Part shown: piece by piece, positions 1 through 64,000 of the stretch
Layout of the letters: every line of letters begins with the position of its first letter
How positions within the stretch are numbered: the first letter of the stretch is position 1
From: Branchiostoma floridae
Taxonomy: Eukaryota > Chordata > Leptocardii > Amphioxiformes > Branchiostomatidae
Assembly: GCF_000003815.2 (NCBI RefSeq)
Contig: NC_049991.1
Coordinates: 14,040,343 to 14,104,342 of the forward strand
Length of the DNA stretch: 64,000 bases
Direction of reading: 5' to 3'
Program-made: the position numbers and the translations under genes
The notes under the pieces: generated by a model
Databases searched by the model: none
What the model was told of the DNA's origin: nothing
The model's input: the letters and a program-made list of their open reading frames with translations, nothing else

Positions 1-58
1 TAAACTGTTTAAGCAGCAAAATAGAAGGACAGAAGAACACTTTGAAAGTGTTTCCCAG

Positions 59-189
59 GTCGAGCCATCTTGTCAGGGGCGAGCGATGGGCTGATCGCTG
101 TGAGCAGTCCAACCACAGGCATGACCCTGCGCATCCTCAACGACCACAAGGGGGCGCCGATAACAGCGATGGATACGATCTTCAAACAG
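59..189 (+). CDS. WDR90: WDR90-like exon A
   Basis: The acceptor is the cccag ending at 58 and the donor is cag|gtgcag at 190. The exon starts with two bases of a split codon, then reads RAILSGASDGLIAVSSPTTG and continues to TIFKQ. It ends in phase 0, which fits the next exon at 528. The content is a beta-propeller blade ending in a GAPITAMD stretch characteristic of this protein. Confidence 0.75.
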
Positions 190-3100
190 GTGCAGAATAC
201 TCATTTATGGATTTCTTAAATTTGCTTAATATGTAAATTGCGGATGCAGATGCAGACAGAGGCGAATGGAGATCAGCAATCAGACTTAAATGACTTCCCG
301 CAACATCCAACCTTTGCAAGACAGGGAACAACGGACGCTAGACCGGATGGTGAGTGAGTGTTGCAATTGTCCAAACAGAAACATTTGGCTGCCTTATAAT
401 TGTATCTCACAATGTCATGTACATGGCTGATTGGACCAAATCAGGATTTGCAGACAATGACATGATCTATAGAATCAATGTGAATTGATATAAAACTGTT
501 GTAACAATTAAATGTTTTTCCCCACAGGACAAGGACTACGGTGTTACTGCTCCCATCCTGTGGTTAGCCACATCTGCTGACAGACGGGTTAGTGTATGGG
601 CTGCTGATTGGACCAGAGACCTTTGCGAGCTGGTGGATTGGATGTCGTTCCCGGCACCAGCATTCGATCCCGACGGAAACGTTGTCAGGAAAACTGATTT
701 GGTAACTTTTTTTCTTGAGATGTTCCTCGATACCTTTACCTGACATTAGTCTTATACAATCTCAAGAGCTCAAGATACAGCAAAAAAATTTATATAAAAT
801 AATTATACATGTAGCAATGAATTGTGTGTTTCATTTTATTTTTGTGCTTACAATATGTAACCTAAGGAAAGCCGTAAGGCCTCATTTCTTACCCCCTTTG
901 ATTAACCTTAACCAATTCAAGGCTTGAAAGAGACCCGTAAATACTACAAATAAAAGCAAAAAGGGTGGATTGAAAGACAAATCAGAAAAGTTATAACCTG
1001 AATTTAGTTTTGATTTCTATTGTCTGTTTTATCAGACCACGTGTGGTATGGTACAAATTTAACTTAAGGTATTCAAAGTCTGTAGATCCATGCAGCCATA
1101 ATATGATTATAGTTTCACCAATGTGAGTCTTAAACTAAAGTTGAGAATGTAGAGAAATTTAGGCTATGTGATGAGAGAAAATGTTTTAAGCAAGCAATTT
1201 TGTTCAGCACATCCAACAAATCAAATTAGCTTAGCTAAAAGGAACACGTTTTCACCCAATTAACCCTTCTTCATAGACCATTTCTTATTTGCTAAAAATC
1301 AAGCGAAAAAGAAGAATAATGTTTTCGGAAGTGTAACAATTCATAATGGAATTTATGCTAGCTACAATTCCAAGCAATGCGCACAAAAAATATTACATAT
1401 TGATTGTTTTTGAATGGGTAAGAAATTTGGCAGTCTGCCACACTATGTGGCAAATGTTTGCACTTTGGAATGTCAGTGCAGATTATTTTGAAATTGGAAG
1501 CCAGTGTTGCTTTTTCCCATTTCCTGATAATGAATAAAGTTCATTACCTTGATTATCTGGCAGTGAGGGCTTAGATCTTTCCTTTCAAATGCAAATAGGT
1601 GGGAATGTGTGCATTACCTTTCAGCTCAGTGCAGTGGGATTAGATGTTGTTACTGCAGCTTTTCTGTATTGTGAGAGCAATTCCCTACAATATGTTCTGT
1701 AAGTAAGGGTTAAGCAAACTTTTGTAAACCAGGTCAAAATGATGAACATTGATGAATTGACCAAAGTTACAAGCAACAACATTTTTTTTCTTAGATGACA
1801 TTTTAGAAAAATGGAAATGTTCAACTCCTATCAGCTGACAAAATTTTGTTGCATGTGACAGATTAATCATTGGGTGAAGACATACAATGTAGAAATATTC
1901 AAATTCGAAAATAGGAAGAGGAAAAACAGCCTGAAAATTGAACAATGGCAGAAATTTCTTCATGATGAAAGGAAAATATTATTCATTTTAGTATTTATCC
2001 ATCAATGGCTTGTGTAATGATGAAAAAAATTCAAGTTTGTGGGAGCCAAAATATGATGACAAAATTAACCAGAATTATGAACAAGAAGTCTACACACTGT
2101 CAGAATCAACATTTAGAGATGTTAAAATATTGCAAAATTGACCATAGACATAGTACATGAACATGTACATGTTTACCTTGATTGCCTGACCAGATCTCTC
2201 CTCTCCCCATACTGTAGGCTTACTACGCCAGCCTGCCCCCCTCCCTGGCACAGTTTGTCCCAGATGACCCTGACACTGTGGTGTACACCGGCTACGGCAT
2301 GCAGAGGCAGGTGCAATACTACAGCCTCACACACAGAAAGGTCTGTATTTAAAGCTATACCGCCCTTCGATGTAACACACCAGCTTAATGCCAGCTTTAG
2401 TTCAGGCCTTGTTTTATAAGATGGTTGTTCCATTCTAGACAAACAGTTATTTTGAAGGATTACCTTTTGGATGGACTTACATGTATGTTTGCCATTGGCA
2501 AATTCTCAATCGAAAAAGTAATTGCCTTGAATCTTCAGATATCAATGGCTCAAAAACCAAACAAAGGTTTTTAATAAATTAAATAAGAATAAGCTAAATC
2601 CTTTCTATGAACTTGGCATGACTATGAATTATCGTTCCTTAGAAAATGCTATTCCCACATCTTCAGAAAATTTGCAAAAACAACAATCTCTTTATCTCAA
2701 AGAAACTTTCCTGGAAATGTTCAAATTGCTGAATGGTTTAGACTCGAACATCCATGTGCTTGGACAATTGTTACTGCTAAATGCATTTGCTAGCCAAGGA
2801 TAATTTTTTCCTCTATTTTTCTCACAGCTTTGTGTCCTGCACACAATTAGGCCTAACGAGTTTTAATGCCTCAGCAAGAGGTATATTTCTTTTGTCGTTG
2901 CCTGAATAGCTGTGGCAGATTAAGATGTTTTCAAGAGGATTTAAAGGTGGATTAGATAGCAAAGCTTCTCACACCAACTGTGTGTCTGCCTCCACCAGAC
3001 CTCACAAAAGTGTTGTGTCAGCAGTTTGTTCAGAAACAAAATTAATGTAGGATTTCTTATTTTTTTATCATGAGAACACATGAAGCACTATTCTTCTGAA

Positions 3101-6100
3101 AGCCTTCCAAAATTTGGTTGTCAAACAAAATGTAAATCTTGTTATTTCTTGGCAAGGGTCTGGAACCAAGTTATTCGAATGTGCATATTGATTGATGGAA
3201 TTAAATACTTAAAAAGCTATCAACTACATTTTGTATGTTTTTAAAAAAGTTGCAAAGGTGAATGCATTTAATATTATGCTCATTTTTAGTAGCATACAAG
3301 AGAATAAGTGACTGTGGCATGTGTTGCTCTTTCTTTACATTCTGCTAGTTATTGCTTGAAGCAGATTCTATTATTAGTATCAGAACCATTATTCCGCTCC
3401 CATGAGAGGGAATACTTGAAACTTGCTGTTTCTCAGCCCTAAGGCTACACAGTAGTCAGTAAAGCCTTACTAAGGCTGACCCTGTAAGGTTTTTCCCAGT
3501 GGATTGAATTACGCAGTATGTGCTCCGCTTAAACACACTGTCTGGGGCTCACTCTGTCTGCACTGAAATTACTTCAGTCACAAAAAAACTCACATGCAGT
3601 TTTACAGTCAAAATGAAATAAAGACTACTGGAATTAAGTTATTACAAGACACCTCTGCACTGCCTTGTAGTAAAGCCACTTTGCGGTAAGTATTAGACTA
3701 TAACTTGAAATGGGAAGCATTAAGGTCCAATATTTGCTCTTTTTACATCTGTCGCGTGAGGTTTATAGTGTGGTTAACAGTGCAATGTTCTTGCACTCGA
3801 GGAGAGTCATAAAGTTATATCAATAGTCCTAAAAGGTCATGGAAAGCTTTTCATTTTTATGGCGAAGTCATAAAACTCATGATGTGGTAAAGATAGAGGG
3901 GTTGTCATTTTATGGAGCAGCATATCGGCTGGCCAGCGGCCAATTGATCGGACTTTGCTGCAAGAAAAGGCCAAGAAACAACCAAAATGGGCTGATGAAG
4001 GTCAATAATAAGGGTTGTAGAAGGAATTTATTTATTTATTTATTGATCTTGTAGGGTAGTCCCTTCAGTCTAGCAGACTGATTTCCAAGGGAGGCCTGTG
4101 ACAATTCAATCAACATGAACAATAATCATACAACATAAAATGTAAATAATTGAATATAGGAGAAATAATGTATCTGAATGACGACAAGGACTATAGGAGT
4201 ATGACTAATTAAAACATTTGTGATGTACAAAAAAGTGGCTTCTGAGAAAAGAACTTTGGAACAGACCTACATCAGCTTACAGATGTGGCAGAGACTGTCA
4301 TTCTCATATACTATGATATAGGACTGGTTAGTCATAGTCAAAGCTGTAGGGCTGATATCAATTAGGATTTTAGCATGGTTAATATTAAACGAAAGAGGCC
4401 ATATACAGTATGTGTGTGATATACCATCATTATGTGACTTGTACCAACTTGCATTGGTGAGACGGCCAATCTGCTGTTGTTCACACAGTGTTGAAACAGT
4501 CAATAAAGGAACTCAAGCCTGATTACCTCCATGAAATGTCATGGAGGTTATATTTTACACAGCGTTTGTGTGTGTGTCTGTCTGTCAACAAGATAACTCG
4601 AGAACGGCTAAATGAATTAGTTTCATACTTGGTGTGTTGGTGGGGTGCGATGAAAGCTGGAAGTGATTAGATTTTGGGCCCCCTAGCGGCTTCCCTTGGT
4701 ACTGCAGCGCAACTTCCGGTTTTGCTATCTCGTGTTCTGAACACGCTATGGTCACGATTTTTGAGTGTTAGATAGCTCTTGTGCTCAGGAATAAGTGACA
4801 CAAGTTTTGGCCCCCTACCGACTAGGTTTGGGATAGCAGGGGCATTTTTGTCAAAAACTTCTGAAGAGGATAACTCAAGAAGGGAACATTGGATTTTCAT
4901 GATTTTTGGTATGTAGGTACCTTAGACAATGTTGTACAAGATAAGATACTAATTATGCAAAATAGGAGTACATTTGCATAATTAATGAGAATATTCTATC
5001 ACAGCAGTTTTTTTCAATTTATCTCTTGTCCCGGACATGATATAGTCTTGACATTTCGGTGGAAAATAGCTTGCAGTGTCATGACAAAGTGAGGCAGATT
5101 TCAGCCCCCTAACATGTAATTTCGGAACTGCAGGGGCGTTTTTGTCAAGACATTCCAAAGAGGATACCTGCAGAAAGGATTGACTGATTGGCATCATTTT
5201 AGGGGTGCAGGTAGCTTAGGCAAAGGTGTTCATAATGATATACATGTTATGCAAATGAGGACCTTATTTGCATAGTTAATGAGGAAATTGTATTTAACCA
5301 TTATTAGCAATAACTGGACTTCAATAAATGTAACACTTATTGATTATGATAGATGGAATATAAGCAGATACCAAATATGGTAATGAGGAACTTATTTGCA
5401 TAATTTAAGTAAAAATTGCAAAGCCGCTTTATGTCTAATGATTGGAATTTTATACTTGTGAGATGTGTACGTTAGTCAATGATGAACAACAACACGCATA
5501 AATTATGTTAATGTATTAGTCAATTGCATAAAATTGACAAAAGCTCTAAATTTTCATGGAGGTATGAGGTCGCCGAACTCTAGTTTGAAATGTGCCTATT
5601 AGTTTATTAGGCTAGGAGCTAAAGTGGGTAAATTAACAGGTAGTACACTTTTGAGGGTAGTCCATTTTGTTGGGAGTCAGACTTTGATGCCAAGTGTTGA
5701 TGTTATTCTCCTAACATCATGTATTGTGACTGCTAATCATACATCAGGGCTCAAAATAGTGGGTGCATGTGCACCCAGGTGCACCCAAAATTGGAGCTGT
5801 GCACCCAATTATTTTCTGTGGGTGCACAGGGTGCACCCATATTTTCTTGGGTTTATGTATGTAAAGATGTCAAAGTATACTAGTATACATCATATTCTTG
5901 ATATCTAAGTGTTAGAAAGATTATAAAAATGTCTTTCATGGTACTTGTTTAAGAATTTGATAGCATATAACTAAGTTTTGTTATTAGGTTTATCTGACAT
6001 TCTATTTAGATTTAAGTGGTGCACCCACCAATTTTTTGGTGCACCCAATTTTTTAAGCTGGGTGCACCTAATCCGAAAAATGAGTCTCGAGCCCTGTACA

Positions 6101-9100
6101 TTGTAGTGAGGAAGGAGTATTGTAACACACTGTGTCATACTTTATTAGTCTTCATCTATACAGTAAATACTGTCTCGTTAACAACAGCTTGTTGGCTTTT
6201 ATTTATTACCTGTAATTAACTCAAAGTGATGAACAGTAAGGATTATGTCTGTTGTTAAACATTGTAATCTTCTTCATTAAGTGCAGTCTGGGTGAAAAGT
6301 ACACTACAATTAGTGACAATTATTGTGAATTGGTTTGAGGTTTTCCTATTAGGGGATGGTCTGCTGCCTTTAGCTTAGGATCACAGGATTTGTAGGGTGT
6401 TTGACAAGAATTAAGGACAATATCTTTTTTAAAGAGAAAGAGGACTTTTTTGTGTTATTGTTTGATTTCACCTTCTTTGAGTTTACAATTAAGTCACTGC
6501 ATTTATTGCTGCCAAAGGGTGACCTCACTTGCAGTTAAGATACTAGTATGCAATGTCCTTCAACTATTGATAACAATTCTGAATTTTCACACAGCAAGAA
6601 AACTTTAATTTTTTTATTTCATTGACTAGCAGTTGTATTGGTGGCTGCCTTGTTTTCTGAACCAGCCACTGAATGTCAAGTTCCATATTGCTGCCCTGAA
6701 TAATGACAATATTATGATATGCCCTGCCGTGCACCGTGAAGTTCAGATCAAACACAATAGCAAACAGACCAAACATATCTAAAACAAAATTACCCGTACA
6801 TCCTGCTGCATTCCTCAGTACCTGTGTACAGTGCACTAATTCTTTAAAAGGGGAAACAATCTATGCATGGAAAAACAATGATTGTACTTGCACACTAATC
6901 CATATCTGCTCTCTCCTTATATTGACTGTGACTGTGTCTTAAATGTATGAATTACAAATTGCAAACAACATCTGTGTAGAGTCAATTCATACTCATACAT
7001 TTAAGCATACATGACAGTAATTTTGGTACAATTTGATCCTCAACAAGATGAATAGATGCCTTGCAATTGCAACCCGAATGTCTGTTTACAGTTCAATGGA
7101 AGTAAAGTTTCTTTCTGCAGGTTTTACGGACCAGTGCCCTCACCAACTGGGTCCAGACTATGGACATATCGCCAAAGGGGAACCTGCTCGCATTCGGTGA
7201 CAACGGTAAGTGTACAGCATACCAGTTGTAAAAACTTAAACAGTTACTTCAGAATGTTGACCTTCATTTTTAAGACCTTTTTGCCACCAATCCATAGAGC
7301 TCAAGACTGTTTGCCGAGAAAATGATCCCTTTTTTTATGTTTTACCGATATGTCTTAGGAGGGGGACTTGTTGCGTTGTAGTCTAAATCCCTCTGACATT
7401 ATCTTGGTTTAGTGCAGGATCTGGCATGCCCTAAGTCTAAGGTTCATCAATTATGTAACAACCAGTCATTTTCTCATGATTGAATTGCCATGCTTTCATA
7501 ACATCCAGTCTCGCATTTAATTGATAGCCTAGCATACATCTAAGTCATGGCGGTATAAGACAAAATACTACTATTTTGACAGCCTCAGTGCACATGAATT
7601 GAGATTACAAAAAATTTCTAAAAAAAAGTATTTTCAATTGTTATTCAGGTGTCTAACATATGATGTAGCAGCAGTAATGAACATTTTCAATTAAGTGAGT
7701 CAGTCACGTACCAGGTCTTAAAGAGCATTTTGAAAAATCGCTAAGGTTGTTTAAACATACTTTAGACTCTATTGACATGAACACTTTTTTTGTGTCACAC
7801 ATGCATAACAGTCAAGATAATTAGGTTTCTAGGCATCTGGCTGCAGTGGTTACTGGCAGAACATTGTTTGTGTGCATGTACGTGCGTGTGTGTTCTGTAT
7901 GTGTGTGTGCGTGTGTGTCTGTGTCTGTGTGCGTGTGTGTGTTTGTGTGTGTGAGTGTCTGTCTGTCTGTCTGTCTGTCTGCATCTGTGTGTCTGTGTGT
8001 GCATATTCGTGTGTGTGTGAAAGCACATGTTACACATAACAGCGCAGAAGCCACTCTGATAAAGCTGCCCTCACCAATTTCATTGAAGAATCTTTCTTAC
8101 TCCTGACCATTTTGCCAACGTGCCTGCATGTTTAACAACTAAAACTGCAGCTGTCTTCTACTGTACTAGTTCACTTTTCAACTGGGAAAATTGTGATGAA
8201 TCATCTCCCCAGTCTAGTTAAAGAAGTACATCATTTAATTCTTTTCCTGGAAATACCAACCATACAATGTACACCAAAAATAGTTACTCAAGCAACTGGA
8301 TATGGTTTTGAAACGGTCAGACGTTTCGGAAAGAATCCACTAACCTACATCGACATACAATGTACAATCTTCTTGGGAGCAGGTAAAAACTAAATGCTTT
8401 CAAAAGTGCCATGTATTATCTTTCTTGCTGTGTGACGAGCAATAGGGGATTAGTACATTTTGTACTTTGAGTTTTGTATTTGCTATATTGAGGCTGCATT
8501 GTCTGACAGGAAAATCTACCCACTCCATCATTCTTGCAACAGTATATTTCCAAGGGGTCCTGCAACAATATCCATGTAAAATGTATCACCCATTTTTGTA
8601 GCACACTTGATTCTCCAGGTAAAAGTCTTTGATGACAGCCTTACTGCTACACAGATTACCCATTAGTAGATGGTTATCTCTGATTGTGTGCAATTTGATA
8701 TAAAAAGTGGCCTTTTAAGGTTATTAGAAGTCATATCCAAGTGACCCTTTTTACATATTATTAGTCTTTTAGGGTTATTGGAATTCATCTCCAAGTGTCC
8801 CTTTTTATGAATTTATTCTTAATAGCATTTTAGCATGCAATATAGTGTTGGTCATAAGTGGGGCATAGTTGTGCATCAGCATGCTCATCTGGCACTTGGA
8901 GAGCCAGTTTTAACCTTTCCTTCAGCATGTCACACTTTTAGATTTTGAGAGCCTGTTAATGGAAAGGCCTCCAGCTGAGGGAGGACCACTTCTCCTGCAG
9001 TGTACATCGTGTCCTTCATATTTGGGAATCACAAGAAGGTTTAAACCTCAGGGCTAGTGAAAGATGTTACTGAAGAGCAAAAAAATGGATGTTACAGAAT

Positions 9101-10530
9101 CGAAAGGAAAATTCTAACCATTATAGCCTACTACTTTACGCAGGCTGAACAAACATTTGTCTTGAATCCTCCCTATACTTCAGAAATATCCATAACCAAG
9201 TCCTACATTTTACTACCCTACCTTCCAAGCATAGCCTGTTTACCAGACCTCAGCCTGATCTCAAAAATATCTATTGTGTAGAAAGTTTCTACAGTCATCA
9301 GGCCAGACCCCAACACAATAGATATTTTTGAGGTTGGGGTCTCAGGTATCCAGGCTATTCCAAGCAATGCCTCTTTTCTTGCAATTAATGTAAATCCTGT
9401 CTTTTCTGTTTGTTTCTTTCTTACCACTTCCTTCCTTCTTCCAGAAACTTGCTGTCCCCCCTTTGTAATCACCAGCGCTTCCTGTACAACTTGACCTCAG
9501 CTTGTTTCCATGGCGATAAATGAGATCATCCCCAGTGTTCTGTCCTTCACAAAGAGGCTTTTTGTTCTGCCCACATTTGACTGGAGAAGTTTGTCCTCAC
9601 CTACATAATTTGCTTGCCTTTTCACTAACACCATCAAAGAAGGTGGCATTAAGGAGAGCTCAGGAGATTCCAGTCCTAACATCCTGGTAATGGTAGAAGG
9701 GTAAAGGTGCAGACCAAGTTTATACCCGGTTAGGAGGAAAGCTTGCTCGAGAGTAACCTGCCTAAGAAACAGCGTGAGTGCTTCGTTAGCTAACCTCCTT
9801 AGCAGGCTCTATAAGTTAGGTTTTTGGGGGCTTATAATCCCTTTTTTTTTATGACATATCAGTTCCAATGCACTAGGTTTCTTGTGGCTGCTTGTCCAGC
9901 CCTCTTTAACTCAGTGTAAAACTCATCATCTTAAAGCAAGAGGAGGTGGGACCATAAGAAACTGAGTGCATTAGAACTGATAGTCATCAGTCTGGATCAT
10001 CAGAGAAAAAAGCATCATATATTATAAGCCCCCAAAGCCTGACTGGTAGAGTCAGGTGGGAAGTAGGGTATTCATTAGCTCTCAGTTGGCAAGCCTCCAA
10101 CTGCAGAGCATTCATTATTGATGGCATACCTACACATAGCTGATGCAGAAATCTCAGACTGCCAACGTTAGACTATACATCACTAGTCTCCAATTCTGAT
10201 GTGTGGTATTGATGTTTGGAAGGTTCAAATGTTAGATATTGCATTTACAGAACAAGCATTTATTGCTGAAGCTTAGTTTCAATCTACGTTTTTTTTTACC
10301 TGAATGTTGACTTTGCATGTCCCTTGCCCAGGCCCCATTGCCCATGTTTGGTAATGTCTGTTTTTTGTTTCTTAGAACGGCTGGTGAAACTGATGGATTT
10401 CCAGGAAGGAAGTTTCCAGGACTTTGTGGCCCACTGTGATGCAGTTCATCTTGTCAGGTTCACTCCCTCTGGGAAGCTGCTCTTCACTGTGGCTCACAAT
10501 GAGATCATGGTGTGGGAGGTATCACTATAG
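59..10530 (+). CDS. WDR90: WDR90/POC16-like WD40 protein, last five exons (partial gene)
   Basis: Join 59-189, 528-701, 2218-2340, 7121-7205 and 10376-10530. This gives the C-terminal 221 or so residues; the 5' part lies left of the window. Every intron is GT...AG and phases agree throughout, including the split Glu codon between the last two exons. WD-repeat blades are visible as GLIAVSSPTTGMTLRILNDH, LWLATSADRRVSVWAADW, LLAFGDNERLVKLMDF and FTPSGKLLFTVAHNEIMVWE, ending in VSL-stop. The segment DLCELVDWMSFPAPAF and the tail H-DAVHLVRFTPS...EIMVWEV match what is known of vertebrate WDR90 C-termini. WDR90/POC16 is a centriolar microtubule-wall protein needed for the inner scaffold and ciliogenesis; that role is transferred from the family. 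An alternative exon at 250-349 would break the frame and was not used. Another WD40 protein is possible but less likely. Confidence 0.85.
190..527 (+). other. WDR90-like intron (338 bp)
   Basis: The intron runs from GT at 190 to AG at 527. It contains an open stretch at 250-349 with a good donor (gatg|gtgagt), but 100 nt does not keep the frame, so it is treated as intronic. It could be an alternative or poison exon. Confidence 0.6.
528..701 (+). CDS. WDR90: WDR90-like exon B
   Basis: The acceptor is tttttccccacag ending at 527 and the donor is ttg|gtaact. The exon has 58 codons and is phase 0 at both ends. It encodes DKDYGVTAPILWLATSADRR, then VSVWAADWTRDLCELVDWMS and a short divergent linker. 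The W-x-x-D-W-x-R-D-x-C-E-L-V-D-W signature is the strongest single marker for WDR90. Confidence 0.88.
702..2217 (+). other. WDR90-like intron (1.5 kb)
   Basis: AT-rich intron sequence. No coding exon, RNA gene or recognisable mobile element is seen; open frames in it are short and lack coding character. Confidence 0.7.
2218..2340 (+). CDS. WDR90: WDR90-like exon C
   Basis: The acceptor is atactgtag and the donor is aag|gtctgt. The exon has 41 codons and is phase 0 at both ends. It encodes AYYASLPPSLAQFVPDDPDT followed by VVYTGYGMQRQVQYYSLTHR and K. This is the LPPSLAxF...Y-x-G blade that follows the DWxSFP segment in the family. Confidence 0.87.
4020..4135 (-). mobile_element. LINE-type 3' tail with ATTT microsatellite
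   Basis: Read on the minus strand, a segment ...ctgaagggactaccctacaa is followed by gatcaataaataaataaata. This is the arrangement of a retrotransposon 3' end with its own polyadenylation signal and short tail repeat. No coding part remains. Confidence 0.45.
4508..5583. mobile_element. Non-autonomous TIR element, about 1.07 kb
   Basis: The left end (cctgattacctccatgaaat, near 4517-4536) and the inverted right end (ttttcatggaggtatgaggt, 5551-5570, continuing cgccgaactctag) are recognisable inverted repeats. Inside are two diverged copies of a segment of about 90 bp that begins gccccct and runs through gcaggggc-tttttgtca (4808-4885 and 5103-5180). There is no transposase frame. Fragments of the same family occur near 38085-38225, 43353-43400 and 51031-51240, so it is dispersed. 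The superfamily was not identified. Confidence 0.6.
5745..6096. mobile_element. CAGGGCTC-ended element with internal GTGCACCC repeats
   Basis: The element starts CAGGGCTCaaaat and ends gagtctcGAGCCCTG, giving 8-bp perfect terminal inverted repeats with CAGGG ends as in hAT-like elements. A 5-bp direct repeat TACAT flanks both sides (5740-5744, 6097-6101). The interior carries clusters of the hexamer-rich unit GTGCACCC near both ends. No transposase is present. Confidence 0.55.
7121..7205 (+). CDS. WDR90: WDR90-like exon D
   Basis: The acceptor is ctttctgcag and the donor is g|gtaagt. It encodes VLRTSALTNWVQTMDISPKG, then NLLAFGDN and the first base of a split codon. The 85-nt length puts the next exon in phase 1, and the downstream exon fits exactly. 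Confidence 0.85.
7866..8018 (+). repeat. TG / CTGT microsatellite
   Basis: About 150 bp of imperfect TG repeats with a pure (CTGT)n core. Open frames across it on both strands are artefacts of the repeat. Confidence 0.95.
8711..8810 (+). repeat. Local duplication of a ~38-bp segment
   Basis: aaggttattagaagtcat...ccaagtgaccctttttA recurs as agggttattggaattcat...ccaagtgtccctttttA about 55 bases later. Confidence 0.6.
9232..9357. mobile_element. 126-bp foldback MITE with perfect 9-bp target duplication
   Basis: The element is TAGCCTG...CAGGCTA, and the arms pair over most of its length, including an exact aaaaatatctattgtgt and its inverse. The 9-mer TTCCAAGCA lies immediately outside both ends (9223-9231 and 9358-9366). 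A 9-bp duplication is the hallmark of Mutator-like (MULE) transposition. Confidence 0.8.
9791..10070. mobile_element. 280-bp foldback element with 9-bp target duplication (8/9)
   Basis: The ends are TAACCTCC... and ...gtagggTA. The inner arms contain tttgggggcttata and its inverse tataagcccccaaa. The flanks are TTCGTTAGC (9782-9790) and TTCATTAGC (10071-10079), matching at 8 of 9 bases. The left end (tagcaggctct) resembles the element at 22610. Confidence 0.7.
10376..10530 (+). CDS. WDR90: WDR90-like terminal coding exon with stop
   Basis: The acceptor is gtttcttag ending at 10375. The first two bases complete the split Glu codon. The exon reads RLVKLMDFQEGSFQDFVAHC, then DAVHLVRFTPSGKLLFTVAH and NEIMVWEVSL, and ends in TAG at 10528-10530. 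The family normally ends within a few residues of the EI-x-VWEV motif, so this is taken as the natural C-terminus and the gag|gtatca sequence inside it is not used as a donor. Confidence 0.9.
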
Positions 10531-10924
10531 ATGGAACAGCCTATCGTTTTTCTTTAAGAAATTTTGACAACTTTATCTATGTAACGTCTTTATCAGATGA
10601 CAAAACATATATATATATACATGTATATATTTCATGCAGTTCACATTTAGGTCAGCATTTGCGGCAACTGTTGTCGAAATGCTGATAACTCTAGTGCCTT
10701 GGGGACCTTCAGGTATGGACACCTATCCTAGAGCCAAGTTGGCTATAAACAAAACACAGTATCGCCGTTTGAATGACAGCTTCAGGCCGTTTTATCGTTA
10801 TTGCACCACCAGTTGCCTTAGGCACCATGCTGCCTACCTGTGATAATACAGCACGATAAAACACATCTGTCCCAGTTGCAGTAATCCACTTAATTGGGTA
10901 ACAATTCAAAGTAAATTATTTGCA

Positions 10925-10930
10925 AATAAA
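10925..10930 (+). terminator. Polyadenylation signal AATAAA of the WDR90-like gene
   Basis: AATAAA lies 395 bases after the stop. A T/G-rich stretch follows within about 50 bases (ttttttatttgtctg, gggttttgtgttg), as expected for a cleavage site. Other AATAAA hexamers at about 11115 and 12434 could serve longer 3' ends. Confidence 0.5.
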
Positions 10931-13900
10931 AAATCTTTTTTATTTGTCTGTAACTACAATGGGTTTTGTGTTGTCAAGAACAGAAAGTTTCCTAAACTCT
11001 GACCTCCATGGCAGACTAGCTATGGGTCACAGGTTGTTTTCATATAATTGCTGTTTTTTGTAAATTTCTTATTTATTTCATTTTCCCACTATTATGTGAT
11101 TTCTACAGTATTGGAATAAATACCATTTGCTCCAAGCTACCTCCATCAATTTCTCTTTTTATGCAAATACTCCAGCTAAAAGTAACAGGAGCTGAAGCTG
11201 TGGCATTTTGGCGACCTTGTTGTAGCCGAGCAAATTTTGACAGAACTCTCAATGAATTTCCATGAAAAAAAAAAAACATTTTTTACGCTTTGTGTGTTTT
11301 GTGGTCTTGTTATGTTTCTACTCGTACGATTTTGCATGATATTCCCATTGTAAAGTCAAGGGTAACACCAATCCAATTCATAAAACAGTGTAGTCCAGTG
11401 AGATACTGGATTTATTATACAACTGTATGGTACAAAGGTTACAGCACACCCCCACTGCCAAAGATCTATTCAATTTGGTAGATGCTATAGTCAGCAGGGA
11501 AAAGGTTTGAGTATGGCAAAAACTTGCCAAGTAACATTCAATTGGATTTATCCATTGTTGAAGTATGATCTGTCATATCTTTTTAGGTTCTAAAGTCTTT
11601 GTAATTGTATCCATAACTCATCCAATATTGCCATAGTAAGAGAATATGAACTGGCATGTCTTATCTTATTTTAATCTTTATTGAGTTGTCACCAGCCACG
11701 GTTTTATTGCCCGTTTGTTACTTGTCATGGATTGGGATCCCATGCCAAAATGTCTACTGAAACTGTGTAAGTTTAGGTTGATATGTTTCAAATCAAAATC
11801 TTATTAGTTTGAAGAAAAATATGTTAAAGTTTGGAACTGCCCAGTGATACAAACATTCCAAGGTTGTTCGTCTTTAGATATACTCAATATTGAGTGGTTG
11901 TACTTAGGAATTGTAGGTCTGATACACTTTTCAATGTTAATACTGTGTTGTTGATTTTAAATGTCTGTCCAGTAATATTTCATTAAGCCTGGGTGAACTC
12001 AACATTTGTCACATTCAATTACTGGTGAATATTTACAGTTTAGTTCAGTTTACATTTCCACAGGTTTTGTCAACATGTACGATTGAGTGCCTGTCTTTTG
12101 TACATACTTTGTGAATAATTTACCAGCAACATCTTGTACTTGTAGCATTTATAACCCTTAAGAATCTCATTTACCCCACCAGAATGTAGCTTTTATGGCT
12201 GAAATACATTTGTGTCTTGTGTGTTCTGCATTTTGATTACATCATTTGTTAGTTGTAGCGCTTTGTTGGAATGGAACTATTTTTAGGACAAAGGTGATGA
12301 TTGACCAGTTTTGTGTAAAAGTAGTTTATTTTGTGTGAATGAATTCAACCGCAAAACAGCAAATTATGCATTATTTATCAGAACTCTCTACTGTACACAT
12401 TTACATGAATAGTTGATTTTAGCATTTAATAACAAATAAAGGTTTCATTCCTTTACATGCCTGATGTGATTTTGGATCTGTCTGTCTTGGACATTAAAAC
12501 AAAGGCCAAACTATGCATGTAATGTTGGCATTTATTTGTAGGGGGCAAATGCAAACATTAACTCTTTTTTTTTTTCAACAGGTAGTGCAGTTTTATTTGT
12601 GTCTTGTATTTTTCTTTCCTATCAATTCTCTAGTTGAATGTTATGATCTTGTTTCAGAATTGTTCACACATACCACACGTTGTGTGATCTTTCTTTTAAT
12701 CCCAAATATGTTTCATAGGTTTTTGTGACAAATTGCCTTTATGTTGCATTGTTTATCATAGTTGGTGTGGTAGGGTACACCCTGAGTGACTCAGACTTTG
12801 TTAAGTGGGAGGGAATTGTTGACTTACTGAGTAAGCTGGTAACCTCCTGGTCATTCTGTCTTCTCACCTGTGGAATTTAAAACCACCTATCTATCAAAGG
12901 TTAAGTAGACAGGGGCAAAGGGGAGGGGATCTAGATGTAAATTGTATAGAAAAATTACCTCTTTAGATCTAATGGTAAACATTTTTCTTTCTCACAAAAA
13001 TGCTAAAGCTTACTTTTTAATTTTCGACCAAGATTCAGCAATGTGAACTTTTTGCATAACAATAAACATGAGATTTTCATTTGTATGCAGTTGACTAATA
13101 ACAAATTTCTAACTAGCATACTGAATTAAACATTTGTTCCAATGCAAAACAAATTACCAGATCAATTTGATTTTATTGTCCTCTTCCTCAGAATTCAAGT
13201 GACCAAACATCAAGTTCCATCTCTAAAGCACATTATGTTTAACTTTAAGAGGAGTTTTAGCAGACATCCTTCACACTCTCCCTGGTGACACCTCCACCCA
13301 CACATATTTACCATCAGCCATATTAACAGGTCAACACAAGGTCACCTTCTAAGCTTCAAGGTCATAACTAATTTTCTTGCAGTACAGTTGATTTGGTGAT
13401 TACTTCCCTGGAGCACTTACTGTTTGATGAGGTTGGGTTAATCCTTACATGTTACCACTAAAGTAAAGGCATTGTAGAATGGAGTACAAACATGGCCCCT
13501 ACTGCAGTCAATGGTGTTCTATCATGATCTTGATAGGCTCTTACTTGTAATCTAAGATAAAAGCCTCCCAAAATACTCAATTTTTTTTGAATACCTAATT
13601 ATGTAGATTGTATCCAATGGGTATTAATTAATAATACTGTTGAAAATATATTATCTTTAAAAGATGCCATTTGCTTTTCGTCCATAAGATGGAAATTGTG
13701 ACTTAACAAGCATGTCAGCACGAAGGGTCTGAAATTAGGACCTCTGCCAAAGCTGTTACACTTGCTGAAGCTGGTTAATTGTAAATGACCTTTCCTTGGC
13801 TGGCAGTGACCTTGGCTGTTTTGTGTCTGTCCCCATCATTCCATACCCATCATGCCTCACCACCACCCCCTTCATAGTTATTATAAACCTTTCCATATTT

Positions 13901-15235
13901 GACAGTGGTGGGAGGAGGGGAAAATTCCTGTCCTATGTCTCAGACATGCTATGTTCGACCTCTTTGGCTTAAGAGTCCATTTATAACTGACAAATGCCAG
14001 ACCTTGATTTTTAAGACTTAACATTGTCCCTATTATGGTAAGAGTTTAAGCGCCTGTCTTTTTGTCCAATATCTGGAGCTATACACCATAAGTAGGTTTA
14101 TAGTTATATGATCTAGGTCTAAGATTTTAAAACTTGTAAAAGGCCCTAAAGCAAATGAAGCATTGGCGGCAGAGAAGATATAGATAGCAGTAGTTACTAG
14201 ACTATCTCCTTTGCATACACAGAGACATTGCACTAATATCAAAGGAGGATGAGCAAAGCATTAAAGATAGTGTAGACTGCTAGTGCTAACTTAAATTGTT
14301 TATTGTTTATTGTTCATTCACTCCTTTAGTTGTTAACATCTTAAATCTGAACTGTCCTGTTCGTATTATGTTCCTTCTATGTGTGTGTCGTGATAACGTT
14401 AACATTCCCTTGTAAAAGTTCAGTCGGAGTTCTCAGTATTAACCTATGTTCTTGGTTGGGATGTTTTCCATCATCATCTGAGACAGGCTGCAGCATCCAT
14501 TTACAAAGCGCAGATGCCTGTTTCCATGGCGCCGTGCTTACACAAAGGGTTCCCTGACACTTGAGAGGACGCACTAACGATGTATGGGACTCCGGGTCCA
14601 AGGCTAAGGCCACCGTTTTATTTCCCGCCTTCAGGGGCCACTCAAAAGGTCCAGCCTCCAGACGTTTCCGCGCGACTGTGAAACGTCATGGTGATACCGA
14701 CCAATCAACGCGCGAGATACGGGGTCAAATTTCTTCCATAGCAGCAGACCGTGGCGGATGCCAAATAGCGATCGATAGTAATTGCATCAAACAAGCAGTT
14801 TACATGGATAGTCTTACCACAAACAGGATTATATGTTTAATTATGAGCTAATATTATAACGTGATATCAGCTGTGACAGAATGCGTTTGAGTCCTCGGTT
14901 GACAAGAAGTTACGACTGCTTTCTTCGCGTTTAGCTGTGAGTCCCATAATGTGACAACAGATGCGGATCCATATGGGGGCCGTATGAGAAACAGCCCCGG
15001 CTTATTTACCCCAGCTGTGATAAACAGGTGTCCTGGTGAAAGACACTTGTCTTCAAAACGTGCAGGGCGTCCAGACCGAGCTTGTAGATATCGGAAGCTC
15101 ACACGCTAAGCCGTGGAAGTGTTGGTGTGAGAGACTGGAGTTCCCCATACAGGCCGGACGGGTCATCAAGCCCAGCCCAGTTCCGTGCGCAGAGGGTGTG
15201 CGCAGTGCGGCTCACCTGATCCGTAGGTACACCTG
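10931..15235. other. Intergenic region between the WDR90-like and NHERF-like genes
   Basis: About 4.3 kb of AT-rich sequence that becomes more CpG-rich after about 14500. No exon, tRNA or large repeat was recognised. Open frames here, such as those around 14561-14851, have no recognisable domain. Confidence 0.5.
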
Positions 15236-15265
15236 AAATCCACACTGGGTCGGGTCGTGTCTTTT

Positions 15266-15273
15266 ATGCAAAT
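15266..15273 (+). promoter_or_regulatory. Octamer-type motif upstream of the NHERF-like gene
   Basis: ATGCAAAT lies 156 bases before the start codon, in the GC-richer stretch that probably holds the promoter and 5' UTR. The match to the POU-factor octamer is exact, but function is only inferred and chance occurrence is possible. No TATA box was identified. Confidence 0.2.
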
Positions 15274-15428
15274 CCATTGTTTGTGACGGGCATGCGTCAC
15301 ATATTTGCGTGGAGTGTCAATACAGAACACCGTCGCCATATTCCTGTAGCAGGGGCTGGTTGTTAGTCCGCTGCCGCCGAGAAGTTTTTCCTTTTCTGTT
15401 CTTGAAGGACTGTTTTTTTGGTCGCGCA

Positions 15429-15641
15429 ATGAGCTCGCCTTTGAGCCCGCCGCGTGTGTGCGTGCTGAGCAAAGCCGGGGGCAGGGAATACGGCTTCCAC
15501 CTGCACGGAGAGAAGGGCAAGCATGGGCAGTACGTCAAGAGCGTAGACGCGGGCAGCCCCGCCGAACAGAGCGGGCTCAGACCCGACGACCGGGTCATCG
15601 AAGTCAACGGCGTCAACATCGAGCGGGAGACACATCAGCAG
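15429..15641 (+). CDS. NHERF1: NHERF-like exon 1 (start and most of PDZ1)
   Basis: It starts [18 protein letters not shown] at 15429 and ends ...ETHQQ at the donor cag|gtggtt. The exon has 71 codons and is phase 0. The strongly GC-rich coding sequence contrasts with the flanks. PDZ1 has Glu20 where vertebrate NHERF loops have the first Gly of GYGF. The frame stays open past the donor to 15707, but family homology stops at the donor and resumes in exon 2. Confidence 0.9.
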
Positions 15642-17442
15642 GTGGTTGACGCTTCCTTATCTCAGATAAACCAGTCTTTAACTCAGGTGTTAACTTTCGT
15701 GACGTGATAGTGCCCAACTGTAGGACCAGTAGAGTAACCCAAAAAGTTGACACGTAATGGCGTACGTGGTTGGCCCTGAGTAACATAAACATTACAAGTA
15801 TGTAAGCATAAAAGGGGTGGCTTTTGGAACCACATCACTCACGCTATTGCTTCACATTCCTAGGTGGTGATTCGGATCAAGGAAAACCCGATGGAAGTGA
15901 GGTTACTGGTGGTCGATCACGAGACAGACGACTACTACAAGAAGCAGGGAGTAACAGTGAAAGAGTCCATGGCTGCTGTGACCACGCCCGTTGCTGCTGA
16001 TCAAACACCTGAGCCACCTGTAGAAAATGGCGTGGACCATCCGGAACCCGCGCCGGAGCCGGCCCCCGTGGTGTCCCAGGCCCCGACCGAGGAGCCCCCC
16101 GCCCAGAGGGTAGCGGTGCCCCCCCACCTCGCCCCGCGCCTTTGCCACATTGCCAAGGGTGATTCAGGGTACGGCTTCAATCTCCATGGAGAGAAGGGAC
16201 ACAGAGGCCAGTTCATTCGCGCCATCGACGCCGGGTCTCCCGCCGAGGTAGCCGGACTCAAGGTTCAGGACAGGCTTGTTGAGGTTAGCAACCCCTCTTT
16301 TCCTGTTACAACTTTATGTTTCCATATGGACAAAATAGAGAGAGAGGAAGTCTCTCACAGTTATAATGAAGAGGAAATGAAATGCTGAAGCTGTAACACA
16401 ATATGTAGCCGCAGGCGTGTCGAGTACCAGCTGTAGTGTTTTCCGGTGACTCGCTGTTATTTTTTCTCCAACAAAAGCCTTGAAAACACATGTTACAATA
16501 TCCGCTCATGAGTTCAGAAAGTATTATCATACATCAAGTGTTAGTTTGTTGGGGACAACTTTATCATGACCCCACCCTACCCCCCTCCCCTTCGCCACCC
16601 AGGCGTATACAGGTGTCTTCCCAGGATACTGCCTGTGGACCGTATTGTATCAGATTACAGCAAGTATGTAAATGGTGTCAGGACACAAGTGTGTTAGGTG
16701 TAGTTAGGATTAGACTTAAAAGCAGAGGTGCCCGTGTGTGTTTTAAGTGGAAATGTACATGAGGGGGTGGTGTTTTTGCATTGTGTGCGTCCCTACATGA
16801 CTCGGATTACTAACATACCGAACCACTGACAAAAGCACGACCTCTCCCTTCTCACAGGTCAATGGCGAGAACATTGAATCACTCAAGCACGCCGAGGTCG
16901 TGGGCAAAATTAAGGAGGGTGGAAACGAAACAACATTGCTTGTCGTCGACAAGGAAAGCGACGCCTTCTTTCAGGAAAAGGGAGTCACCATCACGAAGGA
17001 ATATGTGGGCGGCACACCAGGGGTGAACGGAGATCCTGTAGTGGAGACCCCTCCCCCCACCCCACCCGCTGTAGAGGAGCCGGTGTCAGTCACCGAGGTG
17101 TCCTCTGCCCCTCCCGTCAACTCTCCAGTCTCCAGCCCCGACACGTCCTCTCCGGAACTCCCCCCTCCCCCAACCCCTGAGGAAACCCCCGCCCCCGTCG
17201 TCGACATCCCGCCCCCTCCCACGGAGGAACCCGAACCGATCCCCGAGCCCGTCGCCAACTCCACCCCCGAGCCTGAGCCCCAGTCCGCCCCCTCCCCCGC
17301 GAGCTCGCCCAGCGAAGACAGTGGTGTAGGAGACTTCACCATTGACCTGGCCACGGCGCGCCAGAAAGTCTTGAGCAAGAAAAAGGCCCGGCCGTCCCAA
17401 ATGAATTGGCAAAACAAGCACGAAATCTTCAATAACATGTAG
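15429..17442 (+). CDS. NHERF1: NHERF1/NHERF2-type scaffold, two PDZ domains plus ezrin-binding tail (complete)
   Basis: Join 15429-15641, 15864-16283 and 16858-17442, giving 405 residues; human NHERF1 and NHERF2 are about 340-360. PDZ1 spans about residues 9-93 and PDZ2 about 162-246. Their carboxylate loops are EYGF (20-23) and GYGF (173-176), each followed by xLHGEKG. Histidines at 69 and 222, at the start of helix alpha-B, mark class I PDZ domains. A Pro/Glu-rich linker follows PDZ2. The last 19 residues, [19 protein letters not shown], match the ERM (ezrin) FERM-binding tail, with W395 and F402 conserved. Family role: links apical transporters and receptors such as NHE3 to ezrin and actin at microvilli. 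The gene is likely a co-ortholog of both vertebrate paralogs, so the symbol is approximate. The longer linker accounts for the extra length. The first ATG of the open frame that precedes PDZ1 is used as start. Confidence 0.92.
15642..15863 (+). other. NHERF-like intron 1
   Basis: 222-bp phase 0 intron inside PDZ1, between the HQQ and VVIRI codons. No other feature is seen. Confidence 0.8.
15864..16283 (+). CDS. NHERF1: NHERF-like exon 2 (end of PDZ1, linker, start of PDZ2)
   Basis: The acceptor is cattcctag and the donor is gag|gttagc. The exon has 140 codons and is phase 0 at both ends. It opens [20 protein letters not shown], completing PDZ1, passes through a Pro/Glu/Val-rich linker, and ends with PDZ2 up to [13 protein letters not shown]2 carries a canonical [11 protein letters not shown] loop. 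The frame runs on past the donor into intron sequence without family similarity. Confidence 0.92.
16284..16857 (+). other. NHERF-like intron 2
   Basis: 574-bp phase 0 intron inside PDZ2, between LVE and VNGEN. Both PDZ domains are interrupted by a phase 0 intron close to the homologous strand/helix region (six codons apart in the alignment). This may reflect the ancestral duplication of a single PDZ unit. No other feature is seen. Confidence 0.8.
16858..17442 (+). CDS. NHERF1: NHERF-like exon 3 (end of PDZ2, proline-rich linker, ezrin-binding tail)
   Basis: The acceptor is cttctcacag. It opens [20 protein letters not shown], joining seamlessly to LVE of exon 2. A low-complexity Pro/Glu/Ser/Thr linker of about 110 residues follows, then [20 protein letters not shown] and the ERM-binding tail. 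TAG is at 17440-17442. The high C content of the linker creates long open frames on the opposite strand that are not genes. Confidence 0.92.
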   Translation, partial: VNGENIESLKHAEVVGKIKEGGNETTLLVVDKESDAFFQEKGVTITKEYVGGTPGVNGDPVVETPPPTPPAVEEPVSVTEVSSAPPVNSPVSSPDTSSPELPPPPTPEETPAPVVDIPPPPTEEPEPIPEPVANSTPEPEPQSAPSPASSPSEDSGVGDFTIDLATARQKVLSKKKARPSQMNWQNKHEIFNNM

Positions 17443-20400
17443 AGCAGGGAAAATGGCCTAGGGAAATGGAGGGACCAGCAAGTCAAGGACAGTCTTTTGG
17501 GATACAAAATGGACGGCTCCGTCGTACACAGAGGTTGGTAGTACCTATGTCAACAGCATGGTGTAAGTGTCCCAAGACAAGATCGGACATGAGCAATAGC
17601 ACAGGACCCTCCACTGTAATGTACAAATTATCTTTTTCATTTGTGTTAACAGAGAATCTATCCATAGTGTCGACATCAACGCCTCGATTAACGTTTTCGC
17701 CTCGAGCTCTTCAATCCCATTTATTTGCGCTAATAGCAAGCATATTGATTCCGATCTCGATAGGCCTTCAGATGATTAATATGTTAAAGCTTGTCTGCTT
17801 CCCATGAATAGAATTTGTGCCTGCACATTGTGATATACATATTCTATATACATATGTATCTATATATATGGTAGATGAAAACTTGTATCATATAGAGTAC
17901 GATAATTTTCATTCAATGAAACAAAGGACAATCTTTGGGCTTGGGGAGATTGTAAATAATTCTTAGCTCGTGATTATAGGAGGGTTCGGACATGAATTGA
18001 TGAAAACTTCAGGTTTCTAGTGATTGCTAGCGGTAATTTGTAATCCGAACTGTGGGGTTTTGATATGAGGGAGGGAGGGGGCGGATAGTCGGACCAACCA
18101 TAACTCATCAATATGTTGGTAGCCTTCTCAAAAATACTGTGATGTTAGGCTAGATTTTGTGTAGCCCGGTTCTGATAATTTCCTTGTAGCGGATGGTTTA
18201 ACTGTTAACTAGACTAGAGTTAACATTTTCGTGGTCTTGCGGGTGCTTCATTGGCAAACCGAAGACGTTATAGAATTAGTAAAGTAGCCGGGTGACGTGA
18301 AAATGTGTGTTGGCACCAGTATGCACCGTTTAGTTACTTAGGTAACTTCTCACCCGGTGTATGTTACATGGGTCACGTTTTCTCCCATCCGCCCAACCCG
18401 ATAAGCAAACATGTCGTCCTATCTGATGAAATGCTGTGTGTCGAATATAAGATGTATTGATAGGCGCTGTTCCCTCAGGAATGCTACAGTACTGGCAACA
18501 AGAAATAACCTGTTTCAGAAAGGTCCGGTTCGAAACGTTGAAAAAACGTCAGTTTGGGACAAAAAGGAAAGATAATGGTGATGCTAGAAGTGCTCGTAGA
18601 GGTACCAATATTTTTGAGAGATTCACAATTATATATTTTTCTAACCCTGTGGAATGGAAGCCAGGCCTGTACTGTAACGTTCGATACTGAAATATTGACT
18701 CGTTCAGAGATGAAGTAATTTCGCTGTGTAGCTGTAAAATCGCAGACCTCCGGAGACAGGCTCTGTCAGCTATACATTACCGTACTGTAACTGTCATTAT
18801 TTTCTTTTGTCTTATTTACCATGTTTGACGTAGACTGATGAGTTGTGATAAGTTGGAATTCAATACATTACCGTTCTGAAACTTTGTTAGCATGTTTCTT
18901 TCTAGCCATTCGTTAGAGCGATAAGAATAAGCTGTTACGTTAGCGATAGCGGACATAGCATGCAGAGATAATTTGCTGTTGTACAGTAAGTGACGGTAGG
19001 GTAGGACTTTGCCCTGTCCAGCCAGCCATGTAACACCTGTTTACTAAGTGGGCTAAGGTAGGCCCCTCCCAGTTGGTCAACACCGTATTCAAAGGACAAG
19101 CCGCACTCTGTACCTCTTCTATTGTTTCTTCATAACATTGTATAGATAGCGTGTGAGAATATCGCCCTCTTCACCCATTTTATATCCCTGTTTATGGGTT
19201 CAAATGGAAGGTACTTAGGAGTGATTTGGGTTCCATGAATGACGAATTAAAGTGCATTATGATTTGCATACAGTGGCTTGACCCTTTTTAGTCCCAGCTC
19301 GAATCGGTTGATCGCGCAGTGACATTGTATTGTTACAGGTGGGGTTTGTCATGCCGACTTAACGGGTGGGGTGAAACCGCTGTTACATGCACGAGCAGGC
19401 CACTTTTCTTTACACTCAGCATGCCTCGGTAACAACGGCCACAACTCACTCTCACTCAGCCCGGAGTCTTCAATACACGTCACTTCAAGACAGAGTGGTT
19501 GTGTCGTAGACGCAGAAAACATGTAGCTCATGCATTGTTATCGATCGTGTTGGAAAAGCTTTACGTTTATCGATCCAAGTAGCTTCGAAAATACTAAAAT
19601 GCACACTTTCATGTGTTTGTCAAACTACTTTGCACCATTTCATCCCATGCATAATATTTACCCCAAGTATTGACTCGTGCGCAAAACTACAAAAACTTTG
19701 AAGCGAATGCGACGTGCGCTGGTCGATAAATACAGGTGTATTTGCCAGATAATGTAAACATATGACCAAGTCCGTACGGAATCTATTCTCATCATGATCA
19801 GTTGTCTCTCATGTTTTACCCCTCCGGCGAGTCAACGTCAGAATTCCACTTAAGTCCGTTGTGTAAAGGTTTGTGCGATAAATTCAGATGTCGCCATGTA
19901 AACAGGTACTGTCTAGACTGTGCGTAAAGCGTAGCATGACTGATTGCCTTCCAAACTGTATTTCTCCTCGCGTGCAAAACAATTCCATTCCATAGTCAGC
20001 ATTATCAAAACTTGTGAAGATCTTGTATGCATTTCCACATTTGAAATGAAACCTCGAAGATGAACCAACGTAGCAACTTGCCATTGCTATTTAATTTGCT
20101 ACAAGACAATATGTATACAATGGAAAAGACGTGGTTTACTAAACAACAGCACTCTGCCATGTCCACTGACCCCTCCAAAGTTTGCACGGTCTTGAAAAGT
20201 ATTTCCCGCGCTATACCTTCCTCTGCTCCCATAACCTATAGCCCGACGTTCCCACCGACGTTTTACAAAGTCTCTTATTCTTTGTGCGTACAAAGGGCGT
20301 GTAGATTTGTAAATCTGCATTGAAACGGCAAATAGCAATGTGTGATGGAAGATATCATCGTCGATTCTAGCAAAAAGATGTAATCCAAACGTTTATATAT

Positions 20401-22600
20401 ATGCTATAATAATTATATAGATAATGGCTATTGTGATTTCAAAATACTGTATGATAAATTTGTCCCAAAGGGTTGCACGTCAACCGATTTTATTTACAGC
20501 GCCGCAATGAAAGGAGGTCGTGTTCTTTTCAATACTCGCTCTTAAGATTTGTGTCTATGTTGACGGCCCTTAAGCTTTGAAAGAAGATGTTTTTTGGAGC
20601 TTAAGGCCTGGGGAGACCTCGCACGGAAGGAGAGCGTTGTTTATTAGCCGTTCACGTGAAGGATTGTGCTGATGAGAATGCGTTAATCCGATGTGATGGG
20701 CATCCTACTGTGTTCAAATATCTTCGCACGAATGCCACAACAAAGAGACGCATGGGGGACCCAGAGTCGAGGATATAACATGTTATAACATCACGCAATC
20801 GCGATTACCAGGATTGCAATAAAAAAGGAAACTATTCAGCGATATTTACAAAAAATACCTTTAAATGGCGCTATACAGAGGCCCCCCTGCTACAATATAA
20901 GTCGCAAGTCATCCACGGTTGGTTGTAAAATGGGAATGAGAGCGAATCTGACCTTTCCTATCGGCCTTAATGCATGTTAATGTTACCTCCCATTTGTCTG
21001 TCTCTTGTTGAGGTGCTATTTCTCCGGAAAACCCTGCGCTTACTGGAAGCAATCTGTCGTGAACGGCTTTTATCGGATTTTGATAAGTCTGTACATTCTG
21101 ACAATAGTCTAGCCCGTCATCCCCACTGGGACACGGCCGACATTGTGTACCGTACATGATTTATTTTCAGCACAACTTTTAACACATTGAAGCTGCGCCA
21201 TAAATTGATTATATAGATCACGCGACGTGGCAGGATGTATAACGGAACAGCAACCCAAGCGAAACGACGCGTTATAAACCAACTTATGAACATTTATACG
21301 GGAAAGGGGGGGGGGGGGTTGAAGCATCAATCCAGATATCCCGTTATCCATTATCAGTAATTGAACAGGGCGGCCCCATCATGTGACGTGCGTGAACGCA
21401 TGGCTGAACCCATAACAATAAAAGGTTTCACTACCAGCACAATTTGTCGCAGTGTGAAGATGGCTACATTTAGCCATTATGCACCAGTCAATGCATGTCC
21501 ACTAGGGTGGTAGCAATGTTTGTCCTACGTGTCCCTGAACCCCTTACTTGACGAGGTTGAAGTGGTACCTTGTCCAATGGTTTCCTTAAGACACGCATGG
21601 AAAACACCCTTGGCTGAACCCATCGTCACTTTTTTCAACTTGGCCCTTAAAGTCAATATTTGTTATCAAATTATTCGTATTTCGCTTAAGTGCATTTTGA
21701 CAAGTACAGGGATTTCTCATAAAATGGCTGCAATAGCCAATATTTCTACGCAGTCATGTACGCACATAAACTAGAAAATACGTTAACACTCCAAATTTTA
21801 CTCATGATAGGTTCGTGATTCCTTTGGATCTGAAGATAAAGCACTGCTTGTCCAAACACGAGGGCTTTTACTCGCTTGTCAGTGATTGACGCTGCTTAAT
21901 TTGATAGCACTTCGCCAGAATGGAGAAATACATTACAACCTGACATCGTCATTCCGACAATATAATGCCAGAGGCTTTTTGCAAGCCGAGCCTGGAAACT
22001 TTACGTTCAATCTTGACACAAAGCAATTATTTCTTCAATTGTGCGCTGACAGCCCCTTGTGTCATTGCCTCCCTGCTTGGTGATGAATCTCTCACAAACG
22101 GGAGGAAAATCTGCGCACTGAGTTTAATATCCGTGACACTTTTGTGACAAAGCATATCATAACACGTCATTCGTTTGGTTGGCAACATTACGAATCTAAT
22201 TGGTCGTATAAAACACGAAGGTATACATTTACTCTAGCCTGTTATTTTTTAATACTCCTCGTTTTTCATTTTGATTGGAAGACAATACAGAAGTTGTTTT
22301 CGGTCATGGTATTTATGACTTGGCCGTTAAATGGCTGCTTATATGCAGTAAACCTCGCTCACCTCGACATAAACACTTTAACAGGCGCTGAAGAACAAAT
22401 AGCGTTGATGGACCTCTTGTAAAATTGTCACGGGTGTTATCAACAACTTGTCCGCGTACATTATACAGGCCAGTCCAGTTACTGTGCTGAAATGGCGGAA
22501 GCACTATCAGTACTTGTCTCTCCACATATCTCTCCGCTGTGTGCTAGGGGTAATAGGTCACCAAACTTCCAATATAGAAGAAGTGTTTTCTGACAGCCTC
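17443..22600. other. NHERF-like 3' UTR and following gene-free region
   Basis: About 5 kb with no recognisable exon. It contains small AT repeats near 17830-17870 and a G-run at 21303-21319. Open frames on both strands are short and without known motifs. Confidence 0.45.
19246..19251 (+). terminator. Candidate polyadenylation signal ATTAAA of the NHERF-like gene
   Basis: No AATAAA was found in the first ~1.8 kb after the stop. ATTAAA here would give a 3' UTR of about 1.8 kb. This is inference without transcript data. Confidence 0.25.
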
Positions 22601-22609
22601 GCCTCGCTG

Positions 22610-22870
22610 TAGCCTCCATAGCAGGCTCTCTGGGGCTCATAATTTTTGCTCAGAATACACTTTTGCTGGGCATTTCTTTTTGTACATTTTGTTGTGTACT
22701 AGGTCGCTAATTGCTGGCCTTTTCTGACTGCCGGCCCCGCGGAGCCTGCATGGAAACGCGGGGCCGGTAGTCAGAAAAGGCCAGCAATCAGCGACCTAGT
22801 ACAAAAAGAAATGCCCAGCAAAAGTGTGTTATGAGCAAAAAAGACCCCAGAGAGCCTGCTGTGGAGGATA
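22610..22870. mobile_element. 261-bp near-perfect foldback element
   Basis: Arms of about 120 bp pair almost completely. For example ggcatttctttttgtac and its inverse, and ctggccttttctgact and its inverse, surround a GC-rich centre at about 22732-22768. The ends are TAGCCTCC and GGAGGATA. The flanking 9-mers GCCTCGCTG and GCCTGGCCG match at 7 of 9 bases, fitting an old 9-bp target duplication. Confidence 0.75.
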
Positions 22871-23785
22871 GCCTGGCCGCCTCTTGTACCGACTTGAGTG
22901 GGTACCAAGGCACGTTTCTGTACAGTCGCTGGGATAATTACCACCCAGCCACGCGCCCCTTAACCAAACTTCCTCGCCTGTTGGTCTGAATCGTCTCAAT
23001 ACAGAACAACTCAAGATGGAATTTGGAGCTTCCCTTGGAGAGCGCTCGCTCGCAGCGCTTTTGTGAAGTGGCCTTTCACGGCACCGCTCTGCGACCTCTT
23101 GCGGCAAGTTGAGTGGCTGCGAAGGTTCATTTTTACCAGGTCACTGAAATAATTACCTTGAAGGTCACGCGTCAGATAACGAGATTTCTTCATCTTATGA
23201 CTGTTGAGTGTACTTCAAATTACACATTACTAGATGTGATTCATGTGGAGAACGTGCACTGAGACGTGTTATCTTACGCATGGCTGCTAATAACCACTGG
23301 TGGACACACTTGTGCACTTATTGTGATGACGTCGCGCACACCTGTGACAGGTGTGGTCACCTGTTGTGACCGCGCCTAACGGTGTTGATTTTTCTTCTTA
23401 TTCCTCAGAATAGCTGCTAATGGAAAGTTCTTGTCCTACTTTCTCTGATGGTGACGAATACAACACGGTCCACAACAGTGGTCGCTCTTCATAATTGACG
23501 ACTAAAGCGATATATGGGGATGAAACTATGTAAGGTACGGTAAACGCATGTCCGTACGTCGTGGCATAATCTTGAGACACTCTGAAAAGTTAGGACATTT
23601 CCGTTCGTTTTGTACAGCTAATGATAAATAACACGGACGCCTCGTCTGCCATTGTGCAAATTCCTCGTATTTTCTTCGACAACAGCCGAAGACGTGCGAA
23701 GTTACGTAGTCTAAGACACCATCATGTCGCCACTCTGACGACTCGTCAACTGCCACAGGTCGGCATCTCTTGTCCTTATACCGGT

Positions 23786-24212
23786 ACCCCCCTCACATAA
23801 GGCGAAAATCGATCGGACGNNNNNNNNNNNNNNNNNNNNNNNNNNNNNNNNNNNNNNNNNNNNNNNNNNNNNNNNNNNNNNNNNNNNNNNNNNNNNNNNN
23901 NNNNNNNNNNNNNNNNNNNGGGGGAAAAGAAATAGGAAATTATTTCTTAACAAATGGCATTAAAGGCCATAGAACGGAAGAAGCCGCAGAATAAATCACA
24001 TAGTATATGCTAGACATGAAAGCTTCCTCACAATAGACATAGATTCGATGGTAAAGAAACTGCGCCAGCTAATAAGTAGTAGGTCGCACGTTCCGCAGAC
24101 CGACGGAGAAACGGCAGAGTTCCCCCCTTCCCGTCAGGGTCATGCCTCCTCGTAATTTAGAGCTCGCAGACTCGTCGTCCGATCGATTTTCGCCTAATGT
24201 GAGGTGGGTATT
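23786..24212. mobile_element. TIR element interrupted by assembly gap
   Basis: The sequence cctcacataaggcgaaaatc, continuing gatcggacg, abuts the gap on the left (about 23789-23819). Its inverse, cgtccgatcgattttcgcct then aatgtgagg, lies at 24176-24204. The arms are at least 29 bp, with one mismatch. The interior is partly unknown because of 100 N. A 13-base match, atcgatcggacga, recurs at about 31613. Confidence 0.55.
23820..23919. other. Assembly gap (100 N)
   Basis: Exactly 100 N, the conventional length for a gap of unknown size. It lies within an inverted-repeat element, which probably caused the break. Confidence 1.
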
Positions 24213-25439
24213 ATCATCAAGCGACCAGCTCCAGTTACGTCCGGCCAATTCCAACCTTTAAGACCTTGCATGAGCCAAGACGTGACCGTATCTTGAAAAA
24301 CAGATACCGCTTTAACTCTAGTCGTAACTTATGGACATTTGCCACGATGTTGTCTCGCACACCGCAATCGCGCAACACTCAGAATGGTCCACTTCTAACG
24401 GGTCGTCTGTAGTTGTCCCGACTTGCACTTTGCTGAACCATTAAGCTGCCCGCACACGATTAACTAGTGATGCCACGGGTTTCTAACGGAACCATTCCTC
24501 AACCTGTCTTGTTATCACCCACCACCGGCCATGTGATACATGTTAGAGCCTTAGGCCGCGAGGCAAAAGTGATAAAGAAGGAGAAACATCGAGATAGAAC
24601 CACCCAGCATCTGTATACATGCGGTATAGACACAGAACTGCCTTTGGTAACCCGCAAATGAAGACCCTTATCAATCCTGACAAGTCTCAGTAGCCTGTAG
24701 ACAAGGTAAGATTTAAGAGAAAAGTAGAAGAAGCTCCAGATATCAGCTTAAGTCCTAGCCAAAATACAAGCTTTGGCTGGCTCAGTTCGGAGTAAAAGGC
24801 AGACGACTGTGATACCTTCTCGCCGCAGTTGGCCTTAGGGCCATACCATTTTTAATGTGGAGGAGGGGGTATCGGATGACTGTCTCACCTGCTGGCATTT
24901 TCTCTTACCTTTCATAGCAACATAGGCAACATAGCAACAAAATCGAATCGATACGTTGCTATATTTATCACACTTATTGTAGAATAGGAGCATCAACTGA
25001 TGTAACTCTAATGTCTCTATAAATGCATCGCTCCACTTTTTATTGATTAAACAGGATTAACCTGTACTAAAGAAAAACGGCAGAGTGACGACGGTGTCTC
25101 TTTGATTAAACTTAATATTAGATCAGAGACGCCATCAAGGAAAAGAATGAAGCTAAAAAACATACATCGTCACCCTTGCTGACAAATCAATGCATGCAAT
25201 TTCAACAACGATTAATATGAGAAATATTTAGATTTTTTAAAGCGCCAAACCTACACTACCACCCCCTCCCTTCCCGTAAGTATTTCCCAAACACACCATA
25301 ATTTCCTAAAGCAGCACACGGTGATTAACATATTGTTCCAGAATATAGCGCAGATAATGCTAGCTTGATTGCTTTTACATTCATAAAACATAGGATTATT
25401 AGATATTAGCAACTTATTTAGTTAAATTGATTTGCATGT

Positions 25440-25505
25440 ACAAGTTGCCGCACATTGTATCCTTTACAATTGTCGTGCAATAAAGTTCTTCTTCTTCCTC
25501 CACCC
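25440..25505 (+). mobile_element. LINE/SINE 3' tail ending in CTT repeats
   Basis: gtcgtgcaataaagttcttc followed by ttcttcctcc has the form of a retroelement 3' end: AATAAA then a short simple repeat. No coding remnant was seen upstream. Confidence 0.4.
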
Positions 25506-25526
25506 CAATGACCTTTAGAAATAGAC

Positions 25527-25615
25527 TGTCCCTATCCCAGACCCCAGACAGACACCCGTGCCGGTGAGACCTGTCCCTATCCCAGACAGACACAGTACCG
25601 GTGAGACCTGTCCCT
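25527..25615 (+). repeat. Tandem repeat, ~40-50 bp unit
   Basis: The unit ctgtccctatcccagac...cagacac...ccggtgagac occurs about twice and begins a third time (ctgtccctgac). Confidence 0.7.
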
Positions 25616-25860
25616 GACCCGACCTATGACAGATCAGTCAGCTGGCCTGGGGCGGACACCGGGGCGCGACACGCCCGGGAACACATGTCCGTCGCTATCA
25701 TCCCTTGGGGGGCTCTTTATTGATCGAAAGTCCACATAGAGTAATACAATTCTATTACATGACAGAATTCTATTACATATAAACACATTCGGCGTGATTC
25801 GCAGCTCATCTCAGTGGATAATATTTAGGGAACCAGGAGACATGAAATGAAAACGTAAAG

Positions 25861-26095
25861 AATATAGGGAAGCCGAAAATAGCCTGGATGGTAGAATGTG
25901 ATTTGGCCTAACATTATTAAGCAAATGAGCCAAAGTTTCCAGATGATTTCCAGGTAACCCCCCCCCCCCCCTCTCTCGTTGCGTTCAAGATCACAAGAAA
26001 GCTGAAAATAGCCTGGATGGTAAAAAGCGATTAAACCCATAAACCTAGGAAGATGAGCCAAAGTTGTTAGATGATTTTTCAGCTATTTCCCCTTC
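25861..26095 (+). repeat. Tandem duplication, ~129-bp unit
   Basis: gaaaatagcctggatggta begins at 25875 and again at 26004. Each copy continues through gatgagccaaag (or aatgagccaaag) and agatgattt. A C-run separates the copies. Confidence 0.75.
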
Positions 26096-26114
26096 CCCTC
26101 TCTTTGCGTTTTTA

Positions 26115-26200
26115 CAACATTTATTTATTTTATTGATCTATTTATTGCTTTTGCTGTTCAGGACGCACAGCCAGGGCTGCCCAACTAGCCTGTGGCTAGC
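26115..26200 (-). mobile_element. Retroelement 3' tail (minus orientation)
   Basis: On the minus strand, ...gcagccctggctgtgcgtcc is followed by gaacagcaaaagcaataaat and then ATAAAT-type simple repeats. This is the form of a LINE/SINE 3' end. No body was recognised. Confidence 0.35.
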
Positions 26201-26881
26201 TATGACAACATTACCCCCATCCTCTCCCCAATGTGAACGTTCTTCACACTGACCTCCTGTCTCAGGCACATAAGGTGGACTCCATGATCACATCCGCGGA
26301 ACCAGGACTGATAAATAAAGCATTACCCCCACCCTGGCAGCAGGCCCTGCCGTGAACGCCTGTCTTCCCACACGCTCCGGGACCGACCCCTTTATTCACC
26401 CACAAACCCGGGAGTAATAAAAACTCCCCATCAAGTATGCAGAACAGGTCGTCAAGTTCGCACAAGTAACCTTCAGGAGCTCATCGCTTGGAAACTTACA
26501 GCCGGGTTATCGTAACAATACCACGCTTCATTTCCTCCGCACCAGGTCTGTTTTTTGCGTCTACGTGTCATAAATTCCTTTGATACACGATACGGAAAAT
26601 AATTGACTGGACTTCATTAAGAAAGGTGTTAAAACATTATGTACGATTGACTTATATGTAAACAGGACATAAAGTTATATTTCACGCTTAATGTGTGTTG
26701 AAATATTTAGAGACTGGGGAGCATATTTTATCACCAGTATTACATAGTCGGTAATAAAGAAGAGTTAATTTGTCCTGCAATTGGTTTTTCGAGTGTAACA
26801 TTTAATCACTGCGTATGGGGTTGGGAGTCGAACATCTGATTCCACCAATAAATCTAATTTTGTCGACTACATTTGTACTGT

Positions 26882-27156
26882 ATTACGGAAGTGTCATCTA
26901 CAAGCAGACGTCAGGAGGATAGCTATAGATACCGTATTTTTTTATCAGAGAGGGGAAACAAAATGCAAAAGAAACACCTAATACCTTCCTCCAAATATCT
27001 GCTTGACCGTGCTAAATCCACTATTACGTAAGCATTATCTACAAGCAGATGTAAGAAGTGAATCTATAGCTATCATATTTTTATCGGAGAGGGGGGAAAC
27101 AAAAGACACACTTAGATACCTTCCTCCAAACATCCACTTGACCGTACTAAATCCAC
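26882..27156 (+). repeat. Tandem duplication, ~141-bp unit
   Basis: The two copies begin attacggaagtgtcatctac and attacgtaagcattatctac at 26882 and 27023. Both continue through aagcagaYgt, gagaggg-gaaacaaaa, taccttcctccaaa and actaaatccac. Confidence 0.8.
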
Positions 27157-27179
27157 AGGTTCGTTGCCAGTATTTAATC

Positions 27180-27378
27180 TAGTCTCTACCAGACTGACTG
27201 CGCTGGCTATTCTAGGGAGAATAATTTGCCAGGGGAGTTTTGCTACCAGAGGAGTTGGTCGGCCGCCGGAGGGGGAACATGAACCTAAGCGTGGACTGCA
27301 TGACTCCCTTGGCCAATTTACCTTTTTTTGCCGAATTCTACGATCCCCGGGTCCTGTAGAACGGCCTGGAGGAGGCTA
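27180..27378. mobile_element. ~199-bp TAGTCTC-family element, copy 1
   Basis: It starts TAGTCTCTACCAGACTGACT and ends CGGCCTGGAGGAGGCTA, an imperfect terminal inverse. The same internal sequence recurs at 32262 and 56216 (ggagttggYcggccgc, agcgtggact). A 7-bp direct repeat, tttaatc, touches the left end and lies one base from the right end. Confidence 0.65.
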
Positions 27379-28166
27379 GTTTAATCAGTGTGAGAAGGTA
27401 TGTCGGCCCCGAGTGTATGCACACAATGGGACGTGACAGGTAGCTGCAATACAGGTATGTCGTCCATTGTTGTCTGTCATACCTGTGCTCCTAGGCACAA
27501 AGGGAGACTAACGATCGATTTCTTTCCAAACTGAGTGAGCCATACAGTCTCTGAAAAATTGTTTCTGATATTATCAAGATAGTGGCATGATTTGTTTGGA
27601 TCATGTCATTTTTTTCTGCTGACGGAGTCAACTCTGCTATCTAAAAGTTCGGCACCGAGCCTATCTATATCTCGTGTTTTACGCTCCAAGGCGCAAGTAT
27701 ACCTGCTATGCCTCCAGGAATTGGCTTGGTCGCTAGCGTGCGATACGATGTGATGACTCCAATGACTGTGTCACATGTGGACAAGGCTGGCGTAAACACT
27801 TTCCACAAAACAATATGTTATCCCATCATGGTAGGTAGACATGACTTTCAACGAACTTTGGACTTGACTTGAAGTCGACGAGTAGTATGGTAGGTGGAAA
27901 TAGTAGATTGTCGTTCAGGTGTCACAGGAAACCCACGCCAGCAAAATGTGTTTGCCACAATTAGCATATAACTTGATATTGATGTCACGTATAATCCATA
28001 TATGTAGTGTAATATTGATTTACACTTACGATAATGTTGTTGTTTTTATTTTACGTGTTGCATAATTTTAGTAGCTTTTCCTCTCTTTCATACTCTCATA
28101 ATTTTTTTCCATTCACAATTGATGCATTTTCTAAAGCTACATGTATATATAATTCATTTATAAGCA

Positions 28167-28298
28167 CAAACTCACTCACACACACACACACACACTCATT
28201 GACATACACACACACGTACACACACACAGACAGACAGACACTCACACAAACACACAAGCAAACACACGGACACACACAGAGACGTACGCGCACACACA
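28167..28298 (+). repeat. CA microsatellite
   Basis: About 130 bp of imperfect AC repeats with short ACAG blocks. Confidence 0.95.
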
Positions 28299-30423
28299 CT
28301 AATCCCCACCGATGATCATGTACGGTACTGTGCCTTCCAACACTTGATACTTGTTGTCACGGCGTTCTGTGGTGATCCCAGTGAGAAGTGCCCCGGCATG
28401 TTTAGCTGTGTTGACACTGGCACAATTAGCGGACCTGTCAGCAAACAGCCCATCCCATGTGGGAAGTCGGGAGCCGTGGTAGGAGGGGCGGGAACCCGGT
28501 TGTTGAAAGCTAGCCACTGACAACTAGCTAAGAAAAGTGACAGAGGCGGTCGGGAGACGATTTCTTGGAGACTTGTTCTAAAGTAAGAGAACTCTGAAAG
28601 ACTTCGGAACAACGATATAAACACATGTCTAATATCACATGCCATTAAAGTTTTTAGTTAAAAGTTGTGTGTGTGTGTGACGTTGTTGCATGTTTCAAGT
28701 CGCCAAGAGTTACAGGCAACGTAAAGAAAATGTCATTTCAGCTATTTCAATATATGAAAACTTAAGCACAAAGAACCATAGTCTAATCATAGTTCAATGG
28801 GGCAAGTGGCGCTTAAAGTTGTTGTCCAATTCCCCCCTTATACGCCTAGACCTCAAAAGTACTACACATTGACATCTTACACTTGGAACCCATGCACTCT
28901 CCGCCTAGTTCCAATACCGACGCTCCCTTGGTTCCAAATTCCCCTGGTTGCTTGGCTGCAGTGATTTACAGTGTCCACTTTCTGCACGGAACAAGACAAT
29001 AGTAACCTTGGACTGAGGCCAAATTGCGCCGTCAGTCCCAACTGACCGCAGTAAAGACTCCTGTCGTAAAATACCATTTCCCCAATAAAGCTTTTCGCCC
29101 TCCGTGGCAATGTCGTAAAATTCCAAGGTCTCACGGGGAGGACACTTGTTGGAGACACTAGCTCTGGGAGTGTGTAAAGTTAGTCGGCTGTATCTTAGTT
29201 CTGATTTGTTGATGAACGGATTGGTATATGTCTATTCCCTACTGCGTCCTGGCCACTTCAAGGTAATATTAAGTTGTCATGGGAAATTGGTATTTTACAT
29301 TTTTGGTACATTGGTAACAATAAATTAGCACTAAAAATTTGAGTTGTGTTGTATATACCTAGCTAAAGACACTGTCAAGTTGAAACAATGATAAAGTATT
29401 TTCAATTGCCACAACTATACAGGTTGTACTTTGACCGTATCTTACACTTTTCGGGTTTGGACAATATTGTTTTTTTCTTTGTTGCTGTTGTTTAAGAACA
29501 AATTAATTCTCTCAATAAATATTTCAAGTAACAAAAGACTGCAAGATATTGTTAATAATTACACAAAAGCATTTGCGTGACCCGACATGACTACAAAATA
29601 TGAGGTGGGTACAATAATTAATTTGTAATAAACACTGGTTAGAACAGGTGGCTCAAGTTTGCAACCTTATATTCCAGCACAGCTCGCTCCAGATGAAACT
29701 GAGCGAAGCGCATCATTCCGTCAGCTTACCGTTACAACCCGTGATAACATACCTGTTACACCTTACACGTTTCATCTCCAATTCACCGTGTAACGTTACA
29801 AAATGGCATCCATCCCAGTTCGCATGCCGGCTTAGGGAGGAAACCCTCTCAATTGTGCGTTTCTGCGCACCATAGCGCCACAGACAGAAGAGGAGAAGCT
29901 GGTGTATAATACAGGCTATTCCGCCGCTATTTCAGCCGTACTATACGTGACATGCCGGCAGACAATACCACACTGCGTCGTCACCATAAAGCCACATTTC
30001 ACGGATTCCAGAAGGACACAGACACAATCGGCAAGTATGTAGAGAATCAACAGTTTTGTATAGAGTAAAATAATCTGTCTGTATAAAGGGAAGTGAGTTA
30101 TGCGCCCACAATAACGTCAAGAAGTGAGGTTTTAGAGATATTTCTATTGAAAAATAATTTGAAAGTTATCAAAATTCACTTCAGGTAGCATTCCTCTTTG
30201 AAAGTAAATACAAGGCCTATTCCATCTAGAGCTGATCATAATTGTTTTTGTTAAAATCAAAAGCCAATATCTGTTTAAACATGAACTTTTGTTGTGAACG
30301 GAACAAAGAAAACAAAGACGGATATGTTCCTTAAATAGCATTATTGTCAGTCCAGTGATATTTTTGCTTTGTGCGGTAATGTTAATGGTATGACAATTAC
30401 GTGATAAAACTTTGACCTTAAGA

Positions 30424-30464
30424 GAACTGCAAACATTTTTCCAATACGCTGATGTTTGCAGTTC
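30424..30464. repeat. Perfect 13-bp inverted repeat
   Basis: GAACTGCAAACAT and its exact inverse ATGTTTGCAGTTC are separated by 15 bases. It is too short for a typical microRNA precursor. Function is unknown. Confidence 0.7.
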
Positions 30465-31121
30465 CTGCCAAATATGTGTTGAAAATAGACATAGACATGT
30501 ATATCAAAAGGAGATAAAGCGATTGACCTATCATGTGTACGCTGAACCGTAACTTCAAAGCATTTATCGATTTATACTCGTCTCTGGGCAGACGTTTGTA
30601 GCCGAACTTCCCTTAATGTTCTGTCTAATTCTCCTAACGCGGCCGTTTCCCAGGCTACTCCTTTCCCTTGCTATACCGATTTGAATTTTACACATTTGCT
30701 TGGCCCGGAAATCGTTTTCTTTTGCCCTCATTTTGGTACTGTGGAGGATTTGTTTACTTTTTTGTGTATTGATTCCTAGCAAAAATCAATTGGAATGTGA
30801 CGCCAGCCTTCTCTCATTAAAATCAATAGCAGTAGTGGAGTGATATTGCCTCTTCCGACCACAGGCCGCGCTCAATATCTCTGTGGACCAACACGATAAA
30901 ACCGCGGTCGGTATTGGGTGAAAATTAGGTGAACACGCTGCTAACTCAATATGTCGTGTGTTAGTTTTATCCTTTTGTGGCATATCAATATGAAATGTGA
31001 CGTCTGGGCATAAAACAAATTCGTCTGGATTGATTCCGGACCTGGTAGCAGCTTGCAATCTGTTGGTGGGCCCACTGACACTGTACTGGTCAGGCCTCCG
31101 GTGCTACTGGACAGGTGCTAA

Positions 31122-31430
31122 AGGTAGGGTCACACATGCGTATATATTCAAGTCCGTTTGAGGTGCGTATGAAGCTTTTAGTCTCTACCAGGCTCCTCAG
31201 GGCGCGGGAAAAATAGTACAAATTGGACAAATATAGATACATAACATGCCAGATGAGTTAGCTGACCGAGAAGTATAGTTAGCGACCCAGCTAACTCGTC
31301 TGACATGTTACCTGTTTACGTTCGTCCAATTTCTATTATTTTTCCAACGACCTGTGGGGCCTGGTGGAGGCAAATACTCCCATGCGCTCCTCATACGGGC
31401 TTAAATATATACGCAGGTGTGACCCCACCT
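31122..31430. mobile_element. 309-bp Harbinger-like foldback element, TAA target duplication
   Basis: The ends are AGGTAGGGTCACACATGCGT and its near inverse (acgcaggtgtgaccccacct). TAA lies immediately outside each end (31119-31121, 31431-31433). The arms pair far inward through attggac and cagctaactcgtctgacatg. TWA duplications of 3 bp are typical of PIF/Harbinger. No transposase. Confidence 0.7.
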
Positions 31431-32261
31431 TAACGTGCTTTAATACGACACATAGGACTTGCTATGTAAATGCGGCCATGTTTGATTTAAGTCATAAGGA
31501 TAGAAGGAACACACAACTATTCAGTGCGTTTGGCGTTATTGCTACTTGTGTGCAATAAAAATAAAAGTCGTTAAACCGCTTTCTTTAATGCCCTTGCATC
31601 TTCTAAGAAAACATCGATCGGACGAAAAGGTGCTTAAGATCTGAGAAAATAAACGGTCTAGAAATGAACACGATGTCCTAACGTCTTGGATTAGATACTA
31701 GAGGTAAGAAGCCTAAAGCAATATTGTTGATCTCACTAGATAGCAGGTTTTCCGTCGGCATCCCGAAAATTGTCCCACCGCCCAAACCAAAGCCCATCGC
31801 CAGGAGCGAACGACCATAGATATGATTTGGTCCTCATATCGCCTACGTTTAATTTGTCTGGCGACAGCCATGTTATTAGATCTCGCAGCCATTTTTATGG
31901 CCCCTGAAACTTACATCCTCCACGTACTGATATATAGGTTCTGCCTACAGTAACGACGGTTGTGTATTGTGTTGGAGGTCATTGACCTTTGCGTCTGCGC
32001 TTTATTCCCTGTAGCGTTTTCCATTATCAACAAAATAAATTCGGTGTCCCCAGATATCTCACGTTCTTAGAGAGGGTTGACTTCAGTTGAAGGTCGCATA
32101 TGAAAGACGATAACGGTTTAGATCATCATGTTTACAGCTGTAGCAGTAAAAACGTGAATGATTTTATACCAGGCTGGTTAATGAATTCTTTATTCACACC
32201 CGGAGAGTTACAATAGCCAACGTTTGGATGACCATCTGCTATCTTCCTCAGGCCATGTTGG

Positions 32262-32468
32262 TAGTCTCTACCAGACTGACTACGCTGTCTATCATAGGCA
32301 GAATAATTTGCCAGGGGAGTTTGCTACCAGAGGAGTTGGCCGGCCGCACAGCCGAAGGGGAAATATTTAACATAGCGTGGACTAGCTCACCTGGCCAGTT
32401 CCCCGATTTATTTATTTTTCCGAATTCTACGATCCCCGTACCCCCGTAGGAAAGCCAAGTGGAGGATA
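32262..32468. mobile_element. ~207-bp TAGTCTC-family element, copy 2
   Basis: It begins TAGTCTCTACCAGACTGACT and ends ggaggata, with the interior homologous to copies at 27180 and 56216. The flanking 9-mers CCATGTTGG and CTATTTTGG match at 7 of 9 bases, compatible with a decayed 9-bp duplication. Confidence 0.65.
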
Positions 32469-32582
32469 CTATTTTGGCCGTAATCTTCTCCTAGTTAATC
32501 AGCATATTCCCAAACGTTCCTTTTCTCAGTGCATCTGGAAGACATAGAGGGTAATTTTTATTCCATACATGTCGGTTCGATT

Positions 32583-32632
32583 AATTGATTGGTCGATCGA
32601 TCGATCGATTGATTGATTGATTGATTGATAGT
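32583..32632 (+). repeat. GATC/GATT simple repeat
   Basis: gatcgatcgatc grades into (GATT)n over about 50 bases. Confidence 0.9.
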
Positions 32633-33529
32633 TATCGATTACTTGCTTTATCACTTGTGATAATTTGAGTGATCAATTAAAATCTGTGCTTGATGTCATA
32701 TCCTATGCAGAAGGGCCCATGAGAAAAGCAACAACATCAGAACGTAGCCTGACGGAGACCAGGAATGCGCCGCCGTACTTCTGGAATGTTGCCCGGGTGA
32801 TTTCCGCTGTGCGTATGCGAGGCATCTCCTGCAATTACGACGGGCATGCGACCATTACATGCACACACTCCGAAGAATGCGCGGCTAAAGGCGCTAACAC
32901 AGTCGTCTAATGACTCTATTCAGGCTCGGACGCCGCGCAGGCACGAAGTCCGCCTTCAGGGTCACCGTCTCCACCCGCCCGTGTCGGCGGGCTGTGCCGG
33001 GCACGTCACCGGAGACTGCAGGAGTCGCTCCCGGTGTAGTGTAGGTACGGCTCCGAAAGGTCAGGGCGGCAGGTAATTTTCCCGTTGTACAGAAGTGTTT
33101 GTGCGTGACGAATCCACCCCCGCCAGATGTGTGGACGACTGTGTGCCGATGGTATTTCTGAACGCTGTTATGGGCCAAACGAATATGTCAAACGTATATT
33201 CCGACCATACATCACAATCCCCGGGCCTGCACGCCTCATGTGCGGCCATTTTCTCATAATCACCCCCGCGACTATCTATCGTAGAGGTGCTCTCCCGGAA
33301 TCGTAAACGTGTATAAATATTGATCACACGCTGTAAATATCGCAGCAAGGGGCCTCTTTTTTTAGAAAAGAAAATACATTTTACAAAATCGATTTCTTTT
33401 ATTGTTACGGTGTCACTGCTCAATGTATCCCAGTTATATCGTAATGGTCAGATTGTGATGCAGCTGCCGTGAGCGTTTTAAGGCACGCTTGACCGATATG
33501 ACAACTCAATTACTGGTTGTTATTTGTAT

Positions 33530-33668
33530 ATTTCTATTCTATTCTATTCTATTCTATTCTATTCTATTCTATTCTATTCTATTCTATTCTATTCTATTCT
33601 ATTCTATTCTATTCTATTCTTTCTATTCCATTCTATTCCTTTCAATTCTATTCTATCTTATTCCATTC
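33530..33668 (+). repeat. (ATTCT)n pentanucleotide microsatellite
   Basis: About 90 bp of pure ATTCT units, then degenerate ones to about 33668. The pure tract suggests recent expansion. Confidence 0.97.
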
Positions 33669-35891
33669 TATTCTTTTGCCTGTTTTAAAGATTCTTAAAC
33701 ATTTCTCAATACTTGGAAACTTTGATATGAAGGAGGATATTTGAATACATGACGAATTGGACTTTCGTGCGTGATACATGCAGGAAATGGCAAATCGTTA
33801 CGCGCCTTTTCATCTGCGCGCTTCTCACTCTAACAAATTAGTTGATAGCCCGTTCCTATTTCCTTTGCACCGTCTTCGCGGCAATCTCTATTCATGATTT
33901 CTACACCCGAAAGGAGATGCAGCGAAGATGACAAATTACCAGCCTCCTGCAAGTAAACGAAAGATTAGGGGTCATGAGCGGAAGGTTGGCTCCTCAACTC
34001 CCTGTCGAGTCGCCTCGTGCTTTAATTCTTCTGTCGTCTTTCCGCAAATTTTACACTTGACTGTTTGGCGCCTCGCCTGCCCCAGAAGCTACGCTACAAC
34101 TTGAATACTGAAGAATATACATTTTCCATCAAATCTTAGCGCTAAGAAGAAACCTTTCCATCGTCTGCCGTGTTTCAAAGCCAAATTCAGAACACAGAGA
34201 TAGCGCAGAACAAGGCAGTCAAGTTCATAAGTACCACATTATAATCAATTTTAAAGAAATGACTGAAACGAATCTGAAGTCAGATAATCTGCTCAGACAT
34301 TTCATTGATTTATCGGCGTTTTCTGTCGCACATATTTCTGGTCTGTAACTCCCAGTAATGAATAAAGAATTGAGAGGTCCTTCTAATATACTTTATGGTC
34401 TATTCATAGCCCACGCGGTGTCCTTTTCTTCACAGGAAAATGCTGACAACATGATTTTATTGATTAAGTCGTTGCGTAATGCTGTCCAGGGTCACTATGA
34501 TTAATTGCATTTTGAAGCGGGGACTACTGGGCATTAAAGCGGAGGCAACAGCCGGTGATGTGATTTATAAGCGTCGGTGGAAGGACGTAATAAACACTCT
34601 TTGGAGGAGGGATCCGGCAGGATGCGGGTACTAGAAAATACCTACGGAATCCCATGCCCCCTTAAGCTTGAAACATTTGGCAATTTGCGGGTGTGTAGAT
34701 TTTTGGACCTGCTAAAGGGAGGAAGACCTCGATGGCGTCCAGAGTCACTACTCTAACGCCAAGAGAATAAGAAGATTTCTTGTTTTACTTCTGAAGGCCT
34801 TCCTTGCTTGGGTCCATCTTCAATAATCTCTGAGCTGTCCGATGTACACTATGAAAGAAACTTTAGGGAAAACTCTGGAATCGGGCCAATTTCATTTCCT
34901 ACCATCTTTTGGGAACCTCACTGACACCTTCGATCTAACGTCCTGTCAGTGCCCCAACGTTTCCTCTTGCATTCAAAGGCCAATTGTGGAACTGCGGACA
35001 CACATGATTACAAACAAACACACATACCAACTGATTAAATTGGAGGTAACCAGGGTTTCTTTTAGGGGTTCTAAACTATCCAGAATGAGACCGAATTGAG
35101 ATTCCATAGGTCTGTCTTTCAAGTTGAATTTCAAGCATATTTTGACACGTATACCAAGTATACTTTACCTCTTCTTAAACTTGATAGCTTCTTCAAACTT
35201 CTTCTTGTACCCTACAGACTTTATCTATCCACTGCACACCTATGTATGCATACCACTCACGGTTAGTTTATCACCCTTAATCGAAATTTCATAACGTGAC
35301 GAGCTGGGCCCCCAGTGAAGCAATCTGAGGGTAGAATTTGAAAGACACCTTCAAGGAGCAGATCACGTGATCGTGAAGACTTGACTGAAGGCTGGCTCCA
35401 TTATTTGTTACCCACGGGGGTTCATTATGTCTGCAGTCTGGGGAACATCGACACAAGTTCGTTCTACTCTCTAATGAAAATTAACTTACCGATTGGTTAT
35501 TCCGTCATACCCTCCTGATTTAGAAAATGTGCCGGAATTTGACATGGGCCCTGTCATTTGTCACAGAAAGTGTTTCATCTTTAATTGCATTCATTCGTTT
35601 CCGATTAGAAAAGACATCGATGATTTGTTGAGGATATTGTCTCCTTGGACACGTTCGGTAATTTACAGATCACTCGTTGCGCATCCCGGTCGATCAGCCT
35701 TGTTTGGGGAACACTTGTGTGTGGATTCATCATCACCATACTGAAGAGGTGTCCTCCAGGCGCTCTCAGAATCCTCTCTCAGGGAACTGATTATGCGGGG
35801 GGGGGGGGGGGGGAGATTCGCTACTCGCCTTAAGAGTTCTCTTAGTCGTTGGAGAACCAAGAAATCTGAAAATCTCTAATGTTCATCAAGC

Positions 35892-36042
35892 GCAATCTCT
35901 AGGCAGATTTATCAATGGCATAAGATAGTATCAAACCTGGTCAAGGAGTACAGCCGGCCAAAGGTAGTCAACCGGCCACCTGACACCCTTTGGCTAGCTT
36001 TGATACTATCTTATGGCACCGGTAACTCTGCCTAGAGATTAG
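35892..36042. mobile_element. 151-bp MITE with 7-bp target duplication
   Basis: aatctctaggcagatttatc, continuing aatggcataagatagtatca, is inverted at the right end (tgatactatcttatggcacc ... ctgcctagagatt). ATCAAGC abuts both ends (35885-35891, 36043-36049). Confidence 0.7.
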
Positions 36043-37956
36043 ATCAAGCAGATGTTCCACTTTTAACTAGAAGCTGCGACCACGATGCGATCGCTGGGCG
36101 ACGAGAGATTTGAAATATCACTCAATGCATTTTATAGATAAAGAACAATCTTTTGTGCATTCAGTTTCCTTTAAATCAAACTTTTACATCTTGCATCAAA
36201 TTCCTGTTATGAAATCAAGGGCGGCATAAATCCAATTTTGGTAGCGATGGCCGTCTAGTGGAAAGGTGGCCTAAGGACATGTCTCCTCCACACGACTAAC
36301 CTTCCAAATAAAGGAACGAAAGAGTATACGATAAAATCGAAAGAGTCTGGTGAAAGATAAAAAGCTCAGTAGTCCCCTGTTCACAACTATACAATGTCAA
36401 CCCGAAGCCACAGATAAGATCCCCCATCTGTCAGATAACAGTTATAACCTTGCTCAGTCACGTGGCAAATTGTTCACAATTTATCTTCTGACTTTATCGT
36501 AAAGAAAAACTGAGGAGTAAGCTTTAGTAGCTGATAGCCGATCGTGACGTATCTCAATGATTATTTTGCGTGCAAAGAATGACGCCTAAATGAAGTTAAA
36601 CTGATACTTACAAAGACACGTATCTTATATTAAAACATTCAAACGTGATGATATGTTTGTCAATGTTTCATTAAACTTGCGGCTAGACTTTCGGAAACTT
36701 CTAGAACGAAAGGTGCAACGGCGCAATACCGAATTCCAGACGCGTGGCTGTACACATACACATACTCTATGTTATTAATAGTCTCTATCTCCGTGTTCAA
36801 GTACTCCTCATTCTCTGTGTGGACATGGCTGACTATTGTAAAACATGCGCTTGGGCGCACAAACAACAGCCCTTAATACACTGCATGGGAAATATGGTAT
36901 CTTCCCAATATCTAGTCTCTCAACACGAAACTCTCTGTGCAACTGCAACGCCGCAAACCTGGATTGAAATTCCTTCCCCTTCTTCTGGAAAGGTTGGAAT
37001 TACAATTACAAATTCAGGTAACTCCTGAAATGGGGCATCTTTGTCTGCTCCAGGAGAAATTGGCTGGTGTAATTGACAGCCTCGCCTCGAGAGAACGTGT
37101 TGAATGGCACACAACCCGGAATGACCCCCCGGATTACTGCGGGCCTACTAAATCTCGTTCCTGCACACATAGTCATGAATCTGATTTGACATTTAGCACG
37201 ATAGGGAAGTGCTGAATTGGACAGATAACGGAAGTACATTGTCGATATGTAGTCTTAGTTTTGCACGCGACTCTTTTTGCTTTGTAGAGATAGATGATTT
37301 CCATCTGATTGCACATTTCATTTCATGTGATCTCTTACTTTAAAGTACTGTATTTCGTTTCATGTTTGGATCAGAGTAAAACTATATATGTAGTTCCCAA
37401 CACATTAAGTTACCCAAAGCTAACTGACCAATTTCAGTCTAAGTTAAGGAATGAACATGTTTCGTTCCATGTAACAGTAATATTATTCATCATATCTTAT
37501 CATTTCATTTTATCTGAGAGTATATTTTGTTTTAGATTTCGCATTGCTTTGTCTCCCAGCTATCGCAATAACAGATTCATTGGATGTAAGTTGTGTACGG
37601 AGAGTGGGTTAGCCGGGTCATTGAGTCCTGATTGCTTAGCTGACTCGGCAAGGAGAGGGTCCGGCTTGCTTAGCGGGGAGCACGTTCACGGAGCGGCCTT
37701 GGGTGGGAGGGGCACGTGTTACAGCGACGGGTACTTATTACCTTCTGCAAGGTAGTTATAAACGTACAAATCTGATACATTTCTTTCCGCTCGCTCTAAA
37801 GAACTTGCTACTCTCCATTTGATAGATAAATCCAACTACATTCCGGGATGTTGAATTATTCATATCTATAGATATTGATATTGATATATGTCTGTTTATA
37901 TGTACTGTAAGAAGTTGCTGTAGACCTTACGAAAGTCGCTGTACTTTTGCTGTGTC

Positions 37957-37962
37957 AATAAA
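37957..37962 (+). terminator. Strong candidate polyadenylation signal
   Basis: AATAAA is followed after 14 bases by cggtggtgtttatttgtg, a good downstream GT-rich element. The + frame ending at 37755 upstream has no known domain, so the transcript it would end is unknown. A retroelement tail is an alternative. Confidence 0.3.
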
Positions 37963-38084
37963 GATTTCCTGTATTCGGTGGTGTTTATTTGTGAATGGGT
38001 ACAATGTTGGGTTTGTAGACAGTATAACTGATGACGTTTTAGATGCTAGTGAGAGTATGTGTCGGCAATTAGCTATTCGAAGGG

Positions 38085-38225
38085 AAGTTTGATTATGGAC
38101 CCCCTATTGTATTTTCATGGCACTGCAACATAACTTGCGGTCTTTGTATCTTGTGATCTGGACATGCTGCGTTTGCAATATCATGAGTGTTTGGTGACAG
38201 AAAGCTCTAGTATTCTTTAGTAAGA
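38085..38225 (+). mobile_element. Fragment of the 4508-5583 repeat family
   Basis: ggaccccctattgta...ggcactgcaacataacttgc...gtatcttgtgatctggacat follows the order of 4675-4790 (gggccccctagcgg, ggtactgcagcgcaacttcc, gctatctcgtgttctgaaca) with many substitutions. Confidence 0.5.
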
Positions 38226-39654
38226 TGATTGTGTTTCAACCCTCTTGATATACCAAAGGGACATTTCAAAAAGTTGTTAAGGATCTTTAAATAATCTTCA
38301 GAGAAAGAACTGTTCTGTTCATTCTTACATGCACTCGTAGTGTCTGTTGGCACATGCTCAAGTATACGTCTATTCTAAGTACTAGTAGTATTATCTGGCT
38401 TTTTTGCACATCTCATTTTTACTGTTAGAGTAGTGTAAGTTTGTTCATTCATAGAATTATGTTTTGTTACCACAGAGCCACTGCTCAGCCGCGTTTCCCT
38501 CCAAAGGTGGCTTGAGATAAATGTGTATGGGCTTTAATACTTCAAGTTTGAACTGGTATCTGTGACACATGACGGACTATGTCTATATTCCTACAAGTAA
38601 TAACGAAGTGAATGGGCCTGATACCGCGAGATGGGCCGCGGCCTGCGGGTATGGGCCGACAAGGGAGAGAAATCGGCTCTGTGGGCGAGCGAGAGGTAAA
38701 TCAGATTTGTTCAAGAACATCCCTTTACGAAACTCTGAAAGGAAGACAAATGAAATAGTCGAGCAAGGCAGGGAGCTCTTGGTTTGGTTATGGTTCGGGA
38801 TAAAAAGCTCGACTAATGCTATCAAGGAATGCTTGTCTGGGATTACAAAGGTCGTAAATGATGGGGCTGTGTATGGAGTAGGAACGTGCGGGGTTACAAA
38901 CATATAATGTAATGTCTTTTCGTCATTTCCTTTACTTTAGAAGATGGCCTAGCTCGAACACTGGTGTATACAAAAGTCATAGATGGGCTGTATGTCATCC
39001 TGTTGTTATAACTAGGCCTTATATGAAAAGGGAGCAAATTTACAATTTCAATGTACTAGTACATGTTCATGTCTAGAAAGAACATGTACAGAAGTCATAG
39101 AAAAGTCAGTGCGCCATTGGAAGTTATAACGTTACATCACTTGGTTAACGTTCCAAACAGGTGCAGGTTTGTATTTGTTGGTTTCTATCGACAGTGACGT
39201 TACGACTTAAAACACTGATCCGCAGTGTAATTTTGCCCCTCATGGCGCTAACCCGGTCAACTCACCCTTCTGTTAAACATACGGATACTCCCACTTATAC
39301 AAATAAGATCTCATTTATTGAAACCCCAGGTTGTCATTGGAAAGCCCTGTCGCCTCGAACAAACATCGTTAACCCAGCCCCCGGACGACATTGTTCGTTC
39401 CCTCTCGGTCCACTCTGTTGGTGTTTACAACTGGCCCTAGGACAACACGGCAACTTTATCTGCCAACCTGAGCAAACATGGGGAACACTGTCCCGACCTT
39501 AAATAATACACAATATTGAAAACGTACATCACTCTCTCAACTTATATCCCCGAGCCTGTTTAGTTTTATAACTGCCTTTGCCTTTAACTCTTTTGTCACA
39601 TTTACGGAGAGGACGTACAGTTTGCTATAATAGGTTTGGATACCATGGTCACCT

Positions 39655-39722
39655 CCCCCCCTCTCTCTCTCTGTCTCTCTCCCTCTCTGCCTCTCTCTCT
39701 CTCCCTCTCTCTCAGCTCTCTG
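39655..39722 (+). repeat. CT microsatellite
   Basis: About 68 bp of CT/CCCT/CTGT repeats. Confidence 0.95.
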
Positions 39723-39762
39723 CCTTTCTGTCTCCCTCTTTCCTTCTCAACAAGACAAATAC

Positions 39763-40889
39763 GAATCAGTGCGATCTTTAACACGAGAAATTGTTGTTGT
39801 TGGAATGTATGAGACGATTCGAGTGATTACAATTGGACTAACAAACCAATATTGATCTCCCCAATATCCTCCCCGGTGCTCATTGTTGGAAACCTACCAA
39901 CGGATTTAACAGCTGATATAATTAATTTCAGCGACAGGATCTTCGGTGGTTGACGTTACCTGTACGATAAAAACCTTAAGAGAAAACGTGGAGGAATCAA
40001 GGAGTTTATCTATGGAGATCCCTATAACCTCCTTGGAGGAATGGATTACAGTAGCGAGCAAGTGGCCTGGGCGTAAAATGGATAGAAAAGAATCGGGTGA
40101 ACACCACGCTAGCACTCTGACTTGCAATATGGGAAATTGACTAACTCATCATCATAACGTCTTGGGTCCAAGTACAGATCAACGATCAGTCTTAGATTTT
40201 GGAATTTGTATATAGGTAAGACCTATGCACTCAACACTATACATGTAAGCCTTGTAGCGGTCGGTTCCTACAGAAAGTATTGAGGGGAAAGTTAGCTCCA
40301 TGACAGTTCGTAGCGTAAAGCATTGTCCTATGAGAGACAGTTCGCTCCGTGACAGTTCGTAACGTGAGATATTGTCCTATCTATAGAACCGCCACCGGTT
40401 CGGCCTCATATCGGAGAAGTTGGTGATTGAAGGTATTGGCTGCGGGAAGCGCCACGGAACGGACACGTGAAAGACGGCGTGTAAGAAGGGTGACAGATGT
40501 ACGTGGGGCGGGAGGAATGGGAATGGAAACATCGCTGTCACCTGGGGATAGCACCAGTATCGACAACCGATCAAAATTTGCACCGATATTGAACAGAGAC
40601 TGCTTTAACAGACTCATAGGATTTGTCAACACCACTGATAACGTCGATTTGGACTTCTTTGTGATTTGTCTTACTTTCTTGTCCACAGCCTTGAGACTGT
40701 TTCTCAAGACATGTATCTTATCTGTACCGCGTCTTTTCTACTGTGACGCTGGTAGTGGAGAAAGACAATTAGTCTGTCGGCAGTGGGAGGGGGTAGGTAC
40801 ACCTGTACTAAATAACTTTCAATGACGAAATGCTTGCGGGCATTTTGATTGTGCACCTGAAAGAATCAGTGCGATCTTTAACATGAGAA
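39763..40889 (+). repeat. 1.1-kb segment bounded by a 27-bp direct repeat
   Basis: gaatcagtgcgatctttaac followed by a(c/t)gagaa occurs at 39763-39789 and again at 40863-40889 with one difference. It may mark a duplicated border or an inserted segment. The interior has no recognised gene. Confidence 0.5.
40292..40380 (+). repeat. Tandem duplication, 49-bp period
   Basis: ttagctccatgacagttcgt and ttcgctccgtgacagttcgt begin the two copies (40292 and 40341). Both end in attgtcctat. Confidence 0.8.
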
Positions 40890-41930
40890 GCTATTGTCGT
40901 AATGTCTCACCATAAAAGTTGACCATGACTCATGAGTGTACGTCCACTGCGGAGGAGCTCTTTGAAGAAAGATAGAAAAGGGCTTCCAGCGTTTCGCGAC
41001 ACGCTTGAATTTTTCATCGGACCTTAATCAGCCCGCGGCCGTTCGGTGGGATTAAACCGGGGACGGCGATGAATGAAGCGGCAGCTCCTCCGTCTTGTTA
41101 TGACTTCATCGATTTCGCTTCAGCTGCAATCCCCGGAAAATCCCGGCTGTCACGGGGCGGCCTCCCGGACAGAGAACCGGTAAAAGCCTCATGTCCGCCG
41201 GGGGCAGGTATCAGGGGCAGGGGGACAGGCATTTGTCATGCATTAGCTGGCCGGAGAACACTCAAACCTGTCCTCCCTGTGAAAAATTACCGGCTTAAGT
41301 TCCCCATTATCCCAGATTTCACGCGCAATTTCTGGCAATCAGTTGAACCGAGAACAATCTGACCTATGTTTGATAGGACGAGTACATGTCATGAAACATT
41401 GCAGATCTAGAGATGAGCGCGTGCTATCATATTAGAACATGAAAATATTCTGTGTTGCATGGTCTTCAAGATGACTATCCTCGATGAAGAATACGTTCGT
41501 ATATTGTCTACTACAGCAACAGTTGCACAGTCCATTGTATCAGTATCATTACTAAAGTATTCGATACCAAAGAATGAATATTTTGTCAACAATACTTCCT
41601 TGCTCCCTTGTTCAAGGCAAGTTCGTTTTCCTGGTAGCCTCTTCTCATGAAACACCCATTTCCTAAACCGATCATCTGTAGTCCGTCCTCCTCCTTAAGG
41701 GGCCCTTGAAGTATCCCGGTGCCCCAAATGACGTTGCCCTACAGATGGGGTGATTAATGATTCAATAAACGGTTCCTGACTTCTCGGCCGCGAAGGATTA
41801 AGTCTCCTTAGCTCTCCAACTTTACTGAGCCATCCCACGACAAAGGACAAGCCTCCTTAATGCACACTTATATGGGCTTCTAGGTTAGGTAAACACGGAA
41901 GTGCCGTACTTTATTTTGTTCTAACAATGT

Positions 41931-42045
41931 ATGAAACCTCACGTCTCTGTATGGACGTGCACAAAATATCGTGTAAAACCTCATGTGTGTAAACCTCACT
42001 TTTCTGTATCAACTTGCACAAAACATCATGTAAAACCAAGCATAG
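41931..42045 (+). repeat. Tandem duplication, ~56-bp unit
   Basis: aaacctcacgtctctgtatg...gcacaaaatatcgtgtaaaac recurs as aaacctcacttttctgtatc...gcacaaaacatcatgtaaaac. Confidence 0.75.
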
Positions 42046-42107
42046 AATACACGATATGAATTTATCATTTCCTGGGTGCTATCCTATTCAGTCTACCTGG
42101 GTTCGTA

Positions 42108-42134
42108 TACTAGATAGATAGATAGATAGATAGA
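42108..42134 (+). repeat. (GATA)n microsatellite
   Basis: Six consecutive TAGA/GATA units. Confidence 0.9.
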
Positions 42135-43262
42135 TGGTGTTTTGGGGGCGATCGCAGTGTCAGAATTCTTTCTGCACTGAATTGTACCCAATTTACAAAT
42201 GTTGCAAGTTATCTATTTACAAAGAAATTTTACACAGTTACATAGAAAGTAAACTTGGATACTATTACTATACATACTATACATACATACTAGCTCCCCT
42301 TATATGGCTTATTATGTATACACTGTGTAGGATGGCACCCGGGCTAATTACATTAAGAAATTTAGAACTACCCGAGTACGAGTTCACATTTCCCATATAA
42401 ACATGTACATGTATTTGGTATTCCACAAGCCGGCTAGGATGAGGAGAAAGCCGATGCACGGCGTCATCTCCTTTCGGGGATTGTAAAAACAACGTAGTGA
42501 GACTATGAGACGTCTGATAGTGGATCATGCCGGATTAGTGGTAATCCGCACATCCATTAATCAGGCCTCCCAAATCTGCCCTCAAGGACTTCAAAGGGAA
42601 TTTAAAGATACTTTTGGGCTGTGCCATTTACGATATTCTAGGAGGGAGGGGTGAGTGTAAACTTTCGCATCCTACTGTGACATCCACGTTACTATTTGGA
42701 AGAAAATTTTTCCAACAGGGCGCTCCCGCCATCACTGAACAGAGACGGTGGGCGTTATAGACTTCCTGGCACGTTTGACCAATTGCTGACGACACGTATA
42801 CGCAAGATCACGTGTTAATAAGATCTCAAGTGATTGGTCATCAGTATTGATCCTGAAAAATGTGACAGTGGTCGTTGAAAATTTGATCCGTGTGACTGTA
42901 CTTTTGTGTTGGAAGAAAGTTGCCATCTGGTTCCGTTCGAAAACAAAGTGCGTGCTGGTAATGCATCAAAGGCACGACGAATGGTGTAAACTACCGGATA
43001 TGAAAAGACAGATGGTCTTGTCCAATACTCCGATCAAGAGACCTTTTCAATATGTACGGTAGACCTGACCCGCCCGGGAAACAGAATCATTCCTAAAGAG
43101 GTTTTGTCGTATCACGTTCTTTGACGAATTAGTGCTCTACAGGTTATGTGCGATTGCGTGGGGAGGGGGGCAGTTTCCCTATGTGTGGATTGTGTATGAC
43201 GTATTACTTTGTAGTCTGCAATGTTTCATCGCTAGCACAGTGGATGTCCGACAAAAAGGGGG

Positions 43263-43550
43263 AACGTCTAACTTCTGTAATGAATCCGTATCAAGGAAAG
43301 AGAATCCACCACTCACAGCTACAGTAATGCTTGTGCTTCTGTAGATACAGATACTAGAGTTCAGCGACCTCGTACCTCCACGAAAAAGGTTTTATGCGAA
43401 TGACTTACCAATTCACAGAATTTATATATGGTGATGTTCATTCTCAACTAGCTTATACTTGCAAAAAATGAGAAACGTCTGATTTCTGAAATGAATCTGT
43501 ATGAAAGAAACAGAATCGACCGCTTATAGTTACAGCAATGCTTGTGTACA
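43263..43550 (+). repeat. Diverged duplication, ~211-bp period, with an inverted repeat-family end between
   Basis: aacgtctaacttctgtaatg...cagctacagtaatgcttgtg recurs as aacgtctgatttctgaaatg...tagttacagcaatgcttgtg. Between them, 43353-43400 (ctagagttcagcgacctcgt, acctccacgaaaa) is the inverse of the right end of the element at 4508-5583, so the duplication may belong to a copy of that family. Confidence 0.6.
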
Positions 43551-43950
43551 AGTAAGTAAGCTATCTAATAGATGAACAAACAGATACAGAAATAATCTAA
43601 CAAACCTTATATCACTGTAACGCTATGCAAATTAAAAAGGTTTCATCAGCAACAAATGATATTAATTGTCCTTTTTGTTTTTTGCTTTTGTTTGTCGAAA
43701 AAGGCGTGGTGCACATCTACATGTAGTTAGTGCAACCTCATTGGTTAGTGCTCTTCTTCCTCGGAGTTTGATGCCGTACCTACGACAAGGTAACCCGGAG
43801 ACGTACATTAGTTTTGTCAGTTTGGGGTCACTGCGGTACTGCCGTGCTTACCTAAAGCTAAGTAACCCGTTAAACCCGGAAAGCAAATAGCTTTCCACAA
43901 ACACAGGCATGATGTAAGGATTACATCTCTGTCCGCCGGGTTCGGGAGGT

Positions 43951-44130
43951 AAATAAGCAGTAAATTCCTTCTGATTGGATGTTGGGCGACTTCAAATCAA
44001 TCAAATAAAACAGGCAGTTATTCGCTACTATAAATTCACCAAATAATCAGTAAGTCCTTATCTGATTGGACGCGGAGCCGCAACTTCAAGTCAAATCAAA
44101 GCAGGTAGTGATTCGCTACGATAGACACAA
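43951..44130 (+). repeat. Tandem duplication, ~90-bp unit
   Basis: cagtaaattccttctgattg...gcagttattcgctactata is repeated as cagtaagtccttatctgatt...gtagtgattcgctacgata. Confidence 0.8.
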
Positions 44131-44913
44131 ATCATGTTGGGTTCACATCCAAAAACGCCGATGTGTTGTATTTGGTCCGCGTTGGGCAGTCTGGTAGGTC
44201 AACAGGTATCTAGGGCGAGCAAAAATAACATTAATCGTCTATGAAATGATATACGCTGAAAATTTAAGTCATCGTATATCTGAGATGAATATTTTATACT
44301 TCCAAACGTGGTACTTTAGCAAGTTGATTGCAGAGGTCCAAAATTTGCCATTAGAAAGACGAAGTGTTAGCCCACAACACGGTTATGGCTCTTCTCATTC
44401 CCTTTTGCTCTCCAATAGAAGTGACCAATGTGTTGGCCGGAGACGAATTAGGTCCATTCTACTAAAGACGTGTGAAGACGTATTAAGGGCGCTGAGATGG
44501 CTCGCTGAGGAGACAATATCGCCTGAGAAAGCGATCCACATCCGTCTGGCTTACCCTGGCTCACGGCACGGCGTGTGGGAACTGCACTGCAAACGCGCAC
44601 ACCCACCACAAAGGGTCATCAACAGTGTACAAATTGTCTACATCAAACAATACAAGAATAGCTGCACTATTATGTCCATGATTGCCACAGGGCCCGTTAA
44701 GATCACGCTATTACTTCGTCAATGTAAAGTTTCATTTGATCCATCTCATACGATCTTACTATAATCTGAGAACTTTCTCTGTGGCCTTTTCGTCACCTTT
44801 GGCGTTGAAACTACTGAACTCCTTGAACGACAAGCTTCTTTTTGCCCTGATTCTTTACTCCTAATTGGGCAAAAGGGACGTCCCAAAATGCAGCCATGGG
44901 ATGGAAGGAACTA

Positions 44914-45088
44914 CAGTAGAAGCCAGTTAATTGCACAACGGATTAACGCACACTTCTGTTAACTGCACGAAATCAGTGAAGTCCCAAACCGGTGAGGTAT
45001 AACTACATAACTTCGCATTATTGCACCAGCCGGATAATTGCACGAAATTCACTGGCAAATAGGCCGTGCAATTAAGCGGCTTCAAGTG
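44914..45088. mobile_element. 175-bp pogo/Tigger-like MITE
   Basis: The left end, CAGTAGAAGCCAGTTAATTG, and the inverted right end, caattaagcggcttcaagtg, form inverted repeats flanked by TA on both sides (44912-44913, 45089-45090). The CAGT(A/T)GAA...TTAATTGCAC style of terminus and the TA target are typical of pogo/Tigger DNA transposons. No transposase. Confidence 0.65.
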
Positions 45089-45289
45089 TACTAGCATTTC
45101 CTCCATCCAGTATATCGACTACCTCAGGACATAAACCACCCACACTATGACTTTACAAGTGGAAGTTGCTAGAATCTTTGATTTCCGTCTGGAAGAGTTT
45201 ATGGCAGGCCATGACGTAGATACTGCCGGTGGATTTGCAAACTATCGTACATTCCTCTAAAGCTCCTCTCAACCGATATACGCAATGGC

Positions 45290-45365
45290 GTGCGTAGTCT
45301 GGTGTTTAGTAACCCTGCTTCTGGACCATGACGTCGTGAGTTCGAATCTCAGCTGTGTTGTTCGT
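45290..45365 (+). mobile_element. tRNA-derived SINE head
   Basis: ctggaccatgacgtcgtgag followed by ttcgaatctcagctgtg includes a good Pol III B-box (GAGTTCGAATCTC, 45338-45350), with an A-box-like gcgtagtctggtg about 45 bases before. It does not fold as a full tRNA, so a SINE head is preferred. The body probably continues to about 45480. Confidence 0.5.
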
Positions 45366-46009
45366 CCGACATGTACGTTGCAGTCCTTACGAGGATACAT
45401 TAAACCGCAGTCAACTGTTCATTGTACTCGTCGAAAACAGTTATTGGAGTTTCCCTAGTCTGTGTAACTCAAACTCTGCTGTTCGCGGGGCTAGGAGGCA
45501 GCGGATGTTGGGCGGGCTGCTATTAGCGAGATTTAATCAGGCTAGAATTTCCCCAGTACAATGAACATGTAAATAATGTACATAGCGCCTGTCTTCTCTA
45601 TCACAAGTGCCAGTGGAAGATTAGCCCTCTTCACTTGAGCTTATCTTGTTCGAGATACCCTTCACTTTCACTTTTATTAATGACGTCATGGTTACGTCAG
45701 GTAGATGTTGACACGGTCCTCCGGAAATTAATGGGGAACAAGCATTGACGTCATCATCTGGAATACGTCATACCCTGGGAACGAGTCCAACAGCTCCCAA
45801 TCTCCGACGCTTCCCAATGCCGGTCGTTTAATGGACAACTTGGCAATCTCCTTTCAGCGGCTCGTGCCGACTGTAGCCTCTCATCGATCAGGGCCATACG
45901 AGGAGAAAACCACTTCTGGAACGTTCTATTCACCGCACGCGCTGTTGGGGTGTGAGGGGTGAGAGATAAGCCTGCGAGGCTGAGTCCCAGGACACAATCA
46001 GTATTATCG

Positions 46010-46040
46010 TTATCATTACCATTATCATTATCATTATGGA
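46010..46040 (+). repeat. ATTATC simple repeat
   Basis: Short run of cattatcattatc units. Confidence 0.85.
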
Positions 46041-46150
46041 GAACTTAATACATTCCAAAGTATAGCCTCTGGAAATTTTGAAAATAAAAGCCTTTTGTCT
46101 TCTTAAACGCTGCATTTTATTTACTGAAAGTTCATTTATGTAAGACTGAA

Positions 46151-46310
46151 GGTGGTATCTCACTGCACTTGGTGCGGTGCGGTGCGGCACTGCTAGGTTC
46201 GTTCACTGCGGCAGTACTGTTGTGTTATTTTCGCCGACTTTTTATAATTTAGATATTGCGTAATACTGCACTGGTGACCAACTTGGCCCAAGTGCAATAA
46301 GATACCACCT
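46151..46310. mobile_element. 160-bp AGGTGG-ended MITE
   Basis: AGGTGGTATCTCACTGCACT at the left end is inverted at the right end (agtgcaataagataccacct). The 3-bp flanks are TGA and TAA, close to the TWA duplications of Harbinger elements. The interior has a triple ggtgc repeat. Confidence 0.65.
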
Positions 46311-47956
46311 TAACACATTTTCATGTCTCATTGTTTTCTGCAATCGGAAAGTGTCATGTCGGGGCAAGTTCATTACCGGGGAATGGGCACAGTAAGAAAG
46401 TGATTTAAAAAGGTTTTCCGTCCCCTTCACAAGGTTCTAAAAGGAAACGCTACAACATGCAGGCCGACACTCTTGAACAGTAAGTTCCCTGACCCCAAGG
46501 TCACACAGAACTGCTCTCTGCTACCACTACCCGAGTTCCGGGAGCGGGTCGCGCCCTACAGCGCGCTTACTTTAATGGAAAATGTTCAAAGATTTCCGAT
46601 CAATCAAATCCCTCGGCCAAGATTGCAATCATCCACCTTTCCGCCGTCTCGATAATTTCTGGGCTGACCCTCTAAGATAGGATCATTAACGATTCAACCC
46701 TCGGGTCAACGGTGTCGGAAGAGGCGGAGAAAGTTGGTGAAACATAACTATCCGTGAGGTCGGCAGGTGAGGGGTTATTATTGCCAGTATTGTCTGATCT
46801 GGCCTCAGTTGTGGGTGACGTTCATAAAGAGCAAGGGCATCGTCATGTCAAGGAAATCAAGTTCCCCTACCTCTGCCGTTCTCATAGAACTTGCAATTGT
46901 TACCTCATCTTAATGATGAAGGAGACACATCAATGCCTTAACGGCTGAACCTTAATGAGCACCCCCAAAGGCAAGTGCTTCATCGAGACTGTGGCGCCTT
47001 TCATACTAGACTAAGCACGCGGAATGTACCAAATATATCCTAGTTTGTCTAGATCTGAGAATCCTTCTTCATCAGAAGTGTTTTATTGCACCTTTCCTTG
47101 TTATTCTTCCGATGTTCCAATCTACCCAAAATTTCTACCAGAGTCCGCGAAAGTTATAAGGTCAACCTTGTCTACGCTGCCCTAAAAGTATTTTGATGGA
47201 CTTAACAATAACGTACCCACATTGTTCATTACCCACCAAACAGATGTGGTCTTGCACAAACACGATTATTTCATTGCCAAATGCAAAGGTTCATAATGAC
47301 CCCACCACGTCTGTTGGCTGTACTGTGCACTAGCCTCTATTCTTGCAATGAAAGAAGATGTATGCGTTGAAATAGACGACGCAACTTTAAACTTGAAATA
47401 TCAAGAATCAACAGAATAGAGTAGATGAAAAAGTAGAAATCAAAGTGCATGTATATCGCTACGTTATACATTGGTTGAAAGAAAAGAGATCAACACGTGC
47501 AGCACGAAATTGTGCATTTTGTCCACAGAAAAAAAATTGTATTTCCGGTGCAGTCGGTGTTTACTAGGGACCAATGTGTACACACATCTAATCAACAACA
47601 TTCCTCACACGTAACCCAGAACCTGTCAACAGCAGATAACATTGAGAACATGCCAATGTCTTAGGAACATGCCTAAGATGCTTCTGATAGCGCCTTAGGC
47701 ATTCTTTGCGCATCTTTGTTTTTCAAAGTATTTGTGGAAAATTCCAAATTCAACTCTTTAAATTAGATTAAGAGTGCCTGGTATGCATGCATTGTTTTTT
47801 TATTAACTATGGGCGATTAACGTATCAACACAATTCTATTTCTAATAGTCGTAGAAGAACTTTGTTACAACGAGTCAAAACATTTTAGATGGTAGTGGTC
47901 ATTCCTACCTGCTCTATTCATGTAACTCACTTAGTGATATCAGATGTATATGTACC

Positions 47957-48330
47957 ATGATAAGATCTAGAATCTCTGATATGTTTATCCAAACCTCTCG
48001 TCATAACTTGAGCACTGATACTGGTAAGCTAAGGTTTTACAAGACTTGTAAAACAGCACATACTATGGAAAAATACTTAGAATTAGATAATTTTTATCTA
48101 CTCTCGGCAATCAGCAAAATTAGAATTAGTGCCCACCCTCTTGAAATTGAGAGAGGGCGGTACAAGAAGCTTCCTGTATGTAAAAGAACGTGCAAACAGT
48201 GCACGTCAAACATGGTGGAAGACGAAACACATTTTATGTAAAACTGCTCTTTCTACGATCACGAAAGAAAAGAGCTGTTTGATGAGGCCACCAAGTTCCA
48301 TCCAAACTTCTTAACATTCACCTAAAAAAA
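47957..48330 (+). pseudogene. Dead LINE: C-terminal end of a non-LTR reverse transcriptase protein
   Basis: The frame reads KLRFYKTCKTAHTMEKYLEL, then RISAHPLEIERGRYKKLPVC and KRTCKQCTSNMVEDETHFM. After an in-frame TAA it continues in the same frame NCSFYDHERKELFDEATKFH to a TAA near 48322. The R-I-S-x-H-x-L-E-I-E-x-G-R-Y pattern followed by a CxxC...H...C cysteine/histidine cluster is the well-known C-terminal end of many animal LINE ORF2 proteins. The endonuclease and polymerase domains are absent, so this is a truncated, broken copy. The LINE clade was not determined. Confidence 0.75.
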
Positions 48331-48479
48331 GAAAACAATTCTCCTTCTAACTTCACAAAACCCACACATGATAGAAAGGTGGGATCTTTCGTCTTCCACT
48401 GTCTTCGAAAAAGGAGTCGAACCCAATAACCCAGGACCTAGAGTTAGCTTTTACTAGTTTTAGACTAGAGTAGACACCT

Positions 48480-48803
48480 TTGATATTGTTTTTACTTTGT
48501 CTGAATCTCTCATGTTACCTGCAATTAGCCCATGGGCAGGAATTTGCAATAAACATTACTATTAACCTCCCTCTGTCAGTGATTTTGCCTGCGGTGTTGA
48601 CGGCAACGAAAACTAAGGAAGAGCTCTCGGGAGAAAACATTGAAGGAGAAGGCATTGCAATTGTTTCAGAATTAACGCTTGTCACTTTAAACTTGATCAA
48701 CTTTAGGCCAAGTACTACTTGGTATTTCGATTTGTTGTTGAATGTGCAACACATATGTCAACGGAAAGAAAACGATTTCACGTACGGCGTTACTGTCATG
48801 TAG
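48480..48803 (+). other. Open frame of unknown nature
   Basis: A 107-codon frame without an ATG start runs through LAHGQEFAINITINLPLSVI, PAVLTATKTKEELSGENIEG and EGIAIVSELTLVTLNLINFR. The opposite strand is also open over most of it. It lies 150 bases after the LINE remnant and may belong to a repeat. No family was recognised. Confidence 0.2.
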
Positions 48804-49500
48804 ATGATTATGGTTATACGATTCGTTGGCGTCAATAAGATTTTCCGAATTTTCAGCGCCATTCTAGATATGTACTAACCCGTGTACTTACATGTGTACG
48901 GCCCCAGTGTGGATAGTAGTTCTGCAATAAAATAAACGGTGTATGTTCTCTACACGTCGCAGAGGGACTTTACCATGAAGAATCTGTACATACGGTTTAA
49001 GTGCTCCTGGGCCGGTCATATAATCTCCATACCACAGTAATGGTGTAAATTGCCTATTAACGGATACGCGGGGATGGCGTTATTGCAGAAACGATAGAGT
49101 TCAATAGTTGGTATGGTTGGGCCAAAAACAACCGCAATTCGTAAGGGGTTGTTTCAAAGGTTGTAGTTTGGGTATAGAGGAATCCTTGATGAGTCAATGG
49201 TACTGCCCCTCATTTTTGTCTCTTCTGGTATGGAAACATCCTTGTACAAATTCTACCATTCATGTATTTTCTAACACGGCTACCATCCGCCCTCGGGTAG
49301 AATATCATCCACAACGCTGGCATTGATGTTGTAGTTTAGATTCTGTGAACGTACAGAAAACCTCTGAGGCTTCATTTCCATGACGGAGAGGAATTCCGGA
49401 AACGATTGTTCTTCTTTTAAAGGCGCGAGATGGGGCAGTGGTCACGATTGCCGGGTCTCGATTGATACATTCCGGGCCGGAAATGTGAAGTATTTAGTAC

Positions 49501-49584
49501 CTTTCCGATGAACTTGGCCTTTACAATCATCACTGCAGGCCGGTTCAAACCAGTAACGGACAGACCAATCAGGGTCAAGATGGT
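49501..49584 (-). other. Possible exon of a membrane receptor (unproven)
   Basis: On the minus strand an 84-nt segment lies between an acceptor (tatttgttctag) and a donor (aag|gtacta). It reads in phase 0 as TILTLIGLSVTGLNRPAVMI followed by VKAKFIGK. The hydrophobic stretch ending in N-R-x-x-x-M-I-V recalls the end of TM3 in NRY-type class A GPCRs, but Pro replaces the usual Tyr after N-R. No neighbouring exon was found, and a second minus-strand frame is also open here. It could be chance, a pseudogene exon or a fragment of a repeat. Confidence 0.15.
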
Positions 49585-49784
49585 CTAGAACAAATATAAA
49601 GGACAGAGTAAATCTGACCTGCTTTAGGAGACTCTTGAAGTAAAAGAAATGAACAAAACGAATGGACACGGACAATGAACGCTGTGCTTTCGTTCTACTA
49701 ATGTTTTGTACCATGTATATGACTCGATGGAATATGTATCTCTGTTATATTTTATCTAAGCCTTACTTCCCTCATGACCTCAAT

Positions 49785-49862
49785 GAAACGCGGCCTCCAG
49801 GCCAATTTGAGCTTCTCTTGTATAAATAAAGATGAAACAAACAAACAAACAAAAAACAAACA
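49785..49862 (+). mobile_element. Retroelement 3' tail with AAAC repeat
   Basis: ggcctccaggccaatttgag, cttctcttgtataaataaag, then (AAAC)n. This is the standard layout of a LINE or SINE 3' end. Confidence 0.5.
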
Positions 49863-49914
49863 GAGGTAAAGCAATCACCCTCAATTGAGGTGAAGCTTGA
49901 TGTTTTTCTAGATA

Positions 49915-50110
49915 GTGGTAGTGCAATTTTGGGCCAAGAACGTTAACACCAGGGCACCCCTACTCTTCTCGATAAGTGTGTTGGGTTCTTTTACGTGCAA
50001 ATGTTTGACGCTTCAAGCTAACACCCAAAGCTCCCTCACACACGGGAGTGTCGGCTGTATGGCACCACCCGACTGGACAATGCGACGTTTCTAGACCTAG
50101 TGCCTAGGCG
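49915..50110 (+). repeat. Probable dispersed repeat fragment
   Basis: gggttcttttacgtgcaaat with a following ...acacgggagtgtcggctgta resembles a segment commonly repeated in marine invertebrate genomes. This is recognised from style only. Confidence 0.3.
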
Positions 50111-51030
50111 GGAATTCAGGTCGCTGTATAAAACCGCATAGTACTTGCATGATACGCATTCGTCTGAGGTTTTATTCACACGACGGCATGTATGTGGGTG
50201 GAAATATATAACTGGCTTATTTCTCCCGGTTATTACATTGTCCTTTGACAATGAAGCCTAAGTGTAAAAATCGTTTGGCATATGAGCAGCTGAAGATCGT
50301 TTTAAAGTAGCTTAATGTGACAATGAATCCTTAAGGTACTTTGTAATTTTTCTAGCGACTCAGCATCTGATACGCGTGCAATACAAAACTTGAGTCCAGC
50401 ATCTTCTAGTGTTATACCTACATTAAGCTCTATGCAGGCAGTAAACATATTTCTTGTCAAGGTACTCGTAAACCCAAGCACCTGTGCGAAGAGAACTTGA
50501 AATGTTGCCAACCACATTTCAGATTCAGTGCAGGTACGTACGTACATACCGTCTATCGTAGTGCCCAAGGCAATGTCTGTGGGGTTTAGTTCCGTCATCT
50601 AGCCAGGCTTAACTTGTCAGAATCTCTCGATCTTGAGTCGGGATTTTAACATATATGACTACGTTATCATCTTATCATTCCATTCCGTACTCGTTCTTAA
50701 CAACGAAAATGACGTAAACTTCGACTCGAAAAGTACATCCTAAGGACATAAGTTTTAAATCTTAACCGCTCGCAAAGCAGATGGGAATTGGTATAACTCA
50801 TAAGCTTAAGCTAACATGAGCTAACATGAGCTACATTTTCTACAAACCATAACTGCTGACTTCAAAACACAAGTTAACTTAACAGGGCGATTTAACAAAT
50901 ACACTTATGTACCTCCTACATGCACTTCACACATGAACCTCTTACATCATGGTATCCCTGCACAGTGTACTCCATACACTGCTATCTTTAACATGTGCAT
51001 CCGCGTACCTCTAACATGTACCTCTTACGT

Positions 51031-51245
51031 GTAGTTATATCCACGAAAAATGGAGATATAGTTTTGGGTGTGTCTGTCTGTTTATCTGTTTGTGTTTCCG
51101 GATTTTTGTAGTCAGGATAACTCAATAACCTCTAAATGGATTAGGATGATAGTTGGCATGTGGGTAGGTGTTGGAAAGACAAAGGTCAAGGTCAATTTTG
51201 GGCCCCCTGGTGTGTGATCTTGGTACTGTAGCAGAATTTACTTTT
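51031..51245 (+). mobile_element. Fragment of the 4508-5583 repeat family (left part)
   Basis: tatatccacgaaaaatggag, tgtgtctgtctgtttatctg, aggataactcaataacctct and gggccccctggtgtgtgatc occur in the same order as at 4520-4710. Confidence 0.55.
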
Positions 51246-54200
51246 TTTTTCTTACATGTAACTCTTTCGCTACTATCTCTCACATAAAAAAACGCATTGA
51301 AAGCCCAGTCTAGCATTGCTGTGTGTAAATCGATGCCGGCAGACTATCCTGACTGTTACAAATGGTGGGGAGGCCTACAACTGGATATCCGAAGCGTCTA
51401 CTGGGAAGCTGTATGTGCTGACCCCACGCCTGGATCGATCAATTTTCCGCCAGGGTGATATCGGCGGGCACATCTGCGCCGAGCGGCGGGATGAGGCGGG
51501 CAGCTCGGGACCTGAGCCGACTAGATAAGGAACCAGTCGTGTAGAACAAGGTACCACCGGGCCAGACGTAAATATAGGATAAAGTTAGACATATAGCCGG
51601 GGGTATGGTTACTTACAGAGTTACACACTGACAGAGAGACAAGCCTCCAACCAGCTAGCTATGTCAACGAGGAAATAATCCACCCAGGCAGAACAAGAGA
51701 AACCGTGTTCGGTTTATTTACGGCCCAATTCGCTGCCCCCAATTTCCTTTCCATTTTGTATTTCCGGATCCGGTTTCTTTAATAACCCTAAACTCATCCA
51801 TCTTGCTTGATGCGCCAAGCAGCCTGTGAATACATCTTATTTCATTTAGTCTAGATCTACATGAAGTACCTTTTATCTGCGCACTTTGATCCCGTAAGAA
51901 ATAACCTCACTCATCGTGTTTCCCGTACCAAACAGATTCAAAATATATCCTTTTTCATTATCTTTTGTGTATGAAGAGCATATTTTATTTGTACTATATT
52001 CATTGGCACATTATGTTGCAGTAATTATATTACATTGCCCCACCGTGCTTTGGAAGCAAATGAAAATGAGAACTAATTTGATGATATCCCGAACTTCTGG
52101 CCCTCACAATGGCCATGGCGATGAGTGGTGGTGGTTTGGTAATGGTGATATCTAACCCACTATTTAGCCCTTGGTCGTTCTAAAGAGCCCTGCCTCATTA
52201 CTCCAAGTGATGCCTCTTTAACAAATGACACAGCAATAAATTACGACGTGAGACACAGTGGTAATCGTTGGCGCTGATTTAGTAAGAAAAATATTGACTG
52301 TAATGGCCAATTTGCGAAGGCGTAATTTACGCTGGGAATGATGGATGTATCGCATTTTCTCCCCAACCATGGGCGGATACCCCACAATGACCCTTCTCTC
52401 GCCACAAGTGAACGTTATTCATATCATATGGCCGGTAACATGACTTTTTGATTACAGTGAATGTTCTTGGATTCTGTAATGCTTGTACGGTAATTTTTAT
52501 GGCAGCCTGAGGTGTCGTTGTGCGGTGCAGGAGTCTATCACCCCCCGGGGGCGTGTTAAACCCGCCTGATGGGTGAGAGCTGATCCGTTTAACGATAATC
52601 GGGCTACCCGATGATGGCGAGGCGGGGCCCCCTGATAGCCCCCGTGGGGCAGGTGCGTGGCACACACGCCGACCCCCATCTCCATCACTGTGTCTGTGCT
52701 TCCACCCTGGGACTTATCCTTACCGGAGTAATTCACTTCAATATCAACATGCCGCTGGAAGTCCTCAGACGGCGCGCTGGTTCTCGTCACATGTGCCTTG
52801 GAGCTTTACAGAATAAGACCACATAATGTATGGTGTCCAGGTAAAATGATACAGAAATTAGAAATTCTGCTGCAGTAATAAGGTCACATACTAGGGGGCC
52901 AGAGAGGCAGAGACACAGAGAGACAGACAGACCCAAAACAATATCTCCATTTCCATTGTTAAATCCTTTGGTTGTATAAGGATATGGGGCATTTTTGTAT
53001 TCAGGAAGGCTGAGGAAGCATAGATTGAGAAATTATAAACTTTTGATTTATTTCTCTTATATATCTTAAGGGAAAGTTGAATATCTCTTATCTAGTCATA
53101 TTTAGATGTATGGACTAAACACAATAACAAATATGATAAAACGGGGCTTGATGTCTTTATAATCCAAGACAATATACTGGGTAATTTCGGGGCGACATAG
53201 TTGATTAGACGCCTAGTCTACCAAGAATGTTGTTGCCTGTGTGATCACGTGATAGGCGATCGTAATCTGGGGAAGTAGTGGGATCTTGAAAAATACTTAC
53301 ATTTTATTTGTAGGCTACAAAAACACAATACATGTTTTCTAATTCTGGACACACTCCGGTATCTCCTTGTGACGCGTCTTAAACGATCGAAATGTACTTC
53401 CACTTCCTCAACTGGAAGTAGTGAGAGTGGTTTACTATTGACCCGATGTGGGAACAGTGGAGTCCACATAGAGTGAGAAATTAGAGACGCCATGGGTCAA
53501 TTTAGCCGGAGTGATATCAGCGTAACCGAATCAGGGCGGTGAAAGGCGGTGTTAAGTCTTGTTGTTCTCTTGTCTGATGTATTTAACGCAATCCTTCAAG
53601 AGAAGTGTTGTGCCTGTCCTTGGTGCTGAATGGCAGTTCATGCCACTATTGGATCAAGGCCTTAGAGAAACGGCAGGAAGCAGTGAAGTATCGAACTGTC
53701 CCATTAGCTTCCAACAATACGTCTAAAGCAAAAACGAAACGAAGTTTAAATGTTACTATTTTTTCTGTTTTTATCATAATGATAAAAAAGACAGTCAAAT
53801 TCTACTTGATGTATCTACTATGATGTATTGGTCGCGTCTTTCTTCCTATGTTATTCACCTATTCATACATACTAAAAACTCGTGCAAAACGTTTGTGATC
53901 GTCTGTCGTCTTGCACTTGGTTTTGTTCCTTCTGAGAGACACAATGGTGACAAATTGCAGCATCCTTGGATCAATCAAAAATACTATGTAACTAGTTATC
54001 CCTCCATTCATCACTTGCTCAAGTTTACCTTTATACGTAATGGATGCCACATTCTTTACAAGGACAGCTTAGCGAAGAAAATGGTTATAATCATATGAAC
54101 GTAAATTATCCGCGCTCTGATCCAAAATCCATACCCTGTACTTAAGTAGGAATCGAGCGACCGACTGAACAAGTATCTTATACAGCCTTTTACGATAATC

Positions 54201-56215
54201 GCTGCTATCAATAGTTGATGGCACACCGCGCCGCCAAATTTGTATGGAATATGGGCGCCATATTTGCGAGGGAGACGGATGACCCCAATAGTGTGACCCC
54301 TGCGGTGAAACCTTGACCTGGTGACACAGATCTGTCGCGTTCGTCAGATTGTACGGTAAGTGATTATGGTGTAACTCAACGGGTCGGCCCTTTGAAAGTG
54401 ATAAATGTCCCCTCTCTCCCAGGAAATGAAGTGGATGTCCCGTCCATGGACAGGTATTTAAGTAGTGTTATGAAGATGGGAAAATATACGACAGGGGTGA
54501 GTATGGGGGGAAACCAGGGACATAAATTCTGGACTCAAAGTTTGGAAGGGCACTTGGCAAAGCCAAATATGTTATCTCTTCGCTGCAACCAACCATTATA
54601 TGAGGTTTGGACATGACTATAAGCATCTAATTGATTGAAAAAAAATCACAGCATGATCGTCTACTGTTGTAACAAGTGAAAATCGATTTTTGCCATTTTG
54701 ACAATTTAGTTTAGGCCATTAGCTGCGCAAATTTACCCTTCATTAAGACAGGTAAATGAAAAACAAACAAAGAGAAAGCGTGGATTGTAATGCCAACAGC
54801 TGATTAGATGCACGCTACAAAATGAACATTTGACACCTATACAAAGTATGAAATTACTAGAATTCTTCCGTTTTCGTGACATGCAACCAAAAATCATTGG
54901 TAATGCCGCATTCTGGTGGTAATACCGCATTCTGCTAGTAATGGTGGTAAATTGTCAGAGGACCGTTCTGTCCACGTGATGTCCCCGTGATCAGCAAGGT
55001 GATCTTTGTTCACCTGTCGGTCGCTCTTCCTGCGAGGCGTTTAGTAAACATTAGTCTAAACCCCAGGACGCGCGGGGAGGGTTACATAGAGGACGAATCT
55101 TCACTGCACGGGAGCAACAGGAACATGTTAACAGTTTCCTCTGCTGTTGAGTTGAATTTTTTTACGTCCATCCTGTCTTCACAGCGACACGGACTTTTAC
55201 ACAAAATAACGTAGTTGGATAGAGAACGTTATACTGCTTCAGCTTGTGGGCTTGGCATTCTCGTTTCGCAGCGGATACACGCATGCTATCTGAACAAAAC
55301 GTCTGTAGAGCTTGCTTCCGCCATAGGTCTAAATTTACCCGTGTTTCGCTCATCCGGAAAGTTGACCTACTGAATGATTGTCGACACTGCGTGTATATCA
55401 CGATAGTGAAGTATCCTGAGTCATGAATATGGTTAATGAAAGACTGTATCCCTGTGACAGCAGATACCGATCCCCTATCTCGTCTTCTCTTCCTCACCCT
55501 CCACTGTCCTGATTCAGGACGGCTGGGAACGTGAACTAAATTTAAACACAGTAAAAAGAAGATACCATCAGAAGATGCAGCTAGAGAGCTGTTAGCCTAC
55601 GGGCGAAGCAAACACAACAGCTAAATCCGGCCAAATTCAAACAGCGGCAAGAACAGATCGCAAATGTTTGCGCACTGGGGGTGCATTAAGAGATATCTGT
55701 TTGTTTGGATTGGGATTTGCACATAAGACATAGAGCGATACATTAGCGCTGTTCCGCTCTATTAACACAAACATGTCACGTGTCAATTTTCGGTTATCTT
55801 TAGTTGGCACGTATCACTATGTACTGTGCAAAAACTAATGATCTGTGCATCACTGCTGCGTTGAATAATGTTGAGGACATCACAAAGGAAAGACACTATT
55901 TGTCGCGAGTCTTTGCAACAGATGCAGTTTTTATTTTGTTCATTTTTGTACACTTAGACATTGCAATAACTCATTTCTCAAAATTTTATGCGGACATGAC
56001 GTACGACCTATGATAAATTTAGTCTGAAATAGGCTCCACGTATTTCGCAGCCCTAAGATCAGTCAGCAGGATTTAATGGTCGGTTCCGTTGACATAAATC
56101 CAAATCATTAATCAAACAGTCAATTAGTCAACAAACCAACAATTGACACACCCAACCGATGAAATAGCACATCATCACGACGCTAGTTTCAAGGCCCCTC
56201 CCTGTTGAGACTTGC

Positions 56216-56410
56216 TAGTCTTTGTCAGACTTACTACGCTGGCTATCATAGGGAGTTTTGACACCTGAGGAGTTGGGCTGCCGCGCAAGAGGGGAAACAT
56301 TTACCTTAGCGTGGGCTGACTCCCCTGGCCAATTTCCCGATTATTTTTTTTGGGGGGGGGGCCTTTCCTTCTATCCCCGCACACCCGTAGGAAGGCCTGG
56401 TGGGTGGCTA
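56216..56410. mobile_element. 195-bp TAGTCTT-family element, copy 3, perfect 9-bp target duplication
   Basis: It begins TAGTCTTTGTCAGACTTACT and ends CCTGGTGGGTGGCTA. The 9-mer GAGACTTGC lies immediately outside both ends (56207-56215 and 56411-56419). The interior matches the copies at 27180 and 32262, with a ~17-base deletion relative to them near the left end. Confidence 0.8.
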
Positions 56411-58495
56411 GAGACTTGCCGTGCGGGTACCTGACTATCTCCTGCTATTCACGCCCTGTCAGCCGTGACAGCTCGGTCAACTTTCACCGTTTGTTTTCCC
56501 AGGTCAGCTCTGACCAACCGTCCTATTGTTCCTTTCTGTGTGCCTTTCTGTGTGACATCCCAGAGAGAAAGACGTACGTTGTGTCTACAGGCGTCACAGT
56601 TCAAGTACAAAACTACGAACCGTCCTCCTCCATTTCCTGTCTCGCGGACAGCAAAGTTTGTTCACAGTCATCCCTGGTGAACAGTGCCCCATTGAAGATA
56701 TGTCTCCTAACATATTGCACTAGCTGTGGCCTTGGGCGATGCGCAAACGCCTTCCTGACGCTGTTAAATCTCCTACAGGTTTTTCGAGCACCCAGAGCAA
56801 TCCGCTTGAGTGGAGGATATTTGCGGAGGATACATCTGCCAGAAACGACCGCTTTCTTTCGATCTGCAGCTTTCTGAGCAAACGTGGATGGCTCTAGAAT
56901 GGTCTGTTAAAAGGTTGTTGCCTTCATCTCACACCCAGGCTATGGCTTTAGGTACCGTGCGCTGGGAACGTTTCCAGAATTATAATTCGGATCGCCCACA
57001 GGTCGCATTCATCCGGAGAGCGGGCCAAGGACGAAAGAGCGCTTTCTGTGCACAAATATATCAACGTTTGGGAGGCCTGAAAACGTCGCTTTCTGGTGTA
57101 ATCCACACGTACGTTTCGGCCTCTGGTGCCATTATCTCATGATCTATCACAATACACTAAATAACGTCACATCGCCTGCACGAATTAGAGGTAATCTGAA
57201 GTCAAGCGCGTCTTGTTGTGTAGTCTCATCACGTTTTACCTGCCCGTATTTGTAAGAATACCCCTGACTCGTCTACCTGTCATCAGAAACAATAGACAGG
57301 TGTGGTTCGCATATGACGAAGCATTGACAATAGGTCACACTACTTCACTATGAAATGGACCATCTATACAATGCAAAGGACACGGTCTATACAAAATAAC
57401 AATAATAACTGAAATGAACGTATGTGGACATTAAACATGATTATATTTTCTGCTTTGTGAATCATTGTTTAATTGCAACCCACCAGAAGAAGGAACTGGT
57501 GTTATCATACATACAAGACGTTGGAAGTTACGCAATATACTATTGCAACGTTACTACGCAAATGTAGTGCATTAGATTATAGATGCCCTCAGTAAAGGCG
57601 CTGGTAAAGCTGTAGTAAATCACCTACAGGAAACATTGTCTACTAGTGGGTAAACATGGCACCAGACAACAATAGAGACCCTCACAATAAAACTACAGGT
57701 GTTTACCTGGGGGTAATATCGAACATCCTGAGGTCACAGGTCAGCAGAGCTGGCACACGCAAATCCAGTGCCATACCATACATGACAGTGGAGAATGGAC
57801 AATATCATCTGATTTATAAACGCTTGCTTATTGTTAGACAGTGTGATTCCGAAGTACAAATCCATATACACAGACGTCTCGTCAGTGTCTCCTGACATTT
57901 TGCCTATGTCAGCCCAAAGTCGTGCATCTAATTATTGTTAACACCGTTGGGGATTTCCCATGTGTGTTCGAGGAGAGGGATTGAAGATAAACATTGAAAT
58001 AAAGTTGCAATGTCATGATCATAGGGAGGGAGGTTGGTCGGGAGGCTGTCCCCACCCGGAATTTCTTACGGGCTCTACCACTTTGAGCGTTGGGAGGGGG
58101 TTCTAGTATTTTCTTCGAGAATTAGAAGTTAGAATACGGCAAGTACGCAATGACTTACAGGGAACGAGTGTCATTAATTGTGATATACCAACTCTACCTG
58201 ATCATGGACCTTGGCGCTGCACACGTGCCATAAATGAATAGTGAGCAATGATTTTAAAACAAGATAGAAAAGTTACCTTAATATTTACAAGAAAGTACAC
58301 TATCAAGACATATGGTCTATCCTCATAAGCCACTGCTCAGTTTTGCACTTACTCAAACATGCACATTCGTACCACCAGACCCTCCAGCTATGTCCTACCA
58401 CTTGCTACATTATGTAATCGAACACCACAGGGTGTTTACTACTTTACGAGTAACCATGGTAACAGCCGCCTAGGCCAGATCATTGATCTTAGTTG

Positions 58496-58516
58496 GAGAA
58501 GAAGAAGAAGAAGAAA
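58496..58516 (+). repeat. (GAA)n microsatellite
   Basis: Seven GAA/AGA units. Confidence 0.85.
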
Positions 58517-59789
58517 AGGAGCACAAAAAAGAACACCGTGACATAAAAATATGTTTGCCGCTAATAATCACACACATCTTTAATAGAGACAAACGCATTT
58601 CGTTTGACCTTATGCCTCCTGATAAGCAGTGGTAATTGACAGTCGGGGAGCGGCGCGGTAACAATTTAATCCACACACTGTCCTCACGGGAGGCATTCTC
58701 CTAAATATATCCGCGACGCCGCTGGCTGTTTTATCTAATTACGACCTACCGAGAGTCGTCTAGCCCCATCTACATGATCTGATAACTAATTTGATTTTTG
58801 GCGTCGACGTAAAATTAAAATACAGGATCATGGGTTTGTGTGCTTTAGGGAGTATGAATTAATAAATGTCAAACCAAACAATATAAATTACAATGAATTT
58901 AAAAATTACAATAAATTACTTACCTTTATTAATGTATTTATCAGAAAAGGATTTTAATGCTCTTCTTTTCAATAACACAGGAACGCCTAAACGCACAGAA
59001 ATGGGTGGTTCAGTGAAGACAAAACGACACCCTGCAAGCGAAATGCTTCTCGCTGCATATTAACCTGCATATGCATGTCATTTGCGTTTTAGATTTAAAC
59101 CTGCAATGCGTCGGTAGGACCTACTTTTCATTATTTGCCACCAGTACAAATTTGAGTACACCTAACCCTGCCTTGGAGGGGCGCGTCCTCATCATTTGCG
59201 GGGCGGCAAGAATGAAGGTTGAACTTCGGCTAGATATGAGGCACATTCTCATCAGCTCAGTTTGCACCCGTCGTAGGTTTGTGAAAGGTATCAGATGTCA
59301 GTGACCTACTGCACGTCTGTAGTCATTGTTGGTTTGATGAGTGTATTGTACAGCTCCCTTCACTTTTGCGTAGGCCGAGTCATTTCGAGCCTGTACGTTC
59401 TTTCATCCGCGGGAAACGCCTTCCATATATACATGACGCACCATAGAAATATGTTAAGGGCCACTCAGTGAGTGGGAAATAACATTCCACTACTGGTACC
59501 AGCCAACGCCTTTACTTTCTGTGGTGGCTGTTTGACGAATGAAGTCTTGAAATCACCAATTCATTCAAATTCATTGCAAGTGCTTTCTTCAACTATGTAA
59601 ACAAAACGAACTACTTAACAATTGTCTTACAATAACCTCTTTCCTGTTTCAAGCAGCGACAAATTTCAAGGTCTGTCATAGACCGGGGGTTACTTTGAAT
59701 GTGTGTCGAATAAATGCTTTCAAAGGGGCCGCGCAATTGTATATTAGACAAGAGAGACCCTCAGAAGACCCGTGAAGTAGAACTGCACG

Positions 59790-59885
59790 TATAAAGCATA
59801 GGTGGAGCTGCTGGTATGTCTTTTGAACCTACGTCCCGTGTCCGGAATAGTGAAGGGCGTTTCCTAACCCAGTGAGCAAAGTACT
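59790..59885 (-). mobile_element. Possible tRNA-derived SINE (weak)
   Basis: On the minus strand, ttgctcactgggttaggaaa (A-box-like), then about 30 bases later acgtaggttcaaaagac (degenerate B-box ggttcaaaa). The spacing suits a Pol III promoter, but the B-box is poor. Confidence 0.3.
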
Positions 59886-61701
59886 CACGAGAGTCTATTG
59901 TATTGCCGCATAAGATATGTTTGAACAACGCAACTACGAACAAATACCTGTTTGCGATATTTACTTTATGATTTAAGGCGCCCTCGAAACATTACTGTGT
60001 CCTGATACCGTTACTGTTGGCTTGTGACCCTTGACTTCGTGTACACGCAACACTTCTCATTATTCGTAACCTTTCGTTTGAAGTGTAGTGATGACACGAC
60101 GAAGAAGAAGAAGTTTGAAGTGTATTCTGCTGTCAACATAACGGTGACCGATAGAGGGCGCAGATGCACGAAGCCCTGCAGACACAGAGTAACCTGTATC
60201 AAAATAAAACAATTCAACTTCAGTTGAATCTTTTCCGTTCCAGACATTATCAAGTCATAAAACCCCGCATTCCACAGGAAAGAAAAGAAAAGGAAGAAAT
60301 TTTATCAATCTATGAAGCTTGTATAACATTGACAGTTGCTTATGTCCTTATGAAAAAGTGTTAAAACGACCTGTAAATTGACAAAATTCGTTTTTTTTTT
60401 CGGGAATAGGGAAAGCATGAAAGGCTGGCAAAGAGCTTTAGATTCTACAGGCTGATTTGGCTTTGATTTCGACAATGCAAGACATTTCACTAACAAAACA
60501 ATGGGGTTTTACGTATGGTATATTTCCTTCACGTTACCAACAGAAGTGGTTCTCCATGTAAATGGCAATTGCTGAAGGGCTACCACATGCATCCAAAATT
60601 CAATCGCATTTTGTGAAACAAGTAAACGTCGAACAAATACAATGGTGTTTTTGCTTGTTTGTCCACCAAGATTTTATCAATATGCCCATTTTTTCCTTCA
60701 ATAACTGTGGATCAGTTATCAGTGCAATATAACTTTGGACGCCTGGGGGAGCTGTTGGGTAGGCTGACTTTTTGGCCGAGTAGAATTAACGTTATAATTG
60801 TCGTTAGGTAGCATCAAGTCTTGTAACTCTAGATTCAAGAGCTAATGCGGCTGGGGTGAGGGTCACGGTTGGAAGAGAGAAATAAAAACTACACCTGGTT
60901 CAAAACTGTTTATTCAGTGACATTTATTGACACAATCTAGGAACACAAAGTGTACAGTATGTTGATCAGTTTGTACTTGTCATTTTCAAACCTTGATTAC
61001 AGAAATAGACTACAATTACCCAAATGAAAAGGACTTTTGATCTTAGTTTTCTTGAACAAGATGGCTTTTAACGACAAGGTGGCCAGTCTTGTACTAGAAT
61101 AGCCACAAAATACGCGAAATGTAAAGTGAGAACAAAAGACCTTCATGGAAGGAAGACACGGAAAGGATACAAGGCAAGAAACACATGAATTTGTACTATG
61201 TATAGCATAATATGTTGTGAACAAAGTCTACAGGCTACAGTCAAATCCAGACGCCATCAGAACACAGTACAATGTTTGACACTGTAAAAGTAAATTTTTT
61301 CTCGAACTGAGAAAGATGAGGAAAGATCAGTTTTTAATTGCGCTGATAGAAAAGCAAATCAATGCTACGGTACCGGTGCTTACAATACTCCACATAGATA
61401 CCAGAGGGTCGACATCGTTGTCTTCTAAAACAAAACAGTTGTTCTTAACATTCATAAGGTTGACATTGGCTCGTGAGCCAAATTTCTAAAAGACAAATTA
61501 AAGAAAGAAAAATGGCTGCAAGCAACCTTCTAACTTAGACTTAGGGGCTCCCGTGTCGTCCGACGTTACACCATAAGTTGACAACACTAGCATAGATACA
61601 TGCTAAAGCTTTCGGGTACACTTTCTTGACACCAACAAAGAGATTCCCATCAGTCCTGCCGACAATGTCTCAGGTAGATAAAGAGAATTGTAAGCCGTTG
61701 A

Positions 61702-61949
61702 NNNNNNNNNNNNNNNNNNNNNNNNNNNNNNNNNNNNNNNNNNNNNNNNNNNNNNNNNNNNNNNNNNNNNNNNNNNNNNNNNNNNNNNNNNNNNNNNNNN
61801 NNNNNNNNNNNNNNNNNNNNNNNNNNNNNNNNNNNNNNNNNNNNNNNNNNNNNNNNNNNNNNNNNNNNNNNNNNNNNNNNNNNNNNNNNNNNNNNNNNNN
61901 NNNNNNNNNNNNNNNNNNNNNNNNNNNNNNNNNNNNNNNNNNNNNNNNN
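61702..61949. other. Assembly gap (248 N)
   Basis: Run of 248 N just before the tandem repeat at 61985, which may extend into it. Confidence 1.
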
Positions 61950-61984
61950 TTCAAGACGATGGTCTGGGGAAGCAATCAAACGCG

Positions 61985-62285
61985 TGCCCACCTCGGGTGA
62001 AAAAGATTACTCTGTGATTGGTCAAGAAATCAATCAATTGTCTAGACTGAGTCTAGACGAGCCCCTGTCTGGTTGTTCTGTCTGAAGCCGCGTGCCGAAC
62101 ACAGGTGAAAAAGATTACTGGTCTGTGATTGGTCAAAAAATCAATCATTTGGCTAGACCGGGCCAATCGTAGACGAGCCCATGTCTGGTTGTTATGCACA
62201 CAGGTGAAAAAGATTACTGGTCTGTGATTGGTAAAGAAATCAATCAATTGTCTAAACCGGGCCAATCGTAGACGAGCCCTGTGTA
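61985..62285 (+). repeat. Three tandem ~100-bp units carrying CCAAT-type motifs
   Basis: The units start with ggtgaaaaagattac at 61996, 62104 and 62203 (periods 108 and 99). Each contains tctgtgattggt (inverse CCAAT), aatcaatca-ttg and gacgagccc. Units 2 and 3 also contain gggccaatcgtag (direct CCAAT). Reading frames over it are artefacts. Confidence 0.85.
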
Positions 62286-62546
62286 TATCTGTTTGAAGCC
62301 CCTGTACCTCGTCATTAGTCTTCCAGGTGTGTGTGGAGACGGCCTCACCTCGCAGCACGACCGCTGTGTGACTGGGTCCTTTCTACTTTGAGCGTCCTAC
62401 CTAAGACAACAGGTTAGTTCGGTCATTTCTTCGCAGAAAATTTGATCATAATTTCTCATACACATTATTATCTGTGCCTTGTGTGTTTGTTGCGGCGGTG
62501 TTGAGGCAACGTATGCATGACTGTTTGTTCTACCGATTTGTTAGAA

Positions 62547-62682
62547 ATGTCTCGACGCCATGAGGGAGGAAAGGAGCGGGGGAACAGAGGTGTCAATCGC
62601 CTGTCACTGAAGGTGCTTCGGGACAACATCCAGTGTATCACCAAGCCAAGGGCGCATGCAGTCTTTCCGAGACATTCGACAA
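62547..62682 (+). pseudogene. Histone H4-derived 5' fragment, copy 1
   Basis: From ATG 62547 the frame reads MSRRHEGGKERGNRG, then KVLRDNIQCITKP. It aligns with the H4 N-terminus through the highly conserved KVLRDNIQGITKP block, with one extra codon before K-V-L and many substitutions. After ITKP similarity is lost, and the segment ends ttcgacaag|gtattg, which looks like a splice donor. The globular histone fold is missing, so it cannot be a working H4. It is either a decayed gene fragment or an H4-derived exon. Confidence 0.7.
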
Positions 62683-63049
62683 GGTATTGTGTTGTTTTAC
62701 ATTGTGTAAAAAACAGTTTTGGTGTAGTAATCTTTAGCTGGCATTTTCAAAGCCTGGTCCTGAACAATGCTTGTTCAAACAGTCCAATGTAATATAAATA
62801 ATCGGTAACGTTAACACTGAATTCTTTTGTGACCGTCCGAGGATGCAAAAAACAGAACAAACTACATTTACATGTGAGGCATCCCTGTGCCTTATTTATC
62901 ACCAAAACAACAAGACATTAGTCTGAACCTTATTCACTTTCTTTCTTCTAGGATCTTACTGGTGCCATCAAGCCCGGATCAACTGCAGCTGCAATGTTCA
63001 AGTTAAGTGCTTAATAATATGTCTTATGGGGTTTGAAATGGTAATGGTT

Positions 63050-63540
63050 GCAGATATGGACTCCTTTTGCATTCAGGGCTTCAGTCCGTTTCCGTGGTGT
63101 ACAGGCCTGGTGTGTGGCTGGTTTGGTTTCTGTGACTGTGTCGATAGTCTAGATGGATTCGGCGTTACTGTAAATTCTGCTGTTTCTTAGTAAACAGGGT
63201 TTTCCCTGGTTCACCATCTGTTGTCATTTCTGTTTTATGTCATGGTCAGTGGTTTTCGGGGACCTAGACCATTACATAAGCTGCCTCGTGTCGTTTTCTT
63301 GGGTCCCGAACCAAGAGGACGACACAGGCCAGAAAGAAACACAGGTGGTTGAACAGTCTATTTAATATTAGTAGTTTATTCCTTTAGAACAAGGACGTTA
63401 TATCAGCTATAACGTCCTTGTTTAGAAATACTCGACATCTCGGCGTCGACACAGTCACAGAAACCGAATCAGCCATTCATTGGGCTTGTACACCACAGAA
63501 ACAGACTGAAGCAATGAGTGCAGAAGTAGCCATATATAGC
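63050..63540. mobile_element. ~490-bp nested foldback between the H4 fragments
   Basis: The outer arms 63068-63144 and 63446-63522 pair imperfectly (for example ggtttctgtgactgtgtcga and its inverse). An inner hairpin lies at 63281-63327 (gtcgttttcttggg / accaagaggacgac), and a perfect 14-bp palindrome at 63391-63423 (ACAAGGACGTTATA, 5-base loop, inverse). No clear target duplication was found. Confidence 0.65.
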
Positions 63541-63646
63541 TCTCGAAATTTAAACTGAAGTTCTTAACTATATTTCTGAGCCAAGTTTAATCTTTGTCTC
63601 GTTTTTTCTTTCTTTCTACCGAGGATCATTGCACCGTACGAGGAAG

Positions 63647-63745
63647 TGTCTGGACAGGGAAAGGGAGGCGAGGACTGGTGAGGGAAGGTACCGGACGTGA
63701 CCGACTGGGGATTCGCAGTCTTCCCACACATATGACAAGGTATCT
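63647..63745 (+). pseudogene. Histone H4-derived 5' fragment, copy 2 (frameshifted)
   Basis: tgtctggacagggaaaggga matches the start of H4 (SGxGKGG) with GTG in place of the start ATG. A one-base deletion near 63665 shifts the frame, after which ctggtgagggaaggtaccgg and acgtgaccga follow the GLGKGGAKRHR codons. The fragment ends atatgacaag|gtatct, like copy 1. It is too broken to encode protein. Confidence 0.6.
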
Positions 63746-63949
63746 ATTGTGTGAAAGCACAAAGTTTTTAATTGTAAGATAACAGCCTTTGTGTTTGGTA
63801 AGTTTAAGATTACAGTTTCAATTTCAATTTTGTTACCTAAACGATAATAAGCTCAGTATAAAAGTCTTTTTTCTTTTACTTCCTTATCTGACTCTGAATT
63901 GAATGAAGTATATGAATACTTTTGTATTACGGTTTGACTGTTTGTCAAG

Positions 63950-64000
63950 TTTGGTCTTAATTTCTCATAAACATTCTTTTCTGTGCCTTGTGTGTTTGTT
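63950..64000 (+). repeat. Start of a further repeat of the H4-fragment leader (cut by window end)
   Basis: taatttctcataaacattct and tctgtgccttgtgtgtttgtt match 62451-62491, the leader just upstream of H4 fragment copy 1, where that sequence lies about 75 bases before the ATG. Confidence 0.7.

Follow-up and report, generated by a model that had tools for sequence, protein, structure and literature searches.

Captured histone H4 5' fragments in a dispersed, partly transposon-borne foldback cassette of the Branchiostoma floridae genome

The stretch of DNA analysed in this study (the window; 64,000 nucleotides, C13:14040343-14104342) lies within the 513-Mb, 431-contig genome of Branchiostoma floridae. 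Its right end contains two diverged pieces of the 5' part of a histone H4 gene, both in the forward (+) orientation. The first (H4 fragment type 1, 62545..62683, +) is composed of an ATG at position 62547, codons 1 to about 33 and a tail; it is preceded by a leader (62438..62544, +) ending in the acceptor-like sequence TTTGTTAG, with AG at 62543-62544, and followed by a donor GT at 62684-62685. The second (H4 fragment type 2, 63624..63739, +) comprises part of the 5' untranslated region (UTR) and codons 1 to about 24, placed between an acceptor AG (63622-63623) and a donor GT (63740-63741). The initial annotation had recognised both pieces and a donor-like site behind each of them. The donor sites are present, but they shift from 62682 and 63738 to the GTs at 62684 and 63740; likewise, the second H4 piece is real, but its start codon is degenerate (GTG at 63646, where ATG is expected). 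The ends of the two copies, described as matching, are indeed related (TTCCGAGACATTCGACAAGGTAT / TTCCCACACATATGACAAGGTAT; 83% identity).

The H4 origin of the pieces at 62547 and 63646 was confirmed by phmmer, a codon scan and family profiles. With phmmer, the open frame starting at 62547 aligned to residues 1-40 of H4 (best E 3e-4). When both strands were scanned with degenerate codons, the two pieces came out on top, with hits ending at 62648 (55.2) and 63704 (32.9); the third-ranked place in the window reached 26.7, and twelve 32-kb Markov controls gave at most 25.6. Taken alone, copy 2 is a weak H4 match. The type-2 family profile matches all four real H4 genes supplied (best E 7.5e-11), including the 5' UTR in two of them (L033 and L035), and in L033 it spans from the 5' UTR to about codon 24; the match of the type-1 family profile to the four supplied genes begins at the ATG and extends to codon 33 (best E 3.3e-17). 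Since the codon scan ranks both pieces top and the family profiles match real H4 genes, both are H4-derived, and what was captured is the 5' part of a replication-type H4 gene. Full-length H4 genes reside elsewhere in the genome: of 34 protein matches, 23 cover the whole of H4 (residues 1-103) with 99-100% identity. We also observed an H4-like gene in two pieces (C5:15632300-15633071; residues 1-64 at 97%, then residues 36-103 at 71%), which is perhaps an intron-split or duplicated H4.

The start of the type-1 leader recurs at 63947..64000 (+), in agreement with the third leader previously noted near 63950. This segment is 89% identical to 62438-62491 and ends at the window edge, to the right of which the assembly is N for 10,000 bases. 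The third H4 fragment that had been predicted there is present on the near-identical unplaced contig C272 (98% identical to the window over 62741-64000, and 96-98% over much of 61950-64000), on which the leader continues into a unit with 86% identity over 62438-62772. The H4 piece of this third unit aligns with the other H4 pieces and keeps its donor GT. Elsewhere in the window, exons of an NHERF-like PDZ protein, which also has an EBP50 C-terminal domain (Pfam PDZ, EBP50_C), lie at 15864-17442 (+), and a TTCTA pentanucleotide array of 28.8 copies occupies 33532-33674.

The H4 pieces of the window belong to one copy of a dispersed repeat cassette and not to a local array. The genome search with the unit 62440-62700, suggested in the initial annotation, revealed 43 pieces with an identity of 72-100%; of 86 candidates, 40 were scored, and some rows are parts of one copy. 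In the case of the foldback described below (63054-63536), 40 copies were scored among 166 candidates (98 matching pieces), the 58 further short matches being mostly arm on arm. Together, the unit and the foldback touch 17 of the contigs C1-C19 (not C4 or C11) as well as some small contigs. Nineteen larger loci (L010-L028) were compared and are referred to as group 1 (the window, C272 and the copies on C10 and C12), group 2 (L013-L020) and group 3 (L021-L028). The order of blocks in group 1 is P, E0, H4 type 1, E2, foldback, H4 type 2, H4 type 1, E2, foldback. The initial term "tandem array" is correct in so far as the units are repeated, but it understates the structure, because two unit types alternate with the foldback in between; the genome-wide dispersal, the foldback and its strand-specific pairing had been missed. 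In groups 2 and 3, no type-1 unit stands ahead of the first foldback, and E0 is additionally missing from group 2. Block P was found in two of the eight group-3 loci. Some loci contain parts of the cassette more than once.

Block P consists of CCAAT-rich repeats. In the window it is represented by three tandem CCAAT/ATTGG-bearing repeats (repeat family D1; 61981..62300, +) of promoter-like character, which may have served as a promoter. The left part of the repeat (60837..61701, no strand assigned) matches the C12 copy (82% over 60837-61694), and from about position 60888 it is also common to the copies on C7 (L019) and C2 (L020). Read on the - strand, this left part looks like the 3' end of a gene (AATAAA), and a - strand gene would fit this appearance. 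The block 60888-61690 was rejected as a gene, given that its C12 copy shows short frames only, and the segment 60888-63560 had no match in a phage collection. On their right side, the group-2 copies carry a minisatellite with a period near 43/86 bp (e.g. L013 6603-7302), beyond which further sequence is common to L014/L020 and to L015/L017; beside one group-2 copy, a frame resembling by eye the last exon of an SLC22-type transporter was observed (L019 8711-9031, -).

The H4 pieces are bordered by splice-like signals across the family. An acceptor AG precedes all 27 type-1 and all 8 type-2 pieces (column counts), and a donor GT follows 31 of the 34 pieces with letters at this site (one further piece has a gap), although the copies are related and these counts are not independent events. 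In the same alignment the mean majority fraction is 0.84 over 199 columns, 30 of them invariant. Two further exon-like blocks accompany the H4 pieces. E0 (62335..62412, +) ends in ACAACAG and is followed by GTTAGT, with a donor GT at 62413 that was kept in 10 of 10 sequences recovered; by eye it resembles an H4 5' UTR, but an H4 match by profile was not obtained and this assignment was dropped. E2 (50 nt, 62952..63001, +) lies between an acceptor AG (62950-62951) and a donor GT (63002-63003). Among 39 aligned copies, an acceptor-like AG is present in 38 and a donor-like GTTAAGT/GTTGAGT in 18, and the copies without the donor-like motif run on into different sequence. In groups 2 and 3, identity amounts to 86-87% in the 50-bp bin of E2, compared with 59-74% in the two adjacent bins of the same size. 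E2 was also considered as a TMEM14 exon and rejected (the TMEM14 Pfam family has one genome match, located elsewhere), and its peptide gave no PDB or Pfam match. With AG at 35 of 35 H4 pieces, GT at 31 of 34, and the additional splice-like blocks E0 and E2, the initial suggestion that these pieces are exonised fragments appears plausible.

The cassette is not a histone gene, and H4 coding function has been lost in most of its pieces. This analysis concerned 35 aligned H4 pieces, hand-picked from 77 match rows, short or partial ones being left out. A stop codon occurs between the start position and the donor in 27 of them, the ATG is kept in 20, and an intact 103-aa H4 frame was found neither in the window nor in any of the 35. 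At codon positions 1, 2 and 3, variable columns amounted to 9/33, 7/33 and 9/34 in group 1, to 10/33, 13/33 and 9/34 in group 2, to 16/34, 14/34 and 10/33 in group 3, and to 6/24, 6/24 and 8/23 in type 2, i.e. with no third-position excess in any of these sets. Compared with the real H4 gene, the pieces differ more often at third positions, a pattern to be expected of copies derived from a working H4 gene. The stops in 27 of 35 pieces and the similar variation of all codon positions support the earlier proposal of an amplified pseudogene.

The foldback placed between the two H4 unit types (63054..63536, +; about 480 bp, with inner hairpins) is conserved and pairs better as + strand RNA. Its arms lie at 63061-63144 and 63446-63529. 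The predicted fold of 63044-63545 has an energy of -265 kcal/mol (z -21). Strand preference was examined in 22 complete copies among 46 pieces. In a DNA-symmetric alignment of the arms, these copies show 212 G.T, 42 A.C and 89 other oppositions; the foldback of the window alone has 10, 2 and 6, respectively, and one inner hairpin of the foldback gave 53 G.T and 24 A.C. One-step changes, scored in 18 of the 22 copies (alignment A1), comprise 36 that keep G.U, 6 A.C and 16 transversions, and those keeping G.U fall on both arms (20 and 16). The folding energy is better on the + than on the - strand in all 22 copies (mean -203.9 vs -165.0). Structures predicted with RNA energies favour G.U, a fault of which the DNA-symmetric arm test is free. 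Two-sided compensation is weak (3 pairs, equalled or exceeded by 115 of 500 shuffles).

Control inverted repeats gave different proportions. The six rows outside the L011 satellite, four of which overlap in one L010 region, contain 24 G.T and 34 A.C, and the satellite itself (15 of the 21 control rows) contains 226 G.T and 387 A.C. When four control repeats were folded both ways, two slightly favoured the - strand, one slightly the + strand and one strongly the + strand (L010 645-2499, N removed and cut to 1,400 bases; -891.7 vs -780.1). A tally over family arms (53 G.T, 46 A.C) mixes both locus orientations and was not used. At the gathering score, Rfam yielded no match in the window; within 62300-64000 it gave three weak matches (best E 0.89). 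The foldback loop contains a 35-bp near-perfect palindrome (63388-63422), which the window and C272 copies possess and the other 20 aligned copies lack.

The + strand pairing bias is in line with transcription of an RNA in the same orientation as the H4 pieces. The G.U excess could alternatively stem from a mutation bias between strands that is linked to transcription, which likewise needs the + strand to be transcribed.

Ends resembling those of HINEs (non-autonomous Helentron-type transposons) were found in a young subset of the family, represented by 8-10-kb copies of the L022/L026 type. Common ends were identified by comparison of the copies on C7 (L022) and C16 (L026), which are about 94% identical. 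The same left end is present at four loci with unrelated flanks (C7, C16, C8 and C5) and the same right end at three (C7, C16 and C9); no end was detected where the right ends of L050 (C5) and L051 (C8) and the left end of L056 (C9) had been predicted. Target-site duplications are absent from the sites at which both ends were read (C7, C16 and a 246-bp element on C2). The left flank carries runs of 4-7 T, and on the right the terminal CTTAT is followed by T in the C7, C16 and C9 copies and by C in two short C2 copies. The ends contain an 8-bp inverted repeat (TGGCGACG / CGTCGCCA), whose distance is 3-4 nt on the 5' side and about 28 nt on the 3' side. A palindrome of 8 bp (TGGCAATA..TATTGCCA) lies 7-8 nt from the 3' end. 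With up to 3 mismatches, the 3' end was found at 140 places in the genome and the 5' end at 798, compared with 0 for reversed-pattern controls. Ends paired on the same strand, hand-picked from part of the 100 listed places per end, delimit spans of 246 bp to 9.9 kb and three longer ones (10.3, 15.3 and 18.8 kb; the first and last of these skip a nearer end). Paired spans on C7 (the longer of two), C1, C14, C17 and C262 bracket H4 matches.

In the 246-bp C2 element, the left module is 87% and the right module 90% identical to its counterpart in the 9.3-kb C7 copy, and no H4 match is present; the 247-bp neighbour of this element has flanking sequence in common with it. In the young subset, the cassette is accordingly cargo between HINE modules and is carried inside HINE-like elements. 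Searches of the window for the HINE 5' end (20 bases, allowing 4 mismatches) and 3' end (35 bases, allowing 8) found neither, the sequence to the right being N. Such ends are also absent from the compared stretches of C272, C10, C12, group 2 and the other group-3 loci, not all of which reach far out, and the C10 and C12 copies have a different right edge in common. Therefore the vehicle of the window's copy and of most others is unproven, and the initial idea of a transposable-element passenger is borne out in the young subset but so far not in the copy of the window. The Helitron_like_N domain has 79 matches in the genome, 21 of them in open frames longer than 1,900 aa, none tied to the HINE ends. 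A protein-coding transposon was considered and rejected, as L017-L020 contain no frame longer than 200 aa (proteins split into short exons would escape this search). Several related observations were made: a 147-bp segment of the window without H4 (51065-51211) is 88% identical to an inner part of the L022 element; a 928-bp insertion in L022 (2824-3752) is missing from the 94% identical C16 copy; and a frame that by eye is reverse-transcriptase-like was noted roughly 450 bp left of this insertion (about L022 1960-2380).

HINEs are characterised by the lack of a target-site duplication, T-rich insertion sites with T on both sides, and a 3' palindrome of 8-35 bp; their subterminal inverted repeats (subTIRs) are given as 12-15 bp, placed 2-4 nt from the 5' end and 38-60 bp from the 3' end (PMC4067079). 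The young subset resembles the HINE/DINE-1 group (PMC4067079, PMC7492417) in that no target duplication was seen, in having an inverted repeat 3-4 nt from the 5' end and a 3' palindrome, and also in its internal tandem repeats, the absence of proteins and the short H4-free relatives with the same ends. It is for the young subset, and not for the window's copy, that this likeness is shown. The young subset differs in its size (8-10 kb), in bearing a foldback cassette with H4 and splice signals, and in its inverted repeat, which is 8 bp long instead of 11-15 and whose distance from the 3' end is about 28 nt compared with 38-60. In the platyfish, an SGNH hydrolase gene is reported to have been captured and spread by a Helitron (PMC4021074); the two cases are alike in that host gene sequence was mobilised by a rolling-circle transposon in a chordate, but here only a broken histone 5' piece is involved and not a working gene. 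No account of the present H4/foldback family appears among the titles and abstract openings listed by searches of an open-licence literature library.

Three further explanations of the family have to be weighed. Histone orphons are dispersed histone pseudogenes of the sea urchin, and the present pieces resemble them in being solitary and located away from histone clusters. The family might be a plain orphon or pseudogene family, multiplied mainly by segmental duplication and decaying neutrally, with the splice-like ends and the hairpin as by-products. The stops in 27 of 35 pieces agree with this view, as does the failure to find ends shared by groups 1 and 2; moreover, the C1 and C7 copies have flanking sequence in common beyond the element, so segmental duplication also acts. 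In contrast to orphons, however, the H4 pieces are multi-copy and occur in a recurring cassette with a foldback and, in part, with transposon ends. Arguments against this explanation, which we consider unlikely, are the sharply defined ends that copies of the young subset have in common despite unrelated flanks, the retention of splice dinucleotides beyond the average of the alignment columns, and the strand-specific pairing of the foldback.

The second explanation regards the foldback as an independent miniature inverted-repeat transposon, inserted once and then copied along, whose pairing reflects a palindromic origin only. Such an element would be in keeping with the terminal inverted arms and with the further diverged foldback pieces present elsewhere in some loci (L017, L019, L020). 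A DNA palindrome should, however, give about equal numbers of G.T and A.C oppositions, whereas the arms have 212 and 42, and the six control rows outside the L011 satellite gave 24 and 34; this account also seems improbable. That the cassette is a functional protein gene with H4-like exons encoding short peptides can practically be dismissed: the first copy in the window is open from ATG 62547 through the donor and belongs, with that of C272, to the 8 of 35 pieces without a stop before the donor, but the other 27 have stops, codon positions vary alike, and E2 has neither a codon-phase bias nor a peptide match in Pfam or PDB.

The reading we favour, and regard as reasonably probable, is that of a decayed, partly transposon-borne and probably spliced non-coding hairpin-RNA cassette with captured H4 5' fragments. 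The cassette combines captured H4 5' pieces, set between splice-like signals, with promoter-like repeats and a large foldback. The cassette would be, or would once have been, transcribed from the CCAAT-rich block, and the transcript spliced through E0, H4 and E2; its product would be a hairpin RNA, possibly a substrate of Dicer. The HINEs of the young subset were presumably moved by Rep/helicase proteins encoded elsewhere in the genome. Most likely, the H4 piece is only a passenger or a non-coding exon.

Drosophila hairpin-RNA (hpRNA) loci are reported to give rise to endo-siRNAs (PMC10292708). In structure and strand bias, the cassette resembles hpRNA loci through its long inverted repeat, which here is predicted to pair better as one-strand RNA; it differs from them in that the H4 piece lies outside the hairpin. 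A stronger form of the favoured reading, i.e. a transcribed and functional family of spliced hairpin-RNA genes, combining the H4 5' end with a selected foldback of about 480 nt and multiplied partly in Helentrons, seems doubtful to us; if true, it would represent a family of regulatory RNAs borne by transposons and containing an exon of histone origin.

Part of an H4 gene has been caught in a repeat which, in some copies, is carried by a rolling-circle transposon family, and the adjacent hairpin appears to have been shaped by evolution at the level of RNA and not of DNA. As a caution, "H4-like" matches in the B. floridae genome can be passengers. If the cassette is transcribed, its many natural copies would permit testing of how transposons convert pieces of host genes into RNA exons.
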